From Halosegnis longus (GTDB lineage: Archaea; Halobacteriota; Halobacteria; Halobacteriales; Haloarculaceae), in the NCBI RefSeq assembly GCF_009663395.1, contig NZ_QKNW01000001.1:1798001-1862000 (forward strand): a stretch of DNA of 64,000 nucleotides, written 5' to 3'. Each line of letters begins with the position of its first letter. Within the stretch, counting starts at the first letter, position 1. The notes under the pieces were generated by a model. That model was not told where the DNA came from and ran no database searches. It worked only from the letters and a program-made list of their open reading frames with translations. The translations under genes were made by a program, and so were the position numbers. This document shows, piece by piece, positions 1 to 64,000 of this stretch.

Positions 1-1
1 G

Positions 2-487
2 GCCGAGGAACGCTGGGAGCGGCTCCAGAGCGCCTACCGACGGGCGAACGACGCCGCCGACTCGTCGGCGGCCCACACTACCGTCACCGACGACACCCTC
101 CATGCGGGTGTCGAGGACGCCCGCGACTCGTTCACCGCCGCGATGAACGAGGACTTCAACACGCGGGAGGCGCTGACCGCGCTCTCCGCGCTCGCGTCGA
201 CCGTCAACACCCACCTCGACGACCACGACGCGTACGACTACCGCGGGCTGCGTCGGGCCATCGAGACGTTCGAGACGTTCGGCGAGGACGTGTTCGGTCT
301 CGACTTCACCGGGACGAGCGAAGGAACGGCGACGCTCGCCGACGAACTCGTCTCGCTGGTGCTCGACGTGCGGGAGGACGAGCGCACCGCCGGCAACTAC
401 GAGCGCGCCGACCAGCTCCGCGATGAACTCGAAGCGCTCGGCATCGAGATCCAGGACACCGACGACGGGACGACCTACCGGCTGTAA
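2..487 (+). CDS. cysS: Cysteinyl-tRNA synthetase, C-terminal part (5' end outside window)
   Basis: The 161 visible codons are the C-terminal part of cysteinyl-tRNA synthetase, the cytoplasmic enzyme that charges tRNA-Cys. The frame is open from the window's first bases, so the gene is cut by the window edge. It contains the family segment AAMNEDFNT (visible residues about 46-54), which opens the helical anticodon-recognition region, and ends with the typical RADQLRDELEALGIEIQDT tail followed by DGTTYRL. The HIGH and KMSKS active-site motifs belong upstream and are not visible. It is followed closely by a lipoprotein gene with its own promoter. Confidence 0.93.
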   Translation, partial: AEERWERLQSAYRRANDAADSSAAHTTVTDDTLHAGVEDARDSFTAAMNEDFNTREALTALSALASTVNTHLDDHDAYDYRGLRRAIETFETFGEDVFGLDFTGTSEGTATLADELVSLVLDVREDERTAGNYERADQLRDELEALGIEIQDTDDGTTYRL

Positions 488-492
488 GCCCC

Positions 493-504
493 CTTATTTA
501 TATT
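493..504 (+). promoter_or_regulatory. TATA box of the lipoprotein gene, leaderless start
   Basis: An AT-rich element (cttatttatatt) in otherwise GC-rich DNA lies about 25 to 30 bases before the ATG at 529. This spacing puts the expected transcription start at or next to the start codon, as in leaderless haloarchaeal mRNAs, and supports 529 as the true start. Confidence 0.6.
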
Positions 505-528
505 CGTCTCGCGAGTACGACTCTCCCG

Positions 529-1182
529 ATGGATACACGACGCATTATGGCAGTCGTCGCGGTGGCCGCGCTCGTCACGATGAGCGGCTGTGGCTTTCTC
601 CTCGGCAACGAGGCCTTGGAGTTCAACGCCAGCCCCGTCGCCGTGAGCGACAGCGCACAGAGTGACACCGGATACGAGGAGACCCGCCGCACGTCACAGG
701 GGGTCGAACGCTCCTTCCAGGTCGCGGGCCAGACCCGGAACGTCTCGGTGACGAACTACCTCGCGGAGTACGGTCGCACGGCCGAGACCCTGTTTTCCGA
801 CCAGCAGGTCGCCCGCGTGACGGTGCTCTCCTCGCCGAAGGTGCAGGTGCTCGGCGAGTCGTTCAACCCGCTCGGTGAGCTGAGCGACCGACAGCTCGCC
901 CAGCGGTTCCAAGAGCAGTACGGCTCGCTCAACGACCTCCAGTTCCAGTCGAACCGCACGACGAGCATCCTCGGAAGCGAGCGCACCGTCTCGAAGTTCA
1001 CCGCACAGGCCCAGATGAACGGCGGCACGTCGGTCGACGTGAACGTCCACATCTCGAAGTTCGAGGACGGTGACGACTTCATCGTCGCCGTCGCGGTCCA
1101 CCCACAACAGATCGACGAGGAGTCGAACGTCGACACAATGTTCGGCGGTATCGTCCACCCGGCAGCGGAACCGTCCGAGTAG
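529..1182 (+). CDS. Secreted lipoprotein, haloarchaeal DUF6517-like
   Basis: A 217-residue exported protein of unknown function. The N-terminus has a twin-arginine pair (TRR, residues 3-5), a hydrophobic stretch and a lipobox ending at Cys21 (MSGC), so it is probably exported by Tat and lipid-anchored on the outer face of the membrane. The mature part is a soluble alpha/beta-looking domain rich in acidic and polar residues. From memory it matches the haloarchaeal DUF6517 family; this is recognition, not a search result. Its TATA box sits about 25 bases before the ATG. It converges on the TctA-type permease gene, with 10 bases between stop codons. Confidence 0.75.
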   Translation: MDTRRIMAVVAVAALVTMSGCGFLLGNEALEFNASPVAVSDSAQSDTGYEETRRTSQGVERSFQVAGQTRNVSVTNYLAEYGRTAETLFSDQQVARVTVLSSPKVQVLGESFNPLGELSDRQLAQRFQEQYGSLNDLQFQSNRTTSILGSERTVSKFTAQAQMNGGTSVDVNVHISKFEDGDDFIVAVAVHPQQIDEESNVDTMFGGIVHPAAEPSE

Positions 1183-1192
1183 CGTCTCTCTT

Positions 1193-2428
1193 CTATATTC
1201 CGAGCGCCAGCGGTCCGGTGAGCACACCCATCAGGTGGACGCGGCGTGCGCCGTACCGCGGTGGTACGAGTCCCAGCAGCGTCGCAACGAGAAAGACCCC
1301 GACACCGACCAGCCCCGTCAGCAGTGCCGTCAGCACGACCAAGCCCGCGAGCGTCGCGACCGACAGTCGGGCGTAGTCGAGTCGGCCGACGACGGTGAGA
1401 TAGCGGTCGCCGAGCACCGGAACGGCGAGCGCGCCGACGCCGGCCGCGACCGCGACTGCCGGCAGCCACAGGCCGAGTGACACCGGCGCGTTCAGCGAGT
1501 CGGCGGCGACGAGCACGCCCGTCCGTGGTGACCCGAGCGCGACGAGCGCAAACAGCGCGAAGACGGTGTTCGCTGTGTTGACTGCCGAGACGGCGATGAC
1601 GAAGCCTCGCGCACCGAGTCGCGCTGGGACGCCGAGCAGGGCGACCGTCGCCGCGACGGCCGAGGACACGCCCGGAATGTAGCCGACGGCCGCGCCGGCG
1701 AGTGTCCCGACACCGGCGACGGTTCCTGTCACCCGGGGCGTGACTGCGAGCGTGGCGTCTCCCTGTTCGGGGACGCCGTCGCCGGCGAGCGCGTCGACGA
1801 GCACCGGCGCGCCGAACAGTCCAGTGAACAGCGGCATCAGGATACTCCCACTCGCGAGTGGTGCCTGTGGCTGGATATCGAGCGTCACCGCGCCGAGTGC
1901 AGTGGCTGTACAGAAACAGCCGACGCCGGCGACCGCGGCCTGATGGCTCGACTCGGTGACGACGAGCAGTGCCGCCGTTGCGAGCAGGAGCACGCCGAGG
2001 TGTCGCTCGATGATCGGGTACGCAGCGACCATCGCGCGCGTCACCGGCACCGCGAGCGGGACGGCGAACACGACAGCCAGTCCGGAGCCGAGTGCCGACA
2101 GGCGGAGCGTCTCGTGGCCGCGACCCTGTATCACGAGCCGATGGCCGGGGAGCGCACCGACGGCCATCGCGGGGTCCGGTACCCCGAGCGCGAGCGTCGG
2201 GACCACGTCCAGAAAGGTGTGGACGACGCCGGCCGCGAGCATCGCACAGACGACGTACCGTGGCGGTCCCGGAAGCGACGGCGCGACCCCGGCGAGGACG
2301 AGCGCCATCGTGTTCGCGTGGAGTCCGGGGACGAGTCCAGACAGCGTACCGAGCGCAATCCCGGCGAGCGTGAAGCCGAGTGCTGTGGCCGTGACCGTCG
2401 GACTCCACGCGAACGCGTCGGCGAGCAC
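1193..2428 (-). CDS. TctA-family (DUF112) transporter permease
   Basis: A 411-residue polytopic membrane protein, about 10 to 11 hydrophobic segments. The N-terminal glycine/proline-rich part (GTLSGLVPGLHANTMAL, about residues 27-43) and the second half (AAVGYIPGVSSAVAAT, near 250) carry the duplicated G-x-[IL]-P-G loops of the TctA family, which form the large membrane subunit of tripartite tricarboxylate transporters. No TctB or TctC partner lies nearby; archaeal members of this family commonly stand alone, so the substrate is unknown. The start codon is GTG; no better in-frame ATG precedes it. It lies downstream of the L12 operon on the same strand. Confidence 0.8.
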   Translation of the reverse strand: MLADAFAWSPTVTATALGFTLAGIALGTLSGLVPGLHANTMALVLAGVAPSLPGPPRYVVCAMLAAGVVHTFLDVVPTLALGVPDPAMAVGALPGHRLVIQGRGHETLRLSALGSGLAVVFAVPLAVPVTRAMVAAYPIIERHLGVLLLATAALLVVTESSHQAAVAGVGCFCTATALGAVTLDIQPQAPLASGSILMPLFTGLFGAPVLVDALAGDGVPEQGDATLAVTPRVTGTVAGVGTLAGAAVGYIPGVSSAVAATVALLGVPARLGARGFVIAVSAVNTANTVFALFALVALGSPRTGVLVAADSLNAPVSLGLWLPAVAVAAGVGALAVPVLGDRYLTVVGRLDYARLSVATLAGLVVLTALLTGLVGVGVFLVATLLGLVPPRYGARRVHLMGVLTGPLALGI

Positions 2429-2475
2429 GGCGGGAATGGCCGCGGCTTCCTACTTGAGCGTCGCCACTGGGCGGA

Positions 2476-2490
2476 CGAAAACAAAGAGAA
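2476..2490 (-). terminator. T-rich terminator after the L12 gene
   Basis: On the minus strand, a pyrimidine and T-rich stretch (ttctctttgttttcg) follows the L12 stop codon by about 13 bases. Archaeal transcription ends at such T-runs without needing a hairpin. It would close the L1-L10-L12 transcript before the permease gene. Confidence 0.45.
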
Positions 2491-2503
2491 GTGAATCGGA
2501 ATC

Positions 2504-2836
2504 TTAACCGAAGAGTTCGCCGAGACCCTCACCGCCGTCGTCGCCGTCGTCCTCGTCTTCCTCTTCTTCCTCGGCCTCGGTCTCCTCGGTCTCTTCCTCG
2601 GAGTCGTCCTCGGTCTCGTCGCCGCCGGCGCTACCGCCGGATGCGCCGCCAGCCGGGACGGCGGCCGCCTCTGCGACGGCCTCCTCGATGTCGACGTCCT
2701 CGAGGGCCGCGACGAGTGCCTTCACTCGCGACTCCTCGACGTCTGCGCCGGCCGATTCGAGCACGGCCGTCAGGTTGTCTTCGTTGAGCTCTTCGCCAGT
2801 CTCGTGCAGGATGAGTGCTGCGTAAACGTATTCCAT
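2504..2836 (-). CDS. rpl12: Large-subunit ribosomal protein L12 (P1)
   Basis: A 110-residue archaeal P1/L12 stalk protein. The N-terminal helical dimerisation domain ([21 protein letters not shown]) is followed by an alanine/glycine hinge (about residues 60-73), a very acidic Glu/Asp run (75-100) and the conserved tail GEGLGELFG that recruits translational GTPases. It is the last gene of the L1-L10-L12 transcript, 7 bases after the L10 gene. The tail repeats the end of L10 (GEGLGAMFG), as is normal for stalk proteins. Confidence 0.97.
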
Positions 2837-2843
2837 GGATTAA

Positions 2844-3878
2844 TCACCCGAACATCGCGCCGAGGCCCTCGCCGCCGTCGGAATCGTCGTCGTCATCCTC
2901 GGCGTCGTCGGCGTCGGCATCCGCGTCCGCATCTTGGTCACCGCTCTGTTCGTCTGCGTCGTCCTCCTCCGTCTCGTCCGGCTCCTCGGGAACCTCGATG
3001 TCACGAAGCTCCTCGGGTAAGGCCTCCTCGTCGTCGATAGCGACGGCCAGCGCACGAAGCTGTGCGTCGGCCTTCGCGACGAGGTCGTCGGCGAGGTCCG
3101 GCGACTCGATAGCCGCGTGGATACCGAGCGCCTTCGCTTCGCCGCTCGCCTTGCCCAGCAGGATGCCGGCGGTCTGGGCCGTCGGGTAGACGGCGTTGAC
3201 CGAGAGATTGCGTGCACCAGCGACGGCGGACTCGATGTCCGCGCGGTACTCGTCCACGTCGATCTCCAGCTCCTCGGGCGAGAACACGACGCCGTCGGAG
3301 TAGACGCCGCGCAGGTCGAGCCCGACCTCCTTCGGCTCGATGCCGAGTTCGGTCAACACGTTCGCCAGCACCTGACTGACCTCCTCTCCGGCTTCGAGGA
3401 CGGTTGAGTCCTCGGTCACCTGGATGGAGCCGTCCATGATGCGGGCGGCCGCGCCGGCCTGCTGGAGGTCACCGACGAACGGACCGGGGTCGACCCCGGT
3501 GTCACCCTCGGGGATGACGATGTCGTTCGGTGCGATTTCGCCGGCGCCGATCGGCGCGGGCGTCTTCGACGCTTCGAGCGTCTTGAACAGACCGAACGGG
3601 TTGTCGTTCGTCCCGATGATGCCGACCTGTCCGTGGACGTGCTCGGAGAGCACGTCGAGGTCAGCCTCCGCCAGCGCACGCTTCAGGAGCGTGTTCCGCG
3701 AGACACGCAGCTCCGCGGAGCCGTGAAGCTCGCGGCGCATGTCCTGCAGCTGGCGGGACGGAATTCCGGCGATGTTGACGATGCCGACGGACTCGTAGGA
3801 GTCGAGCATCCCGACGATGTCGTCGACCTCCTCTCGCTTCCAGTCCGGAATCGTCTTCGTCTTTCGTTCGGCGCTCAT
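2844..3878 (-). CDS. rpl10: Large-subunit ribosomal protein L10 (P0)
   Basis: A 344-residue P0/L10 protein that anchors the L12 stalk dimers to 23S rRNA. The first 100 residues or so form the rRNA-binding domain (W-K-R-E-E near residue 13; [12 protein letters not shown] near 61-72), an archaeal insertion domain follows, then the long helical L12-binding region (about 220-290) and an acidic tail ending GEGLGAMFG. The start overlaps nothing: the stop of L1 lies one base before. It is co-transcribed with L1 and L12. Confidence 0.97.
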
Positions 3879-3879
3879 A

Positions 3880-4518
3880 TCAGGTTGGCACCTCCGATGC
3901 CGGTCCCATCGTCGTCTTCACGTAGACGCCGTCGATGTTCTGGGGCCCCTTCTCGAGGTCTGCCTCCAGCCGACGGATGATGACGTCGATGTTGTCGACG
4001 ATATCGTCGATGTCCATGTCCTCTGCGCCCACGCGCGTGTGGAAGGTCCGCCGGTCGCCACTCCGCACCTGAACGGTGTTTTTCATCCGTTCGATGGTCT
4101 CGACGACGTCGTCGTCGGGCTGGAGCGGGGTCGGCATCTTCCCGCGCGGACCGAGAACGGTCCCGAGATATCGGCCGATGTCTTGCATCATGTTCGCCTC
4201 GGCGATGAAGAAGTCCGTCTCATCGGCGAGGTCTTTCGCGGCGTCGTCGTCGCCACCGAGCTCTTCGAGGGCGTCCCCGTCGAGCACGTCGTCAGCGACG
4301 TCTTCCGCGCGGAGGGCTGTTTCACCCTCTGCGAACACAACGATACGAGTCTCCTGTCCCGTGCCCCGTGGGAGAACGATCGATTCGTCCACACGGTTGT
4401 TAGGGTCGTTTAGGTCTAGGTCGCGCAGATTGATAGCGAGGTCGACCGTTTCGCGGAAATTCCGCTCAGGTGCCTCCTCAAGTGCGCGAGAGACTGCGTC
4501 TTGTATTGATTCTGCCAT
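3880..4518 (-). CDS. rpl1: Large-subunit ribosomal protein L1
   Basis: A 212-residue L1 protein that builds the mobile L1 stalk at the E site. It has the family's [18 protein letters not shown] segment (about 134-151) and begins [15 protein letters not shown] strong ribosome binding site (ggaggtg) lies 5 to 11 bases before the ATG, which is unusual here because most neighbouring genes are leaderless. The leader is highly structured (see 4519-4610), consistent with the L1 autoregulation known from archaea. First gene of L1-L10-L12. Confidence 0.97.
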
Positions 4519-4610
4519 CTTTCACCTCCGTAGTCGTAGCCGTTCGGCTACTACGGTGTGAAACAGGCGATGCCTGTCTCACGTCGTTCGAGGCCCATGA
4601 GACTGATAAG
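4519..4610 (-). promoter_or_regulatory. Promoter and structured leader of L1-L10-L12
   Basis: On the minus strand a TATA-like cttatc (4605-4610) predicts a start near 4582. The resulting leader of about 64 bases is almost all hairpin. Hairpin 1 (4558-4582) pairs gtgagacaggc with gcctgtttcac, 11 pairs with one G-U and a 3-base loop. Hairpin 2 (4528-4556) has a 7-pair outer stem (ccgtagt/actacgg), a one-sided 3-base bulge and an inner agcc/ggct stem closed by a gaac loop. The 3' strand of hairpin 2 runs into the Shine-Dalgarno sequence (4524-4529). Archaeal L1 is known to bind such a bulged stem in its own mRNA as a copy of its 23S rRNA site; that this one is the site is inferred. Confidence 0.6.
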
Positions 4611-4629
4611 TCCGTCGAAGCGCCGTAGC

Positions 4630-5853
4630 TCACCACGACAGCGGCCGCTCGATGCCGTCGACGACCCGTACGAACGCCGTACCCGCGAGCAGGAGACACC
4701 CCCACGTTCCCGGCTGCGCGAGGAAGTAGACGAGCGCGCGGTCGAGCGCTGGAACCGCGACCGGGACGATTTCCGTAATCGCGAGCAGTCCGTACGCGTG
4801 GACGGCCGCGAGCCCGAGCCCGAGGGTCGGAACCACCGGCCGTCCGCCGCGTTCGAGTTCGCCGTGAATCAGTATCGCCGCCGCCGGGAGCAGAGCGACC
4901 AGATAGTACGTGTACGCGAGCGTCGTGAGCAGCGGGAACGCCGCGAGTCCGAGCGCGAACGTCTCGCGGTCGCGGTCGCGCGCGAGCAGCGCGGCCGCGG
5001 CGACGACGAGCACGGCGGGCAGTCGGAGCCACAGCGAACTCGCCAGCCAGCCGAACGGCTTGAAGTAGGGGGAAAGCCACAGCGCCGGCGACCGGGAGAG
5101 GCCGCTCCGATTGACTCCCCAGGCAAGCACCTCGATATACGTCCGGTGCACCTCGACACCGAAGAGGAGCAGCGAGAGACCGACTAGTCCCAGTCCGGCC
5201 ACCACCGCCCCGACGAAGCGGTCACGGTTCGCGAGCAGATGTGTCCCGACCGGTGCGTACGCGAACTTCACGACGCCGACGACGCCGGTCAACGCGCCGC
5301 TGGCGAAGCGGGCCGGCCGCGACTCCATTCCACGGTCGAGGCCGACGAACGCGAAACAGAGTAACCCAGCGGTGAACGCCGCGGTTTGACCCATCTTCAT
5401 CGCGAGCAGGAGCGGCTGGTAGCCGACGAGCAGCCACAACAGAAGCAACCGCTCCGGCCACGACCGTCGCCCGGCGAGTCGCTCGACGAGGAGCACCATC
5501 CCGCTCCACAACAGGAGGAGACTACAGGCGATCCACAGGGGGTCGCCGGTCCCGCGGCCGAGGGCCGCGAACGGTCGGAAGAGGACCAGGACGATGGGCG
5601 GATACAGGTAGCTCCCGTGGTAGCCGCCGTCCTCGTTGCGGGTGTAGATGTGGTCGTTCGTCCGCCACGCCTCGACGGCCTGGTCGTAGACGCCGAAGTC
5701 CCAGAAGCTGAACGGGGGTGCGATGTCGGCGGCACGGAGCCACCAGTCGACGAACGGGTACGCGAGATGGAGCCCGACGAGCAGCGCGGAGAGGGCGACG
5801 AACAGCGGATGCTGGTCGTAGCAGGTTCGGAGACGGTCGCGGAGGGCCATCAT
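4630..5853 (-). CDS. GT87/DUF2029-type polyprenol-dependent membrane glycosyltransferase
   Basis: A 407-residue integral membrane protein with about 9 to 11 hydrophobic helices and a first extracytoplasmic loop containing WDFGVYDQAVEAW (about residues 49-61), the Asp-bearing loop of GT-C glycosyltransferases, followed by YPPIVLVLFRP. This matches glycosyltransferase family 87 (mannosyl/arabinosyl-type transferases that use lipid-linked donors). The acceptor is unknown; a role in surface glycan or lipid glycosylation is inferred. It is placed between the L11 and L1 genes on the same strand. Start chosen at the first of two adjacent ATGs (MMALRD); the long upstream extension is antisense to L11. 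Confidence 0.75.
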   Translation of the reverse strand: MMALRDRLRTCYDQHPLFVALSALLVGLHLAYPFVDWWLRAADIAPPFSFWDFGVYDQAVEAWRTNDHIYTRNEDGGYHGSYLYPPIVLVLFRPFAALGRGTGDPLWIACSLLLLWSGMVLLVERLAGRRSWPERLLLLWLLVGYQPLLLAMKMGQTAAFTAGLLCFAFVGLDRGMESRPARFASGALTGVVGVVKFAYAPVGTHLLANRDRFVGAVVAGLGLVGLSLLLFGVEVHRTYIEVLAWGVNRSGLSRSPALWLSPYFKPFGWLASSLWLRLPAVLVVAAAALLARDRDRETFALGLAAFPLLTTLAYTYYLVALLPAAAILIHGELERGGRPVVPTLGLGLAAVHAYGLLAITEIVPVAVPALDRALVYFLAQPGTWGCLLLAGTAFVRVVDGIERPLSW

Positions 5854-5893
5854 GCTGTGGTGGCCGCTTCGCGACAAATATCTTCTGTGAGAG

Positions 5894-6370
5894 TTACGCG
5901 TCGAAGGTGTCGTCGTACTCGCCGCTGTCGACTCGCTCGTCGTAGGTGCGGGCGTTCTCGCCCTCGATGGTGACGCCGAGCGAGACACAGGTGCCGGCGA
6001 CCTCCTTCGAGGCGTTCTTCGCATCGTACGCGAGCAGGTCCGGAAGCTTCTGCTCGGCGATGGTCTTCAGCTGCTCGACGGACATGTCGGCGACGAAGTC
6101 CTCCTGTGGCTCACCGGAGCCGGTCTCGAAGCCGAGTTCGTCCTTGATGAGGGCGGCCGTCGGCGGGACGCCCACCTCGATATCAAAGGAGCCGTCGTCC
6201 TCGTAGGAGACGGTGACGGGCACTTCGGTGCCGTCGAAGGCAGCAGTCTGGTCGTTGATCTCCTCCACGACAGCCTGCACGTCGACGGGCGTCGGACCAA
6301 GTTCGGGACCGAGCGGCGGGCCTGGGTTGGCCTGGCCACCGGGAACGAGTACTTCGATGTTTCCAGCCAT
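5894..6370 (-). CDS. rpl11: Large-subunit ribosomal protein L11
   Basis: A 158-residue L11 protein of the GTPase-associated centre. The N-terminal PGGQANPGPPLGPELGPTPV loop (residues 10-29) and the C-terminal rRNA-binding domain with AKNASKEVAGTCVSLGVTIEG-like sequence are clear. The C-terminal acidic extension is typical of haloarchaea. A TATA-like element (ccttaaacg) lies about 35 bases upstream. It is separated from L1 by the GT87 gene, so it is probably transcribed separately. Confidence 0.97.
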   Translation of the reverse strand: MAGNIEVLVPGGQANPGPPLGPELGPTPVDVQAVVEEINDQTAAFDGTEVPVTVSYEDDGSFDIEVGVPPTAALIKDELGFETGSGEPQEDFVADMSVEQLKTIAEQKLPDLLAYDAKNASKEVAGTCVSLGVTIEGENARTYDERVDSGEYDDTFDA

Positions 6371-6416
6371 ATCGAACAGAATCAGGCCCGCGCGTTTAAG
6401 GATTGTTTTTCAGCGG

Positions 6417-6617
6417 CTACGCGACGCTGATACCGTGTCGCGTGAGGAACGCGTTCACGTCTTTAATCTCGACCGGGCTGCCGATAATCCGGGCGTCGTC
6501 ACCGGCGTCGACGACGGTGACGGTGAAGTTCGACTCCACGTCCTCGTGTACCGGGTCGAACTGCTCCCACGGGAGGCGAATCTGCGTGCTGTCCCGAAGG
6601 GTCTGCGGGTCGGCCAT
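6417..6617 (-). CDS. Small haloarchaeal protein, VNG_1110C family
   Basis: A 66-residue soluble acidic protein without recognisable catalytic residues. I associate the sequence (WEQFDPVHEDVESNFTV, then DARIIGSPVEIKDVNAFL) with the VNG_1110C family of short haloarchaeal proteins, often seen beside L11; function unknown. A TATA-like cttaataca lies about 28 bases before the ATG, so the mRNA is probably leaderless. It precedes L11 on the same strand with a 46-base gap. Confidence 0.7.
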   Translation of the reverse strand: MADPQTLRDSTQIRLPWEQFDPVHEDVESNFTVTVVDAGDDARIIGSPVEIKDVNAFLTRHGISVA

Positions 6618-6664
6618 TATGTTTTATTTGTCGGTTCCGGTGTATTAAGCCACCGAAAGCGTCG

Positions 6665-6829
6665 CTACAGATTCACGACGACGAGCAGGAGTGCGAGGAT
6701 ACCGATGGCGAACAGCCCCACGTCACGCAGTCCCGTCTCGAAGGCGAACGTCGCGAGCAGCGTGTGTGCTACCGCGACGAACAACAACGCACCGACGAGG
6801 AGATTCCCGACCAGCCGACGCTGTTCCAT
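6665..6829 (-). CDS. Small two-helix membrane protein, unknown function
   Basis: A 54-residue protein starting MEQRRLVGNLLVG with two hydrophobic segments (about residues 9-27 and 36-53) and a short loop. A longer reading frame runs on upstream, but that part is antisense to the DRG GTPase gene, so the internal ATG at 6829 is chosen. No function can be proposed from sequence. It is divergent from the GTPase gene. Confidence 0.55.
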   Translation of the reverse strand: MEQRRLVGNLLVGALLFVAVAHTLLATFAFETGLRDVGLFAIGILALLLVVVNL

Positions 6830-6854
6830 ATCCCGACCGACGCGCGCGAGTGGC

Positions 6855-6889
6855 GTAAACCGTTCGCCCACGCGCGAGCAAACCGTTCG
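6855..6889. repeat. Direct repeat pair in the divergent intergenic region
   Basis: The 12-base sequence aaaccgttcgcc occurs at 6855-6866 and 6878-6889, start-to-start spacing 23 bases, about two helical turns. It lies between the divergent small membrane protein and DRG GTPase genes and could be an operator for a dimeric regulator, which is inference only. Confidence 0.4.
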
Positions 6890-6940
6890 CCACGACCACA
6901 ACGAACAGGCTTTTGCCCGCCACCAGCCGACTACGGATAG

Positions 6941-8053
6941 ATGGGGCTCGAAGACGAAATCGAGGCGATTGAAGACGAAATCGCGGAGACGCCCTACAAC
7001 AAATCGACCGAGGCACACATCGGTCGGCTGAAGGCCAAACTCGCGGAGAAGAAGGAGAAGCTCGAACAGCAGTCCGGCTCCGGCGGCGGCGGTGGCTACG
7101 CCGTCGAGAAGACCGGCGACGCCACGGTCGCCCTCGTCGGATTCCCTTCCGTCGGGAAGTCGACCCTGCTGAACGCGCTCACCAACGCCGAGAGCGAAGT
7201 CGGCTCCTACGAGTTCACGACCCTCGACGTGAACCCCGGCATGTTGCAGTACCGCGGCGCGAACATCCAGCTGATGGACGTGCCCGGCCTCATCGAAGGC
7301 GCAGCACACGGGCGCGGTGGCGGCCAGGAGGTCCTGTCGGTCGTCCGGACCGCGGACCTCGTATTGTTCGTCCTCTCGGTGTTCGAAATCGACCAGTACG
7401 ACCGGCTCGCCGAGGAGCTGTACAACAACAAGATTCGACTCGACACGGACCCGCCGAGCATCTCGGTGACGAAACGCCACACGGGCGGGCTGAAGGTGAC
7501 GACCGCCAAGGGCGTGGACCTCGACGAGGCGACCATCAAGGAAGTGTGTCGCGAGTACGGCTACGTCAACGCCGATATCACTATCCAGCAGAATCTCGAC
7601 ATCGACGAGCTGGTCGACGCGCTGATGGACAACCGCGTCTATCTGCCGTCCGCGGTCGCCGTCAACAAGGCCGACCTCATCGAGCCCGATTACCTCGACA
7701 CCGTCAACGCCGACCTCCGCGAGCGCGGTATCGACCCCGACGACGCCGTCTTCATCTCCGCCGAGGAAGAGAAGGGACTCGACGCGCTCAAGGAGAAGAT
7801 ATTCGACTCGCTGGGCCTGATTCGCATCTACATGGACAAGCCGGGCCGCGGCGTCGACTACGACGAGCCGCTCGTCATCACCGAAGAGGAAAACACCGTT
7901 GAGGACGTGCTCGACAAGCTCGGTGGCGACTTCGACGAGCGGTTCCGGTTCGGCCGCGTCAGCGGCGAGAGCGCCAAACACGACGAACAACAGGTGGGCC
8001 GAACCCACGAACTCGCCGACGAGGACGTGCTCCGAATCGTCGCTCGCAAGTGA
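6941..8053 (+). CDS. DRG-family GTP-binding protein (OBG superfamily)
   Basis: A 370-residue GTPase of the DRG family, conserved in archaea and eukaryotes and linked to ribosome function. An N-terminal helical region rich in Lys/Glu (1-45) and a glycine linker precede the G domain: G1 GFPSVGKST (67-75), G3 DVPGL (113-117), then the DRG-type insertion, G4 NKAD and G5 SAEE, and a C-terminal TGS domain (about 290-370). The start is supported by the ATG 20-30 bases after an AT-richer stretch. It overlaps the next gene (TGATG), so the two are probably co-transcribed. Confidence 0.92.
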   Translation: MGLEDEIEAIEDEIAETPYNKSTEAHIGRLKAKLAEKKEKLEQQSGSGGGGGYAVEKTGDATVALVGFPSVGKSTLLNALTNAESEVGSYEFTTLDVNPGMLQYRGANIQLMDVPGLIEGAAHGRGGGQEVLSVVRTADLVLFVLSVFEIDQYDRLAEELYNNKIRLDTDPPSISVTKRHTGGLKVTTAKGVDLDEATIKEVCREYGYVNADITIQQNLDIDELVDALMDNRVYLPSAVAVNKADLIEPDYLDTVNADLRERGIDPDDAVFISAEEEKGLDALKEKIFDSLGLIRIYMDKPGRGVDYDEPLVITEEENTVEDVLDKLGGDFDERFRFGRVSGESAKHDEQQVGRTHELADEDVLRIVARK

Positions 8054-8514
8054 TGTTGCCCGGCACGCCACGCCGCCGATTCCTCGCGATTCTCGCGCTC
8101 GCGTTCGTCCCGTGGACCGTCCTCGTCATCGACCGCGGGGCGACGGTGCTCAACGGACTGTTTCCCCTCTTCGTCCTCGATTACAACCCCGGCTTAGCCC
8201 AGACGCTCCGGGCGATTCCGACGTGGCGATTCTTCCTCTCCGGCGGTGGAATCCCGCGCAATCCAGAGTTGTGGCCCGCGAGCATCCTCCTGTATCTTCT
8301 TGCGCTCGCGAGCGCGGGCGTCCGCGCGGCCTTCGACCGCGGCGACCCGCGATTCACCGGCGGTACGCTCTTGTTGGCCGGTCTCACCGGTGTCGGCGTC
8401 GCCTTCAGCTTCTCGCACCGACTCCGGTACACGCCGCTCCCTGTCGGGTCGCTCCTCGCGTGCGCGCTCGCGTGGTGGTACTACTGGCCCGCCTTCCGAG
8501 CACAACAGGAGTAG
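8053..8514 (+). CDS. Small membrane protein, TIGR04206-like
   Basis: A 153-residue protein with about four hydrophobic segments (near 9-30, 38-52, 78-98 and 107-127). I recognise it as the haloarchaeal TIGR04206 family; no function is known to me. The ATG at 8053 overlaps the TGA of the GTPase gene (tgatg), which points to translational coupling; a GTG one codon earlier (8050) is the alternative start. It is followed directly by the tandem hairpin array. Confidence 0.65.
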   Translation: MLPGTPRRRFLAILALAFVPWTVLVIDRGATVLNGLFPLFVLDYNPGLAQTLRAIPTWRFFLSGGGIPRNPELWPASILLYLLALASAGVRAAFDRGDPRFTGGTLLLAGLTGVGVAFSFSHRLRYTPLPVGSLLACALAWWYYWPAFRAQQE

Positions 8515-8526
8515 TTCGGTTCTACC

Positions 8527-8616
8527 GACCCACAGTGGTTGGCGGGTCAGATTCCCACTGACTCGCAGTGGTTGGCGAGTCAGCGTTCCCACTGACTCGC
8601 AGTGATTGGCGAGTCA
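8527..8616 (+). repeat. Three tandem 33/34-base hairpin units
   Basis: A degenerate tandem repeat starts 12 bases after the stop of the TIGR04206-like gene. Core sequence agtg(g/a)ttggcg(g/a)gtca recurs at 8534, 8567 and 8601. Each core is the loop and 3' arm of a hairpin: gaccc/gggtc (8527-8548), tgactcgc/gcgagtca (8559-8582) and tgactcgc/gcgagtca (8593-8616). The first unit differs from the others at both members of a pair (C-G versus T-A), so pairing is preserved although sequence is not. It is not a CRISPR: units are contiguous with no unique spacers. Confidence 0.7.
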
Positions 8617-8647
8617 CCGTTCCGCCACACGTAGCTTTTCAATCACA

Positions 8648-8662
8648 CCGGCCAAACGCCGG
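8648..8662. promoter_or_regulatory. Palindrome at the start of the VOC gene
   Basis: ccggc-caaac-gccgg is a perfect 5-base inverted repeat ending 2 bases before the ATG at 8665. A TATA-like gcttttcaatc about 25 bases upstream predicts a start at or near the ATG, so the palindrome would sit over the initiation site as DNA, a plausible operator position rather than an RNA hairpin. Confidence 0.35.
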
Positions 8663-8664
8663 AT

Positions 8665-9438
8665 ATGGACGCACCACTCGACCACGTGATGATGCGCGTC
8701 GCCGACCTGGAAACCTCCCTCGACTGGTACCAGACCCACCTCAACTACGAGGAGAAGGGTCGCTGGGAGGCCGACACCTTCACCAACGTCTATCTCGGTC
8801 CCGAGGACGCCCACGACGCCGGTGCCGTGCTCGAACTCACCTCGAACCACGACTCCGAACCCGACGAGCTGGGCGACGGCTGGGGCCACATCGCCGTCCG
8901 CGTCCCCGAGGACGAACTCCAGCAGCGCTACGACGAACTCATGGACGAGGGCGTCGAGGACTACCGCGACCCCGAGTCCTGCGGGAATCGCTACGCGTTC
9001 GTGAAGGACCCCGACGGTCACGAGATCGAAATCGTCAAGCGCGACTTCGGCCCGCTGTACTCGCTCGACCACACGATGATTCGCGTCGAGGACGCGACCC
9101 GCGCTATCGGCTACTGGAGCCGCGTCTTCGAGTACGAACTGTCGGGCCGCTGGGAGGCCGACACCTTCGCGAACTACTTCATGCGGCCGTCGGACGCACC
9201 GCAGGAGGCGATGAGCGTCGAGCTAACCTACAACTACGACGGGCGCACGTACACGCTCGGCGACGCGTGGGGCCACCTCGCCGTGCAGGTCGACGACCTC
9301 GCGGGCGCATGGGACGAACTCACGACCCGCGAATCGGCTCCCGACCGCTCGCCCGAGGAGTGTGACAACCTCTACGCATTCACCGCCGACGACGAAGGTC
9401 ACCAGATCGAACTGCTCGAAGAGCACGTCACGAACTGA
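8665..9438 (+). CDS. Tandem VOC (glyoxalase/dioxygenase superfamily) protein
   Basis: A 257-residue protein made of two VOC domains (about 5-128 and 131-252) that resemble each other: both start LDH-M-RV and contain GRWEADTF and GDGWGH/GDAWGH before the I/V-V motif. Metal-ligand candidates are His6 and the Glu after the GHEIEIV/GHQIELL strand in each half. VOC enzymes include glyoxalase I (lactoylglutathione lyase) and ring-cleaving dioxygenases; which reaction applies cannot be told. Fusion of two halves gives a pseudo-dimer in one chain. Confidence 0.85.
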   Translation: MDAPLDHVMMRVADLETSLDWYQTHLNYEEKGRWEADTFTNVYLGPEDAHDAGAVLELTSNHDSEPDELGDGWGHIAVRVPEDELQQRYDELMDEGVEDYRDPESCGNRYAFVKDPDGHEIEIVKRDFGPLYSLDHTMIRVEDATRAIGYWSRVFEYELSGRWEADTFANYFMRPSDAPQEAMSVELTYNYDGRTYTLGDAWGHLAVQVDDLAGAWDELTTRESAPDRSPEECDNLYAFTADDEGHQIELLEEHVTN

Positions 9439-9458
9439 ATCCCCCTGCGAACAGCCTG

Positions 9459-9463
9459 TTTTT
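9459..9463 (+). terminator. T-run after the VOC gene
   Basis: A five-T run (gttttt context) about 20 bases after the VOC stop codon, in GC-rich surroundings. It is a plausible archaeal terminator that insulates the strong S-layer promoter region that follows. Confidence 0.3.
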
Positions 9464-9532
9464 CCGTCGCACGTCCGTCAGACGCCCACATCCACGAGAC
9501 GGCCTGTACCGCCCGCAGACGGCCTTGTTACG

Positions 9533-9687
9533 CTATAACATACGGCTGTTTTGGACACAAAGTATTTATATCAATGAGTGTTCTGTTCGTGTGTACCCCT
9601 ACCTATGGTAACAGCACGAAGTATCGGTCACGGGCCTTCCGCCCGCGGTCGTGAAACGTCTCGTTGCCGATCGGTACTAGACTAAAC
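9533..9687 (+). promoter_or_regulatory. S-layer gene promoters and long 5' leader
   Basis: Two TATA-like elements precede the S-layer gene: ctataac (9533-9539) and tatttata (9563-9570). The second is the better match and predicts a start near 9592, giving a leader of about 95 bases, in contrast to the leaderless neighbours; long leaders are known for haloarchaeal S-layer genes. The leader contains the hairpin cgggc-cttcc-gcccg (9631-9645) and no clear Shine-Dalgarno sequence before the ATG at 9688. Confidence 0.6.
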
Positions 9688-12600
9688 ATGACAGACACAA
9701 ACACAAAGGTTCGCAGCCTGATCCTGACGGCGCTGATGGTCGTCTCCGTCTTTGGAGGCACCATCGCGTTCGCGGGAGCAGCGTCTGCGGCTACCGGTGG
9801 TTCGTATACCGTGGCTAACACAGCCCCGGGTGCGACCACGACGGTTACAGCACAGATTCAGAGTGAACAAGACGCAAAGAGCGTAGGCGGTGTCGAACTT
9901 GACTTCAGTGGTGCTTCGAGCCCGGACTTCGATGGCTCGTTCAGCACTGGGTCGAGTTCCGACTACACAGTCACGGTCTACAACACGGACGGGACTGTCA
10001 AGACCACCGTCAGCAGTGTGAGCCTGAGCTCGAGTAACGGTGGAGAAACGGTTACTCTCACGTTCAGCTCAGTGACGGTCAACGCTGGCGAAACGCTCCA
10101 GGTTGAGGGAGAAAGCTTCACCAACCCGAGCAGTGGGACGTACTCTGGTGACATCCAGTTCAACCCCAGCTCCAGCGGTGAATCCGTGAGCGACGATCTC
10201 GTCGTTGATGGAACGACCACCGACGAGACTGGAACAACTGGCCCAACGGCTGGGAGTAGCGACTACTCCGGCCCGCTTGGCGTCTCACAGGCACCGGTTG
10301 AGTTCTCCACCACGTCGAGTTCCTACACGTACTCGAGCACTGCATCCACGGATACGTACGTGGAAGTCGTGTTCGATCGAGAGTTCGACCTGAGCCAGTA
10401 CTCGTTCACCGTGACCGACGCCGACGGGAACGACGTAACGATTGACAGCACGAACAAGGACGGAAACGCAGTCGTCCTCGGCATCGCATCGGACCTCACT
10501 GACGGTGCGACGATGTCCGCCACCGACGGTAACGGTGATACCTTCGTGGATGCAGCCGCAATCACCACAACGTCCACCTCGATCGCAGAGGACACAACAG
10601 CATACTCGTCTGATTCGGTAACGGCCGCGTACGACGGCGAGCGCATCGCTCTTATCTCTGACGAGACCAGTGAGAGCATCGACGCGTTCCGCTACAACTC
10701 TGCAGGCGATGTTGACAACGACTTCCTGTTCACCCGCGGTACGGGAACGGACAGCTACGTGACGGTCATCGATACCGGTGCCCGTGACGACCTCACCGCT
10801 GGTGAGGACTACAGCTTCCAGTTCCTCGGTAGCAGCTCGGACGAGGAGCGCATGACGCTTCGTAGTCTTGGCCTGACGGCTGAGGCGACGAACACGGAGA
10901 TCTCCTTCACGGGCGACTCCACAACCGTCAGCGCAGACATCTCGTCCGATGCAGTCAACCGTGACGTGACGGCTACCCTCCTCGACTCCTCTGACGAGGA
11001 AGTTGACTCGGGTACCTTCACGATTGACGGCGACGGTCAGATTACCGCTGACCTGACTGCGACCGAAGCAGGCAACTACACGATCGAAGTTGAAGACGTT
11101 GGCACCGGCATCACGACCGAGACCGACGAGATTTCGGTCTCCGCCGTCACCGGTGACGTCTCCTTCAGCGAGACCGTGTTCCGCGAGGACCGCGGTGACG
11201 TTGCAGAAATCACGATCGACCTCGACAACGCTGACAGCGCCACGGTTCTCATCGGTGGGAACTCCGTGAGCTACGCTGCAGCCGCCGAGGTTACCGACGC
11301 AGAAAGCGGTGACGACGCAGACGGCGAAGTCACCCTCCAGTTCAACACCTACCTCACCAACAAGGGCACGCCTACCGGTGAGGGCGTGTTCTCGGCTGCC
11401 GGTGACGACACCGCAACGTTCGTCGCCGCAGATGAGGTTGACTCGGACATCACAACCGACGCAGCAACCAGCGCCGTGCTGGCTGACACGGACTACGACC
11501 TGGCCGCCTACATCGGTGGCGAGGAATCCGCCGTCGGTACGCTCATCGTTGAGCCACGCTCGACGGACTCGATGAACCTCTGGACGGCACCGAGCAGCAC
11601 GTTCGGTGACGCCGAGGCTCCGGCTGACGTGTACAGCGCCATCGAGGACGGCGCTGTCACGCAGTCCGATGAGATCGCCGCACAGGATGTGCTCGTCCAC
11701 CAGATCGGTGCCTCTGGTGTCTACGGTGCACTCCAGAACGAACTCGACAAGAGCAGTGTCTCCAGCCAAGAAGCTGCACTCGTCAACCTCCTGACGACCG
11801 ACCAGGTCAGTCAGCCGGCTGGCGAGACGGAGACACTCGATACGGCACTCAGTCTGAGTGTTGTCCAGACTGGTTCCTCGCCGAACCAGGATCCGAAGCG
11901 TCTCGCACTCACTGACAGCGTTGCCGCCGGCGCGTTCAACGTCGTCGCTGACGCTGACAACGAGACAGTCTTCGTGAACGTCAAGACCGACCAGCTCCAG
12001 TTCGTTCGTACGGACGACGTTGACCCGACGAACGATTACACTGACTCTGAGACGGTCACGGCAGCAGCCGACGAGGAATTCGACGTGACCTTCACGGTCG
12101 AGCAGGCAAGCGGCCTGACGACCGCCGAGGACGGCGAATCCGTCTCCTCGACGTTCACCGTCGTTGAGCGTGCAGGTATGCTCAACGGTGGCGAAGACAT
12201 CACTGTCGAAGCCGCAAGCGGCCAGGAGATCAGCGGCACGACCGACATCGCACCAGGCACGGATGTGAACATCCGCGCTCGTGCGACCGGCACGTCCGCG
12301 TTCCTGAAGACCGCGACGGCAACGGTCACGGAGAACGGTACGTTCGCGACCGAGTTCGACTTCTCGGGCTCGTCGGAGAACACGACGTTCGACGTGACGG
12401 CCTCGGCCTCGCCGCAGTTCGCTGACGGTGCCCTCTCGGCAGAAGGCACGATCGGCGCTGCAGAGGCAACCCCGACGCCGACTCCGACGCCGGAGCCCGC
12501 GACGGACACGCCGACGCCGGAGCCGGCAACGGACACGCCGACGCCGGAGCCCGCGACGGACACGCCGACGCCGGAGCCCGCGACGGAGACGCCGACCGAC

Positions 12601-12711
12601 GGCGGTGACACGGCGACTGAGACCTCCGGAAGCCAGCCTGGCTTCGGTGGCGCAGTCGCGATTGTTGCCCTCGCCGGTGCAGCGCTCATCGCGCTCCGCC
12701 GCGGCAACTAA
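9688..12711 (+). CDS. csg: S-layer (major cell surface) glycoprotein with PGF-CTERM anchor
   Basis: A 1007-residue secreted surface protein. Residues 1-34 are the haloarchaeal surface-glycoprotein signal peptide (MTDTNTKVRSL, then VFGGTIAFAGAASA). The mature part is built of beta-rich, Ser/Thr/Asp-rich domains, including a DUF7827-like segment starting near FSETVFREDRGDV. Four N-x-S/T sequons are visible (NYT, NET, NGT, NTT). Near the end comes a Thr-Pro stalk of TDTPTPEPA repeats (from residue 939), then the PGF-CTERM signal: SQPGFGG, a hydrophobic helix and RRGN. That signal is the substrate of archaeosortase A, encoded next. An upstream in-frame ATG at 9664 is rejected because the signal peptide begins at 9688. 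Confidence 0.9.
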   Translation: MTDTNTKVRSLILTALMVVSVFGGTIAFAGAASAATGGSYTVANTAPGATTTVTAQIQSEQDAKSVGGVELDFSGASSPDFDGSFSTGSSSDYTVTVYNTDGTVKTTVSSVSLSSSNGGETVTLTFSSVTVNAGETLQVEGESFTNPSSGTYSGDIQFNPSSSGESVSDDLVVDGTTTDETGTTGPTAGSSDYSGPLGVSQAPVEFSTTSSSYTYSSTASTDTYVEVVFDREFDLSQYSFTVTDADGNDVTIDSTNKDGNAVVLGIASDLTDGATMSATDGNGDTFVDAAAITTTSTSIAEDTTAYSSDSVTAAYDGERIALISDETSESIDAFRYNSAGDVDNDFLFTRGTGTDSYVTVIDTGARDDLTAGEDYSFQFLGSSSDEERMTLRSLGLTAEATNTEISFTGDSTTVSADISSDAVNRDVTATLLDSSDEEVDSGTFTIDGDGQITADLTATEAGNYTIEVEDVGTGITTETDEISVSAVTGDVSFSETVFREDRGDVAEITIDLDNADSATVLIGGNSVSYAAAAEVTDAESGDDADGEVTLQFNTYLTNKGTPTGEGVFSAAGDDTATFVAADEVDSDITTDAATSAVLADTDYDLAAYIGGEESAVGTLIVEPRSTDSMNLWTAPSSTFGDAEAPADVYSAIEDGAVTQSDEIAAQDVLVHQIGASGVYGALQNELDKSSVSSQEAALVNLLTTDQVSQPAGETETLDTALSLSVVQTGSSPNQDPKRLALTDSVAAGAFNVVADADNETVFVNVKTDQLQFVRTDDVDPTNDYTDSETVTAAADEEFDVTFTVEQASGLTTAEDGESVSSTFTVVERAGMLNGGEDITVEAASGQEISGTTDIAPGTDVNIRARATGTSAFLKTATATVTENGTFATEFDFSGSSENTTFDVTASASPQFADGALSAEGTIGAAEATPTPTPTPEPATDTPTPEPATDTPTPEPATDTPTPEPATETPTDGGDTATETSGSQPGFGGAVAIVALAGAALIALRRGN
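12502..12582 (+). repeat. 27-base tandem repeats encoding the S-layer stalk
   Basis: Three full 27-base units encode TDTPTPEPA (12502-12528, 12529-12555, 12556-12582), with partial units on both sides. The nucleotide copies are nearly identical, indicating recent expansion or homogenisation. The Thr residues are probable O-glycosylation sites in the spacer between the folded layer and the membrane anchor. Confidence 0.85.
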
Positions 12712-12723
12712 CGATAGCTAACT

Positions 12724-12763
12724 AACCGGACCTCCCCGGTTTACCAAACTGGATTTTTCTTTC
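12724..12763 (+). terminator. Hairpin plus T-rich terminator of the S-layer gene
   Basis: aaccgg-acctcc-ccggtt (12724-12741) is followed by ggatttttctttc (12751-12763), 13 bases after the S-layer stop codon. T-rich tracts end archaeal transcripts; the hairpin may add stability to this abundant mRNA. Confidence 0.6.
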
Positions 12764-12786
12764 GCGCGCTACACCCCACAGCGATA

Positions 12787-12803
12787 GCTACGGCCGCGGT
12801 AGC
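12787..12803. promoter_or_regulatory. Palindrome upstream of artA
   Basis: gctac-ggccgcg-gtagc, an inverted repeat about 12 bases upstream of a TATA-like aaggattta (12812-12820), itself about 26 bases before the artA ATG. This is an operator-like position; no regulator can be named. Confidence 0.3.
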
Positions 12804-12844
12804 CGACCAGCAAGGATTTACCGCTGAAAGCCGACAAGCAGACA

Positions 12845-13768
12845 ATGGCGAGTTCACTGCTGACCGCGACGCTCGCGTGGCTCTCCGTCGGCGGCTTCGT
12901 CGCCGGCGCGCTCGCGATGTACTACCACGAGCGAGCGGGCCGACTGCTGACGGCGACGACGTGGGGCGTCTTCGGTATCTTCTGGGGCACGCTCGTCCCG
13001 CAGTTCTGGTTCGTCGGGTCGAGCTTCATCGAGGCGGCGCTCGCACTCGTCGCCGTGCCGCTGTGTTTCTACACCGGCTATCTACTGCTCGACGGCCGCG
13101 ACTCGCTGTTCGTCATCTCGCGGGCCGTCGCCGTGATGGGCGTCATCTACCTGCCGGCGACGACCGTCGACGCCATCTACGAGCCGATGATTCGGACAGT
13201 GACGCTCCAGACCCAGTGGGCGATGAACGCGCTCGGCTACCACCCCGAGCTGGTCGCCAACGACAACGGCCTCCAGAGCGTCTTCCTGTTCGTCCGCCCC
13301 AACGGCCACCGCATCCTCACGGAGATCGAACTCGCCTGTACCGGACTCGGGAGCATGGCGATCTTCGCCGGGCTCATCAGCGCGGTCGACGCGCCACTCG
13401 ACCGGAAGGCGAAGGCGTTCCTCGTCTCGATTCCCGTCATCTGGGGGCTGAACCTCGTCCGGAACGTGTTCATCGCCGTCGCGTTCGGCGAACAGTGGTT
13501 CCAGGTGTTCGTCCCGCAGGTGCTCGCGCTGTTCGGCCAGAGCGACCCCTACTACGTCTCGTTCCTCGTAGCCGACAAGATTCTGAGCCAGTCGGCCTCA
13601 GTCGTCGCGCTCGTCGCTATCATGCTTGCGACGCTGCGCTACCTCCCGGAACTCAAGACGGTCGTCGCCGACCTGCTGTATCTCGTCACCGGCGACGAAC
13701 ACGAGTTCGACTTCGGTGACCCGCCGGGACGCGGCGGCGTCCGCGCCGACGGCGGCCGCGAGGAGTAA
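12845..13768 (+). CDS. artA: Archaeosortase A
   Basis: A 307-residue membrane protein with about 8 hydrophobic helices, the transpeptidase-like enzyme that removes PGF-CTERM tails and links surface proteins to lipid. The catalytic Cys is in ACTGLGS (Cys165) and the conserved Arg in LNLVRNVF (Arg206). The spacing Cys to Arg is 41 residues, the same as Cys173-Arg214 in the Haloferax volcanii enzyme as I remember it. The third reported residue (Arg253 there) maps by spacing to Lys245 in VADKILSQS. The C-terminal 40 residues are a charged cytoplasmic tail. A TATA-like element 26 bases upstream supports the ATG. It directly follows the S-layer gene, one of its likely substrates. Confidence 0.93.
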   Translation: MASSLLTATLAWLSVGGFVAGALAMYYHERAGRLLTATTWGVFGIFWGTLVPQFWFVGSSFIEAALALVAVPLCFYTGYLLLDGRDSLFVISRAVAVMGVIYLPATTVDAIYEPMIRTVTLQTQWAMNALGYHPELVANDNGLQSVFLFVRPNGHRILTEIELACTGLGSMAIFAGLISAVDAPLDRKAKAFLVSIPVIWGLNLVRNVFIAVAFGEQWFQVFVPQVLALFGQSDPYYVSFLVADKILSQSASVVALVAIMLATLRYLPELKTVVADLLYLVTGDEHEFDFGDPPGRGGVRADGGREE

Positions 13769-14542
13769 TCAGACCGGCTCGGTCAGTTCTTCGGGTGCGC
13801 CCGCCAACTCGCGGAGCGCGTCCGACTCGATGTAGTGTAACTCTCCCGGGATGATGAGCAGGTGGAGCGGGCCGCCGAAATCACGGTCTGCGAGGTCGCT
13901 CAGCCGTCCGGCTTCGACGCGCGGCTCGGGCGAGCCGGCCCGACAGACCACGACCCCGAGCACGTCCTCGTACCCGTCGGCGAGCAGGTCGGCTGCCACG
14001 TCGCCGGTCATGTACTCCTGGCGTTCCTGCTTGATATCGAGATAGACGAGGGTGTGGAGCCCGCGCTCGCGGTTCGCGTCCAGTGTGTCACACACCGACT
14101 TCGGAACGCCGTCGCCGCCGTGGGCGTACGGGAACGGGAGCGTCGTCGCCTTCCCGAAGCGGTAGTTCTGCAGGCCGGTCAGCGACGCGGCCGCTGCCGA
14201 GGCGGTCGTGCCGTGAATCACGCGCGTCTCGATGCCGCGGTCGTGGGCGCGGAGCCGGAGGTCGACGTGCGTCGTCGAAATCATCGTGTCGCCGGCGGTG
14301 AGAAACACGGCCTCGCCCGACTCGGCGGCGTCGAGAATCGGCTCCGGCTCCTGTTCGGTGCCGGCGCGGTCGCGGACGTCGATATCGACGCCGTGGTGTG
14401 CGGCGAGCGATTCGGGGTCCGTTCCCATCAGCCGGGAGGTGTAGAACTCGGCGAACACGTCGTCGGCCGCCCGGAGCGCGCGCTGGCCGTCGACGGTAAT
14501 CGAGGTTTCGTCCCACAAGCCGAGTCCGACGAACGTGAGCAT
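13769..14542 (-). CDS. dph5: Diphthine synthase
   Basis: A 257-residue SAM-dependent methyltransferase of the CbiF/Dph5 fold that methylates the modified histidine of elongation factor 2 during diphthamide synthesis. Family signatures: MLTFVGLGLWDETSIT at the N-terminus, FLTAGDTMISTTHVDLR (about 84-100) and VIHGTTASAAAASLTGLQNYRFG (start near 113). The ATG at 14542 is chosen because the upstream extension is antisense to trm5. Its stop codon abuts that of artA with no gap (convergent). Confidence 0.93.
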   Translation of the reverse strand: MLTFVGLGLWDETSITVDGQRALRAADDVFAEFYTSRLMGTDPESLAAHHGVDIDVRDRAGTEQEPEPILDAAESGEAVFLTAGDTMISTTHVDLRLRAHDRGIETRVIHGTTASAAAASLTGLQNYRFGKATTLPFPYAHGGDGVPKSVCDTLDANRERGLHTLVYLDIKQERQEYMTGDVAADLLADGYEDVLGVVVCRAGSPEPRVEAGRLSDLADRDFGGPLHLLIIPGELHYIESDALRELAGAPEELTEPV

Positions 14543-14630
14543 ACACGGTACACCGGTGGCGGGAGAATAAGCGCCTCGTTCACGGCCGGCGTCCGTCACG
14601 CTTACCGCTGCCGGTCCACTCCCTCCGGCA

Positions 14631-15614
14631 ATGAGTGTCCCGTGCGTCCGCGTCCCGCCCGAGGAAGGGGAGACGACGCGGGCGAGCCTCGCCGACCGGA
14701 ATCTCGTCCACGACGAGTACGATATCACCGTCACGGACGGCTGGCTCTACATCCCTGTCACCGACGCCGACGCCGCTGCAGACGACCACGAGGTCGTCTC
14801 GTTCGACGCCCCGCGCCGCGAGACACAGACGCTCCCCGAGGATATCCTCGGCTTCGAGCCGTCGCTGGAGCGGCTCGGCCGCATCGTCATCCTCGATGAG
14901 GACGACGACGAGCGCGCACAGACGATCGCCGACGCGGTGATGGCGTCCTCGCTGCCCGTCGACACGATCGTCAATCGCGCCTCCAAGATTCAGGGCGAAC
15001 TCCGCGTGCGCGAGTGGGACGTGCTCGCCGGCAACGACACCGAGACCGTCCACACGGAGTATGGCACCGAACTGCTGCTCGATATCGCGGAGGTGTACTT
15101 CTCGCCCCGGCTCGCGACGGAACGCCACCGCGTCGTCGAGCAGGTCACGCCCGACGAGCGGGTGTTCGACATGTTCGCCGGCGTCGGTCCCTTCGCCGTC
15201 CCGATGGCCGGTCGCGGTGCATCCGTGGTCGCCTGTGACCTGAACCCCCGAGCAATCGAGTATCTGCGCGAGAACGCCGCTCGGAACGGCGTCGCCGACA
15301 CGCTCACCGCCGTTGAGGGAGACGTGCGCGAGGTCGCGGCCGACTGGGAGGGGTGGGCCGACCGCGTCGTGATGAATCTCCCCCACACGGCGAGTGAGTT
15401 CCTCGACACCGCGGTCGCGCTGGCCGGCGACGAGTGTGTGCTCCACCTGTACGACATCCAGCACGACTCCGACCCCTTCGGGCCGGGCGAGCGTGCGATT
15501 CGCGAGGCGGCGGGCGAGGCGTACGCCGTCGATGTCGAGACGCGACGCGTCGTCCGGTCGTATGCGCCCCACGAGGAGAACGTCTGTCTCGACGCCCGCC
15601 TCCGCCGTCGGTGA
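14631..15614 (+). CDS. trm5: tRNA (guanine-37 N1)-methyltransferase Trm5
   Basis: A 327-residue class I methyltransferase that makes m1G37 (precursor of wyosine in tRNA-Phe) and prevents frameshifting. An N-terminal recognition domain (about 1-100) precedes the SAM-binding Rossmann fold: motif I FDMFAGVGPFAVP (near 178-190), VACDLNPRAIEYL and the catalytic NLPH motif (near 250). It matches the archaeal Trm5b type in length. Divergent from dph5 with an 88-base gap, and followed by tRNA-Thr. Confidence 0.9.
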   Translation: MSVPCVRVPPEEGETTRASLADRNLVHDEYDITVTDGWLYIPVTDADAAADDHEVVSFDAPRRETQTLPEDILGFEPSLERLGRIVILDEDDDERAQTIADAVMASSLPVDTIVNRASKIQGELRVREWDVLAGNDTETVHTEYGTELLLDIAEVYFSPRLATERHRVVEQVTPDERVFDMFAGVGPFAVPMAGRGASVVACDLNPRAIEYLRENAARNGVADTLTAVEGDVREVAADWEGWADRVVMNLPHTASEFLDTAVALAGDECVLHLYDIQHDSDPFGPGERAIREAAGEAYAVDVETRRVVRSYAPHEENVCLDARLRRR

Positions 15615-15663
15615 GTTTGGTTCGCAACCCTTTTACTCGCCGTCGTACCATACTCGGGTGCGC

Positions 15664-15736
15664 GCCGGAGTAGCTCAGCTGGCAGAGCGATTCCTTCGTA
15701 AGGAATAGGCCGAGGGTTCAAATCCCTCCTCCGGCT
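15664..15736 (+). tRNA. trnT: tRNA-Thr (anticodon CGT)
   Basis: A complete 73-base cloverleaf: acceptor gccggag/ctccggc, D arm gctc...gagc, anticodon stem attcc/ggaat with loop ttcgtaa (anticodon CGT, reads ACG), variable region aggcc, T arm gaggg-ttcaaat-ccctc, discriminator T. No CCA is encoded and no intron is present. A TATA-like cttttactc lies about 30 bases upstream. Confidence 0.96.
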
Positions 15737-15844
15737 CTTCTCTCGACCGCATTGAGCCGTGAGCGGCGGTACTCTTCGGAGCCAGTGTAACGCGAACCGA
15801 AACGGGTTTTCCCTGGTCGCTGCAACTCACCGATAACGCTCACC

Positions 15845-17182
15845 ATGTCCGGACAGTACGACCTCGTCATCGTCGGCGGCGGTATCAGTGGCGCATCGCT
15901 CCTGTACACGAGTGCGAAGTTCACCAACATCGACTCCATCGCGCTCGTCGAGAAGGAGCCGTCCATCGCGGCCATCAACTCCGACCACACGAACAACTCA
16001 CAGACGCTCCACTTCGGCGACATCGAGACGAACTACACGCTGGAGAAGGCGTCGACGGTCAAGACGGCCGCCGAGACGCTCGCCGGCTACCTCGAGAACC
16101 ACGACGAGGACCGCGAGATGCACGACAAGCGGAGCAAGATGGTGCTCGCGGTCGGCGACGAGGAGGTCGAGGAACTCGAAGCCCGCTACGACGACGAGGG
16201 CTTCGGTGACCTGTTCCCCAAACTGGAAGCTATCGGTCGCGAGGAGATTGCAGAACACGAGCCGAAGGTCGTGGAGGGACGCGACCCCGACACCGAGCTG
16301 ATGGCGCTCCAGACGCCCGACGGCTACGTCGTCGACTACGGTGCCGTCGCCCAGTCGTTCGTCGAGGCGGCAAACGAGGAGACGAGCGTCGACGTGTTCA
16401 CCGACACGCGCGTCGAGGACGTGACGCCCACGACGACCGGTTACACCATCGGCACGGACAACGGTCGCTTCGACGCCGACGCGGCGGTCGTCGCCGCCGG
16501 CTCACACAGCCTCCAGATGGCGAAGGACCTCGGCTACGGTGAGGACATGGTCCTGCTTCCGATTGCGGGGAGCTTCTTCCTCGCCGACGACCTGCTGAAC
16601 GGGAAGGTGTACACCCTCCAGATGAAGAAGCTCCCCTTCGCGGCCGTCCACGGGGACGCCGACGTACACGACGACTCCATCACGCGCTTCGGGCCGACGG
16701 CGAAGCTCGTGCCCGCGCTCGAACGCGGTCGGCTCTCGACGGTGAGCGATTTCCTCGACGTGTTCGGCTTCTCGCCGTCGGCGTTTCTCAGCTACGCGAA
16801 CGTGCTCTCAGACCGCATCCTCCTCCCGTACGTCATCCGGAACCTCATCTACGACGTGCCGAAGGTCGGCACCGACCAGTTCCTCCCGCACGTCCAGAAG
16901 GTCGTCCCGAGCGTCGAACAGGGCGATATCGAGCGCGCGAAAGGGTACGGCGGCGTCCGCCCGCAGATCGTCGACACCTCGAAGAAGTCCCTCGATATGG
17001 GTGAGGCCAAGATCGTCGGTGAGGACATCATCTTCAACATCACGCCCTCGCCGGGTGCCTCGACCTGTCTGCAGAACGCCCAGCGCGACGTGAAGGAGGT
17101 GCTCTCGTTCCTCGACGGCGAGTACGAGTTCGACGAGGAGAGCTTCGAGGCCGACACCATCGATCAGTTCCCGCGCGCGTAA
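15845..17182 (+). CDS. FAD-dependent oxidoreductase, malate:quinone oxidoreductase-like
   Basis: A 445-residue flavoprotein. The N-terminal dinucleotide-binding motif is VIVGGGISGASLL (8-20), followed by ALVEKEP. The segment INSDHTNNSQTLHFGDIETN (about 43-62) occupies the place of the N-x-GTGHxALCELNYTP signature of malate:quinone oxidoreductase, so the protein is a divergent Mqo relative. Mqo feeds electrons from malate into the quinone pool; whether malate is the substrate here is not shown. A second FAD contact, AAVVAAGSHSL, lies near residue 215. It is single-gene, with the cupin gene 39 bases downstream. Confidence 0.75.
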   Translation: MSGQYDLVIVGGGISGASLLYTSAKFTNIDSIALVEKEPSIAAINSDHTNNSQTLHFGDIETNYTLEKASTVKTAAETLAGYLENHDEDREMHDKRSKMVLAVGDEEVEELEARYDDEGFGDLFPKLEAIGREEIAEHEPKVVEGRDPDTELMALQTPDGYVVDYGAVAQSFVEAANEETSVDVFTDTRVEDVTPTTTGYTIGTDNGRFDADAAVVAAGSHSLQMAKDLGYGEDMVLLPIAGSFFLADDLLNGKVYTLQMKKLPFAAVHGDADVHDDSITRFGPTAKLVPALERGRLSTVSDFLDVFGFSPSAFLSYANVLSDRILLPYVIRNLIYDVPKVGTDQFLPHVQKVVPSVEQGDIERAKGYGGVRPQIVDTSKKSLDMGEAKIVGEDIIFNITPSPGASTCLQNAQRDVKEVLSFLDGEYEFDEESFEADTIDQFPRA

Positions 17183-17221
17183 GCCGGCAAGATTCAAGCG
17201 ACCGGCCCCACACGCTCGCGT

Positions 17222-17707
17222 ATGGACCACACTTCCATCGACGACGTCGAGATACAGAACAACCCCCTCGGCGTCCACAGCGAGCGCCGTCCCGTCTCCG
17301 ACGCGCTCGGCACCAGCGACTTCGCGATGAACTTCTTCCGGCTCCAGCCGGGCGAGTCCTTCTCCGGCGGGCTTCACACTCACCACGACCAGGAGGAGGT
17401 GTTCTACGTCGAGGAAGGCGAGGCGACGTTCACGGTCGGCCGCGACGGCGACACCGAAGCCGTCGTCTCTGGCGGTGAACTCATCCGGTTCGAGCCGGGC
17501 GAGTTCCAGCAGGGCACCAACACGGGCGACACCGAACTCGTCGGCTGGGCGCTCGGCGCGCCGAAGTCGAAACACGACTGGGACGAAATCGAGTCCATCG
17601 TCTACTGTCAGGAGTGCGAGACGGAGACGGGCCACGGTCTCTCGTTGACCGAGGCGGGCCGGTTCGAACTCACCTGTCTGGAGTGTGACAACAGCTTCAC
17701 CTCGTAA
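17222..17707 (+). CDS. Cupin protein with C-terminal zinc ribbon
   Basis: A 161-residue protein. The cupin barrel (about 30-112) has motif 1 GLHTHHDQEEVFYVEEGE with His52, His54/55 and Glu59 as metal ligands, and motif 2 GELIRFEPGEFQQGTN, in which the usual His is replaced by Gln. A C-terminal zinc ribbon has paired cysteines 129/132 and 152/155. The reaction or ligand is unknown; the ribbon could mediate protein or nucleic-acid binding. Same strand as its neighbours. Confidence 0.8.
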   Translation: MDHTSIDDVEIQNNPLGVHSERRPVSDALGTSDFAMNFFRLQPGESFSGGLHTHHDQEEVFYVEEGEATFTVGRDGDTEAVVSGGELIRFEPGEFQQGTNTGDTELVGWALGAPKSKHDWDEIESIVYCQECETETGHGLSLTEAGRFELTCLECDNSFTS

Positions 17708-17747
17708 GCGGGGAAACCTACAAGTCGGTGCCGCCGTCCCCGTCCGT

Positions 17748-17903
17748 ATGCCAAACTGTGCCAACTGCGACTCCTTCGTCACCGAGGCGTATGTCCGAGT
17801 GTTCGCGCCCAACGAGCTGGAATCCGTCCGAGTGTGTCCGAACTGCGAGGACAAGCTCCGCGACGGAGCCGAGATACGCGAGGCGCGCTCGACACGCGGC
17901 TAA
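17748..17903 (+). CDS. Small zinc-finger protein, DUF7563-like
   Basis: A 51-residue protein with two CxxC pairs (Cys4/Cys7 CANC and Cys30/Cys33 CPNC), a basic-acidic C-terminus and no other domain. I associate it with the haloarchaeal DUF7563 family. Such small zinc-finger proteins are common in haloarchaea and mostly uncharacterised. The internal ATG at 17748 is chosen because the fold begins MPNCANCDSFV. Its end overlaps the btuD stop by 4 bases (convergent). Confidence 0.7.
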   Translation: MPNCANCDSFVTEAYVRVFAPNELESVRVCPNCEDKLRDGAEIREARSTRG

Positions 17904-18685
17904 ACCGACTCGTCGCCGAGCGAGACACCCGCAGTAGGCGTCACCGTCACGGTTCCCGTGGCCGGGTTTTCCCCGACGGTTACGTCGACGCCGAAGACGC
18001 GCTCCAGCCGGTCGGCCGTGAACACCTCCCGGGGGGTGCCGACCGCCTGCCTTTCACCGTCGGCGAGGAGGACGACGCGGTCACAGTAGCGCGCTGCCAA
18101 ATCGAGGTCGTGGATGGCCGCGACGACCGTCTCTTCTAACCCCGCCACGAGGTCGAGCGTCCGGACCTGGTGGTTGATGTCGAGACTCGCGGTCGGCTCG
18201 TCCAACAAGAGCGTGGGGGCGGCCTGCGTGAGCGCACGGGCCAGCAGGACGCGCTGTTTCTCCCCGCCCGACAGCGACGCCACCGACCGGTCGGCGAACT
18301 GTGCGGTCTGTGTCCGGTCGAGTGCGCGTTCCACGGCGGCAGCGCCGTCCGGGTCGTCGCCGCCGAAGCGCGACCGGTACGGGTGGCGACCCATCGCCAC
18401 CACGTCACGCACCGAGAAGTCGAAGCCGAAGTTCGTCTCCTGTGGCACGGTCGCGACCCGGCGGGCGAGCGCCCGCGCCGACAGCGACCCGACTTCGTCT
18501 CCGTCGACGGCTACCGACCCCGCCGCCGGTGAGAGGTGACCACCGACGGCACCGAGCAGCGTCGACTTCCCGGCACCGTTCGGGCCGACGAGCGCGACGA
18601 ACTCGCCGTCGGCGACCGACAGCGACACGTCCTCGAGGACGCGCACGCCGCCGCGGTCGACACACAGCCCGTCGATTTCTATCAC
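17900..18685 (-). CDS. btuD: Cobalamin/corrinoid ABC transporter ATP-binding protein
   Basis: A 261-residue ABC ATPase of the FecE/BtuD type. Walker A GPNGAGKST (34-42), Q-loop VPQE, signature LSGGEKQRV (near 138), Walker B LLLDEPTASLD and the switch His in AIHDLDLA are all present. It overlaps btuC by 4 bases (stop/start ATGA type), so both are made from one mRNA. With btuC and the divergent btuF it forms a complete vitamin B12-type importer; iron-siderophore or haem transporters share the same fold, so the substrate is inferred. Confidence 0.85.
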   Translation of the reverse strand: MIEIDGLCVDRGGVRVLEDVSLSVADGEFVALVGPNGAGKSTLLGAVGGHLSPAAGSVAVDGDEVGSLSARALARRVATVPQETNFGFDFSVRDVVAMGRHPYRSRFGGDDPDGAAAVERALDRTQTAQFADRSVASLSGGEKQRVLLARALTQAAPTLLLDEPTASLDINHQVRTLDLVAGLEETVVAAIHDLDLAARYCDRVVLLADGERQAVGTPREVFTADRLERVFGVDVTVGENPATGTVTVTPTAGVSLGDESV

Positions 18686-19767
18686 AGTTCGCTCACCTCA
18701 CGCTTGCGGAGCAGATACAGGAAGAAGGGCGCGCCGACGGCGGCGGTCACGATACCCACCGGAAGCTCTGCGGGCCCCGACCGCGCGAGCGTGTCGGCCG
18801 CGACGAGAAACGAGGCCCCGGCGAGTGCACTCGTCGGCAGCAGTATTCGGTGGTCGGGACCGACGATGAGCCTGAGCGCGTGGGGAACGATGAGACCGAC
18901 GAAGCCGATGACCCCCGAGATGGCGACCGCCGCGCCGGTGATGATGCTCGAGGCGGCAAGCAGGATGCGTTTCGTCCACTCGACCTCGACGCCGACGGAG
19001 CGGGCGTCGGTCTCGCCCAACAGGAGCGCGTTCAGGTCCTCGGCGTACAGATACAGGACCGCGACGAGCACGAAGGTAATCCCGCCGGTGATGAGCGCCT
19101 CCTCGATGCGCGAGGCGTCGAGGTGGCCCATCAGCCAGTAGGTGACCTCCTCGATGGAGTCGCCGCTCCGGAGAATCAGATACGAGGTGACCGAGCCGAG
19201 AAACGTCTGGACGGCCACGCCGGCCAACAGGAGGGTGGCCACCGGCGTCCGCCCCCCTTCGGTCGCGATGGCGTACACGACGACCGCCGCGACCAGCGCG
19301 CCGACGAACGCGGACGCCCGGAGACCGAGTCCGAACGGGAGCGCGAACGGGGCGACGATGGCCGCGACGGCACCGACGGACGCTCCGGAGGAGACGCCGA
19401 TAATCGAAGGGTCCGCCATCGGATTCCGGAACAGTCCCTGCATCACGGTGCCGGCGGCTGCGAGCGCGAACCCGACGCTCGCGCCGGCCGCGATGCGCGG
19501 CAGTCGAACCTGCAAGACGATTGTCGAGTATAACGGGTCCACGTCGTAGCCGAACGGGGCGTACCACTCGACCGCGTGCCACGGCGCGACCAAGGCGGTC
19601 GCCTCCATTCTGACACCGGCCGGCACCGCCAGCGCGTTCGCGAACACCTTCGCGACGGTCACCGGCCCGATGTGGACCGGCCCGATGCCCGCGGACACGA
19701 CGACGACGCCCACGAGCAGTCCCACCAGCACGGAGACCGCACTCGCTGTCCGGCCACGGTATCGCAC
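18682..19767 (-). CDS. btuC: Cobalamin-type ABC transporter permease (FecCD/BtuC family)
   Basis: A 361-residue permease with about 10 transmembrane helices and the family signature LAAAGTVMQGLFRNPMADP followed by GVSSGAS. I choose the GTG at 19767 (reading MRYRGRTAS) rather than the TTG at 19794, because the shared TATA element at 19795-19802 would overlap the TTG codon and places the start of transcription near 19770. Transcribed divergently from btuF, and overlaps btuD at the other end. Confidence 0.82.
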   Translation of the reverse strand: MRYRGRTASAVSVLVGLLVGVVVVSAGIGPVHIGPVTVAKVFANALAVPAGVRMEATALVAPWHAVEWYAPFGYDVDPLYSTIVLQVRLPRIAAGASVGFALAAAGTVMQGLFRNPMADPSIIGVSSGASVGAVAAIVAPFALPFGLGLRASAFVGALVAAVVVYAIATEGGRTPVATLLLAGVAVQTFLGSVTSYLILRSGDSIEEVTYWLMGHLDASRIEEALITGGITFVLVAVLYLYAEDLNALLLGETDARSVGVEVEWTKRILLAASSIITGAAVAISGVIGFVGLIVPHALRLIVGPDHRILLPTSALAGASFLVAADTLARSGPAELPVGIVTAAVGAPFFLYLLRKREVSEL

Positions 19768-19790
19768 GTAGACAAGTCCAGTTTGGTTAG

Positions 19791-19803
19791 ACAAATACTT
19801 ATT
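19791..19803. promoter_or_regulatory. Shared near-palindromic TATA element between btuC and btuF
   Basis: The AT-rich aatacttatt (19794-19803) reads almost the same on both strands. On the plus strand it sits about 26 bases before the btuF ATG (19824); on the minus strand about 30 bases before the btuC GTG (19767). Both genes can be leaderless from one bidirectional element, so pre-initiation complexes for the two directions would compete. Confidence 0.5.
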
Positions 19804-19823
19804 GGGTTAGCCCGGTCGTAGAG

Positions 19824-20933
19824 ATGATGCGACAACGACTCACGCTGCTGGTCGCGATGCTCGTGCTCGCGGCCACGATTCCGGCTGGCGTCGCCGGCGC
19901 GACAGCACAGACGCAACAGGATGACTGTTCGTTCCCGTACACGGTGACCGACGCGAGCGGGACCGAGATTACCCTCGATGAACGGCCCGACCGAATCACG
20001 ACGCTGAATCCGTCGGCCGCCCAGACCGTCTGGGAACTCGGCGGTCGCGAGCAGGTCGTCGGCGTGACGGCCAACGCCGACTACCTCGACGGCTTCGAGA
20101 CGAAGACGAGCGTCTCCGCGACCGACGGGTTCGGCGTCTCCGTCGAGCGGGTCGTCGGCACCGAACCCGACCTCGTGCTCGCGCCGAACGCCTCCCAGAC
20201 CGAGACGGTGCGCGCACTGCGTGATGCCGGCGTCACGGTGTATCAGTTCGCCGCCGCCGAGACGCTGGAGGACGTGACCGAGAAGACGACACAGATCGCC
20301 CGGCTCACCGGCCACTGTGAGGCGGCCGTCGAAGTGAACGCCTGGATGGAAGCCAACGTCGAGGCCGCCCGCACCGCGACCGCGGATGTCGAGCGCCCGA
20401 GGGTGCTCTACCCGCTCGGCAGCGGCTACGTCGCCAACACGAACACCTTCATCTCGGCGATGATCGAGGCCAGCGGCGGGACCAACGTCCTCGCCGAGTT
20501 CGACTACGAGACCGACTACCCGCAGGTGAGCGACGAAATCATCCTGCAGGCGAACCCCGAGATGCTCGTCGTGAACTCCCGGCTCGCAAACATCTACACC
20601 GAGGAGCCGTACGCCTCGACGACTGCGGGACAGAACAACGCGACCGTCGTGGTCAACACCGACTACCTGAACCAGCCGGCGCCGCGTTCGGTCGTCTTCG
20701 CGGTGCGGAATCTGACCGAGGGGTTCCACCCCGACGTTGACGCGTCGTTCGTCGCCCGCAGCGACGTGACCGTCGCGACGGCGACGCCGACGACCACGGC
20801 GACCGCGACCGACACGCCGGCGGCGACGGCCTCGACCGACTCCACGGAGACGACCGCGGGTGAACAGCCAGGCTTCGGCGTCGTCGCCGCACTGCTCGCC
20901 GTCGGTGCGCTCGTGCTCGCGCGCCGGGAGTGA
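19824..20933 (+). CDS. btuF: Cobalamin-type substrate-binding protein with PGF-CTERM anchor
   Basis: A 369-residue exported binding protein. Residues 1-28 are a signal peptide; the solute-binding domain (about 35-310) is of the BtuF/TroA class (PDRITTLNPSAAQTVWELGG, then EPDLVLAP and a long backbone helix). A Thr-rich linker (about 312-345) leads to EQPGFG, a hydrophobic helix and ARRE, a PGF-CTERM sorting signal. It is thus expected to be processed by archaeosortase A, encoded 6 kb away, rather than anchored by a lipobox. Two ATGs are adjacent (19824 and 19827). Confidence 0.88.
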   Translation: MMRQRLTLLVAMLVLAATIPAGVAGATAQTQQDDCSFPYTVTDASGTEITLDERPDRITTLNPSAAQTVWELGGREQVVGVTANADYLDGFETKTSVSATDGFGVSVERVVGTEPDLVLAPNASQTETVRALRDAGVTVYQFAAAETLEDVTEKTTQIARLTGHCEAAVEVNAWMEANVEAARTATADVERPRVLYPLGSGYVANTNTFISAMIEASGGTNVLAEFDYETDYPQVSDEIILQANPEMLVVNSRLANIYTEEPYASTTAGQNNATVVVNTDYLNQPAPRSVVFAVRNLTEGFHPDVDASFVARSDVTVATATPTTTATATDTPAATASTDSTETTAGEQPGFGVVAALLAVGALVLARRE

Positions 20934-20976
20934 GTGATTCGACAAGACGTATAAGGGAGACACGACTCGAACCGGT

Positions 20977-21255
20977 ATGGTTGAGAACGTGTTGTGGCCA
21001 GCGCAGTTCGACGCCGACCTGACCCGCTCCGAGGGTCGGCGCGTGCCACAGGACCTCGCGGTCGCTGCCCCCACCGTCGACGAAATCGCGGAGGCGGTCC
21101 AGCAGGTGGGGTACGACGCCGTCATCGAGCGCGACGTACAGTACCCTCGCGAGTACGAACCACGCGGTCGCGTGCTCGTGAAGGACGCAGACGACGCCAG
21201 CAAGGGAGACCTGCTCGGTGCTGTCGCGGCGTATCTCGGAGCTATCCGCGCGTGA
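20977..21255 (+). CDS. srp19: Signal recognition particle protein SRP19
   Basis: A 92-residue SRP19 protein, which binds 7S RNA and prepares it for SRP54 in protein targeting. It shows the fold's [20 protein letters not shown] start and the [14 protein letters not shown] segment. Its TGA overlaps the GTG of gar1 (gtga), indicating coupled translation. Confidence 0.93.
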
Positions 21256-21476
21256 ACCGACTCGGCGAGGTCGTCTCCACGGCACAGGGGCTGCTCGTCC
21301 TCCGGCCGCCGGCCGACACCGAGGTGGATATCGGCACGACGGCACTGGACGAGTCGCTCGACGCGGTCGGGCGCGTCGTCGACGTGTTCGGTCCCGTCGA
21401 CCACCCCTACGTCGCCGTCACGCCCGACGGTGGTACCCCGGATGTACTGCTCGGCACGAAGCTCTACGCCAGATAA
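21252..21476 (+). CDS. gar1: H/ACA ribonucleoprotein protein Gar1
   Basis: A 74-residue Gar1, the accessory subunit of archaeal H/ACA guide RNPs that make pseudouridine in rRNA. Features: short beta-barrel with [26 protein letters not shown] (about 39-56) typical of Gar1. The start is GTG inside the SRP19 stop codon. Pairing with srp19 puts two RNA-protein assembly factors in one operon. Confidence 0.88.
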
Positions 21477-21483
21477 TCGCCGG

Positions 21484-22266
21484 TCACTCCTCGGACGCGA
21501 CGCGGTCGGCCGGCGTCAACGACGATTCCTCACGCGCCGCCAGCCACTCCGACAGCTCGGTGAGCTGCTCGGTCGCCGCCTCGAACAGCCGTTCGCCCTT
21601 CTCGGCCGTCGCGTCGGTCTGGTCGCCGAAGACGCCGTTTTCGCTGTTGTCCCGCGCGTCGAAGTAGGTCGCTGCCCCGTTTTGTGACGTGCCCGACGCG
21701 TTCCACACGTCGCGGGTCCCGCCGTCGCGCGCCTCGGCCAGCCGGTCCTCGTGGACGCGGTCGGTGAGATGTTGGAGCATCGCCGTCTCCTTCGGACCGC
21801 CGTGGGGACCGTTGTGCTCGAACAGCTCGTCCACGAGGCCGGGAATCGACTCGTCCCACATCCACTCCAGCGCGTAGCAGGTCCCGTCGGCGTGGAGGTC
21901 CTTCGCCACCTCTCGGAGCGCGTCGACGTTCCCGCCGTGGGCGTTCACGTAGACGACGCGGTCGATGCCGTGGTAGGTGAGGTTCTCGGTCAGCTCCCGC
22001 ACGTACGTTCGGAAGGCGTCGGGACTCACCCACATCGTCCCGGGGAACTGCCGGTGGTGTCTGGAGATGCCGACGTTGACGGTCGGGGTACACAGATAGC
22101 CGGTGCGGGCGGCCGCCTCGCGCGCAAGCGACTCTGCGATGACGTGGTCGGTCGACTCGGGGAGATGTGGGCCGTGCTGTTCTGTCGACCCGAGCGGTAT
22201 CAGCGCCAACGACTCCTGTTCGAAGTAGGTCCGGAGGTCCGGCCACGCCTCGTCTGCGAGATACAT
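21484..22266 (-). CDS. arfB: Creatininase-family amidohydrolase, probably ArfB deformylase
   Basis: A 260-residue creatininase-fold metalloenzyme. Metal ligands Glu29, His31 and Asp40 (TEQHGPHLPESTDH) have the same spacing as in creatininase, followed by NAHGGN. In archaea this family includes ArfB, which deformylates the formylamino-pyrimidine made from GTP on the way to riboflavin and F420; the next enzyme, ArfC, is encoded at 59915 in this window, which favours that assignment, though creatininase-like enzymes of other pathways cannot be excluded. Start at the ATG 22266; the upstream extension lies in the promoter region. Confidence 0.75.
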   Translation of the reverse strand: MYLADEAWPDLRTYFEQESLALIPLGSTEQHGPHLPESTDHVIAESLAREAAARTGYLCTPTVNVGISRHHRQFPGTMWVSPDAFRTYVRELTENLTYHGIDRVVYVNAHGGNVDALREVAKDLHADGTCYALEWMWDESIPGLVDELFEHNGPHGGPKETAMLQHLTDRVHEDRLAEARDGGTRDVWNASGTSQNGAATYFDARDNSENGVFGDQTDATAEKGERLFEAATEQLTELSEWLAAREESSLTPADRVASEE

Positions 22267-22352
22267 ACCAGACCTCAGCGGGGCGGGCGTCAAATAGCTA
22301 CCCACGCCCCCGACGGCCCACCCTTTTGTGACCGCCCGCCGAGCATCCGGAT

Positions 22353-23378
22353 ATGCACGAGAGCTTCACCAACGTCCGTGAGCGCGACTGGGACACCGAC
22401 GCCGACGGCGAGATTCGACTCGCCGTCGTCGGCTGTGGCGGCTTCGCCCGCGGGGTCGTCCTCCCGAGCATCGAGGACTGCGACTACCTGACGCCGACCG
22501 TCGGCGTGAGCGGTAGCGAATCAAACCGCGAGGCCGCCGCGGAGCACGGCCTGGAGACGACCGACTACGACGGCTACGCCGACGGCGACCTGGCCGACAG
22601 CTACGACGCCGTCTACGTCGCCACGCCGAACCGACTCCATCTCCCGCACATCGAGACGGCCGCAGCACAGGGGAAGGCGGTCATCTCGGAGAAGCCACTC
22701 GACGCGACGAGCGAGCGCGCCGAACAGGCGGTCGAGACCTGCGAGCAGGCCGGCGTTCCCCTCATGACTGCCTACCGGATGCAGACCGACCCGCTCGTCC
22801 GCCGGCTCCGCGAGTTTCTCGACGACGGTGGCATCGGTGACGTGACGCGGTTCGCGGGCGATTTCACCTTCCCCGTGCTCGCCGGCTCGCGCGGGCCGGA
22901 CCAGTGGCGACTCGACCAGGAGCTCGCGGGCGGTGGGGCACTCGTCGACGTGGGTGTCTACCTCCTCAACACGACCCGGTTCCTGCTCGGCGAGGACCCC
23001 GAGTCGGTGTCCGGTCACACCCGGACGAGCGGCCCGTTCAGCGACGTGGACGAACACGTCGACTTCCAGGTCGTCTTCCCCGACGCGGTCGGGAACTTCA
23101 GCGCCTCCTTCTCGGGCCACCCGACCGCCGACTACACCATCTACGGTACCGAGGGAACCGTCCGCGTGTACGACGCCTTCCAGCCGAACCGGGGCCGGCG
23201 GCTGGTCGTCGAGACCGGCGACGAGCGGTTCGAAATCGAGGGCGCAGGCGGCGGGGAACTCCGCGAGGAGTTCGACTACTTCGCACACGCCGTGCTCACG
23301 GGGCAGGATATCGAGCCGGACGGGAGAGACGGACTGACGGACGTGCGACTACTGGAGCAAGTGTACGCGTCGGCGTGA
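22353..23378 (+). CDS. gfo6: Gfo/Idh/MocA oxidoreductase, likely D-xylose 1-dehydrogenase Gfo6
   Basis: A 341-residue NAD(P)-dependent sugar dehydrogenase. N-terminal Rossmann motif VVGCGGFARGVVLPS (about 26-40), the EKPL motif (near 111-114) with the catalytic Lys, and a C-terminal alpha/beta domain containing GGGALVDVGVYLLN with the GG(x)3D(x)G(x)H-like region. The N-terminus FTNVRERDWD resembles haloarchaeal Gfo6 (D-xylose oxidation to xylonolactone), but no other xylose gene is nearby. It has its own promoter, divergent from the creatininase-family gene. Confidence 0.75.
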   Translation: MHESFTNVRERDWDTDADGEIRLAVVGCGGFARGVVLPSIEDCDYLTPTVGVSGSESNREAAAEHGLETTDYDGYADGDLADSYDAVYVATPNRLHLPHIETAAAQGKAVISEKPLDATSERAEQAVETCEQAGVPLMTAYRMQTDPLVRRLREFLDDGGIGDVTRFAGDFTFPVLAGSRGPDQWRLDQELAGGGALVDVGVYLLNTTRFLLGEDPESVSGHTRTSGPFSDVDEHVDFQVVFPDAVGNFSASFSGHPTADYTIYGTEGTVRVYDAFQPNRGRRLVVETGDERFEIEGAGGGELREEFDYFAHAVLTGQDIEPDGRDGLTDVRLLEQVYASA

Positions 23379-23398
23379 ACGGAAGGGGGAGGCGGGAT

Positions 23399-23425
23399 AC
23401 GACGGGTGCCGAGCAGACCCGTCGT
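23399..23425 (+). terminator. Strong hairpin after gfo6
   Basis: acgacgggt-gccgagcag-acccgtcgt is a perfect 9-pair inverted repeat 20 bases after the gfo6 stop codon. A second, gcgacg-agaaaag-cgtcgc, lies at 23459-23477. No T-run follows on the plus strand, so termination is only a guess; the 151-base gap between convergent genes holds nothing else I can identify. Confidence 0.35.
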
Positions 23426-23529
23426 GTGGGCGCGGATGCGGCGATTTGGTTGCCGTTGGCGACGAGAAAAGCGTCGCGTCTGGCAATTCGATGTACTGCG
23501 TTCTCACTGATAAAGCCTCGTATTCACGC

Positions 23530-24324
23530 TCACCGACGGCGGTCGCGCCACGCGGGGAACTCCTCGCGGGTCGCGGCCACGGTGTCGGGGTCGACGGTCG
23601 CGTGGACGAGCGTGGGGTCGTCGTTAGAGCCGGCCAGCGTCGTCCCCCACGGGTCGTAGACGGCAGACCGACCCAGTAGCTCCGCCTCCCCGAACTGGCC
23701 GCTCCCGTTCGCGGTTGCGACGTACAGTTGGTTCTCGACCGCCCGAGCACGCGGCAGGAGCTGCCAGTGCTCCACTCGCGGATACGGCCACGCGCTCGGC
23801 ACGCAGACGAGCGTCGCGCCAAGCTCCGCGAGTTCGCGGTACAGCTCCGGAAACCGGAGGTCATAGCAGGTGCTCATCCCGACCGTGTGGCCCTCGAAGG
23901 ACGCGACCGAAAGCTCCTCGCCGGGCGTGAGCAGCTCCGTCTCCGCCGACTCGTAGCCGAACAGGTGGTGTTTCCGGTAGACGGCGAGCCGCTCGCCGTC
24001 GCGGCCGAACAGGACGGAGGTGTTCGCGAGGTCACCCTCGGGGGCGTCGTCGCTCGCGGCCAGGTCCTCGACGATGGAGCCGGCGAGCACCCCGACCCCG
24101 CAGTCGCGTGCGGTCTCTCGAATCGTGGTGAGCGTCTCGCCGTCGAGGGGTTCGGCGGCTCGCGCGTAGGAGTCGAACGCGAAGTAGCCGACGTTGAATA
24201 TCTCGGGCAGGACGACCAGGTCGCTCCCCTCGCTCGCGGCGCGTTCGATGGCGCTCACCGCGCGGTCGGTGTTGCCAGCCACGTCGGCGCTCTCGATGTG
24301 AATCTGGGCGCAGGTGACTCTCAT
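23530..24324 (-). CDS. Carbon-nitrogen hydrolase (nitrilase superfamily)
   Basis: A 264-residue nitrilase-fold amidase. The catalytic triad is visible as Glu41 (VVLPEIF), Lys118 (YRKHHLFG) and Cys153 (STCYDLRFPE). The sequence resembles the omega-amidase/Nit2-like branch that hydrolyses small omega-amides, but the substrate is not known. Start at the ATG 24324, which overlaps the stop of the SRPBCC gene (ATGA), so the two genes are co-transcribed. Confidence 0.88.
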   Translation of the reverse strand: MRVTCAQIHIESADVAGNTDRAVSAIERAASEGSDLVVLPEIFNVGYFAFDSYARAAEPLDGETLTTIRETARDCGVGVLAGSIVEDLAASDDAPEGDLANTSVLFGRDGERLAVYRKHHLFGYESAETELLTPGEELSVASFEGHTVGMSTCYDLRFPELYRELAELGATLVCVPSAWPYPRVEHWQLLPRARAVENQLYVATANGSGQFGEAELLGRSAVYDPWGTTLAGSNDDPTLVHATVDPDTVAATREEFPAWRDRRR

Positions 24325-24743
24325 TCGTCGATGCTGTCGCGAATCGCCCGTTCGATGTTGTCGAGTTCGTCGGTGAAGTTCTTCTTGAAGAAGCGCTCGA
24401 CGCCGGGCATCTTCCCGTCGACGACGAACCGGTTGTGGAGCCGACAGCCCGTCTCGGTCTCCTCGATTTCGTGTTCCCCCTGGACGTGCATCACCCGCGA
24501 TTCGCCGATGAACTTGACGTACTCGTTCTCGCGGCGCTCCACGTCTTCGGTCTCGACGGCGATGGTGCGCCGGATGAGGGGAATCGGGAGCTTCAGGTGC
24601 CAGGTCGCGGTCCGCTCGCCGGTGGACTCGTACTCGTCCACGACGCTGATCGGCTCGGCGCGCCACTCCGGGTCGGCGATGAACCCCCAGATGGTGGCCG
24701 GCGGTGCGTCGAACTCGAAGCTCTCCTCGACACGAACGGTCAT
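24321..24743 (-). CDS. SRPBCC (START-like) domain protein
   Basis: A 140-residue single-domain protein of the helix-grip fold: VRVEESFEFDAPPATIWGFI at the N-terminus and a long C-terminal helix (FFKKNFTDELDNIERAI). Proteins of this class bind hydrophobic ligands; CoxG-like and polyketide-cyclase-like members exist. Ligand unknown. The ATG at 24743 is preferred over a TTG four codons earlier. Confidence 0.8.
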   Translation of the reverse strand: MTVRVEESFEFDAPPATIWGFIADPEWRAEPISVVDEYESTGERTATWHLKLPIPLIRRTIAVETEDVERRENEYVKFIGESRVMHVQGEHEIEETETGCRLHNRFVVDGKMPGVERFFKKNFTDELDNIERAIRDSIDE

Positions 24744-24777
24744 GCCACCACTCAACGCGGTAGGCTGAAAAACGTCG

Positions 24778-25017
24778 CTACTCCGGTGTCACTCGCCACG
24801 TGGTCGAGCGGGCGCGTCCCCACTTCTCGATGTCCACGTCTTCGGAGCGTTCAGCGAGTCGGGGGAGCCGGGCACCGACCTGCTTTGCGGTCAGTCCGAT
24901 GGCGTCCGCGACGTGTTTCGCGCGGAAGTAGCGCTCACCGTCTGCGGCGCGCTCGCGGAGATACGAGAGGATGCGCTCGTTCTCGTCCACCGATTCGTCT
25001 TCGCTCGTCCCTGACAT
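24778..25017 (-). CDS. Small winged-helix-like haloarchaeal protein, DUF7123-like
   Basis: A 79-residue protein. RILSYLRERAADGERYFRAK and HVADAIGLTAKQVGARLPRL have the look of a winged-helix DNA-binding domain, with a C-terminal strand (STTWRVTPE). I associate it with DUF7123, a haloarchaeal family thought to be transcription-related; no target is known. Start at ATG 25017 (MSGTSEDES), because the extension further upstream overlaps the next gene. Confidence 0.7.
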   Translation of the reverse strand: MSGTSEDESVDENERILSYLRERAADGERYFRAKHVADAIGLTAKQVGARLPRLAERSEDVDIEKWGRARSTTWRVTPE

Positions 25018-25061
25018 ACCAGTCCATACGGTGTGCAGCCTTAACATATCGTCGCTCTCGG

Positions 25062-25250
25062 CTACTCGTACAGCTGGAGCGCGGCAATCGCGAGCGCGCC
25101 ACCGAGCATCGCGGCGGCAAAGCCCCACCCCGAGAGGGCGAGTTGGTCGGTCATCGAGGCGACGAGCATCACGGCCGCGCCGACGAACGCGACGATGACG
25201 AACAGGAGGCTGAAGCCGAGCCGACGGTCGGAGGCGTCTGCAGTGTCCAT
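25062..25250 (-). CDS. Small two-helix membrane protein, DUF7525-like
   Basis: A 62-residue protein with a short charged N-terminus (MDTADASDRR) and two transmembrane segments (about 12-32 and 38-58). I associate it with haloarchaeal DUF7525; function unknown. Start at ATG 25250 rather than an earlier non-ATG codon. It is divergent from the LEA-type gene. Confidence 0.6.
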   Translation of the reverse strand: MDTADASDRRLGFSLLFVIVAFVGAAVMLVASMTDQLALSGWGFAAAMLGGALAIAALQLYE

Positions 25251-25335
25251 ACCACACAATACGAGGAGGGTGACTTAATCCCGACGTTCGCGGCGGGACG
25301 AAGCGTTTTGTATCTCACCGGTGTCCCTCACGCAT

Positions 25336-26451
25336 GTGAGCCTGAAGACGCTGCTTTTCGGGAGCAAGCTGAAGGTCGCGGTGACGGCCCTCGTAGTCGT
25401 CGCCGGGAGCGTCGGAGGCGCGTTCGCCCTCGGCGTCATCGGCGTGCCCAGCGTCGGCACCGTCGACAACAGCTTCGGTCCCGTCGACGACGAAACGACC
25501 GTCATCAACACGGACCTCGTCGTGGTGAACCCGAACCCCATCGGGGTCAGACTCGGCGACAGCCGCATCGACTACACCGTCCGGATGAACGACGTGCCGA
25601 TGGCGAGCGGCAACAAATCCGGCCTCCAAATCGGGTCGGGCAACACGACCCTCGCCTTCTCCACCCGGATGGACAACAGCCAGATTCCGCCGTGGTGGGC
25701 GAGCCACGTCCGGAACAACGAGACGACCGTCGTCACCATCGACGCGAACGTCTCCGCCTCGCTGTTGGGCCAGCGCTCGACGCAGCTTACACAGGAGCGC
25801 GAGATTCAGACCGATCTCATCGGGCAGTTCAACTCCGACGAGACCCGGCCCGTCTCCGGCCCGGACAACCCCCTCATCGAGAACCCGTTCCTCTACGTGA
25901 ACGCCACGCGCGCACAGTGGGGAACGGTGACCGACGCCGAGACGCCGATTGCGATGGAGTTCGACGCGTACAACCCACAGACACAGCCGTACACGATTAC
26001 CAGCGTCGGCTACAACGTCACGATGAACGGGATTCCGGTCGGGGACGGCGTCACCGAGCGTCCGTACGTCATCGAGGGGGAAACGACAGAGACAATCGAG
26101 ACGACTCCGACGATCGACAACAGCCGCCTCGACGACTGGTGGGTCTCGCATCTCGAAAACGAACAGGTGACGGACCTCCGTATCGACTTCTACGCTCGCG
26201 TCGAACTCCCGACCGGGAACACGATTCGCGTCCCGCTCGACGAGCTGACCTACGAGCGCACCATCGAGACGGACATCTTCGGTACGAACGGAGCGACGAA
26301 CGAGACGACGGGAGACGGGGGAACGCCGACTCCGACCCCCACCGACGACGAGCAGACGCCGGCGGACGACGGTACCGCCACGCCGACCGCCTCGCCGACG
26401 GGCACGGACACGCCGACGGCGACGCCGACCGACGACGGCGGCCTGCTCTGA
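25336..26451 (+). CDS. Membrane-anchored protein with two LEA type 2 (WHy) domains
   Basis: A 371-residue protein. An N-terminal uncleaved membrane helix (about 11-33) is followed by two repeats of a beta-rich LEA14/WHy-type domain (about 45-160 and 190-310); each ends with a similar segment (PPWWASHVRNNE and DDWWVSHLENEQ). A Thr/Pro/Asp-rich tail (from about 320) follows but there is no PGF-CTERM. WHy domains occur in desiccation-related proteins; an osmotic or surface-protective role is inferred. I choose the GTG at 25336; a TATA-like tttgtatc about 25 bases before it and the MSLKTLLFGSKLK start support this over the GTG at 25321. Confidence 0.75.
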   Translation: MSLKTLLFGSKLKVAVTALVVVAGSVGGAFALGVIGVPSVGTVDNSFGPVDDETTVINTDLVVVNPNPIGVRLGDSRIDYTVRMNDVPMASGNKSGLQIGSGNTTLAFSTRMDNSQIPPWWASHVRNNETTVVTIDANVSASLLGQRSTQLTQEREIQTDLIGQFNSDETRPVSGPDNPLIENPFLYVNATRAQWGTVTDAETPIAMEFDAYNPQTQPYTITSVGYNVTMNGIPVGDGVTERPYVIEGETTETIETTPTIDNSRLDDWWVSHLENEQVTDLRIDFYARVELPTGNTIRVPLDELTYERTIETDIFGTNGATNETTGDGGTPTPTPTDDEQTPADDGTATPTASPTGTDTPTATPTDDGGLL

Positions 26452-26461
26452 TTACGTAATC
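26450..26461. other. Palindrome spanning two convergent stop codons
   Basis: gattacgtaatc is a perfect 12-base palindrome across the abutting stops of the LEA-type gene (TGA, 26449-26451) and the PhoU-like gene (TAA, 26452-26454 on the minus strand). It may be chance; the gap between the genes is zero. Confidence 0.4.
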
Positions 26462-27486
26462 GTGACGTACTCGGAGTTGGTGTCGAGTGCGAGATTCGTC
26501 GCGATTTCGGCGTTTCTGACCGCGTACTGTGCGGTCTGCTGGAGCGCGACGAGCACCTCACGCACCTGCAGGAGCTTGTCGTTGTCCATCTCCGGGAGGG
26601 AGGTCAGAATCTCCGTCTGGCTGTCCTCCACGTTGCGGAACAGCTTCTTCGTCTGCAACGCGAGGTCGTAGTCGCGCTCGACGACCGACCGGACGCCGAG
26701 TTCGGTCATCTCGTTGACCGTGTCCGTGAACTCGCGAATCTCCCGCAGCGTCGCGTCGTCCACGTCGAGGGTGTTCTCGCCGGCGTCGATGACGATCTCG
26801 GCGATGTCCTCGGCGTTGTCGGCGGTGAGTTCGAGGTTCTTCGCGACGGTCCGGTAGCCGATGAGCGGGAAGCCGGAGTCGAGACCGACCGCGCGTGCGA
26901 GGTTCGGATTCTGGTAGGCCGTGAAGATGAGCCGGAGCAGCAGGACGAAAATCTTGTTCGCCTGCCGCTCGCGGTTGAGCGCGCGCTGTGCGAGGTCCGG
27001 GTTCCCGTGGGCGAGCGCCTTCACCGCCTCGTTGCGCATCGTCGAGCCGGTCGACTCCAGCCGCTCGAGCAGATTGTCGAGGGTGAAGTCCTCGGGGTCG
27101 ACGCTGCAGCGGATGGCGATGCGTTCCGGCGTCTCCTCGATGACGCCGAGCCCCATCAGCTGTGTCTCGGCGTTGTACACCGCGTTGATGACGCCCGAAT
27201 CGAGGGTGCCGCCGTCCGCCACCTCGACTTGGATGACGCGGCGACCGAGCACGTACTGTGCGAGAATCGCCCGCTCGATGGCGTCGGCCTCTAGTTCGTC
27301 GGCGTGGATGATTGCCTCCGACTCCTCCTGTTGGACCGACTCCGGAAGAACCGTCAGCGTCCCCTTCCCGCCTGTCCGGAGCGAGACCTCGTCACCCTTC
27401 TCGACGTTCTGTGCCTTCGCCCACTCCGCCGGCAGCGTCATCGCCAGCGTCGACGGGCCGAGCCGTTGCACCTTGCGTGTCTCCAT
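26452..27486 (-). CDS. PhoU-domain regulator with N-terminal AbrB-like domain
   Basis: A 344-residue protein. Residues 1-48 form a SpoVT/AbrB-type DNA-binding domain (TRKVQRLGPSTLAMTLPAEW), the rest two PhoU-type three-helix bundles (about 110-220 and 225-330). In haloarchaea such proteins are called phosphate uptake regulators and can act as DNA-binding switches for phosphate genes; no pst genes are in this window, so the target is unknown. It has its own promoter at about 27510-27530 (AT-rich tgttgactaat). Confidence 0.85.
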   Translation of the reverse strand: METRKVQRLGPSTLAMTLPAEWAKAQNVEKGDEVSLRTGGKGTLTVLPESVQQEESEAIIHADELEADAIERAILAQYVLGRRVIQVEVADGGTLDSGVINAVYNAETQLMGLGVIEETPERIAIRCSVDPEDFTLDNLLERLESTGSTMRNEAVKALAHGNPDLAQRALNRERQANKIFVLLLRLIFTAYQNPNLARAVGLDSGFPLIGYRTVAKNLELTADNAEDIAEIVIDAGENTLDVDDATLREIREFTDTVNEMTELGVRSVVERDYDLALQTKKLFRNVEDSQTEILTSLPEMDNDKLLQVREVLVALQQTAQYAVRNAEIATNLALDTNSEYVTIT

Positions 27487-27554
27487 ACATTCTCTCCGGG
27501 TTCCAGTCGCCTTAATGTTGACTAATGGAGGTTATATACTGCCCCCGTGTCGTC

Positions 27555-28625
27555 TCAGACTACCTTCACGAGCCGGTGTTCGTAGCGGCCGACGCGGACC
27601 CGCGTCCAGCCGCGTAGCTCCTCGTCGAGGGCTGTATCGCCGGTATCGACCCGGAGCACGCCCGTCTCCTCCAGCTTCCGTTTCGACGCGACGACGGTCG
27701 TCTCCGACTGCCGAATCACCGCGGGCGATATCTGGAGATTGCCGCGCCCGAAGACGAACCCCTGTCCGCCGATGGGCGAGACGACGATCTCGTTCTCCTC
27801 GCCCAGCGCGGCCAGTATCTCCGATTCGGTGCCGTCTCGAACGAGCACCTCGCCGTCGCGCCACACGTCAACGCCAAGCGGCGAACCGTCGAAGCCGAGT
27901 TCGCGCTTGATGGCCGCGAGCGTCGACCCCGGGCCGAGGACGTAGGTCACCCTCGGTTCGGCCTGGGCGTCCTGTGCAATCCCCTCGGCCAACCCTTCGA
28001 CCGTGCCGCCGCCGATCTGCTTCGAGGACTGGAGGTCGTCGCCGACGGGGACGGTCGCGAGCGCCCGGAGTTCCGTCTCCACCTCGCCGCCGCGGTAGGC
28101 GTCCTCGTCGATGTCGTTCACTTCGCGCGTCTCCGTGCGGTCGAAGGTGGCAGCCAGCCGGGCGGCCGCGCTCGGGGAGACGCCGAAGACGGACGAGTAC
28201 ACCTTCACGCCGGCGGGAACACCGAGCATCGGCACGTCGACACCGAGGTCGGCGAGCGTCTCGGCTACGTCCACTGCGGTGCCGTCGCCGCCGACGAAGA
28301 AGACGAGGTCGACGCCCTCGGCGACGAACGCCTCCACTGCCGCGCGGGTGTCGGCACTCGTCGTCTCGTCGCCCTCTGGCGTACCGACGACCGACGGGGC
28401 GAAGTCGGCCTCGCGGGCCTCGGTCTCGCCCATCTGTCCGCCGTAGGTCACCAGTTCGATGTCGTCGTACTCCGCGAGCGTGGCGAGTGCCTCCCGCGCG
28501 CGGTCCGGTGCACGCGGCTCCGCGCCGCGCTCGCGGGCCTCGGCGAGTTTGCCGTCCGTCCCCTTCAGGCCGACGCGCCCGCCCATGCCGGCGATTGGAT
28601 TCACCACGAAGCCGATACGTCGCAT
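27555..28625 (-). CDS. ATP-NAD kinase-like (AcoX-type) protein
   Basis: A 356-residue protein of the NAD kinase/diacylglycerol kinase superfamily. GGDGTAVDVAETL (about 115-127) is the conserved nucleotide-binding loop, preceded by RRIGFVVNPIAGMGGRVGLKGTDG-type N-terminus (I give the key part NPIAGMGG, residues 9-16). Archaeal proteins of this size are annotated ATP-NAD kinase or AcoX-like; the true substrate (NAD or other) is not shown. The very long reading frame upstream of this ATG is antisense to the Agl23-like gene and is not used. Confidence 0.8.
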   Translation of the reverse strand: MRRIGFVVNPIAGMGGRVGLKGTDGKLAEARERGAEPRAPDRAREALATLAEYDDIELVTYGGQMGETEAREADFAPSVVGTPEGDETTSADTRAAVEAFVAEGVDLVFFVGGDGTAVDVAETLADLGVDVPMLGVPAGVKVYSSVFGVSPSAAARLAATFDRTETREVNDIDEDAYRGGEVETELRALATVPVGDDLQSSKQIGGGTVEGLAEGIAQDAQAEPRVTYVLGPGSTLAAIKRELGFDGSPLGVDVWRDGEVLVRDGTESEILAALGEENEIVVSPIGGQGFVFGRGNLQISPAVIRQSETTVVASKRKLEETGVLRVDTGDTALDEELRGWTRVRVGRYEHRLVKVV

Positions 28626-28689
28626 ACCGGATACTCTCGTGTCGGCGGGTAAAGCCCGCTGGTCACGGGCGACCAGAAAGTTTCTTATC

Positions 28690-28703
28690 GCCTCGCTTGA
28701 GGC
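28690..28703. promoter_or_regulatory. Palindrome before the Agl23-like gene
   Basis: gcctc-gctt-gaggc ends 6 bases before the ATG at 28710 and follows the TATA-like tttcttatc (28681-28689). As with the VOC gene, the palindrome would straddle the transcription start, an operator-like position. Confidence 0.3.
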
Positions 28704-28709
28704 ACAGAT

Positions 28710-30524
28710 ATGCCCGACCGCTCGCTCTCCGACGACCGCGTTCCCGTGGCCGTCCTCGCGCTCACGGCGCTCGCGCTCGTCGCCCGCTTTGCCCTCTTGG
28801 GCCACCGCATCATGCACTTCGACGAGGCGCGGGTCGCCTACTGGGTGTACAACTACGCCGAGACCGGTCAGTTCCACTACCGCTCGATTATCCACGGTCC
28901 CTTCATCCAACACGCCGACGCGGCGCTGTTCGGCCTGTTCGGTTACTCCGATTTCATCGCCCGCCTCCCCGTCGCCGTCGTCGGGGGACTCCTCCCGCTG
29001 TGTGCGCTGTGGCTCCGCCACCGACTCACCGGCGGCGAGACCGTCGCGCTCGCCTTCTTCCTCGCGGCCAACCCCGTCCTCCTCTACTTCGGACGGTTCA
29101 TGCGTTCGACGCTGCTCGTGGCCGGCTTCTGTCTGCTCGCGTTCGTCGCGTTCGTCCGGTGGTACGACGGCTTCGGCGTCGAGTATCTGTACGTCGGGTC
29201 CGGCGCGCTCGCGCTCGGCTTCGCCTCGAAGGAGAACGCCCTCGTCTACGTGCTCTGTTGGCTCGGTGCCGGCGCGCTCGTCGTCCACCACAAGGTCGCC
29301 GCCCACCGCGGGTACGACTCCGGAACCGCGTGGGTCGCAGACCGGCTGTTCGGTCTCCGCTCGTGGCTCCAGCAGACGTGGGGGCCACGTCTCGCCGGTC
29401 ACGTCGGACACCTCGTCGGCGCGGCGCTCGTGTTCGTGGCCGTGATGGTGTTCTTCTTCGCTCCGCGCGGCGGAGTGACCGCGGCCGGCGACCTCGCGAT
29501 TACCCCCGCGAACCCGAACTACGACGCCGTCGTCGAGCAGTGTCGCACGGCAGGGCTCTACAGCAGCAGCCCCGGGACGACGCTCCGGTGTACGTGGCTC
29601 ACCGTGCAGGAGGGGTTCGGCTCGTGGCTCTCGAAGAGCGGCGGCTCGGACCCGCGGACGCTGGTCGCCGTCGCCGGCCAGCTGGAGCTGTCGATGCAGG
29701 TCATCGTCGGCTACGCCGGGTCGCTGTTCCTGCTGGCGCTCGTCGGCTTCGTCCGCGAGCGCTACGGCGGCGGACGGCCGCGACTGCTCGTGCTCGCGTG
29801 TCTCTACTGGGGGCTGGTCTCGATTCCCGGCTACGCGATTGGCACGGACATCAACAACGCGTGGATCGTCGTGAACGCGCTCGTCCCGCTGGCGATTCCG
29901 GCCGCGGTCGGTGCAGGGCTGTTCATCGACGCCGGTCGCGACGCCCTCGAACGCGACGACGACACCAGCCTCGCCATCGTCGGCGTGGTCGCCCTCGTCT
30001 TGCTCGCGTCCGTCGGAACCGGCGTCGCGACCGGCGTCTACACCGACGCGACCGAACCGGACAACAGCCTCGTCCAGTTCGCACAGCCGAGCCAGGACAT
30101 GCGACCCGCGGTGAGCGCCGCGCTCGAATCGGCCGCCCGGACCGAGGGGACGGACTTGCTCGCGTACAGCGGCGGGAACAGCAACTTCGTCGACGGAGCA
30201 GAGAGCGCACCGCGCGAGCCGGCGTGTCTCGGCTGGTTCAGCACGCTCCCGCTGGGGTGGTATCTCTCCGCTCACGACGTGGCGACCGACTGTGCTAGCC
30301 AGCCGGGAGAGCTTCCCGACGAACTGCCGTCCGTTGTCGTCGTGCCGGGCGACTGCACGCTCGAACGGACGGTCGATTGTCGCGAGAACGACTCGGCGAT
30401 GGTGCCACCCGAAGACATCGAACCGCGGCTCGACGGCTACGAGCGCTACCCCTTCCTCCACCGGTCGACGGGTGGGAACGACTTCGACGGCATGATCGTC
30501 TACGTCGACAACCGTAACGCTTGA
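28710..30524 (+). CDS. Agl23-like membrane glycosyltransferase (TIGR03663 family)
   Basis: A 604-residue polytopic protein of the GT-C/PMT fold. The first extracytoplasmic loop has HFDEARVAYW (36-45) with the Asp-Glu pair expected for metal and donor binding, then about 10 to 12 helices and a C-terminal soluble domain (about 450-604). This is the family named flippase activity-associated protein Agl23, linked to dolichol-based N-glycosylation in haloarchaea. No other agl gene is adjacent. The ATG is supported by a TATA-like element about 25 bases upstream. Confidence 0.82.
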   Translation: MPDRSLSDDRVPVAVLALTALALVARFALLGHRIMHFDEARVAYWVYNYAETGQFHYRSIIHGPFIQHADAALFGLFGYSDFIARLPVAVVGGLLPLCALWLRHRLTGGETVALAFFLAANPVLLYFGRFMRSTLLVAGFCLLAFVAFVRWYDGFGVEYLYVGSGALALGFASKENALVYVLCWLGAGALVVHHKVAAHRGYDSGTAWVADRLFGLRSWLQQTWGPRLAGHVGHLVGAALVFVAVMVFFFAPRGGVTAAGDLAITPANPNYDAVVEQCRTAGLYSSSPGTTLRCTWLTVQEGFGSWLSKSGGSDPRTLVAVAGQLELSMQVIVGYAGSLFLLALVGFVRERYGGGRPRLLVLACLYWGLVSIPGYAIGTDINNAWIVVNALVPLAIPAAVGAGLFIDAGRDALERDDDTSLAIVGVVALVLLASVGTGVATGVYTDATEPDNSLVQFAQPSQDMRPAVSAALESAARTEGTDLLAYSGGNSNFVDGAESAPREPACLGWFSTLPLGWYLSAHDVATDCASQPGELPDELPSVVVVPGDCTLERTVDCRENDSAMVPPEDIEPRLDGYERYPFLHRSTGGNDFDGMIVYVDNRNA

Positions 30525-30549
30525 GCGAGCGCCGTCGGTTGACTCGCGT

Positions 30550-31713
30550 ATGCACCTCTCCGCGGATTCACCGACTGTCGGCGTCGTCGGCGGCGGCCAA
30601 CTCGGACGGATGCTCGCCGAGGCAGCCAGCCCGCTCGGCGTCCAACTCGTCGTCTCGGACCCCACGCCGAACTGTCCCGCGAACCACGTCGCCCGCGAGC
30701 AGCTCGTCGGCGAGTTCGACGACTACGACACGCTCCGCTCGCTCGCCGAGCGGGTCGACGTGCTCACCTACGAAATCGAGCTTGCAGACCCCGACACGCT
30801 CGACGCCGTGAGCGAGGAGACCGGCACGCCCGTCCACCCGGCTCCCGAGACGCTCCGCACGATACAGGACAAACTCGTCCAGAACGAGAGCTTCGCCGAG
30901 GCCGGCGTTCCGCTTCCGGCGTTCCGGCGCGTGGACGACGCCGACGACCTCCGCGCCGCCGGCGACGAACTCGGCTGGCCGGTGATGGTGAAAGCCCGAA
31001 CCGGCGGCTACGACGGCCGAGGGAACGTCCCCGTCGAATCGCCCGAGGACGCGGCGGACGCGCTCGCGGAGGTCGGCGCTGGCGAGGGCGGCGCGGTCGC
31101 CGAGGAACTCGTCGACTTCGAGCGCGAACTCGCCGTCATCGGCGCGCGCGGCGCGGACGAGACCGCGACGTTTCCCGTCACCGAGACGGTCCAGCGCGAG
31201 GAGATTCTCCGCGAGTCGCTGTCGCCGGCCCGAACCGACGAGGCGACCCGCGAACGCGCCCACGAGGTCGCCCGGTCGGTGCTCGCGGAACTCGACGGGC
31301 GCGGCGTCTTCGGCATCGAACTGTTCGAGCGGGAGCGCGCCGACGGACCGAACGAGATACTGCTGAACGAGGTCGCGCCCCGACCGCACAACTCCGGGCA
31401 CTGGACCATCGAAGGATGTGTCACCTCACAGTTCGAACAGCACGTCCGCGGGGTCGTGGGGCTGCCGCTCGGCTCAACGCGACGCCGTGGACCGACCGCG
31501 AGTGCCAACATCCTCGGGACCGTCTCGGAGCCGGCACGCGCCCGACTCACCGGTGTCGAGGACGCGCTCGCGCTCGCGGACACCCACCTCCACTGGTACG
31601 GGAAACAGGAGGTGCGGCCGCTCCGGAAGATGGGCCACGTCACTATCGTTGGGGAGACCGAGCCGCCGCTGTCGACGGTGCGTGACGTGGTGGAGACGCT
31701 CCAGTTCGGGTAG
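30550..31713 (+). CDS. purK: 5-(carboxyamino)imidazole ribonucleotide synthase
   Basis: A 387-residue ATP-grasp enzyme that carboxylates AIR with bicarbonate and ATP to N5-CAIR in purine synthesis. N-terminal GVVGGGQLGRMLAEA (10-24), the ATP-grasp core with VKARTGGYDGRGN (near 147-159), the acid ligands in EVAPRPHNSGHWT and length all fit PurK. Followed 39 bases later by purE, the next enzyme. Confidence 0.95.
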   Translation: MHLSADSPTVGVVGGGQLGRMLAEAASPLGVQLVVSDPTPNCPANHVAREQLVGEFDDYDTLRSLAERVDVLTYEIELADPDTLDAVSEETGTPVHPAPETLRTIQDKLVQNESFAEAGVPLPAFRRVDDADDLRAAGDELGWPVMVKARTGGYDGRGNVPVESPEDAADALAEVGAGEGGAVAEELVDFERELAVIGARGADETATFPVTETVQREEILRESLSPARTDEATRERAHEVARSVLAELDGRGVFGIELFERERADGPNEILLNEVAPRPHNSGHWTIEGCVTSQFEQHVRGVVGLPLGSTRRRGPTASANILGTVSEPARARLTGVEDALALADTHLHWYGKQEVRPLRKMGHVTIVGETEPPLSTVRDVVETLQFG

Positions 31714-31752
31714 ACCACAACGGCGAAGGTGGTCGCCGATGGGGGTACGCGT

Positions 31753-32370
31753 ATGGTAGACGCAGTCGACTCCCTGATTCGTGACCTTCGTGCGGAAGCC
31801 GACACCGACCGCTCGCCTGAGACGACTCCGGACGTGGGTATCGTGATGGGGTCGGACTCAGACTTCGACGTGATGTCGGGGGCGTTCGACGCGCTCACCG
31901 AACTCGGCTTCGAAGAGCAGACCGACCCGGCCGACCCGCCCGAGTCGCGGTTTTCCTTCGAGACGTACGTCGTCTCCGCCCACCGGACGCCGGACCTGAT
32001 GTACGCCTACGCCGAGACCGCGGCCGCCCGCGGGCTGGACGTGCTCATCGCCGGCGCGGGCGGGAAGTCGGCCGACCTCCCGAACATGACCGCGAGCATC
32101 GCCTACCCGCTCCCGGTCATCGGCGTCCCGGTCCAGGAGAAGTCGGTCGACTCGGTCATCGGGATGCCGACCGGCGCGCCGCTGGTGGCTGTCGACGCCG
32201 GGAAGTCGTTCAACGCGGCGCTGTCTGCGGCTCAGATACTCGCACGCGAGCACGACGAGTTGGGCGACCGCCTGCGCGAGTACCACGAACGGCTCCAGCA
32301 GTCGGTCGGCGACGTGTCGCGTGACCTCCACGAGAGCGGGCACGAACTGTTCGGTCGGAGACGGGAGTAA
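31753..32370 (+). CDS. purE: 5-(carboxyamino)imidazole ribonucleotide mutase
   Basis: A 205-residue class I PurE that converts N5-CAIR to CAIR. IVMGSDSDFDVM (near 35-46), VVSAHRTPDLM with the catalytic His, and GAGGKSADLPNM are the family motifs. An N-terminal extension of about 30 residues and a C-terminal helical tail are haloarchaeal. The ATG at 31753 is preferred over an upstream non-ATG codon. Pairs with purK. Confidence 0.95.
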   Translation: MVDAVDSLIRDLRAEADTDRSPETTPDVGIVMGSDSDFDVMSGAFDALTELGFEEQTDPADPPESRFSFETYVVSAHRTPDLMYAYAETAAARGLDVLIAGAGGKSADLPNMTASIAYPLPVIGVPVQEKSVDSVIGMPTGAPLVAVDAGKSFNAALSAAQILAREHDELGDRLREYHERLQQSVGDVSRDLHESGHELFGRRRE

Positions 32371-32442
32371 CACGAATCCGGTGAACACGTGAGAATGAAT
32401 CCTTATGTACGCCCTTGCCCAAAGAGAGTATGATACAGACAG

Positions 32443-32850
32443 ATGAGTAATCCGTGGATCGCTATTGGCGCGCTCGCCGTGGTGGCTATCGTCATCCCCG
32501 TCTCGATGATAGCCGTCTCGTCGCTTATCCGACCGAGTGTGCCAGAGCAAGGAAAAACCGCCGTCTACGAGTCCGGTGAGATACCGACTGGCGACACGCG
32601 CATCAGGTTCAACATCCAGTACTACATGATTGCGCTGTTGTTCGTCATCTTCGACATCGAGACCGTCCTCATCTTCCCGTGGACGGTCATCTACAGCGAT
32701 GCGGTCAGCCAGTTCGGCATGGGGAGCGCTCTCCTGCCGATGTTGATCTTCATCGGTGTGCTCGGCATCGGACTCGTGTGGGCATGGCGCAACGGCGCGG
32801 TTCGGTGGATCGGCTCCGACCGTGCGCGCGAGACGACTGGAGGCGCATAA
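32443..32850 (+). CDS. nuoA: Complex I subunit A
   Basis: A 135-residue membrane subunit with three transmembrane helices and the family's YESGEIPTGDTRIRFNIQYY loop (about 45-64), followed by LFVIFDIETVLIFPW. First gene of the respiratory complex I cluster, with a TATA-like element (ttatgtac) about 35 bases before the ATG. Confidence 0.95.
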   Translation: MSNPWIAIGALAVVAIVIPVSMIAVSSLIRPSVPEQGKTAVYESGEIPTGDTRIRFNIQYYMIALLFVIFDIETVLIFPWTVIYSDAVSQFGMGSALLPMLIFIGVLGIGLVWAWRNGAVRWIGSDRARETTGGA

Positions 32851-32855
32851 CAATC

Positions 32856-33545
32856 ATGAGCAGCGACAACACCAACACACCACAGACGACACAGGAAGCG
32901 CGGATGGGCGAGGGCGTCGACTCCCGGTTCAACTCTACGCTTCGCGAGGCGTTCGGCTCGTCGCCGTTCATCCTCACGAAGTTCGATAAGTTCATGAACT
33001 GGGTCCGCGGCTCCTCGATGTTCATGCTGCAGTTCGGTATCGCCTGCTGCAGCATCGAGATGATGCACACCTACGGGGTCAAACACGACCTCGACCGCTT
33101 CGGTGCCGGTGTGCCACGCGCATCGCCGCGACAGGCGGACGTGATTATCGTTCCCGGAACGATCGTCTCGAAGTTCGCCCCGCGGATGAAGCGCGTCTAC
33201 GACCAGATGCCGGAGCCGAAGTTCGTCGTCGGCATGGGGTCGTGTACCATCTCCGGCGGCCCGTTCCAGGAGGGGTACAACGTCATCAAGGGCGCAGAGG
33301 AGGTCATCCCGGTCGACATCCACGTCCCCGGCTGCCCGCCGCGCCCGGAGGCGCTCGTCTACGGCGTCGCCAAGCTGCAAGAGCGAATCGCGAACGGTGA
33401 GTCCGCGCCCGTGACGGTCTCGCCGTACGAGCTCGAACAGTTCGGCGACCTCGACGACGACGAGCTGGTCCAGCACCTCGCGGACCAGATCGACGAGGAC
33501 GAACTCGTGATGCGGTACGACTGGGCGGAGTCTCCATCACAATGA
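32856..33545 (+). CDS. nuoB: Complex I subunit B
   Basis: A 229-residue subunit that holds the terminal N2 [4Fe-4S] cluster. The ligands are the tandem Cys in [10 protein letters not shown] and the Cys in [10 protein letters not shown] and PGCPPRPE. The haloarchaeal acidic N-terminus and a C-terminal tail extend the core. The start ATG 32856 follows nuoA by 5 bases; the stop overlaps nuoCD (ATGA). Confidence 0.96.
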
Positions 33546-35221
33546 GTCTCGAAGAACCATCCACCCCGGAACTCGACACCGGCGAAACGGCCGAGGGCGT
33601 CGACTACGACGCGCTCGAATCGCTCTTGGGCGAGTACGCCATCGGCCGCGAGTCACACGTCAACGCCGAGGCGTTCGTCGTCCGGCCCGACGAGGTGCAG
33701 GCGGCGCTCGAACTGCTCCGCGACGAGGCCGGCTTCGACCACTGTTCGTGCGTCACGGCCCAGGAGTACGAGGACCGCTACGAGTCCATCTACCACCTCC
33801 GCAAGTACGACGACCCGACACAGGAGGTCGGCGTCGTCGTCCCGACGACGAAGGACGACCCCGTCTCCGAGTCGGCAAACGAGGTGTACCGAACCGCGGA
33901 CTGGCACGAGCGTGAGGCGTACGACCTCGTCGGCATCGAGTACGACGACCACCCGGACCTGCGCCGCATCCTCCTTCCGGAGACGTGGCAGGGACACCCG
34001 CTCTCGCTCGACTACGACCAGGAACAGCCGCAGGTCGTGGAGTTCGCGGAGCACGCGAACCCGCTGCAGGAGGACCACGCCGCCGACGCCCAGTCGGACA
34101 CGATGTTCCTCAACATCGGGCCACACCACCCGGCGACCCACGGTGTGCTCCACCTGAAGACGACGCTTGACGGCGAGACGGTCGCCGACGTGGAAAGCGA
34201 CATCGGCTACCTCCACCGCTGTGAGGAGCAGATCTGTCAGAACGGCACCTACCGCCACCAGATTATGCCGTACCCCGACCGCTGGGACTACATCTCGGCG
34301 GGCATCCTCAACGAGTGGGCCTACGCGCGTGCGGCCGAGGACATGGCCGACATCGACGTGCCGGAGTACGCACAGGTCATCCGGACGATGTCCGCGGAGA
34401 TGTGTCGCATCGCGAGCCACATGCTCGCGGTCGCCACCTTCGCGCTCGACATCTACGGTGACTTCACGGCCATCTTCATGTACGCGATGCGTGACCGCGA
34501 GGTCATGCAGAACCTGCTCGAAGACCTCACCGGCCAGCGGCTGATGTTCAACTACCTCCGTCTGGGCGGCGTCGCGTGGGACCTACCGGAGCCGCGCGAG
34601 GAGTTCTTCGAGCAGACGCGTGACTTCCTCGACGAGCTGCCGGGGAAGCTGGAGGAGTTCCACGACATGATCACCTCCAACGAGATCTTCCAGCTCCGGT
34701 GTGTCAACACCGGCGTGCTCGACCCCGAGACGGCAAAGAGCTACGGCGCGACCGGTCCGGTCGCCCGCGGCTCCGGCGTCGACTACGACATCCGCCGCGA
34801 CGACCCGTACGGCTACTACGACGAACTCGACTGGGACGTCGTCACGGAGGACGGCTGTGACAACTACTCGCGCGTGCTCGTCCGCATGCGCGAGGTCGAG
34901 GAGTCGGCCAAAATCATCGAGCAGTGTGTCGACCTCCTCGAGGAGTGGCCGGAAGACGAGCGGAACATCCAGTCGAACGTGCCCCGCACCCTGAAGCCGG
35001 ACGCGGACACCGAAATCTACCGCTCGGTTGAGGGTGCGAAGGGCGAACTCGGCATCTACATGCGCGCCGACGGGACGGACAAGCCGGCGCGGTTCAAGAT
35101 CCGCTCGCCCTGCTTCTCGAATCTCCAGACGCTGCCGGAGATGTCCCAGGGTGAGTACATTCCCGACCTGATTGCATCGCTGGGTAGTCTCGACATCGTG
35201 CTCGGAGAGGTCGACCGATGA
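33542..35221 (+). CDS. nuoCD: Complex I fused subunits C and D
   Basis: A 559-residue fusion: residues about 1-165 are NuoC (30 kDa subunit, with DLVGIEYDDHPDLRRILLP) and about 175-559 NuoD (49 kDa subunit, starting MFLNIGPHHPATHGVLHL). NuoD lines the quinone site, and the conserved His pair in GPHHPATHG is intact. Fused NuoCD occurs also in some bacteria. Overlaps nuoB and nuoH by 4 bases each. Confidence 0.96.
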   Translation: MSLEEPSTPELDTGETAEGVDYDALESLLGEYAIGRESHVNAEAFVVRPDEVQAALELLRDEAGFDHCSCVTAQEYEDRYESIYHLRKYDDPTQEVGVVVPTTKDDPVSESANEVYRTADWHEREAYDLVGIEYDDHPDLRRILLPETWQGHPLSLDYDQEQPQVVEFAEHANPLQEDHAADAQSDTMFLNIGPHHPATHGVLHLKTTLDGETVADVESDIGYLHRCEEQICQNGTYRHQIMPYPDRWDYISAGILNEWAYARAAEDMADIDVPEYAQVIRTMSAEMCRIASHMLAVATFALDIYGDFTAIFMYAMRDREVMQNLLEDLTGQRLMFNYLRLGGVAWDLPEPREEFFEQTRDFLDELPGKLEEFHDMITSNEIFQLRCVNTGVLDPETAKSYGATGPVARGSGVDYDIRRDDPYGYYDELDWDVVTEDGCDNYSRVLVRMREVEESAKIIEQCVDLLEEWPEDERNIQSNVPRTLKPDADTEIYRSVEGAKGELGIYMRADGTDKPARFKIRSPCFSNLQTLPEMSQGEYIPDLIASLGSLDIVLGEVDR

Positions 35222-36264
35222 CGTTCACGGAGACAATCAGCAGTCTGCTCCCGATTTCGGGCCCGATCGCCGACTTCATCGGCGGCGCAGTCGCGTCGCT
35301 GCTCATCATTTCATTCCTCATGTCGCTCGTCGCCGTCTCGGGCATCTGGGGGAAACGAAAGATCACGGCCGCGTTCACCGACCGCATCGCGGTGAACCGA
35401 CACGGGCCGTTCGGGCTGCTTATCATCGTGGCCGACGCCGTCCGACTGCTCTCGAAGGAGCTCATCGTTCCGGACGGCGTCGACCGCCCGGCGTGGGACC
35501 TCGGCCCTATCGTGATGGCCTCGTCTGCGCTGCTCGGGTTCGCCGTCATCCCGATGGGTGACCTGTTCGGGCTGAATCTCCAGATTGCCGACCCGCAGGC
35601 CGGACTCGCGTACGTGTTCGCGACGGCCTCCATCGCGTCGGTCGGACTCGTGATGGCCGGCTACTCGTCGAACAACAAGTACTCGATGCTCGGTGGACTG
35701 CGTGCGGTCGCACAGAATCTCGCCTACGAGATTCCGCTGGTCGTGACCGGCGTCTCCGTCGTGCTGTTTGCCGGGTCGCTCCAGTTGAGCGAAATCGTCG
35801 CCGCACAGGGCGAGACGCTCGTCTCGCTGGGCGGCGTCGCGATTCCGTCGTGGTACGCCTTCGTGAACCCGTTCGCGTTCATCCTGTTCATGGTCGCGAA
35901 CCTCGCGGAGGTCGGTCGGAATCCGTTCGACGTGCCCGAGGCACCGACGGAGATTGTCGCCGGATGGCAGACGGAGTACTCGTCGGTGTACTTCGTGTTG
36001 TGTTACCTCTCGGAGTTCATCCACATCTTCCTCGGCGGCGCCATCATCGCGACCATCTTCCTCGGCGGCCCCGCGGGACCGTTCCTGCCGGGCTTCGTCT
36101 GGATGGTGATCAAGATTCTGGGCGTCTACCTGTTCACCCAGTGGTGCCGGTCGGCGATTCCCCGCGTTCGAATCGACCAGCTCATCGAAATCGGCTGGAA
36201 GGGACTACTGGAGCTATCGTTCGCCAACCTCGTGCTCACGGCCGTAATCGTGGGGCTGCTCTAA
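35218..36264 (+). CDS. nuoH: Complex I subunit H
   Basis: A 348-residue membrane subunit with eight helices that completes the quinone chamber. Family motifs: KRKITAAFTDRIAVNRHGPFG (near the first loop; key residues R and G), EIPLVVTGVSV and EVGRNPFDVPEAPTEIVAG (the highly conserved loop). Position and overlaps with nuoCD and nuoI agree with a single operon. Confidence 0.96.
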   Translation: MTFTETISSLLPISGPIADFIGGAVASLLIISFLMSLVAVSGIWGKRKITAAFTDRIAVNRHGPFGLLIIVADAVRLLSKELIVPDGVDRPAWDLGPIVMASSALLGFAVIPMGDLFGLNLQIADPQAGLAYVFATASIASVGLVMAGYSSNNKYSMLGGLRAVAQNLAYEIPLVVTGVSVVLFAGSLQLSEIVAAQGETLVSLGGVAIPSWYAFVNPFAFILFMVANLAEVGRNPFDVPEAPTEIVAGWQTEYSSVYFVLCYLSEFIHIFLGGAIIATIFLGGPAGPFLPGFVWMVIKILGVYLFTQWCRSAIPRVRIDQLIEIGWKGLLELSFANLVLTAVIVGLL

Positions 36265-36268
36265 CACC

Positions 36269-36730
36269 ATGATCGGACTACTCAAATCGATGGGAACGAC
36301 GATGAAACACGCCCTCGGCGGCGAGACGTTCACCGTCGAGTACCCCGAAGAGACGCCGGAAGTGTCACCGCGGTTCCGCGGTGTCCACAAGTTCTCACAG
36401 GAGCGGTGCATCTGGTGTCGCCAGTGTGAGAACGTCTGTCCGAACGACACGATTCAGATTGTCACGGACGACCAACGCAACGGCGAACAGTACAACCTCC
36501 ACATCGGACAGTGCATTTACTGTCGGCTGTGCGAGGAGGTCTGTCCCGTCGACGCGATTCTGCTCACGCAGAACTTCGAGTTCACCGGCGACACGAAAGA
36601 CGACCTCGCGTACAACATGGAACAGCTGAAGAACGTGCCGTGGTACAAGGATATCGACCCGCTCGCGTCTCGCGAACCCGACCGCAGCGGTTGGGTCGGC
36701 GAAGGCGAAGGCGAAGTCGACTACCAGTAA
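36269..36730 (+). CDS. nuoI: Complex I subunit I, 2x[4Fe-4S] ferredoxin-like
   Basis: A 153-residue peripheral subunit with two four-cysteine motifs, CIWCRQCENVCP (about 46-57) and CIYCRLCEEVCP (near 81-92), ligating clusters N6a and N6b. Since nuoE, F and G are absent here, this subunit is the probable electron entry point, perhaps from a ferredoxin or other donor. Ends with an acidic tail. Confidence 0.96.
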   Translation: MIGLLKSMGTTMKHALGGETFTVEYPEETPEVSPRFRGVHKFSQERCIWCRQCENVCPNDTIQIVTDDQRNGEQYNLHIGQCIYCRLCEEVCPVDAILLTQNFEFTGDTKDDLAYNMEQLKNVPWYKDIDPLASREPDRSGWVGEGEGEVDYQ

Positions 36731-36841
36731 CGCCCCGGCGACTTCTTCTCGCGGTTTTGCCAGCCGAGAGCCGCGCGACTGCGCCCGCGCGCGTAGGCAC
36801 ACAAAGAAAGGTTCAAACCCAAAGCGATTGAGATTCACCTA

Positions 36842-37117
36842 ATGGCTGTAACACTCGAACTAGTGGCGTTTCTGTTGTTCGCGCTGTTGACAGCAGCGAG
36901 CAGCCTCGGCGTCGTGCTGGTTCGTGATGTCTGGCACAGTGCGCTCCTGTTGGGGGTGGCACTCACGTCGGTCGCGATCCACTACGTGATGTTGCGCGCC
37001 GAGTTCCTCGCAACGATGCAGATACTCGTCTACATCGGCGGGGTTCTCGTCCTGATCGTGTTCGCCGTGATGCTCGTCCGCAGAACCGAAGACGGCACAA
37101 TCGAGGTGACGACATGA
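36842..37117 (+). CDS. nuoJ1: Complex I subunit J, N-terminal half
   Basis: A 91-residue membrane protein with three helices that matches the first half of NuoJ (FLLFALLTAASSLGVVLVRD, then LRAEFLATMQILVYIGGVLVL). It overlaps the next gene (ATGA), which supplies the second half. The split is by separate start and stop codons, not a sequencing frameshift. A 111-base spacer before it could hold a second promoter. Confidence 0.88.
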   Translation: MAVTLELVAFLLFALLTAASSLGVVLVRDVWHSALLLGVALTSVAIHYVMLRAEFLATMQILVYIGGVLVLIVFAVMLVRRTEDGTIEVTT

Positions 37118-37419
37118 CGCGCCCGCGGCTCCACACGAGCTCGAAGCAGGCGGTCGGACTCGTCGCCTTCGTGCTGTTCGGCGTGCTCGCGGCAGTGTTT
37201 CTGACTGCTGACTTCGCCGACGCGGCGACCTTCGCCGGCAACGCCGACAGCGTCATCGAAGGGATCGGCTACGCGATGCTCAATCTCGAAGCCGGGCCGT
37301 TCGCGGAGGCCACGGACGGGTTCCTCATCACCTTCGAGCTGCTCGGCATGGCGCTCCTCGCTGCGCTCGTCGGGGCAGTGATGCTCGGTACCCGCGACGA
37401 CGACGGAGGTGACAGCTGA
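37114..37419 (+). CDS. nuoJ2: Complex I subunit J, C-terminal half
   Basis: A 101-residue protein with two transmembrane helices (about 15-33 and 66-88) that corresponds to the C-terminal part of NuoJ; the last helix is FELLGMALLAALVGAVMLG, as in the subunit's end. Start overlaps nuoJ1 by 4 bases and the stop overlaps nuoK by one base, so all three are translated from one message. Confidence 0.82.
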   Translation: MTRPRLHTSSKQAVGLVAFVLFGVLAAVFLTADFADAATFAGNADSVIEGIGYAMLNLEAGPFAEATDGFLITFELLGMALLAALVGAVMLGTRDDDGGDS

Positions 37420-37724
37420 TGGCCGTTCCGGTCGAGTATTATCTCGTGTTCTCGACGCTCATCTTCTGTATCGGCCTGTTCGGCATCCTGACCCGACGGA
37501 ACGCGCTGTTCTTCCTGATGTCCGTCGAGCTGATGTTGAACGCGGCGAACATCAACCTCGTCGCGTTCTCCTTCTATCACGGAAATCTCACCGGACAGGT
37601 GTTCAGTCTGTTCACGATGGCGCTGGCCGCGGCGGAGGTCGCCATCGGTATCGGCATCATCCTCGTCCTCTACCGCAACTTCGCGGACGTGGACGTGACC
37701 CGCGCGACAACTCTGAGGTGGTAA
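37419..37724 (+). CDS. nuoK: Complex I subunit K
   Basis: A 101-residue three-helix subunit of the proton-pumping arm: FCIGLFGILTRRNALFFLMS followed by VELMLNAANINLV carrying the conserved membrane Glu, and a second Glu in AAAEVAIGIGI. Start overlaps the nuoJ2 stop. Confidence 0.95.
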   Translation: MAVPVEYYLVFSTLIFCIGLFGILTRRNALFFLMSVELMLNAANINLVAFSFYHGNLTGQVFSLFTMALAAAEVAIGIGIILVLYRNFADVDVTRATTLRW

Positions 37725-37728
37725 CAGT

Positions 37729-39786
37729 ATGGCAGAATCACTCGCATTCGAGTTTGCACCCGCTATCGCGGTGCTCCCGTTCGTATCGTTCCTCGTCGCA
37801 CTGTTCGCCGGCAAGTACCTCCCGAAGAAGGGAGCGGTCGCCGGGATGGTCGCGACGGGTGGCTCGCTGCTGTTCTCGCTGTGGGCACTCTTCGCCGTCC
37901 ACACGGGCGGGGCCTACCAGCACACGCTGTACACGTGGGTCGGCGGCGAGATGGTCGGGTTCGAGCTAACCTTCGGTATTCTGCTCGACCAGCTCTCGAC
38001 GCTGATGTTGGTCATCGTCTCGACCATCGCCTTCCTCGTCCACATGTTCTCGCTCGGCTACATGAACGACGACGGCCAGACGGGACTCCCGCGGTACTAC
38101 GCCGAACTCGGCTTGTTCACGGCGAGCATGCTCGGATTCGTCTTCGCGGACAATCTCCTGATGGCGTTCATGTTCTTCGAGCTGGTCGGGCTCTGCTCGT
38201 ATCTCCTCATCGGCTTCTGGTTCCGCGAGGCCGGCCCGCCGTCGGCGGCGAAGAAGGCGTTCCTCGTCACCCGCTTCGGTGACTACTTCTTCCTCATCGG
38301 CGTCGTCGCCATCTTCGCGACGTTCGGCACGAGCATGTTCGGCGGTCCCGGCGTGGAAGACTCCTTCGCACACATCGCAGAGCAGGTGCTCAACGGCGAG
38401 GCGAGCGTCAACACGTTCGGCTTCGAGCCGCAGACCTGGTTCACGATTCTCGGCTTGCTCGTCCTCGGCGGCGTGATGGGGAAGTCGGCGCAGTTCCCCT
38501 TCCACACCTGGCTGCCGGACGCGATGGAAGGTCCGACGCCCGTCTCCGCGCTGATTCACGCCGCGACGATGGTCGCCGCGGGCGTGTACCTCGTCGCCCG
38601 GATGTACGGCTTCTACGCGCTGTCCCCGACTGCCCTCGCGATTATCGCGCTGGTCGGCGGCTTCACTGCGCTGTTCGCCGCGACGATGGGCGTCGTCAAG
38701 AAGGAAATCAAGCAGGTGCTCGCGTACTCGACCATCTCCCAGTACGGCTACATCATGCTCGCGCTGGGCGGCGGCGGCTACGTGGCCGGGGTCTTCCATC
38801 TCACCACCCACGCCTTCTTCAAGGCGCTCCTGTTCCTCGGTGCGGGGTCGGTCATCATCGCGATGCACCACAACGAGAACATGTGGGACATGGGTGGGCT
38901 GAAAGAGAAGATGCCCGTCACCTACTACGCGTTCCTCTCCGGGTCGCTCGCGCTCGCGGGCATCGTCCCGTTCTCCGGCTTCTGGTCGAAAGACGAAGTG
39001 CTGTACGAGACGCTGGTCCACGGGCTCGGCGGCTCGCCGATTCTGCTGGCCGCGTACGCGATGGGTATCATTGCGGTGTTCTTCACCGGCTTCTACACCT
39101 TCCGGATGGTGCTTCTCACCTTCCACGGTGAGCCGCGGTCCGAGACCGCAGAAGACCCCGAACCGGTCCGCTGGAACGTCAAGGTGCCACTCGGCATCCT
39201 CGGCGTGCTCGCGGCCGTCGTCGGCGTCATCAACCTCGTGCCGGTCCACGCCGTCGTGAGCGCGGTGCCGGAGATTCTCCACGACTGGCTCTACTACGGG
39301 CCGGAGGGGCTCAACGGCGAGCACTACCACGAGCTCATCACGAACGCAGAGTTCGCCGGCTACAGCGCTGGTGAGCTGTTCGGGCTCGGCGAGGTCGGAA
39401 CGCTGTTCGCCTCCGCCGGCATCTCGCTGACCGTCGCACTCGCCGGCTCCGCGGTGGCGCTCGCGCTGTACCGCGGTCCCGACCCGGTCGAACACACGGA
39501 CAAACTCGGCTCTCTCAAGACAGTGCTATTCAACAACTACTACCAAGACGAGTATCAGGTCTGGCTCGCGGAGGGGTTGACGGTGCGCGTCGCACGCGTC
39601 GCCGACCGGTTCGACCGGGGCGTCATCGACGGCGTCGTCAACTTCGTCTCCAATCTGAGCCTCTTCAGCGGTGACCGGCTCCGCCGGCTCCAGACGGGTA
39701 TCGTAACGAACTACGCGGCGCTGTTGACGCTGGGGCTGACGCTGCTGCTTGTCGCCTTCGGCGTCATGCAGGGGTGGTTCGCATGA
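37729..39786 (+). CDS. nuoL: Complex I subunit L, antiporter-like
   Basis: A 685-residue antiporter-like subunit, with about 14 to 16 helices, the conserved Glu in FFELVGLCSYLLIGFW, Lys/His residues in MGKSAQFPFHTWLPDAMEGP (near 247-266) and the long C-terminal lateral helix that braces NuoM and NuoN. Overlaps nuoM (ATGATGA). Confidence 0.96.
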   Translation: MAESLAFEFAPAIAVLPFVSFLVALFAGKYLPKKGAVAGMVATGGSLLFSLWALFAVHTGGAYQHTLYTWVGGEMVGFELTFGILLDQLSTLMLVIVSTIAFLVHMFSLGYMNDDGQTGLPRYYAELGLFTASMLGFVFADNLLMAFMFFELVGLCSYLLIGFWFREAGPPSAAKKAFLVTRFGDYFFLIGVVAIFATFGTSMFGGPGVEDSFAHIAEQVLNGEASVNTFGFEPQTWFTILGLLVLGGVMGKSAQFPFHTWLPDAMEGPTPVSALIHAATMVAAGVYLVARMYGFYALSPTALAIIALVGGFTALFAATMGVVKKEIKQVLAYSTISQYGYIMLALGGGGYVAGVFHLTTHAFFKALLFLGAGSVIIAMHHNENMWDMGGLKEKMPVTYYAFLSGSLALAGIVPFSGFWSKDEVLYETLVHGLGGSPILLAAYAMGIIAVFFTGFYTFRMVLLTFHGEPRSETAEDPEPVRWNVKVPLGILGVLAAVVGVINLVPVHAVVSAVPEILHDWLYYGPEGLNGEHYHELITNAEFAGYSAGELFGLGEVGTLFASAGISLTVALAGSAVALALYRGPDPVEHTDKLGSLKTVLFNNYYQDEYQVWLAEGLTVRVARVADRFDRGVIDGVVNFVSNLSLFSGDRLRRLQTGIVTNYAALLTLGLTLLLVAFGVMQGWFA

Positions 39787-41330
39787 TGATCGAACTGCTC
39801 ATCGCGCTGTGTCTGCTCGGCGCGTTCGCGGTGTTCGTCCTCCCCGACGAGTACGCACCGAAGGCCGCCTTCGGCATCTCGCTGGTGCCGCTTGCCCTCT
39901 CGCTGTACATGTACCTCACGTTCGACGGGACGGGCAACGCCTTGCTGGGTGGGGACATCGCCTTCGAGAGCCAGTATCAGTGGCTCACCCTCGGGAGCTA
40001 CGAGGTGTCGTGGTTCATGGGGCTCGACGGTATCTCGATGCCGCTGGTCGTGCTCGCCACGCTGCTCACGACGCTTGCGATTCTCGCGTCGTGGACGCCA
40101 ATCAACATGCGCCAGAGTCAGTTTTACGGGCTCATGCTGTTCATGGAGGCGTCGCTCGTCGGCGTCTTCGGCGCGCTCGATTTCCTCATCTGGTTCGTCT
40201 TCTGGGAGGCCGTGCTCGTCCCGATGTACTTCCTCATCGGTATCTGGGGCGGTGCACGCCGGAAGTACGCCGCAATCAAGTTCTTCGTCTACACGAACAT
40301 CGCCTCGATTGTGATGTTCGTCGGCTTCTTCGGGCTGGTGTTCGGGCTGGGTGACTCCATCTCCTCGCTCGCGCTGCCCGAAATTGCGCAGGCGCTGCGC
40401 ACGGACGGCGCGCTCGGTTCCCTCGGCGCGTTCGGTGCCGACCGACTCGCGCTGCTCGCCTTCGTGGCGATGTTCATCGGATTCGCGGTGAAGGTGCCAA
40501 TCGTGCCGTTCCACACGTGGCTGCCGGACGCCCACGTCGAGGCACCGACACCGGCGTCGGTGATGCTGGCGGGCGTCCTCCTGAAGATGGGGACGTACGC
40601 ACTGTTGCGATTCAACTTCACGATGCTCCCGAGCATCGCGCGCGACCTCGCGGTTCCGATTGCGGTGCTCGGCGTCGTGTCGATTCTGTACGGTGCGATG
40701 TTGGCGCTGGCCCAGTCGGACCTGAAGCGCATCGTCGCGTACTCGTCCGTGTCGTCGATGGGGTACGTCACGCTGGGTCTCGTCGCCTACACGATGTACG
40801 GGACCGGCGGCGCGACGTTCCAGATGGTGAGCCACGGACTCATCTCCGGGCTGCTGTTCGCCTGTGTCGGCGTCATCTACAACACCACGCATACGCGCAT
40901 GGTCGGTGACATGTCCGGGCTCGCGGACAAGATGCCCGTGACGGCCGGCGCGTTCGTCGCCGGCGCGTTCGCGTACATGGGGCTGCCGCTGATGGCCGGC
41001 TTCGCGGCGGAGTTCTTCGTCTTCGTCGGGAGCTTCGACGCCCACTTCGCCTACTCCGCCCTGCTGACCGCGCTCGCGATGTTCGGTATCGTCATCGTGG
41101 CCGGCTACCTGCTGTGGTCGATGCAGCGGACGCTGTTCGGTCCGTTCCGCTCGGAGACCGACTACGAAGTCACGACCGCATCGCTCCACGACGTGGTTCC
41201 ACTCCTCGTGCTCATCGTGTTCATCATCGCCCTCGGGACGTTCCCGTACGACCTCGCGTTCGAGCGCGTGCTCGACGCAACTGAACCGATTCTCGAAACC
41301 ACTGCCGCGAGCTTCGGAGGTGGGCTCTGA
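39783..41330 (+). CDS. nuoM: Complex I subunit M, antiporter-like
   Basis: A 515-residue subunit homologous to NuoL with VFWEAVLVPMYFLIGIWGG containing the key Glu and AVKVPIVPFHTWLPDAHVEA with the conserved Lys and His. Two ATGs are adjacent at 39783 and 39786; the first is given. Stop overlaps the nuoN start (TGATG). Confidence 0.96.
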   Translation: MMIELLIALCLLGAFAVFVLPDEYAPKAAFGISLVPLALSLYMYLTFDGTGNALLGGDIAFESQYQWLTLGSYEVSWFMGLDGISMPLVVLATLLTTLAILASWTPINMRQSQFYGLMLFMEASLVGVFGALDFLIWFVFWEAVLVPMYFLIGIWGGARRKYAAIKFFVYTNIASIVMFVGFFGLVFGLGDSISSLALPEIAQALRTDGALGSLGAFGADRLALLAFVAMFIGFAVKVPIVPFHTWLPDAHVEAPTPASVMLAGVLLKMGTYALLRFNFTMLPSIARDLAVPIAVLGVVSILYGAMLALAQSDLKRIVAYSSVSSMGYVTLGLVAYTMYGTGGATFQMVSHGLISGLLFACVGVIYNTTHTRMVGDMSGLADKMPVTAGAFVAGAFAYMGLPLMAGFAAEFFVFVGSFDAHFAYSALLTALAMFGIVIVAGYLLWSMQRTLFGPFRSETDYEVTTASLHDVVPLLVLIVFIIALGTFPYDLAFERVLDATEPILETTAASFGGGL

Positions 41331-42817
41331 TGGTCGAGCCGGCATGGGCGGCGACCGCGCCCGTCCTCGTTCTCGTGGCGACGGCGCTCGCCCTGTTCCT
41401 CGTGGACAGTATCGACCCCGAGTCGAACCGCCCGCGACTGCTCTCTGGCGTGGCCTTCGTCGGCGCGCTCGCCGCCATGGGCGTCTCGCTCGTCTATCTG
41501 CTCACTGGCGTCGGCGTGGAGCCGATTTCGCTGTACGGTGGCCAGCTCGTCGTCGACCAGATGGCGCTGTTCTTCCAGGTCATCGTCACCAGCGTGACGG
41601 CCGTCGTCGTGCTCGGCAGCCACGACTACCTCGACAGCCACGCGTATCAGGCGGAGTACTACACGCTCATCATGCTCGCCGTGACCGGGATGGCTGTGAT
41701 GGCCGCCGCCGGCTCGCTCGCGGTCGCGTTCATCGCGCTTGAGCTCGCCTCGCTGCCCTCGTACGCGCTCGTCGCGTTCATGAAACAGAACAAGGGCAGC
41801 GTCGAGGCCGGACTCAAGTACTTCCTCATCGGTGCGCTCTCGTCTGCCGTGTTCGCGTTCGGTATCTCGCTGGTCTATGCGGCGACCGGGACGCTGATGC
41901 TCGATGGTATCGCCGAAGAACTCACGCAGGGAACCGAGCTGCCGGGCGTGCTCGGAGTCGGTCTCCTGATGATTATCGGCGGCTTCGCGTACAAGACCGC
42001 GAGCGTGCCGTTCCACTTCTGGGCTCCGGAGGCGTACGAGGGTGCACCCGCACCGGTCTCGGCGTTCATCTCCTCGGCGTCGAAGGCGGCCGGCTTCGCG
42101 CTCGCCTTCCGCGTGCTCGTCGTCGCGTTCCCGATTGCCAGCTCCGGCGTGCAGAACGCGCTCGACTGGACGGTCGTCGTGACGATACTCGCCGTCGCCA
42201 CCATGACGCTCGGTAACTTCGCGGCCGCGACACAGGAGAACGTCAAGCGGATGTTGGCGTACTCCTCCATCGGCCACGCCGGCTACGTGCTCATTGCGCT
42301 CGCAGCACTCACCGGCACGGGCGACCAGAGTCTCATCCTCGGCGCGGGGATGATTCACCTGCTCGTCTACGGCTTCATGAACACCGGCGCGTTCCTGTTC
42401 GTCGCGCTCGCGGAGCACTGGGACGTGGGGCGCACCTTCCAGGATTACCGTGGCCTGGCGGAGCAGGCACCGTTCGTCAGCGTCGCCATGACCGTGTTCA
42501 TGTTCTCGCTGGCCGGGCTGCCGGTCGGGGCGGGCTTCCTCTCGAAGTACTACCTCTTTGCCGGCGCGGTCAGCGGCGGGCTGTGGTGGCTCGCGCTCGT
42601 CGGTGCCGTCAACAGCGCACTGTCGCTGTTCTACTACAGCCGCGTCGTGAAGGCGCTGTGGATCGACGAGCCGGACGAGCCACACGTCATCGAGTCGTAC
42701 CCGTCGGCGCTGTACGGTGCCGTCATCGTCGCCGCGGTCGTGACCGTGGGACTGCTCCCCGGGCTCGTTCTGTTCGACAACGTGGCCTTCGACGCCGCCG
42801 CTGTGCTGTTCGGCTAA
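41330..42817 (+). CDS. nuoN: Complex I subunit N, antiporter-like
   Basis: A 495-residue third antiporter-like subunit: ALELASLPSYALVAFMK carrying the conserved Glu, and YKTASVPFHFWAPEAYEGAP with the Lys. It ends the cluster, 42 bases before the DHH phosphoesterase gene, which has its own start region. The order A-B-CD-H-I-J-K-L-M-N without E, F, G is the haloarchaeal pattern. Confidence 0.96.
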   Translation: MVEPAWAATAPVLVLVATALALFLVDSIDPESNRPRLLSGVAFVGALAAMGVSLVYLLTGVGVEPISLYGGQLVVDQMALFFQVIVTSVTAVVVLGSHDYLDSHAYQAEYYTLIMLAVTGMAVMAAAGSLAVAFIALELASLPSYALVAFMKQNKGSVEAGLKYFLIGALSSAVFAFGISLVYAATGTLMLDGIAEELTQGTELPGVLGVGLLMIIGGFAYKTASVPFHFWAPEAYEGAPAPVSAFISSASKAAGFALAFRVLVVAFPIASSGVQNALDWTVVVTILAVATMTLGNFAAATQENVKRMLAYSSIGHAGYVLIALAALTGTGDQSLILGAGMIHLLVYGFMNTGAFLFVALAEHWDVGRTFQDYRGLAEQAPFVSVAMTVFMFSLAGLPVGAGFLSKYYLFAGAVSGGLWWLALVGAVNSALSLFYYSRVVKALWIDEPDEPHVIESYPSALYGAVIVAAVVTVGLLPGLVLFDNVAFDAAAVLFG

Positions 42818-42859
42818 CCCGAACAGTGGATTTTACCCCCTCGCTCTCCACCTCGTAGT

Positions 42860-44338
42860 ATGGCATCCCGACTCGTCTTGGGCTGCGGGTCGGTCGGCAG
42901 ACAGCTCGCCGTCGCCGAGAGTAGCCGCACACACGTCGTAACAGAGGACGAACACCGGGTCGAGACGCTCCGGGCGGACGGTATCGCTGCGACGCTCGGC
43001 GACCCGGCGGACCCGGCGACTGTCGCGGCGGTCTCCTTCGAGCCGGATACGGTCGTCGTCGGGAGCGACGACCCGGCACAAAACTGCACGATTGCGGCCT
43101 TCGCTGCCGACGCGTTCCCGGAAGCCCGACTGTTCGCGTTCACCGGCCAGGAGCCGACCGACGCACAACGCGAGCGGCTCCACCGGCTCGCCGACGACGT
43201 ACACGACCCCGCAGACGCGCTCTCGTCGTTCATGCTCGACCGGGTCGGCGACGACGGGCTACAGACCCGGCGGCTCATGCGCGTGTTGCGCACCGCCGAG
43301 CCGCCGCTTGCGGTGTTCGCACACGACAATCCCGACCCGGACGCCATCGCGAGTGCGCTCGCGCTCGTGCGCATCGCAGAGCGTGCCGGTCTCGAGGCCG
43401 AGGCGTGTTACTTCGGGGATATCAGCCACCAGGAGAACCGCGCGCTCGTGAACCTCCTCGATTTGGAGCTGCAGACGTTCTCCAGCGACGAGGCGCTTCC
43501 CGAGTTCGGCTCGGTCGCGCTCGTCGACCACTCGCGGCCGGGCATCAACGACCAGCTTCCGCCGGAGACCGACATCGACATAGTCGTCGACCACCACCCG
43601 CCGCGCGCGCCCGTCGAGGCGTCGTTCGTCGACCTCCGGTCGAACGTCGGCTCCACCTCCACGCTGTTTGCGGATTATCTCCGCAGGCTCGGTATCGACC
43701 CGACGCCGGAGCTCGCGACCGCACTCCTGTTTGGCATCCAGGTCGACACGGACGATTTCTCGCGTGAGGTGGCCGAAGAAGACTTCGACGCGGCCGCGTA
43801 TCTCGTCTCCTTCGTCGACGCGGCGAAGCTCGAACGCATCGAGTCGCCGAGCGTGAGCGTCGAGACGGTCGAGATTCTCGCCAGCGCCATCTCGAACCGG
43901 GACGTGCGCGACGGCGTCTTGGCCTCGTACGTCGGTGCAATCTCCGACCGCGACGCCCTCGCGCAGGCGGCAGACCAGCTCCTCACGATGGACGGCGTGT
44001 CGACTACCCTCGTCTTCGGCACTATCGACGACACCGTCTTCGCGTCCGCCCGCGCTCGCGGCTCCGAACTCGATTTAGGGGAGGCGCTCCGCGAGGCGTT
44101 CGACCAGATCGGCTCTGCGGGCGGCCACGCCGACATGGCCGGCGCACAGATACCGGTCGGTGGGCTCGGTGCCGAAGACGAGACGGATACGGCGATTCGA
44201 GACGTCATCTCCGAGCGGTTCTTCGAGACGGTCGGCGTCGGCACGAACACAGCGCCAGCGGCCGTCTACGCCAAGGACACCCACCTCGGGTTGGCGGAGG
44301 CGCTCCCCGACCACGACGACAACGACGACGCGGCGTGA
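42860..44338 (+). CDS. DHH-family phosphoesterase with N-terminal RCK-like domain
   Basis: A 492-residue protein. Residues about 1-125 are a Rossmann-type TrkA-N/RCK domain (VLGCGSVGRQLAVA at 6-19). The DHH domain follows: HDNPDPDAIASALA (about 155-168), VDHSRPGIND, and DIVVDHHPPRAP with the name-giving motif. The DHHA1 domain contains GGHADMAGAQIP near the end. DHH enzymes hydrolyse cyclic dinucleotides, nanoRNA or pyrophosphate; the RCK-DHH combination is archaeal and its substrate unknown to me. The next gene carries CBS domains, which sense nucleotides. Confidence 0.88.
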   Translation: MASRLVLGCGSVGRQLAVAESSRTHVVTEDEHRVETLRADGIAATLGDPADPATVAAVSFEPDTVVVGSDDPAQNCTIAAFAADAFPEARLFAFTGQEPTDAQRERLHRLADDVHDPADALSSFMLDRVGDDGLQTRRLMRVLRTAEPPLAVFAHDNPDPDAIASALALVRIAERAGLEAEACYFGDISHQENRALVNLLDLELQTFSSDEALPEFGSVALVDHSRPGINDQLPPETDIDIVVDHHPPRAPVEASFVDLRSNVGSTSTLFADYLRRLGIDPTPELATALLFGIQVDTDDFSREVAEEDFDAAAYLVSFVDAAKLERIESPSVSVETVEILASAISNRDVRDGVLASYVGAISDRDALAQAADQLLTMDGVSTTLVFGTIDDTVFASARARGSELDLGEALREAFDQIGSAGGHADMAGAQIPVGGLGAEDETDTAIRDVISERFFETVGVGTNTAPAAVYAKDTHLGLAEALPDHDDNDDAA

Positions 44339-44377
44339 CAGCCACGCTTTTGCCCGCTGCTGGCGACGTACGGTACA

Positions 44378-45187
44378 ATGGAAGAGGGTGCGCTCGACGA
44401 GAAGCCGAGAGTCAGAGACTACATGACACGCGACGTCGCTACGGTGAGTCCCGACGACACCGTTTCGAACGTCGCAAAGCGCATCGCCGAGAGCGACGAG
44501 ACACACTCCGGCTTCCCGGTGACGAACGGGAGACAGGTGGAGGGGTTCATCACGGCGCGTGACCTGCTGCTCGCAGACGAGGTCGCGCCGATATTCACCG
44601 TGATGACCGATGACCTCGTCGTCGCGCACCCGGAGATGAAGATACACGACGCCGGCCGCGTCATCCTCCGGTCCGGCATCCAGCGGCTCCCGGTGGTTGA
44701 CGATGCCGGCAACCTCGTCGGCATCATCTCGAACTCGGACGTCGTCCGGTCACAGATCGAGCGAGCGACCCCGAGCAAGGTTCGGAAGCTAATGGCGACG
44801 CTGACCAACATCCACGGCGTCGAGACGACGGAGGAACGCCGGACGGTCAGCCTCGCCGAGTTGACGCCCACACAGAGCAAGGTGTACACCGACGAGCTAC
44901 AGGGACGCAGCTACGAGCTGGAGAACGGGCTCGCCGAACCGCTCGTCGTCATCGACAACCGCGGGCAACTGCTGCTCGCCGACGGGCACCACCGAGTGAA
45001 GGCCGCCCACCGGCTCGGCATCGAGGAGATGGACGCGTACGTCATCGTCCTCGACCAGCGCGTCGAGTTGGGGATGGCAGAGACCGCGCGCAAGGAGGGG
45101 TTGGAGTCGGTCGAGGACATCACCGAGGTCGACTACGGCCACCACCCGCTGGTCGAGACCACCCACCGGCTCATGGACGAGAACTGA
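44378..45187 (+). CDS. CBS-domain protein with ParB/sulfiredoxin-like C-terminus
   Basis: A 269-residue protein: two CBS domains (about 12-72 and 75-132, with RDYMTRDVATVSPDDTV and GIQRLPVVDDAGNLVGIIS) and a C-terminal ParB/Srx-like domain (about 155-235) with the nucleotide-binding motif LADGHHRVKAAHRLG. ParB-fold proteins with DGHHR include free serine kinases such as archaeal SerK as well as partition-type proteins. Adenylate sensing by the CBS pair is likely. It follows the DHH gene by 39 bases, same strand. Confidence 0.82.
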   Translation: MEEGALDEKPRVRDYMTRDVATVSPDDTVSNVAKRIAESDETHSGFPVTNGRQVEGFITARDLLLADEVAPIFTVMTDDLVVAHPEMKIHDAGRVILRSGIQRLPVVDDAGNLVGIISNSDVVRSQIERATPSKVRKLMATLTNIHGVETTEERRTVSLAELTPTQSKVYTDELQGRSYELENGLAEPLVVIDNRGQLLLADGHHRVKAAHRLGIEEMDAYVIVLDQRVELGMAETARKEGLESVEDITEVDYGHHPLVETTHRLMDEN

Positions 45188-45257
45188 GTGTCGTGCGAGT
45201 TATTCGCCTTCGGAGTGTACCCCTCTGTATGTCTCACACGCTTACAGTAGGTGACAG

Positions 45258-45881
45258 ATGAATTCGAACCAGATAGATTTCCTCACCGACCTCGCGTACG
45301 GGCTGCTTTTGTTCGCCGCTATCGTGCTCATTGCGACCGGAAGCAGAGCCGCAGGTATCGCCTTCGGACTCGGCGCGCTCGTCTCGTACGTCGTCCACGT
45401 CGGCTGGAAGATGGCCCGGTTCGACCCCGACTGGATGACCAAGGAGGTGACCGAGAACCTCGAAGAGAGCGTCGCAGAGGAAGTGTCGGAAAGCGTGACG
45501 GAGGAGGTCTCGAAGAACGTCGAGGAGACCGTTACGGAGGAAGTATCCGAGAGCGTGACGGAGGAGGTTTCGAAGAACGTCGAGAAGACGGTTGCCGAAG
45601 AGGTGTCGAAAAACGTCGAAGAGACCGTCAGCGAGAGCGTCGAGGAGACCGTCACGGAGGAGGTGACCGAAAACATGGCAGAGGAGGTTTCGAAGAACGT
45701 CGAGGAGACGGTCACGGAGGAAGTGACCGAAAACGTCGAGGAGACGGTGACCCAGAAGGTGACCGAGAACGTCCAGGCGACGCTGACCTCGGAACTGGAC
45801 TCCATCATCGCCCAACTGGAGGAGGTCAACGAGCGAATCGACGAGCGCGACGACGAGGACGAGGAGGAAAAAGAGAACTAG
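45258..45881 (+). CDS. Membrane protein with an unbroken 4-residue (tetrad) repeat
   Basis: A 207-residue acidic protein. Two transmembrane helices (about 8-27 and 31-50) are followed by a region with a hydrophobic residue at every fourth position from 64 to 184 without exception: 31 consecutive positions, 26 of them Val. Intervening residues are almost only Glu, Thr, Ser, Asn and Lys (TEEV, SKNV, EETV, SESV). From about 183 the spacing changes to heptads (I183, L187, V190, I194), then an acidic tail. The DNA is internally repetitive too (see 45447-45809). I know no described family for it. A membrane-tethered rod or self-assembling filament is one reading; the function is unknown. Confidence 0.8.
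   Translation: MNSNQIDFLTDLAYGLLLFAAIVLIATGSRAAGIAFGLGALVSYVVHVGWKMARFDPDWMTKEVTENLEESVAEEVSESVTEEVSKNVEETVTEEVSESVTEEVSKNVEKTVAEEVSKNVEETVSESVEETVTEEVTENMAEEVSKNVEETVTEEVTENVEETVTQKVTENVQATLTSELDSIIAQLEEVNERIDERDDEDEEEKEN
45447..45809 (+). repeat. Coding repeats of the tetrad-repeat protein
   Basis: Within the gene, variants of tcgaagaacgtcgaggagac recur near 45510, 45570, 45608 and 45690, interspersed with gtgacggaggag units. The similarity at the nucleotide level, including synonymous positions, suggests growth by duplication and recent homogenisation rather than selection on protein sequence alone. Confidence 0.7.
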
Positions 45882-45942
45882 CCCGGACGATTCCGGCAAA
45901 GATTGCTAAAGATTCTTTACTGCAGTTCGCGTAGCCGGTGGT

Positions 45943-47640
45943 ATGTTCGACGATGACGACCTCGCGGAGATTCGTGACGGCCGCGAGTCGTGGGAAGACG
46001 AGACGCTCGCCGACTATCTGGAGTACGGCGAGCGGCAAGACCGGTTCGCGACGGTGTCGAACCACGAAATCGACCGGCTGTACACGCCCGAGGACGTCGC
46101 CGATATCGACTACGACGAGGACCTCGGTTTCCCCGGCGAGGAGCCGTACACGCGGGGCGCGTATCCGACGATGTACCGCGGCCGGACGTGGACGATGCGG
46201 CAGTTCGCCGGCTTCGGCACCGCCGAGGAGACCAACGAGCGGTTCCACTATCTCATCGACGAGGGCCAGACCGGCCTGTCGGTCGCCTTCGACATGCCGT
46301 CGCTGATGGGGCTGGATTCCGACCACCCGATGGCGGACGGCGAGGTCGGCAAGGAGGGTGTCGCCGTCGACACGCTCGCCGACATGGAGATACTGTTCGA
46401 CGGCATCGACATCGGCGAGGTCTCCACCTCCTTCACTATCAACCCGAGTGCGGCGGTCGTCTACGCGATGTACATCGCGCTCGCAGACCAGCAGGGCGTC
46501 GCCCGCAACCAGATTCGTGGCACCCTCCAGAACGACATGCTCAAAGAGTTCATGGCCCAGAAAGAGTGGGTAATTCCGCCCGAACCCTCACTCGACGTGG
46601 TGACCGACACCGTCGAGTACGCGGTCACGGAGACGCCGAAGTTCCACCCCGTCTCGGTGTCGGGCTACCACATCCGCGAGGCCGGCTCGACGGCCGCACA
46701 GGAGGCCGCGTTCACGCTGGCGGACGGCTTCGCCTACGTCGAGGACGCACTCGACCGCGGGCTTGACGTGGACGAGGTCGGCCCGCTGCTCTCCTTCTTT
46801 TTCAACTCCCACAACTCCATGTTCGAGGAGGTCGCGAAGTTCCGCGCGTCGCGCCGCATCTACGCGCGCATCATGGACGAGTGGTACGACGCCGACGCGC
46901 CGGAGTCGAAGCGGCTGAAGTTCCACACCCAGACCGCCGGGCAGTCGCTCACCGCCCAACAGCCGCTCAACAACATCGTCCGCACGACGGTGCAGGCGAT
47001 GGCGGCCGTCCTCGGCGGCACCCAGTCGCTTCACACCAACAGCTACGACGAGGCGCTCGCGCTCCCGAGCGAGCGGGCCGTCCGCGTCGCGCTCCGGACC
47101 CAACAGATTCTGGCAGAGGAGTCCGGCGTCGGCGACACGGTCGACCCCCTCGGTGGGAGCTTCGCCGTCGAATCGCTCACCGACGAGCTGGAAGCCGAAA
47201 TCATGGAGTATCTCGAAGAAATCCGCGAGCTGGGTGACGGCTCCGTCCGCGACGGCGTGCTCGAGGGCATCGACAACGGCTACTTCCACCGCGAGATCCA
47301 GGAAGCCAGCTACGAGTATCAAAAGCGCGTCGACGCGGGCGAAGAGACCGTCGTCGGCGTCAACGACTACGTCACCGACGACGACCCCGACATCGACATC
47401 CTCCACGTCGACGAGGGGGTCCAGGAGACGCAAATCGAGCGACTGGAGCGTGTCAAGCGCGAGCGCAACGACGACGCCGTCCGGCAGTGTCTCGACGACC
47501 TCGCCGAGGCTATCAACGGCGACGCGAACGTGATGCCGTACATCGTCGACGCGGTGAAGGTGTACGCGACGATGGGGGAGATAATGGAGACGTTCGAACA
47601 GCAGTACGGCACGTACTCGGAGAAAATCGGGCTGGCCTAA
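45943..47640 (+). CDS. mcmA1: Methylmalonyl-CoA mutase, large (catalytic) subunit
   Basis: A 565-residue TIM-barrel catalytic subunit that interconverts succinyl-CoA and methylmalonyl-CoA with adenosylcobalamin. Key segments: YTRGAYPTMYRGRTWTMRQF, SVAFDMPSLMGLDSDHP, STSFTINPSAA and RLKFHTQTAGQSLTAQQPLNN (shortened here to TQTAGQSLTAQQPLNN). The B12-binding domain is not fused; in archaea it is a separate small subunit, not found in this window. The cobalamin uptake genes at 18-21 kb could supply the cofactor. It starts after an AT-rich promoter-like stretch (tgctaaagattctttac). Confidence 0.95.
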   Translation: MFDDDDLAEIRDGRESWEDETLADYLEYGERQDRFATVSNHEIDRLYTPEDVADIDYDEDLGFPGEEPYTRGAYPTMYRGRTWTMRQFAGFGTAEETNERFHYLIDEGQTGLSVAFDMPSLMGLDSDHPMADGEVGKEGVAVDTLADMEILFDGIDIGEVSTSFTINPSAAVVYAMYIALADQQGVARNQIRGTLQNDMLKEFMAQKEWVIPPEPSLDVVTDTVEYAVTETPKFHPVSVSGYHIREAGSTAAQEAAFTLADGFAYVEDALDRGLDVDEVGPLLSFFFNSHNSMFEEVAKFRASRRIYARIMDEWYDADAPESKRLKFHTQTAGQSLTAQQPLNNIVRTTVQAMAAVLGGTQSLHTNSYDEALALPSERAVRVALRTQQILAEESGVGDTVDPLGGSFAVESLTDELEAEIMEYLEEIRELGDGSVRDGVLEGIDNGYFHREIQEASYEYQKRVDAGEETVVGVNDYVTDDDPDIDILHVDEGVQETQIERLERVKRERNDDAVRQCLDDLAEAINGDANVMPYIVDAVKVYATMGEIMETFEQQYGTYSEKIGLA

Positions 47641-47915
47641 GGCTGCTGGCCCGGCTCGGCGTCGTCGTATCGGTCGGAGACGTAGATAATCGCGACCAGC
47701 AGGACCCCGAGGATGCTGGCGATAGTCGCCGCGCCGTAGAAGGCAGTGCCGAACGGCGTCGGCGGCAGGTCGATGACGCCGTACAGCTCTGGGTCGAGTC
47801 CCTGCGGACCGATTGCGCCGATGACGAACCCGACCACGGCCGTCAGCAGGACGATGGAGACGTAGATGATGAGGACGAGCCGCCGCCCGTTCGTCGGTGA
47901 TTCGCGCGTGGACAC
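47637..47915 (-). CDS. Small membrane protein, DUF7520-like
   Basis: A 92-residue protein with two transmembrane segments (about 12-34 and 58-80). I associate it with DUF7520, which is often encoded near haloarchaeal cytochrome oxidase genes. The GTG at 47915 (MSTRESPTNG) is preferred to another GTG at 47957 because the family starts with a short polar N-terminus. Its stop overlaps the mutase stop by 4 bases. Confidence 0.6.
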   Translation of the reverse strand: MSTRESPTNGRRLVLIIYVSIVLLTAVVGFVIGAIGPQGLDPELYGVIDLPPTPFGTAFYGAATIASILGVLLVAIIYVSDRYDDAEPGQQP

Positions 47916-47975
47916 ACGGTGTACTCGGGGGCTGGTGAAGATTAGCCTTTTGTCCACGACCCACCTACGGAGCGT

Positions 47976-48071
47976 ATGTCTGAGAAGGAAGCGTTATTCG
48001 GTGTGCTCGCAGGAGTCGCCGGGATGATGTTCATCACCGGAATCGTGCTCGTGTTTACGAGCTTGAATTAA
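47976..48071 (+). CDS. 31-residue single-helix membrane microprotein
   Basis: A short frame from ATG 47976 to TAA 48071 encodes a 31-residue protein: charged start MSEKE, then one hydrophobic helix (about 7-28) ending FTSLN. An AT-rich gattagccttttg about 30 bases upstream is a plausible promoter with leaderless start. It lies 9 bases from the coxA stop (convergent) and divergent from the DUF7520-like gene. Heme-copper oxidases often have tiny one-helix subunits; such a role is proposed from location and shape only. Confidence 0.55.
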   Translation: MSEKEALFGVLAGVAGMMFITGIVLVFTSLN

Positions 48072-48080
48072 AAACGAACG

Positions 48081-49856
48081 TCAGTCGTCGCTCGGCTCGC
48101 CGGAGCCGTCGGCGGCCAGTGCGGGCGTGTCCTCGTCGGTCGTGTCGAGCTGCTCGCCGAACCACTCGAACTCGCGGGAGTACTGTCCCGTCTCCTTGAG
48201 GTTCCACGGGTCCTCGTCCTCAACGACCGGCCCTTCGAGGTACGACTGGGTGAGGTTCCACACCCAGATGAGCTGTCCGAGCATGATGATGAACGCACCG
48301 ATTGTCGCGACCTGGTGGAGCGTCGTCACCTGCGCGAGCGGCGCGATGAGGCCGTTGAACTCGTAGGTCGCGTAGCGGCGCGGCATGCCGAGGTAGCCGA
48401 GCAGCAGCATGGCGAAGAACGTCACCGCGACGCCGATCTCGGAGATCCAGAAGTGCATCTTCGCGAGCCGCTTCTGGTACATCTTCCCGGTGACGATGGG
48501 GAACCAGTAGTAGATGGCCCCGAAGCCGGCGAAGGCGATCATCCCCATGACGATCCAGTGGAAGTGACCCACGACGTAGTAGGTGTCGTGGAGCACCAGG
48601 TCAATCGGAATCGCGGCGAGGAAGACGCCGGTGATTCCGCCGATGACGAAGTTCGCGACGAAGCCGATACAGAACAGCATCGGCGCTGTGAGCCGGATGT
48701 TGCCGTTCCACATCGTCGCAATCCAGTTGAACGTCTTCACCGCGGATGGTATCGCAATCGCGAGTGACACCGCCATGAAGCTCGCCCGGATGCGCGGATC
48801 GATACCGGAAGAGAACATGTGGTGGGCCCACACGCCGAAGGAGAGCACACCGATGGCGAGCGTGGAGTAGATGACGAACTTGTAGCCGAACAGCTTCCGA
48901 CCCGAGAACTTCGGGAGAATCCACGACACCAGCCCCATCGGCGGTAGCACGAGGATGTACACCTCGGGGTGACCGAAGAACCAGAACAGGTGTTGCCACA
49001 GGATTGGCGACCCCCCGTCGACCGCGAAGAAGGCGGTCTGGAAGTTCCGGTCGAGCAGGAGCATGATGAGTGCGCTGCCCAGCAGCGGGAACGCGAAGAG
49101 GATGAGCGCCGACTGGGTGAGGATGGTCCACGAGAAGATGTCGAGGTTCGCCCAGTTCACGTCCGGCGAGCGCTCGGTGAAGATTGTGACGATGAAGTTA
49201 ATCGCGCCCATTGTCGCCGAAATCCCCGAGAGGTGAAGCCCGAGCAGCATCAGGTCGACGCCGGGGTTCGCCTGCTCTGCCGACAGCGGCGTGTACATCG
49301 TCCACGAGGTCTCGGCGGCTCCGACCGCCCCGCCCGTCAGCGGGTCGAGGAAGAAGCCAGCCCAGATGAGCAGCGCGGCCGGCGGCAGCAGCCAGAACGC
49401 GATGCCGTTGATGCGCGGGAACGCCATGTCGTCCGCGCCAATCAACAGCGGGATGAAGTAGTTCGAGAACGCGGCGATGATGGGCGTCCCGAAGAGGAAC
49501 AGCATCGTGATGCCGTGGCTCGTGAGGAGACCGTTGTAGGTGCCTGTGCCGCCGAGCACGTTGAGCGCCGGCGTCGTCAGCTCGACGCGCATCAGCATGA
49601 CGGCGAGACCGCCCCACACGAACGCGATGGTGGCGTAGATGCCGTACAGAATCCCGATATCCTTGTGGTCGACTGTCGTCAGCCAGCGAATCAGCCCGGA
49701 CGGCTTGTGACTCGTGGCCGTACTGTCGCCGTAGCCAGCGTCGCCGCTGACAAGCGGTGTGTACGCGCGGAGGTTCTCCATGCGGGAGACGAGGGTGACG
49801 ACCCCCACCAGGAAGACTCCCATGAGAACGGTTAACGCGAGTTGCTCTCCTGCCAT
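48081..49856 (-). CDS. coxA: Cytochrome c oxidase (heme-copper) subunit I
   Basis: A 591-residue subunit with about 12 or 13 helices. Heme and copper ligands are visible: His in TSHGITMLFLFG, the Cu-B region WFFGHPEVYILVLPPMG with the His-Tyr pair, the WAHHMFSSG double His and GHFHWIVMG with the heme a and a3 ligands. The Glu-His-Pro-Glu-Val-Tyr motif marks an aa3-type (A-family) oxidase. The acidic C-terminal tail is haloarchaeal. Subunit II is not in the window. Likely one transcript with the two upstream small membrane proteins. Confidence 0.95.
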   Translation of the reverse strand: MAGEQLALTVLMGVFLVGVVTLVSRMENLRAYTPLVSGDAGYGDSTATSHKPSGLIRWLTTVDHKDIGILYGIYATIAFVWGGLAVMLMRVELTTPALNVLGGTGTYNGLLTSHGITMLFLFGTPIIAAFSNYFIPLLIGADDMAFPRINGIAFWLLPPAALLIWAGFFLDPLTGGAVGAAETSWTMYTPLSAEQANPGVDLMLLGLHLSGISATMGAINFIVTIFTERSPDVNWANLDIFSWTILTQSALILFAFPLLGSALIMLLLDRNFQTAFFAVDGGSPILWQHLFWFFGHPEVYILVLPPMGLVSWILPKFSGRKLFGYKFVIYSTLAIGVLSFGVWAHHMFSSGIDPRIRASFMAVSLAIAIPSAVKTFNWIATMWNGNIRLTAPMLFCIGFVANFVIGGITGVFLAAIPIDLVLHDTYYVVGHFHWIVMGMIAFAGFGAIYYWFPIVTGKMYQKRLAKMHFWISEIGVAVTFFAMLLLGYLGMPRRYATYEFNGLIAPLAQVTTLHQVATIGAFIIMLGQLIWVWNLTQSYLEGPVVEDEDPWNLKETGQYSREFEWFGEQLDTTDEDTPALAADGSGEPSDD

Positions 49857-49917
49857 GCTATACCCTGAGGACCGGGCGATAAGAAAGGTTGTGTTCCCAG
49901 GTGTCTACGCGGGCGGC

Positions 49918-50322
49918 TTACTCGTCATCTGCCGACTCGTCGTCGGCGTCCTTGGCCGCGATGGCGGCCGCATCTTCAGGTGGCTCGTCGGACGTGACCT
50001 CGCCGAACTCCTCCTCGTCGTAGTCCGGCGTGGTCGCCTCGCTCGGGTCCGCGGCCGCAGCCTGCGGCTCCGCGAACTCCTCGGGGGATTCTTCCAGCTC
50101 TGATTCGGCCTTCGAGATGGCACGCCCCGAGAAGTACGTTAACACGAGCAGTGCACCGAAGGTGATGATGACGATGCTGAGCTGAATCGCCTGGTTGGCG
50201 AGGTCGGTTCCGAACGGGTTGTACAGCACGAAGACACCGACGAAGAAGGCCATCATCACCAGCGGGATGGCGTTGACGATAAGATCGAGGAGCGTCTCGC
50301 GGTCGAACGTCCGTGATGACAT
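49918..50322 (-). CDS. Small membrane protein, DUF6684-like
   Basis: A 134-residue protein: two transmembrane helices (about 14-36 and 45-65) and a long acidic C-terminal tail rich in Glu, Asp, Ala and Pro. I associate it with DUF6684, a haloarchaeal family coded next to oxidase subunit I. Function unknown; an assembly or accessory role in the oxidase is inferred from position. Confidence 0.68.
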   Translation of the reverse strand: MSSRTFDRETLLDLIVNAIPLVMMAFFVGVFVLYNPFGTDLANQAIQLSIVIITFGALLVLTYFSGRAISKAESELEESPEEFAEPQAAAADPSEATTPDYDEEEFGEVTSDEPPEDAAAIAAKDADDESADDE

Positions 50323-50361
50323 ACCCGTTGCTTGCTCCTGTGCGTCTAAGAGGTTACGGGT

Positions 50362-50775
50362 TCACGCCGCAGGACCGGCGTCAGTCACGGAACCGCCGGC
50401 GATACTGGCCGCCAGCGCGACGATACCGGCTCCGACGATGGAGAAGCCACGCAGGACGATGGTGTCGGTCGAGGCGAGCGCGCTCTCGATTGCTCCGAAG
50501 CTCGTCCCCGTCCGGGTAACGACGACGACCAAGCCGAGGGCGACGAACACGCCGGACAGCGCGGTCAGCGTCCGCCACGGGCGCTCCGTGTAGCCGGCCT
50601 CCGTGAGGATGCCGGCGATGCTGCCGGCAAAGAGCACGAGTCCACCGATTGCCAGCGGATACAGTGCCATCACGACGCCGACCTCCCCCACCGCAAGGCC
50701 GAGCGCGACGAACAGCGGCCACGCACTCACCTTCGCGGGTCCCGACGCTCCCGCCTCGGGTTCCTCTTGTGCCAT
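50362..50775 (-). CDS. Four-helix membrane protein, DUF7541-like
   Basis: A 137-residue protein with four hydrophobic segments (about 22-40, 44-62, 73-92 and 110-128). I associate it with DUF7541 of oxidase loci. Start at the ATG 50775 (MAQEEPEAG); the upstream extension is antisense to the helicase end. First gene of the probable DUF7541-DUF6684-coxA transcript. Confidence 0.68.
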   Translation of the reverse strand: MAQEEPEAGASGPAKVSAWPLFVALGLAVGEVGVVMALYPLAIGGLVLFAGSIAGILTEAGYTERPWRTLTALSGVFVALGLVVVVTRTGTSFGAIESALASTDTIVLRGFSIVGAGIVALAASIAGGSVTDAGPAA

Positions 50776-50812
50776 ACCGTCTATGAGTGACACTGGCTCA
50801 AATGTTCGTCGG

Positions 50813-53632
50813 TCAGTCCCAGAACGCGTTCGTCCGGGCGTACTCGCGCTCTCTCGCGAGGATGTCCCGGTAGAAGTCGTCCTCGTCGTCGCGGAGCTTG
50901 TTGATGACCCGCGCCGCGTTGCGCGGTCCGACCCCACGCGCGGCGAGCGCGATGACAGCCTCCTTCCCGTGACCCTGCACGAGCGAGCCGGCTTTGAACG
51001 CCCGCTCCGTCATCCGCTCTTCCTCCTCGTCTTTCTCACCGCGCTTGACGGCAGTCACTACCTCGTCGGCCCACGGATTCAGCGCCGCGATGCGCGTCGA
51101 GCCACACTTCGGACACGTCGGCGGGTCGTCGATGCGTTTGACCTGCCGTTTCGTCTCCCACTCCTGACAGTGGAGACAAAACAGCAACATTCGGTCGCTC
51201 TGGATGCGCTCCTTGACCGTCTCGATGATGGACGCGTCGGCGTTCTCCGGCGAGAGGAGTTCCTGTCCGGAGGCGTGGCCACCCAACCCGATTGGCGTCC
51301 GCTCGCCGACCGTCTCGACGGTCACCTCCCGCCGGCGCACCGATTCGAGGACCGCACTCGCCCGGTCGGCGTCGAGTTCGACGTGGAGCGTCTCGCGCAA
51401 CGCCTCGTCGTACACCGGCGTATCCCGGAGCGCGTCGAGCAGCCGGTCGCGACCGAAGCCGCGGCCGCCTTTCCACCCCTTGAGCGCGCCGAACTTCGCG
51501 GCCACCTGTGCGAGCGTGTACTTCAGCGAGTCGGAGTTCTTCAGCGACAGTTCGATGAGCGGTTCGACGTGACCGGGGTCGGTGTCGAACAGCAGGTCCA
51601 CCACGTCGCCGAGATAGACGCCCGAAGGAACCTCCAGTTCGATGCGGTAGGGGTCCGTCTCCAGCCCGACCGACGAGCCGGTCTGTTGACCGATGAGCGC
51701 CGAGAGCAACCGGCCGAGCGTCTCGTTCGCCTTGTGGCCGAGACACGCGTTCAACACGACCTCGCGCCCGTACGCCTCCACTAACACGGTCTCGTCGGTC
51801 GCCATCGGAGCCTCGTGGCGCTCGATCGGGTCCAGCGCCTCGCTCGCGGTGTGTTCGTCGGTCGGATACTCCTCGGCTATCCCGCGGGCGACCGCCTCGG
51901 GCGACTGGCCCGCATCGAGGGCGGATTTCGCCTCGCCGCGCATCTGGCCGACCCGCTGGGCCACGTCGTACGGGACGGGAATCTCCTGGCCAGTCCACGA
52001 GGGGACCTCGCCGCCGGGGTCCTCGACGGGGGTCACCTGCACCTTCTCGTCGTCCTCGTCGACGTTGGTGATGCGCCACATCTCCCCGCCCTGGATGAAC
52101 ACCTCACCGGGCGCGGCGAAGTTGACGACGAACCGCTCCGCGAGCGTCCCGACCGTCCGGCCCGACGCCATGTCCACGACCCGGAAGTTCTGCTCGTCGG
52201 GAATCATCGAGAGGTTCTGATAGAAGTACTCCCACGTCCCCCGGGACTTCTCCAGTCGGTCGTGTTCCTCTTCCAGCCACAGGACGTGGTTGTCGGCGAG
52301 TTCGCGCACGACCTCTTTGAACGTCTCCCGGTCGAGGTCGCGGTAGGGGTACGCGCGACGGATAATCTCGTAACAGCCGCGTGCGGAAATCTCACCGAAG
52401 CCCATCAGGACGCCGGCAATCTGGTTTGCCACCGTGTCGAGACTCCCGTGGTGGATTACGGCGTCCTCGACGACGCCCTCTGCTGCCATCTTCGCGATGG
52501 CCAGCGCCTCGAAGGTGTCGTCCGGTCGGGTCGTGATGACGGTTCCGCGCGACACCTGCTCCGAGGTGTGGCCCGCCCGCCCGACGCGCTGGAGCAGTCG
52601 AGCCACCTCGCGGGGACTCTGATACTGGACGACGTGGTCGATACTCCCCACGTCGATACCCAACTCCATCGAGGAGGTACACATCAGCGCGTCAATCTCG
52701 CCGGCCTTGAGCCGATTTTCCACGTCGATGCGCGCCTCCTTCGACAGCGAACCGTGGTGGACCGCGATATCGGTGCCGTACTCCTTCAGCCGGGAGCCGA
52801 GTCCCTCGGCCGTCGTCCGGGTGTTCACGAACACGAGCGTCGAGTCGTTCTCGCTCACGAGCTCGTCGATGGTGCGCACATGACTGGCGACCGCGGCGTC
52901 GGTGACGAGCTCCGAGGCGAGTACCTCGTCGTCGGGCGTCACTTCGGGATTCGTCACCTGCACGTCGAACTCGCTGCCGGCGTCCACCTCCACGACCGCA
53001 CAGTCGCGGTCGCCGGTCAGGAACCGACCGACCTCCTCGGGGTCGCCGACGGTCGCCGACAGCCCGATGCGCTGGAACGCGCCGGCGTACTCGCGGAGGT
53101 GTTCCAGCCCGATTGCTAACTGCGCGCCCCGCTTCGAGGCCGCGAGTTCGTGCACCTCGTCGACCACGACGTGTGCCACGGCTTCGAGTGCTGCCCGGAG
53201 CTTCTTGCCCGTGAACATCGCCTGTAGCGTCTCCGGGGTCGTGACGAGCACGTCCGGCGGGTCGTCGGCCTGCTTGCTCCGCTGGTAATCCGTCGTGTCG
53301 CCGTGGCGCACGTCCACCTCGATGTCGAGCGTCTCGCCCCACCAGTCGAGCCGCTCGCGCATGTCGCGGTTCAGCGCCCGCAGCGGCGTGATGTACAGGG
53401 CCTGTAACCCGTCCACGTCGTCGCGTTCGGCAATCGCAGACAGCACCGGCAACATCGCCGTCTCCGTCTTGCCGGTTCCGGTCGGGGCGACGACGAGTCC
53501 GTTTCGCCCCTCGGCGAGCGGCGGAATCGCCTTTCGCTGTGGCTCCGTCGGCTGGTCGAAGCCGCGCTCGGACAGCGCCTGTCGCACCGGCGCGGCGAGG
53601 TGGGTGAACGCGTCCAGCCCCTGCTGGCTCAT
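50813..53632 (-). CDS. lhr: Lhr-type large DEAD/DEAH-box helicase
   Basis: A 939-residue superfamily 2 ATPase. RecA domains carry APTGTGKTETA (Walker A, near 48-58), VVDEVHELAAS (motif II, DEVH) and GLSATVGDP (motif III), then LFVNTRTTAEGL and GRAGHTSEQ-type motif VI. The Lhr winged-helix and specificity domains follow, and the C-terminus adds a zinc ribbon (CLHC, CPKC) and a helix-hairpin-helix-like segment. Lhr helicases act in DNA repair and restart. It lies directly downstream of rpe with a 49-base gap, so it may be expressed with the RPA genes. Confidence 0.9.
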   Translation of the reverse strand: MSQQGLDAFTHLAAPVRQALSERGFDQPTEPQRKAIPPLAEGRNGLVVAPTGTGKTETAMLPVLSAIAERDDVDGLQALYITPLRALNRDMRERLDWWGETLDIEVDVRHGDTTDYQRSKQADDPPDVLVTTPETLQAMFTGKKLRAALEAVAHVVVDEVHELAASKRGAQLAIGLEHLREYAGAFQRIGLSATVGDPEEVGRFLTGDRDCAVVEVDAGSEFDVQVTNPEVTPDDEVLASELVTDAAVASHVRTIDELVSENDSTLVFVNTRTTAEGLGSRLKEYGTDIAVHHGSLSKEARIDVENRLKAGEIDALMCTSSMELGIDVGSIDHVVQYQSPREVARLLQRVGRAGHTSEQVSRGTVITTRPDDTFEALAIAKMAAEGVVEDAVIHHGSLDTVANQIAGVLMGFGEISARGCYEIIRRAYPYRDLDRETFKEVVRELADNHVLWLEEEHDRLEKSRGTWEYFYQNLSMIPDEQNFRVVDMASGRTVGTLAERFVVNFAAPGEVFIQGGEMWRITNVDEDDEKVQVTPVEDPGGEVPSWTGQEIPVPYDVAQRVGQMRGEAKSALDAGQSPEAVARGIAEEYPTDEHTASEALDPIERHEAPMATDETVLVEAYGREVVLNACLGHKANETLGRLLSALIGQQTGSSVGLETDPYRIELEVPSGVYLGDVVDLLFDTDPGHVEPLIELSLKNSDSLKYTLAQVAAKFGALKGWKGGRGFGRDRLLDALRDTPVYDEALRETLHVELDADRASAVLESVRRREVTVETVGERTPIGLGGHASGQELLSPENADASIIETVKERIQSDRMLLFCLHCQEWETKRQVKRIDDPPTCPKCGSTRIAALNPWADEVVTAVKRGEKDEEEERMTERAFKAGSLVQGHGKEAVIALAARGVGPRNAARVINKLRDDEDDFYRDILAREREYARTNAFWD

Positions 53633-53681
53633 TACGCGAGTATCGGGGTGACAGCCGAATAAGGCGCACGGTCGCCCCCAC

Positions 53682-54422
53682 TCAGAGCCGGTCGTACCGC
53701 CCGAGCCGCGTCCCGTCGAGCAGATACGCCTCGCCGTCAGCGAGCGCTTCGGGGAGGAAGGGGGCGAGAAACGCGTCGTTCTCGTTCACCCACGTCCCGC
53801 CGACGCGGTCGTTGAACGCCGGAAAGACGACCAGCCGCGTCGCCTCGGCCGCAAGCGACTGCGCGGTGAACGCGTCGGGATTCACCCCGCCGCGGAGCCA
53901 CGCTCGCTCCGTCCGCGCCCCGCCGACCTCGTCTTCGAGTCGCACCTGCGGGTGTTCGTGGGCGACACACAGCGTCTCGGCCGACAGCACCGACGCCGAC
54001 GGCCACGTGTGGCCGTGCGCGAAGCCGATGTCACCGATGCGTGTTCCGTCCCCGCCCGTGACGGTCACGCCCTCGCTGTCGGCTGCGACCGTCTCGATGT
54101 CGCCGTCGTGGTTCCCCTTCACCACCACGAGCGGGCAGACGTCGGTCACGGCGTCGAACAGCGCGCGAAGCTCTCGTTTCTCCTCGTCGCTCGGCGTCCC
54201 GAGTGCGTTTCCGATGTCGCCAAGCGCGACGACGCGGTCCGGTCGCGTCTCGGTGACGATACCGAGCAGCCGCTCGCGGCGCTCTTGCGCGGCGGATTGG
54301 AGTTCGACGCCATCTCGACGGAGTGCGACCTCAAGACCGGCGTGGTAATCCGCGACCACGAGCAGGCGTTCGCCGGCGGTCGTCGCCGTCGCCGCCGGCA
54401 CGTCCGGAATCGGCTCCACCAC
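53682..54422 (-). CDS. rpe: RPA-operon calcineurin-like phosphoesterase
   Basis: A 246-residue metallophosphoesterase with all metal motifs: DYHAG (25-29), GDIGN, GNHDGD and GHTW. In Haloferax the order rpa1-rpap1-rpe is known, and this gene occupies the rpe position, one base after rpap1 stops. The activity (nuclease or phosphatase) is unproven. Archaeal phosphoesterases of this type are also frequent neighbours of Lhr, found here as the next gene. Confidence 0.88.
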   Translation of the reverse strand: MVEPIPDVPAATATTAGERLLVVADYHAGLEVALRRDGVELQSAAQERRERLLGIVTETRPDRVVALGDIGNALGTPSDEEKRELRALFDAVTDVCPLVVVKGNHDGDIETVAADSEGVTVTGGDGTRIGDIGFAHGHTWPSASVLSAETLCVAHEHPQVRLEDEVGGARTERAWLRGGVNPDAFTAQSLAAEATRLVVFPAFNDRVGGTWVNENDAFLAPFLPEALADGEAYLLDGTRLGRYDRL

Positions 54423-54423
54423 G

Positions 54424-55998
54424 TCAGATGGGCTTGAGCTTCCCGTCGGCCGGCTCGTAACACTGCCCGCTCATCAGCGCGTCGTCGATGGCGTCCTCGA
54501 CTTCGGCCTCGCTCGCGCCGGTCCGGTCTGTGACCGTCGCGACCAGCTCGTCGTGGTCGGCCCCGTCGCCGTCGTCGAGCGACTCCATCGTCTCCAGCAC
54601 GGCATCGTCGACAGAGACGGTCGTCTCCGCGTCTGCGGGTTCCGGCTCCGGCTCGTCGTTCGATTCCCTCTCCGAGTCCTCGGTCGCCGACTCGGGTTCG
54701 GCGTCGTCCGAGCCCTCGTCGCTCGGCGGCTCCGGTTCCTGTTCCGGTTCCAGTTCTGGTTCGGGCTCGACCTCGTCGCCCGTCGAGAACTCCGTGCCGA
54801 ACTCGGATTCGACCTGCTCGCGCTCCTCGTCGGTGAGCACGTCGTCCTCCTCGGGGTCGAAGTCGTCGAGTTCGTCCTCGATTTCCGCTTCCACATCGTC
54901 GTCCCCGACGTCACCCAGCGCATCGTCCTCGTCTGTTTCGAAGTCGCCGAGTGCGTCCCCCGTCGACTCTTTTTCGGGTTCCTCACCGACAGGCTCGTCG
55001 GCCGGCGCTGTCTCGTCTGTCGACGTTGACGCGGTCATCTCCGGCTCCTCCGTTGCTGGCTCGTCGGGAGTGACAGATTCCGTTGTCTCCGATTCCCCGG
55101 TGTCCGACGACGCTGTCGTCGGCTCCGACTCTACGGGCTCCGACTCGACGGCTTCCGTCTCCGTCGTCGACTCCTCGTCCAAGGGTTCGAACTCCGCGCT
55201 CGGGCCGTCGTCCGCGGTGTTGTCTGCTGGCTCGGCTGCCTCCTCGCTCCCGGAGTCCCCCGTCGAGAGGTCGCGGCCTGCGAGTGCGCTGGCGTTTCCG
55301 GCTCCTTCGTCGGGAGCAACGTCGAGCGAGCCAACCTCGTCGCGTTCGCCGGCGATCGTTTCGAGCGCCTCCACGGCGAGCGTCCGGAGCGCGTCAAGAT
55401 ACTCCGGTGTCGTTCCGTAGTGGTCGAGCGCGAGCGCGATACCCGACGCGAGCGACGGCTCCACGCCGTCGGCTTCGAGTGCGGCCGTCAACTCCTCGCC
55501 CGCGAGTCCGGTTTCGATGGCGGCGGCCATCGTCTCCGTGCGCTCGATGGTGCGCTTTGCGGCCTCTACGACCCAGCGGTCGCGGGTGTCGCCGTCCACC
55601 TCGCTGATGGACTCCGGACGCACGCTCGTGAACACGCGGTCGCCGTCATCTGGTTCGAACGTCCGAGCTTTGCCGGTGACGGCGAGGAACGCGGGCGGCT
55701 CCGTCCGTTCGAGGAAGGCCAACGCGTCGGGCTGGTACTGGCCCGCGTAGGTGACGAACGCGCCCGTCGGGTCCACGATGCGCGCCCGGAGCATCTCGTC
55801 GTTGACCCACTCCTCTTCGGTCAGGACGCCGACGAGGAACAGCCGATTGACGCGTGCGCCAGACGGCGTGACGACGTAGTTCGGCGCGCGCTCCTCGTCG
55901 CTCTCGGAGTACGAGAAGTCAGCGTCGTCGAACTCGGCGGCGAACAGCCGATTGGCGATTTCGCGTCTGCCCGGCCCGCCGTCCTCGCTCTGGCTCAT
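54424..55998 (-). CDS. rpap1: RPA-associated protein
   Basis: A 524-residue partner of RPA1. Residues about 1-130 form an OB-like domain (RLFLVGVLTEEEW, TGAFVTYAGQYQP), then a helical part to about 220. A very long Asp/Glu/Ser/Thr-rich disordered linker (about 225-450) leads to a C-terminal winged-helix-like domain (TMESLDDGDGADHDELV onward). In Haloferax, Rpap1 is required for RPA1 function. Start overlaps the rpa1 stop (ATGA). The linker is longer and more repetitive than the folded parts. Confidence 0.88.
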   Translation of the reverse strand: MSQSEDGGPGRREIANRLFAAEFDDADFSYSESDEERAPNYVVTPSGARVNRLFLVGVLTEEEWVNDEMLRARIVDPTGAFVTYAGQYQPDALAFLERTEPPAFLAVTGKARTFEPDDGDRVFTSVRPESISEVDGDTRDRWVVEAAKRTIERTETMAAAIETGLAGEELTAALEADGVEPSLASGIALALDHYGTTPEYLDALRTLAVEALETIAGERDEVGSLDVAPDEGAGNASALAGRDLSTGDSGSEEAAEPADNTADDGPSAEFEPLDEESTTETEAVESEPVESEPTTASSDTGESETTESVTPDEPATEEPEMTASTSTDETAPADEPVGEEPEKESTGDALGDFETDEDDALGDVGDDDVEAEIEDELDDFDPEEDDVLTDEEREQVESEFGTEFSTGDEVEPEPELEPEQEPEPPSDEGSDDAEPESATEDSERESNDEPEPEPADAETTVSVDDAVLETMESLDDGDGADHDELVATVTDRTGASEAEVEDAIDDALMSGQCYEPADGKLKPI

Positions 55999-57269
55999 GC
56001 GTCCACCTCCGCGAGCGCGGCCTTCGCACGCTCGCTCGGGTCCTCGTCGCTCTCCTCGAAGCTGGTGGCGTCGAGGTTCGCGCCGTACTCATCGACCGAG
56101 AGTTGGCCGCGCACGCGGTACTCTCTGCCGACGATTTTCTCGCGAATCTCGTCGGCGACGACCTCCTTGTCCATGGCGTCGCGGGCGTGTTCCTTCGCGG
56201 CCTCGATACCGCCGCCGTACACCTCCTCCGTGAGGTCGTGGCCCAGGATGGCCGTCACCGTCCCGGTGCCGTCGTCGAGAATCGCCTTCACGCGCAGGTC
56301 GTCTTCGCCCTCGACGGCACCGTGGGAGCGACACTGGCCGTTCTGGACGACGCGGCCACACTCGGGACACCGCTCGATGAGGCCGGAGCCGTCGCGCACC
56401 TCGATGACGTTGCCGACGAGCGTCACGTCGTACGCGCCGCCCGAGGAGACGGCCTCGCCGATTGGCATCTCCGGGGCGGACTCGCTCACCGCCACGTCCT
56501 CCTGGAGCGCGATGACGCTGGAGAACTCCGAGACGTTCACCGAGGGGACGCCGCGGAACTCCCGGATGGAGACGTTCTCGATGCGGACGCTCGCGCCTTC
56601 CTCGATTTCGGGGTGCGGGTCCCAGTCGGTGAACGGGAGCTTGCCGGTCTCGTCGCCGAGCACGCCGCTCAGAATCTCGGTTTCGCCGTCCCGCCCGTCG
56701 ATGGTCTTCTGTTCGCACTCTTGGACGCGCACGACGACGTTCCGGCCGCGGTCGCCCGGTTCGAGCGAGTCGAGCGTGCGGTCGCCGCCCACTTCGTACT
56801 CCACGTCGAGCGTCTCATCCTCGAAGACGAGCGTCGTGGACTGCCCGAGGTTCAGTTCGGGATGCCCCTCCCACTCGCGGACGCCGGCGTTGCCGACGGT
56901 GACGGTGTCGCCGACGGAGAGGCCGAAGTCCTCCCACGCGGTGTAGGAGATGCGGCCGCTCCCGTCGGCGAGTTCGCCCTCGTAGATGGTCTGGTCGTCG
57001 CCCTGATACCGGATGGAGCGTTTTCCGACCGTCAACACGCGGGCCGTGACGGTGACGTTGCCGTCGTCGGTGTCGACCTCGCCGATGTCCTTCGTCGTCG
57101 GCTCGTTGCCGGACGAGGCGGAGCCGTCGCCGTATTTCCGGCGCAGCGACCCCTTGGCTTCCTCCAGCGGGACGGAGTAGCTGGTGAGCTTCTCTAGGTC
57201 CTCTAAGACCTCCTGTTTGTCAACACCGAGGTCGGAGGCGAGCGCCTCGGCTTCGTCTTCGAGACTCAT
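55995..57269 (-). CDS. rpa1: Replication protein A1 (single-strand DNA-binding)
   Basis: A 424-residue single-stranded DNA-binding protein with an N-terminal helical region, three OB folds (about 65-155, 165-270 and 285-400) and a zinc finger CPECGRVVQNGQCRSH (about 311-326) in the third. It acts in replication and repair. First gene of the rpa1-rpap1-rpe operon; the start is preceded by a 43-base gap to the ABC permease gene end. Confidence 0.94.
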   Translation of the reverse strand: MSLEDEAEALASDLGVDKQEVLEDLEKLTSYSVPLEEAKGSLRRKYGDGSASSGNEPTTKDIGEVDTDDGNVTVTARVLTVGKRSIRYQGDDQTIYEGELADGSGRISYTAWEDFGLSVGDTVTVGNAGVREWEGHPELNLGQSTTLVFEDETLDVEYEVGGDRTLDSLEPGDRGRNVVVRVQECEQKTIDGRDGETEILSGVLGDETGKLPFTDWDPHPEIEEGASVRIENVSIREFRGVPSVNVSEFSSVIALQEDVAVSESAPEMPIGEAVSSGGAYDVTLVGNVIEVRDGSGLIERCPECGRVVQNGQCRSHGAVEGEDDLRVKAILDDGTGTVTAILGHDLTEEVYGGGIEAAKEHARDAMDKEVVADEIREKIVGREYRVRGQLSVDEYGANLDATSFEESDEDPSERAKAALAEVDA

Positions 57270-57312
57270 CGTCCGTGGCTTCTTGCCCCCACCTCAAGGA
57301 TGTATCGCCCGC

Positions 57313-58113
57313 TCACAGGTCCGTCCGGACGAATCGGTAGCGTGCGACCGCAAGCGCGCCCGCAGCAATCGCGAGCAGGACTGCGATATCGACCGGAGCC
57401 ACGACCCGCTCGACCAACACCGCCGTGGGGTCGAAGTAACGGGCCGGCGAGAGATAGCCGAGTTCGGAGACCGCCGTCACGGAGATGGCGGCCTCGCCGA
57501 ACCACGCGGCGAACGCGCCGGCGATGGCAATCCGGCCGCCCAGCCGCCCGCGCTTGACGGTGACGCCGACGAGCGTGCCGAGACCGACCCACGCGAGCAG
57601 GTAGACGACGGCGACCGCGTGGAGGGTGTACAGTCCGGCCAGCGACAGCGACTGCCCGAGCGCGACCCCACCCAGATACAGCGCGAGGGGGACAGTGGCG
57701 TTGACGAGCAGAACCGGAACGAGCAGCCCGGCTGTGGTTCCGGCGAGCACGTCGGTCCGTGCGGTTGGACCCGAGAGCAGCGTGGCGGCCCGCCCCGACT
57801 CGATACCGTCGCCGACGCTGCCGGCTGCCGCGTACGCCACGTAGGCCGCCAGTCCGACCGTCCACCCGAAGGTGTAGAACTCGCTGGCAAGCAGCCCGGC
57901 GACCGAGTCCAGCGACTCGAAGCCGACGAGCGCCGTTAACAGCGGGGGGAGCGACTCCAACAGCGCGGTGAGGTCCGTCCCGACGAGCAAGTCCGGCGCG
58001 AGCGCGATGAAGATGAGTCCGTACACGGAGAGCGCTCCCGATAACAGCAGCGAGGTTCGGAGTCGTCCCCGCGCCTCGTACCGGAACACCGTCGCGAAAT
58101 CGCGCCGGCTCAT
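57313..58113 (-). CDS. ABC-2 type permease, second subunit
   Basis: A 266-residue permease with six transmembrane helices and an N-terminal cytoplasmic start (MSRRDFATVFRYEARGRLRTSL cut here to FRYEARGRLR). The second periplasmic-side loop (SAVGDGIESGRAATLL-type segment) matches ABC exporters of the ABC-2 class. It overlaps the sister permease gene by 4 bases. With that gene and the ATPase it forms an exporter of unknown substrate. Confidence 0.8.
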   Translation of the reverse strand: MSRRDFATVFRYEARGRLRTSLLLSGALSVYGLIFIALAPDLLVGTDLTALLESLPPLLTALVGFESLDSVAGLLASEFYTFGWTVGLAAYVAYAAAGSVGDGIESGRAATLLSGPTARTDVLAGTTAGLLVPVLLVNATVPLALYLGGVALGQSLSLAGLYTLHAVAVVYLLAWVGLGTLVGVTVKRGRLGGRIAIAGAFAAWFGEAAISVTAVSELGYLSPARYFDPTAVLVERVVAPVDIAVLLAIAAGALAVARYRFVRTDL

Positions 58114-58898
58114 GCGATATCAGCCCGTTCGAAGCCCGCAGCGGCGACGGCTAACAGTCCGACGGTCGCCGCGAGCAGTATCCCCGCTCCGAGAAGGTCG
58201 TACTCGCCGGTCGTCAGAATCGTCAGCGGGTCGTAGTAGCTCGCGGGCGCGAGTCGCGTCAGCCCCTCGAACGAGGTTCCGCCGAGCAGCGTCGAGAGGA
58301 CGAACGTGGCGACGACGGTCCCGACGGCGACGCCTTCCGCCTGACCCCGCCGGTCGGCGAACACGGAGGCCGTCACCCCGACCGCACAGCAGACGAGCAG
58401 ATACGGCACCGACAGCAGGTGGACCGCGACGAGCCATGTCGGCTCGACGCCCGCCCCGACGGCGGCGTTCGCCCCGATGACGACACCCCCGACGATGGCG
58501 TTCACGATGAGTATCGGGACAAGATACGCGAGGAACTTTCCGGCGAGTAGACCGCGCCGCGAGACCGGTGCCGCGAGCACCATATCGAGTCGGCCCTCTT
58601 GTGCCTCACCGGCGATGCTCCCCGCGGCCGCGTAGGCGAGATAGCTGCCCAACCCGACGAGCCAGACGTACTGGTACACTTCGAGCGCGATGAAGCCGCC
58701 CGGACTGCCGATTGCTTCCAGTCCGAACCCCTCGGCGACCGCCGGCGGCAGATTCGCCACCACCGCCTCGATGTCGAAATCGTCGAGGATACCGGGCGTG
58801 AGGGCAGTCATCAGCCCGCCGAACGCGGCGAGACACCCGCCGATGGTGACCGACGCGAGCAGTTTGCCACGGCCCTCGTACACCGCCGTCTCACGCAT
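58110..58898 (-). CDS. ABC-2 type permease, first subunit
   Basis: A 262-residue six-helix permease homologous to the next gene (AAYAAAGSIAGEAQEGRLDM versus AAYAAAGSVGDGIESGRAAT). The ATG at 58898 overlaps the ATPase stop (atgcgtga). The two permeases are duplicates that probably form a heterodimer. The N-terminus is short for the class, but the upstream extension is antisense to the ATPase. Confidence 0.78.
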   Translation of the reverse strand: MRETAVYEGRGKLLASVTIGGCLAAFGGLMTALTPGILDDFDIEAVVANLPPAVAEGFGLEAIGSPGGFIALEVYQYVWLVGLGSYLAYAAAGSIAGEAQEGRLDMVLAAPVSRRGLLAGKFLAYLVPILIVNAIVGGVVIGANAAVGAGVEPTWLVAVHLLSVPYLLVCCAVGVTASVFADRRGQAEGVAVGTVVATFVLSTLLGGTSFEGLTRLAPASYYDPLTILTTGEYDLLGAGILLAATVGLLAVAAAGFERADIA

Positions 58899-59829
58899 CC
58901 GACGTTCCCTCCTCGCCCGTTTCGCCTGTATCGAGGGTCGCGTTCGTGTCGTAAAACCGCATGAATACGTCCTCGAGCGGTGCCTCACCGATATTCACGT
59001 CCAGTGGGTCGTGCGCGAGGATGTGCTCCAAGAGAGGTTCGTACTCCCCGGTGTAGGTGAACGTGACCGTCGTCGCCTCCCCCGACGAGGCGATATCGAG
59101 ACCGTGGGCGCCGTCGAACTGGAATGCTTCTGGCGTAATCTCGTCCGACAGTCGGAGTTCCACCCGCTTGCCGTTGCGGTCGAGGAGCGTGGCCACGTCG
59201 GCCTGCTCGACGAGGTGGCCGTCGCGGATGATTCCCACCCGGTCACAGACCTTCCGCACCTCGCCGAGGACGTGCGACGAGAAGAGAAAGGAGGTGCCCG
59301 ACTCGCGTTCCGCCCGAATGAAATCCAGTAGCTTCGCCTGCTTCAAGGGGTCCAGTCCCGAGGTTGGTTCGTCCATAATCACGAGGTCGGGGTCGTGCAT
59401 GAACGCGACGACGATGGCGAGCATCTGTCTGTTCCCCCGCGAGTACTCCTCGACGGCGCGGTCCAACGGTGGGTCGAACACGTCGAGCAGGTCGTCGCTG
59501 CGCTCGTCTCCCCGGAGCGCGCCGTGGTACTCCAGCAGTCGCCGTCCGGTCGCCCGCTCGTCGAAGGCTGGTTCGCTCGGGAGATAGCCGACGTTCGCGC
59601 GTGCCTCGCGCAGGGCGGTCCGGTCGGTCACCGACTCCCCGAGCACGGTCGCCGACCCCGAGGTCGGCGACTGGAAACCGAGTAAGGTTCGGATGGTCGT
59701 CGTCTTGCCTGCTCCGTTCGGACCGAGAAAGCCGAACACCTCGCCCTCCTCGACGGCGAAAGACACCCCCTCGATACCCCGCACGTCGCCGTAGAACTTC
59801 GTTAGTTCGTCCGTCCGGATGACTGACAT
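58891..59829 (-). CDS. ABC-2 type transporter ATP-binding protein
   Basis: A 312-residue ABC ATPase: Walker A GPNGAGKTT (near 35-43), signature YSRGNRQML in place of LSGGQ (usual for DrrA/CcmA-type exporters), Walker B LVIMDEPTSGLDP and the switch His in SSHVLGEV. A C-terminal domain of about 90 residues is typical of drug- or antibiotic-type exporters. It precedes two permease genes with overlaps; substrate unknown. Confidence 0.86.
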   Translation of the reverse strand: MSVIRTDELTKFYGDVRGIEGVSFAVEEGEVFGFLGPNGAGKTTTIRTLLGFQSPTSGSATVLGESVTDRTALREARANVGYLPSEPAFDERATGRRLLEYHGALRGDERSDDLLDVFDPPLDRAVEEYSRGNRQMLAIVVAFMHDPDLVIMDEPTSGLDPLKQAKLLDFIRAERESGTSFLFSSHVLGEVRKVCDRVGIIRDGHLVEQADVATLLDRNGKRVELRLSDEITPEAFQFDGAHGLDIASSGEATTVTFTYTGEYEPLLEHILAHDPLDVNIGEAPLEDVFMRFYDTNATLDTGETGEEGTSDA

Positions 59830-59914
59830 CGTTGCCGTGGGGGACGCTGCCCGGTCGCTTGAGCGTTGTGCCCCCGGGCGAAACCACTAATCGCCTCCCC
59901 CGGCCACCTCCGGT

Positions 59915-60550
59915 ATGCACGTCCACGTGAACGCGGCCGTCTCCGTCGACGGGAAGCTCTCGTCCACCCGGCGCGAACAGATTTCTATCTCCGGCGACGA
60001 GGATTTCGCCCGCATGGAGACGATTCGTGCCGAATCAGACGCCGTCATGGTGGGCGTCGGCACCGTCCTCGCGGACGATCCCTCCCTCGAACGCCACGAC
60101 GAGTCGCTCGGCCGCGAGCCGCCCGCACGGGTGGTGGCCGACTCGCGGGCGCGTACCCCGACCGACGCCGACATCCTCGCCGGCGACCGACCGACGTACG
60201 TGCTCGCGAGCGCGGCCGCGCCCGAGGACCGTCGGCGCGCGCTCGAACGGGCCGGCGCGACGGTCATCGTCGCCGGCGACGAGCGTGTCGCACTCCCCGA
60301 GGCGTTCGACGAACTCGCCTCTCACGGCATCTCGCGGCTGATGGTCGAAGGCGGCGGCGAACTCATCTTCTCACTGTTCGCGGCCGAACTGGTGGACGAA
60401 CTCACGGTGTACGTCGGGTCGATGATTATCGGCGGGCGTGGTGCGCCCACCCTCGCTGACGGCGACGGCTTCGTCGACGAGTTTCCGACGCTCGAACTGC
60501 GCGACGTGGCGCGACTCGACGACGGCGTCGTCCTCACCTACGACGTGTAG
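59915..60550 (+). CDS. arfC: 2,5-diamino-6-ribosylamino-pyrimidinone phosphate reductase
   Basis: A 211-residue RibD C-terminal-domain reductase. NAAVSVDGKLSSTRREQI (5-22), DAVMVGVGTVLADDPSL (about 46-62) and the NADPH-binding MVEGGGELIFSLF (near 147-159) are the family motifs. In archaea it reduces the ribosyl side chain to ribityl in riboflavin and F420 synthesis, downstream of ArfB. A TATA-like actaatcgc lies about 28 bases before the ATG. Confidence 0.92.
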   Translation: MHVHVNAAVSVDGKLSSTRREQISISGDEDFARMETIRAESDAVMVGVGTVLADDPSLERHDESLGREPPARVVADSRARTPTDADILAGDRPTYVLASAAAPEDRRRALERAGATVIVAGDERVALPEAFDELASHGISRLMVEGGGELIFSLFAAELVDELTVYVGSMIIGGRGAPTLADGDGFVDEFPTLELRDVARLDDGVVLTYDV

Positions 60551-60551
60551 C

Positions 60552-60821
60552 TCACATCCCCATGTCGGCGGCGTCGTCGGGAATCGGGAGGTGGTGCGGT
60601 TCGACGCCGAGCAGTTCGCCCGCGTGGTCGAGCGCGATGTCGAACCCGTAGTAGCGTTCGAGCTCGTCGCCCTCGGGCGTCGGTCGCACCTTCAGCATGG
60701 CGTACCCCTCGATGTTCTGGGCGATGGCGGCGGTTCTTCCGTCGCGGTCGAACGTGAGGACGCGCTCCTCGTCGGTCTCGTAGTACTCGGCGGTGATGTC
60801 GTCTGCCTCGGCGGTGCTCAT
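60552..60821 (-). CDS. Small haloarchaeal protein, DUF7111-like
   Basis: An 89-residue acidic protein with alternating beta strands (RVLTFDRDGRTAAIAQNIEG, YAMLKVRPTPE, RYYGFDIALDHAGELLGV); probably a small beta fold. I associate it with DUF7111; function unknown. Convergent with arfC, with one base between the stops. Confidence 0.68.
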   Translation of the reverse strand: MSTAEADDITAEYYETDEERVLTFDRDGRTAAIAQNIEGYAMLKVRPTPEGDELERYYGFDIALDHAGELLGVEPHHLPIPDDAADMGM

Positions 60822-60889
60822 ACCCCACCGTTCGTGTCCCGACTACGGGAAGCTGACGGTTTTCACCGGCTGAACACACTCCTGTACGT

Positions 60890-61034
60890 CTTTATCATAC
60901 GCAGATATACCACGTTGTGCGAGTGCACCGGACACCGGTGACCTCGCGCCCGCCGAGTCAGGCGGTCACACGTTGGCACGTGGTCGCCGTTGGCGGCCAC
61001 AGTCGGGGCGTCGGCGTCCCCTACCGACGGCCCC
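60890..61034 (+). ncRNA. Candidate structured RNA or structured leader before the winged-helix gene
   Basis: The region upstream of 61083 has a promoter-like tttatc (60891-60896) followed by four consecutive inverted repeats: caccgg-aca-ccggtg (60926-60940), gtgacc...ggtcac (60936-60969), gtggtcgcc-gtt-ggcggccac (60980-61000; 9 pairs with one G-U) and ggggcgtcgg...ccgacggcccc (61005-61034; 5+5 pairs with one bulged base). The first two overlap and would be alternative folds. Transcription from the TATA would start near 60918. It could be a structured 5' leader of about 165 bases for the winged-helix gene, or an independent small RNA. No Rfam class is recognised. Confidence 0.35.
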
Positions 61035-61082
61035 TCGACACAGAATCACAGCAGTAACGACGCTTCCCTCGTTTCTGCCCGT

Positions 61083-61352
61083 ATGGAGTGGTTCGCCAGC
61101 GGCATGCGCCGCGACATCTGCATCCTGCTGTACGAGGACGAGCAGCGCGCCCAGTCGGTGAAGACGGCGCTCCAGCGCCGCTACGACCGGCGAATCCGGC
61201 CGAAACAGTTCGAAGGCTGCGTGAACGCGCTCGTTGACGCCGGCCACATCGAGCGCCGGGTCGACGGAATCGCTGACGTGCTCGCGCTCACCGAGACGGG
61301 CGAGCGCGGCGTGGAAACACAGTACGAGTGGCTGGAAGAACGAGTCGCCTAA
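61083..61352 (+). CDS. Small winged-helix DNA-binding protein, PadR-like
   Basis: An 89-residue winged-helix protein: helices from ICILLYEDEQRAQSVKTALQ, a recognition helix around RRIRPKQFEGCVNALVDAG and a wing (HIERRVDGIADVLALTETG), typical of the compact haloarchaeal PadR-like or phage-type wHTH proteins. It lacks a ligand domain. The ATG at 61083 starts the fold. Preceded by a highly structured region, so regulation at the leader is possible. Confidence 0.72.
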   Translation: MEWFASGMRRDICILLYEDEQRAQSVKTALQRRYDRRIRPKQFEGCVNALVDAGHIERRVDGIADVLALTETGERGVETQYEWLEERVA

Positions 61353-61358
61353 TCGAGC

Positions 61359-62501
61359 TTACTCGAGGAGCTGCTGGCCGATTGTGTTGCGCAGCACCTC
61401 GCTGGTCCCCTCGTAGATCTCGTTCAGCTTGGCGTCGCGGTACATCCGCTCGACCGGGAAGTCCTTCGTGTAGCCGTAGCCGCCGTGAATCTGAATCCCC
61501 TCGTTGGCCACCTCGCGTGAGACCTCACTCGCGTAGAGCTTCGCCTGTGCGGCCTCCTTGATGAACTCCTCGCCGCGCATCTTCTTGTCCGCGGCCGAGT
61601 GCATCAGCAGGCGGGCCGCGCGGGTCTTGGTGTCCATGTCCGCGAGTTTGTGCTGGATGGCTTGGAAGTCGCCGATGCGCTGGTCGAACTGCTCGCGGTT
61701 GCTGGCGTACTCGCTGGCCTCGTCGAGGGCGGCCTGTGCGATGCCGACCGAGCGGGCGGCGATGGTGATTCGGCCGCCGTTGAGCGTCTTGAGCGCCTGC
61801 ACGAAGCCCTCACCCTCCTCGCCGAGGCGTCGCTCCTCGGGAATCCACATGTCGTCGAAGCGGAGTTCGGCCGTCGGACACCCCTTGTCGCCGAGCTTGT
61901 CCTCCGTCCCCTCGACGATGAAGCCGTCGTCCTCCTCGGGCCGGACGATGAACGAGGAAATCCCCTTGTTGCCGCCGTCGGGGTCGGTCTTCGCGAACAG
62001 CGTGACGGTGTCGGCGACCGAGCCGTTGGAAATCCACACCTTGTCGCCGTTGACGGTGTAGCCGTCGCCGTCGGCCTCGGCGTGCGTCTCCATCGCCGGC
62101 ACGTCGGAGCCGGCACCGGCCTCGGAGAGCGCGAACGCGCCGATTTCTTCGCCTTCTGCGAGCGGGGTTAGGTACTCCTCCTTCTGGGTCTCGTCTCCGA
62201 ACTCGTACACCATGTTGCCGGCAAGCGAGATGTGGGCCGCGACGATGGTGCCGAGCCCACCGGAGCCGCGGGAAATCTCTTCGAGCGCAATCGGATAGGC
62301 GTGATAATCCAGTCCGGCGCCGCCGTACTCCTCCGGGAACGGCATCCCCATCAGCCCGAGCTTCGCGAGTTCGTCCACGAGGTCGGCGGGGAACTCGTCT
62401 TCTTTGTCGATGTCTGCGGCTCGCGGGACGACCTCCTCGTCCACGAACTCCGTGACCATCTCCTTGATCTGTTTCTGCTCCGACGAGAGTTGGAAGTCCA
62501 T
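61359..62501 (-). CDS. Acyl-CoA dehydrogenase
   Basis: A 380-residue FAD enzyme that introduces a trans double bond into acyl-CoA. LSEAGAGSDVPAM (near 128-140) is the first signature, and RIGDFQAIQHKLADMDT and the C-terminal PVERMYRDAKLNEIYEGTSE are conserved; the catalytic Glu is in IYEGTSE near 364. The start ATG 62501 (MDFQLSSEQ) is chosen over an upstream GC-rich extension. Chain-length preference is not told. Confidence 0.93.
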   Translation of the reverse strand: MDFQLSSEQKQIKEMVTEFVDEEVVPRAADIDKEDEFPADLVDELAKLGLMGMPFPEEYGGAGLDYHAYPIALEEISRGSGGLGTIVAAHISLAGNMVYEFGDETQKEEYLTPLAEGEEIGAFALSEAGAGSDVPAMETHAEADGDGYTVNGDKVWISNGSVADTVTLFAKTDPDGGNKGISSFIVRPEEDDGFIVEGTEDKLGDKGCPTAELRFDDMWIPEERRLGEEGEGFVQALKTLNGGRITIAARSVGIAQAALDEASEYASNREQFDQRIGDFQAIQHKLADMDTKTRAARLLMHSAADKKMRGEEFIKEAAQAKLYASEVSREVANEGIQIHGGYGYTKDFPVERMYRDAKLNEIYEGTSEVLRNTIGQQLLE

Positions 62502-62639
62502 ACCCTCACTACGAGCCTGCACACTTGGCCGTTTCGAGCACCGAACGGCACAAAGTACATCCTCCACCGAGCCACAGAACGGCCAACGGCGGACGCGGGT
62601 AGGGGCACCGCGTCATCCACCCGGACAGCATTCTTCGGA

Positions 62640-63500
62640 CTACTCGTAGCTGTAGAACCCCTCGCCCGTCTTCTTTCCCAAGTCGCCGGCGTCGACCTTC
62701 CGGCGGAGGAGATACGCCGGCGTGTACCGGTCGCCGAGCTCCTCGTGGAGCGTCTCGGTCGCGTCAAGACAGATGTCCAGCCCGATGTGGTCGGCGAGTT
62801 CGAGCGGTCCCATCGGAACGTTCGTGCCGAGCTTCATTCCGCGGTCGATATCCTCCTTGGTTGCGACGCCCTCGTCGAAGGCGCGAATCCCCTCGTTGAT
62901 CCACGGCATCAGGATGCGGTTCGAGACGAACCCCGGCTTGTCGTCGGACTCCCACGTCTCCTTGCCGAGCGCCTCGGCGAACTCGTGGGCGAGGTCGGTC
63001 ACCGCGTCCGCCGTCTTCTCCCCGGTGACGACCTCAACGCCCTTCATCACCGGCACGGGGTTCATGAAGTGGAGACCGACGACCTGTTCTGGGCGTGCGG
63101 TCGCGGCCGCGATGGTCGTAATCGAGAGCGTCGAGGTGTTCGTCGCGAGCACCACGTCCTCGTCGACCACGTCGTCGAGGTCGGTGAAGATGTCGCGTTT
63201 GATGTCCATCTTCTCGACGGCGGCCTCGACGACGATGTCCGCCTCGGCCAGTCGATCGAGGTCGGTCGTGCCGGTGAGCCGCGCCTGCGCGTCGGCCTTC
63301 TCCGTCTCGGTAATAGTGTCGTTGGCGACGAGCCGCGAGAGGGAATCGTCGATGGCCGCCAGCCCGTCCTCGACGTACTCCTGTTCGATGTCGCGCATCA
63401 GTACGTCGTAGCCGGCGGTCGCGGCCACCTGCGCGATGCCGTTGCCCATCGTTCCCGCGCCGACGACGCCAACCGTCTCGATTTCGTCGAAGCCTCGCAT
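62640..63500 (-). CDS. hbd: 3-hydroxyacyl-CoA dehydrogenase
   Basis: A 286-residue enzyme of the 3-hydroxybutyryl-CoA/3-hydroxyacyl-CoA dehydrogenase family. NAD-binding GVVGAGTMGNGIAQVAATAG (11-30), HFMNPVPVMKGVEVV with the catalytic His and the Glu in the conserved helix, and the C-terminal PGFVSNRILMPWINEG are present. It follows a 138-base gap from the acyl-CoA dehydrogenase, same strand; both act in beta-oxidation or its reversal. Confidence 0.93.
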   Translation of the reverse strand: MRGFDEIETVGVVGAGTMGNGIAQVAATAGYDVLMRDIEQEYVEDGLAAIDDSLSRLVANDTITETEKADAQARLTGTTDLDRLAEADIVVEAAVEKMDIKRDIFTDLDDVVDEDVVLATNTSTLSITTIAAATARPEQVVGLHFMNPVPVMKGVEVVTGEKTADAVTDLAHEFAEALGKETWESDDKPGFVSNRILMPWINEGIRAFDEGVATKEDIDRGMKLGTNVPMGPLELADHIGLDICLDATETLHEELGDRYTPAYLLRRKVDAGDLGKKTGEGFYSYE

Positions 63501-63539
63501 ACTCGCGGGTCGGCTCGCCGGTGGTAAAATATGCCGAAG

Positions 63540-63998
63540 CTACTGTCTGTCGTGGAACGCCGCCACGCGGTCGAACAGCGCCTCGCGGCGACGCTCTATC
63601 GCGAGGAAGTGAGAGCCGTTCGCGATTTCCGCGTACTCGGCGTCGTCGGCCGCGAGGTCGTCGTAGAGCCGAAGCCCGTCCGCACGCGTCGCCGTCCGGT
63701 CGAGCGACCCGCGCACGACGAGCGTCGGCACGGTGATACCGCCCGCGTCGTATATCGGCCCCTCGGTCGCGGCCGCCGTGAGGTCGAGCAGCGTCCCGTT
63801 CGGGGCCTCGACCGTCGGCGGGTCGTCGCGCACGCCCTGTCCGTCGAACAGCGTCGTCCAGAAACGGTCGAATGCGTCCGGGTCGCGGTAGTCGCTCGGC
63901 GTCGGGAGATGTGCGTCCCACCGATCGCGCGTGTTGGCGCGCGTCGTCTCACGTTTCGGTGCCGGGTCAGGTCCGGGGTCGAAGGCGCTGACCCGCGC
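63540..63998 (-). CDS. Alpha/beta hydrolase, C-terminal part (5' end outside window)
   Basis: The visible 152 codons are the C-terminal part of an alpha/beta-hydrolase. The frame is open to the window end (reading ARVSAFDPGPDPAPKRETTR, then NTRDRWDAHLPTPSDYR). VPTLVVRGSLDRTATRADG carries the catalytic Asp candidate and NGSHFLAIERRREALFD the catalytic His. The nucleophile Ser lies outside the window. The short frame starting at 63833 is only a part. Same strand and close to hbd (39 bases), so it may be co-transcribed. Confidence 0.8.
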   Translation of the reverse strand, partial: ARVSAFDPGPDPAPKRETTRANTRDRWDAHLPTPSDYRDPDAFDRFWTTLFDGQGVRDDPPTVEAPNGTLLDLTAAATEGPIYDAGGITVPTLVVRGSLDRTATRADGLRLYDDLAADDAEYAEIANGSHFLAIERRREALFDRVAAFHDRQ

Positions 63999-64000
63999 CG

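Follow-up and report, generated by a model that had tools for sequence, protein, structure and literature searches.

How might a protein fold when its hydrophobic residues recur at exactly every fourth position, tetrad after tetrad? The question is raised by a gene of the haloarchaeon Halosegnis longus, located in the window analysed here, a stretch of 64,000 nucleotides (contig NZ_QKNW01000001.1, positions 1,798,001 to 1,862,000). A first-pass annotation made from the sequence letters had singled it out as a membrane protein with 31 such residues in a row. Accepted coiled-coil periods run from about 3.3 to 3.9 residues, the upper limit being expected near 3.9, and a period of 4.0 lies beyond the accessible range; right-handed periods of 15/4 and 19/5 have been described, and YadA reaches 3.8 locally (PMC4786415). 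In a survey of dimeric coiled coils, 4-residue steps occurred at most twice in succession, and kinks were found at 4+4 (PMC9369452). Among the papers that we searched, none described a coiled coil built of tetrads or having a 4.0 period. Here we confirm and strengthen the original observation, find its interpretation partly supported, and describe the family to which the protein belongs and the genes beside which it lies.

A two-helix anchor joined to a tetrad array

The gene occupies 45258..45881 on the forward strand, as do all window features below unless stated otherwise. Read directly, it encodes 207 amino acids plus a stop codon; its reported boundaries proved correct, homologues were found, and a genome search showed it to be single copy. 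The two membrane helices proposed earlier are backed by AlphaFold2 (AF2) models, which place helices at residues 3-27 and 30-54, and by conservation in an anchor alignment. The first spans about residues 12-27 (45291..45338), with D7, D11, Y14 and G15 invariant at or before its start, and the second about residues 31-49 (45348..45404), in whose region G33, A35, F36, G39 and H47 are invariant. At the junction between anchor and array lies a signature, W-K-M-x-R-F-D-P-x-W-M (residues 50-60; 45405..45437), in which W50, K51, M52, R54, D56, P57, W59 and M60 do not vary across the alignment. By the positive-inside rule, K51 and R54 suggest that this side of the membrane is cytoplasmic, and from the same residues we infer that both termini are as well.

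The array itself, defined by its periodicity and by the repeat periods of its DNA, covers residues 60-184 (45435..45809) and contains 32 consecutive hydrophobic residues spaced 4 apart. Past residue 180 the spacing becomes 3-4-3-4, in agreement with the switch to heptads noticed at first pass. We read residues 180-194, LDSIIAQLEEVNERI (45795..45839), as a C-terminal heptad cap with core residues L180, I183, L187, V190 and I194, and this pattern recurs in many homologues. The protein ends in an acidic tail, residues 195-207, DERDDEDEEEKEN (45840..45878), and similar acidic tails are present in many homologues.

The period and its DNA repeat

Residues 64, 68 and so on to 184 are all Val, Leu, Met or Ile, exactly as first counted (31 of 31, of which 26 are Val), and with M60 the run is 32 long. 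The suggested Fourier analysis of hydropathy gave a peak at 3.99 residues with a power of 431, compared with 5.5 at 3.5, 3.3 at 3.6 and 4.5 at 3.667. The longest run in 20,000 shuffles of the segment was 9, and the longest comparable run outside tetrad genes was 6 in a negative control of 0.97 Mb of haloarchaeal DNA translated in six frames. The 31 core positions are not independent events, because the array DNA is a degenerate tandem repeat with periods of 60, 120 and 36 bp, all multiples of 12 bp. Core Val codons in the window copy are divided among GTC (12), GTG (9), GTT (4) and GTA (1), and the second base is T in 31 of 31 core codons; the third base has therefore had time enough to drift, with the hydrophobic residue retained. 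Checks for an RNA family and for a simple promoter or terminator explanation gave no result.

Opposite the arrays, the complementary strand too can be read as an open frame: at 45234-45899 on the reverse strand in the window, near 3418 on the plus strand in one homologous locus (L098; 481 aa) and near 2871 on the minus strand in another (L096; 733 aa). A repeat unit of 12 bp is what keeps the antisense frame open. In homologues these frames read as, for example, VSSTVSPT repeats, which makes them an annotation trap.

A widespread family without a described relative

When we searched 391 sampled genomes of the class with an anchor profile (residues 1-75, from the alignment of homologues), 270 had a match. 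Across 295 genomes of the phylum its matches fell only within the order, with none outside it, and searches of phages and of IMG/VR returned no match. Halosegnis rubeus is the nearest named relative, and annotated copies on plasmids are labelled hypothetical protein. Sequence searches of Pfam, NCBIfam and the PDB gave no entry that matched the anchor convincingly, bearing out the earlier statement that no described family has this pattern. The matches obtained reflected array composition only (DUF445, SseC, EcsC, GerPC, CdrL_M and others), and the window protein had none over cut-off. We rejected membership of DUF445 (PF04286): the window protein scored 22.9 bits (23.9 in the genome search) against a cut-off of 33.8, in a composition-driven match that spans the array and tail only and not the anchor. 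Weak, array-only matches to DUF445 occurred in 32 of 37 family members, with a best E value of 1.9e-7.

Array-only matches in other archaea were left uncounted; they comprised proline-rich PVSEP repeats (L152), probable wrong-frame readings (L156, L159) and unrelated proteins. One match of the array search, L160:108-1793, looks by eye like a type II/IV secretion-type ATPase frame whose C-terminus carries an octapeptide repeat, EPTSEAMD. Judged from its sequence, the tetrad protein is a new and widespread family whose hydrophobic period lies at or beyond the accepted coiled-coil limit.

The tetrad phase is kept while array length varies

Following the phase through homologues, a check that the first-pass annotation had proposed, we found it kept in arrays of variable length. 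Core steps after the anchor in 106 distinct homologues numbered 3300 of 4 residues, 252 of 3 residues and 9 of 8 residues, the last representing a skipped slot. Free loss of phase was not seen among these homologues, and we therefore regard the trait as selected. The longest tetrad runs reach 82 (L073, 397 aa), 67 (L098), 58 (L096), 57 (L080) and 52. Among the 93 arrays of 12 or more steps, mean period was exactly 4.0 in 33, at least 3.9 in 82 and 3.75-3.82 in 11, so that the window array (3.99) lies outside the accepted range of about 3.3-3.9 and those 82 of 93 lie at or above its upper end. The lower-period minority includes (4443)n, or 15/4, in L078 and periods near 19/5 in L038, L039 and L041; as these periods are already described for right-handed coils, a single family spans the passage from them to 4.0.

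Several homologues of one genus (L049-L055, L059, L060, L062, L066) share one conserved 3-residue step with differing numbers of tetrads on either side. Array length differs freely among homologues, without steps of 36 residues, and some members are nearly array-free, their anchor being followed by the heptad cap (L016, L079, L114). Across the family, core Val is encoded by GTC in 76% of cases, GTG in 14%, GTT in 7% and GTA in 3%. The pN/pS ratio of the array was 0.21, close to the 0.19 of the anchor, both values being rough owing to repeat alignment, which also blurred pN/pS per repeat position too much for positions to be ranked.

Composition and geometry point to a helix with one face

Across 2809 interior slots, the core position is 96.1% Val and the opposite position (i+2) 92.0% charged; small polar residues make up 70.4% at i-1, and Glu, Gly and Ser are frequent at i+1. 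Prolines number 3 in 11,712 array residues, and the net charge is about -0.24 per residue. Such a composition is as expected for a putative helix with one fixed face and about 4.0 residues per turn. The earlier claim that a strict tetrad gives no fixed face is thus true only of a rigid, ideal 3.6-residue helix, since an underwound helix in a right-handed supercoil would keep one face, and the composition shows one. AF2 predicted helices at residues 57-124 and 134-206 in one low-confidence model of the window protein and at 63-126 and 135-206 in another, with a break between the array helices near 125-134. Mean pLDDT was 60 and 63, with the array mostly at 40-70 and residues 87-133 below 50 when an alignment was supplied.

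We also fitted a crude Crick-type model, using C-alpha atoms only and leaving superhelix and helix twist free. Strain at a period of 4.0 was 0.13-0.15 Å, compared with 0.05-0.06 Å for heptads (two to three times lower) and 0.13-0.15 Å for a 10/3 decad. The fit at 4.0 preferred a right-handed supercoil with a pitch of 100-121 Å, the local helix having about 3.8 residues per turn. On this crude model the geometry would be extreme rather than impossible, formation of the coil being itself a prediction. Among the three structural readings offered at first pass, the right-handed multi-helix rod fares best. A beta-structured repeat is disfavoured, because a strand would put Val and the charged i+2 residue on one face and because AF2 gives helix, and a helix evenly coated to lie in lipid is disfavoured by the net charge.

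Genes for PiT phosphate permeases adjoin the family

The window copy lies between a gene for a protein with two CBS domains upstream (44378..45187) and one for methylmalonyl-CoA mutase large subunit downstream (45943..47640), both of which are neighbours only in loci of the genus; this context suggests nothing about function. The main functional clue, which the first-pass annotation missed and which is not next to the window copy, is a neighbouring PiT-type phosphate permease gene (PHO4, PF01384). Such a gene lies within 700 bp of the tetrad gene in 51 of 66 loci across the class, where chance would give less than 1%. In 17 of these 51 pairs the two genes abut or overlap on one strand (for example L096, L105, L112 and L126), which suggests co-translation. 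The two genes stand in tandem, divergently or convergently, and a poorly resolved tree calls for 15 or more changes between these layouts; the adjacent permeases, grouped by identity to one reference, divide into 20 at 75% or more, 27 at 60-75% and 10 below 60%. By coordinates, a PiT gene is found within about 1 kb in all 8 plasmid-borne copies, two of which were examined.

PiT is absent beside the tetrad gene in the window genome, as in 14 other loci, and the window genome has three PiT genes elsewhere, one of them (L133) in the class below 60% identity. Co-occurrence is uninformative, because PiT-type genes are present in 145 of 146 family-level genomes whether or not a tetrad gene is there, with up to 11 matches each. 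Genes for universal stress proteins (Usp, PF00582) are the second commonest neighbours, in 18 of 66 loci (for example L125:4088-4513). One 10-kb stretch (L039) holds a local cluster of two tetrad genes, at 4889 on the plus strand and 5799 on the minus strand in the numbering of each strand, together with several PiT genes.

Searching with the array only revealed a second two-helix anchor carrying tetrad arrays, with the pattern ...LYG...GLVxGYxLRVWEKM/N-M-S/T-x-Y-E/D... (L153:1205-1771 and L161-L185). We found this sister anchor in 23 of 242 genomes of the class. A profile comparison shows it to be a homologue of the first anchor (hhalign 95.9%, E 5.9e-9), and in some of its arrays Ala alternates with Val in the core. 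Of 26 sister loci, 17 have a PiT gene no more than 1.5 kb away, in most cases immediately upstream and in the same orientation. Inherited gene order is therefore an unlikely account of the PiT link, as two divergent anchors share the same type of tail and the same neighbour.

Discussion

Our tentative reading unites the observed and conserved period with the anchor family and its neighbouring genes, and we give it slightly less than even weight: a cytoplasmic right-handed helical rod on a two-helix membrane anchor, acting as a partner of PiT. The anchor would sit in the membrane, and the cytoplasmic tail would self-associate, two to four chains together, into an alpha-helical rod with one Val per turn at its core, at the limit of 4.0 where every coiled-coil step is a stutter. 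Each chain would be underwound, with about 3.8 residues per turn, and the chains would coil steeply about one another in a right-handed sense before passing into the left-handed heptad cap. Gain and loss of 12-bp units would change the length of the rod, from almost none to about 330 residues, or roughly 45-50 nm. The anchor may bind or adjoin the PiT permease, and the rod may space, cluster or gate it, thereby acting on phosphate uptake, or may signal to the far end. A bolder version, conceivable if somewhat doubtful, is a true natural coiled coil of 4.0 residues over tens of nanometres, which Val cores together with a high salt concentration in the cell might stabilise and which would serve as a built-in PiT partner.

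The array could instead be an entropic bristle, a highly charged spacer that is largely disordered or a single helix, with the tetrad a by-product of repeat growth, since growth by 12-bp repeats would keep the phase automatically. DNA periods in multiples of 12 bp, the negative charge, low AF2 confidence across the array and the wide range of array lengths would all be in keeping with such a spacer. Yet core third bases have drifted and non-hydrophobic core slots are still almost absent, the rough pN/pS of the array is near that of the anchor, departures from phase are almost all helix-compatible steps of 3 residues, the i+2 position is overwhelmingly charged and proline is nearly missing; we consider the bristle unlikely, though it is a serious alternative. 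Our assessment is much less favourable for near-ideal 3.6-residue helices whose Val stripe spirals, with many chains side by side in a cable or sheet and each turn of the stripe facing another neighbour. On an ideal helix, residues spaced 4 apart do drift by 40 degrees per tetrad, the arrays are long and uniform, and AF2 models show plain long helices, but the division into core, flank and opposite charged positions fits one fixed face and the free variation in length lacks the 36-residue steps, leaving this packing very improbable.

The helical rod might also be real and its adjacency to PiT a matter only of shared regulation or inherited gene order, as for a general membrane scaffold. We find this account rather improbable: loci with no adjoining PiT, that of Halosegnis included, and the frequency of Usp neighbours speak for it, whereas the three layouts with their repeated changes (on a tree that is poorly resolved), the three identity classes of permease, the PiT genes beside every plasmid copy and the PiT neighbour of the sister family speak against it.

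The closest structural parallels to the preferred rod are right-handed coiled coils with 11/3, 15/4 and 19/5 periods, chief among them the stalk of YadA-type trimeric autotransporters, with which the tetrad array shares a core period above 3.63, an expected right-handed supercoil and a switch to heptads (PMC4786415). Repeats of 15/4 or about 19/5 belong only to a minority of the tetrad family (L078, L041, L039, L038), the window protein having tetrads and then heptads; most members stand at 3.9-4.0 over 16-82 successive tetrads, in contrast to the published extreme of 3.8, reached locally. The tetrad array also belongs, by its predicted topology, to the cytoplasmic tail of an archaeal protein with two membrane helices, and Pfam and NCBIfam scans found no autotransporter membrane-anchor domain in it. 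Alpha-synuclein, perilipin and LEA-type proteins form lipid-binding helices from 11-residue repeats rich in Val, Thr, Glu and Lys, with a period of 11/3. The tetrad array is likewise a repeated, predicted helix rich in Val, Thr, Glu and Lys, but its period is 4.0 rather than 11/3 and it is strongly acidic, so that lying on an acidic membrane is unlikely.

For the link to phosphate transport there are bacterial precedents. PiT permeases of bacteria have PitR, a PhoU-like (DUF47) partner encoded alongside, and some bacteria that lack PitR have SCO1846, a small uncharacterised membrane protein, beside pitA (PMC13170248). The tetrad protein resembles PitR and PhoU in its gene adjoining PiT, as a trait of the family and not of the window copy, and in being predicted to be helical; it differs in being membrane-anchored and repetitive, with no homology detected. 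Pfam scans found no PhoU (DUF47) domain in tetrad proteins, which would therefore act like the PitR partner without belonging to that family. Compared by description only, SCO1846 is similarly a small membrane protein at a PiT locus, unrelated to PhoU, but no array has been reported for it (PMC13170248). By analogy, the tetrad protein could take the place of PitR or SCO1846 in haloarchaea.

With hundreds of sequences found in nature at a period of 4.0 that grade into 15/4 and 19/5, the family amounts to a natural experiment on the ceiling of the coiled-coil period, and if its arrays fold they would offer a new type of rod for design. The link to PiT points to an unstudied layer of control or organisation of phosphate transport in haloarchaea, parallel to that of PitR and SCO1846 in bacteria.
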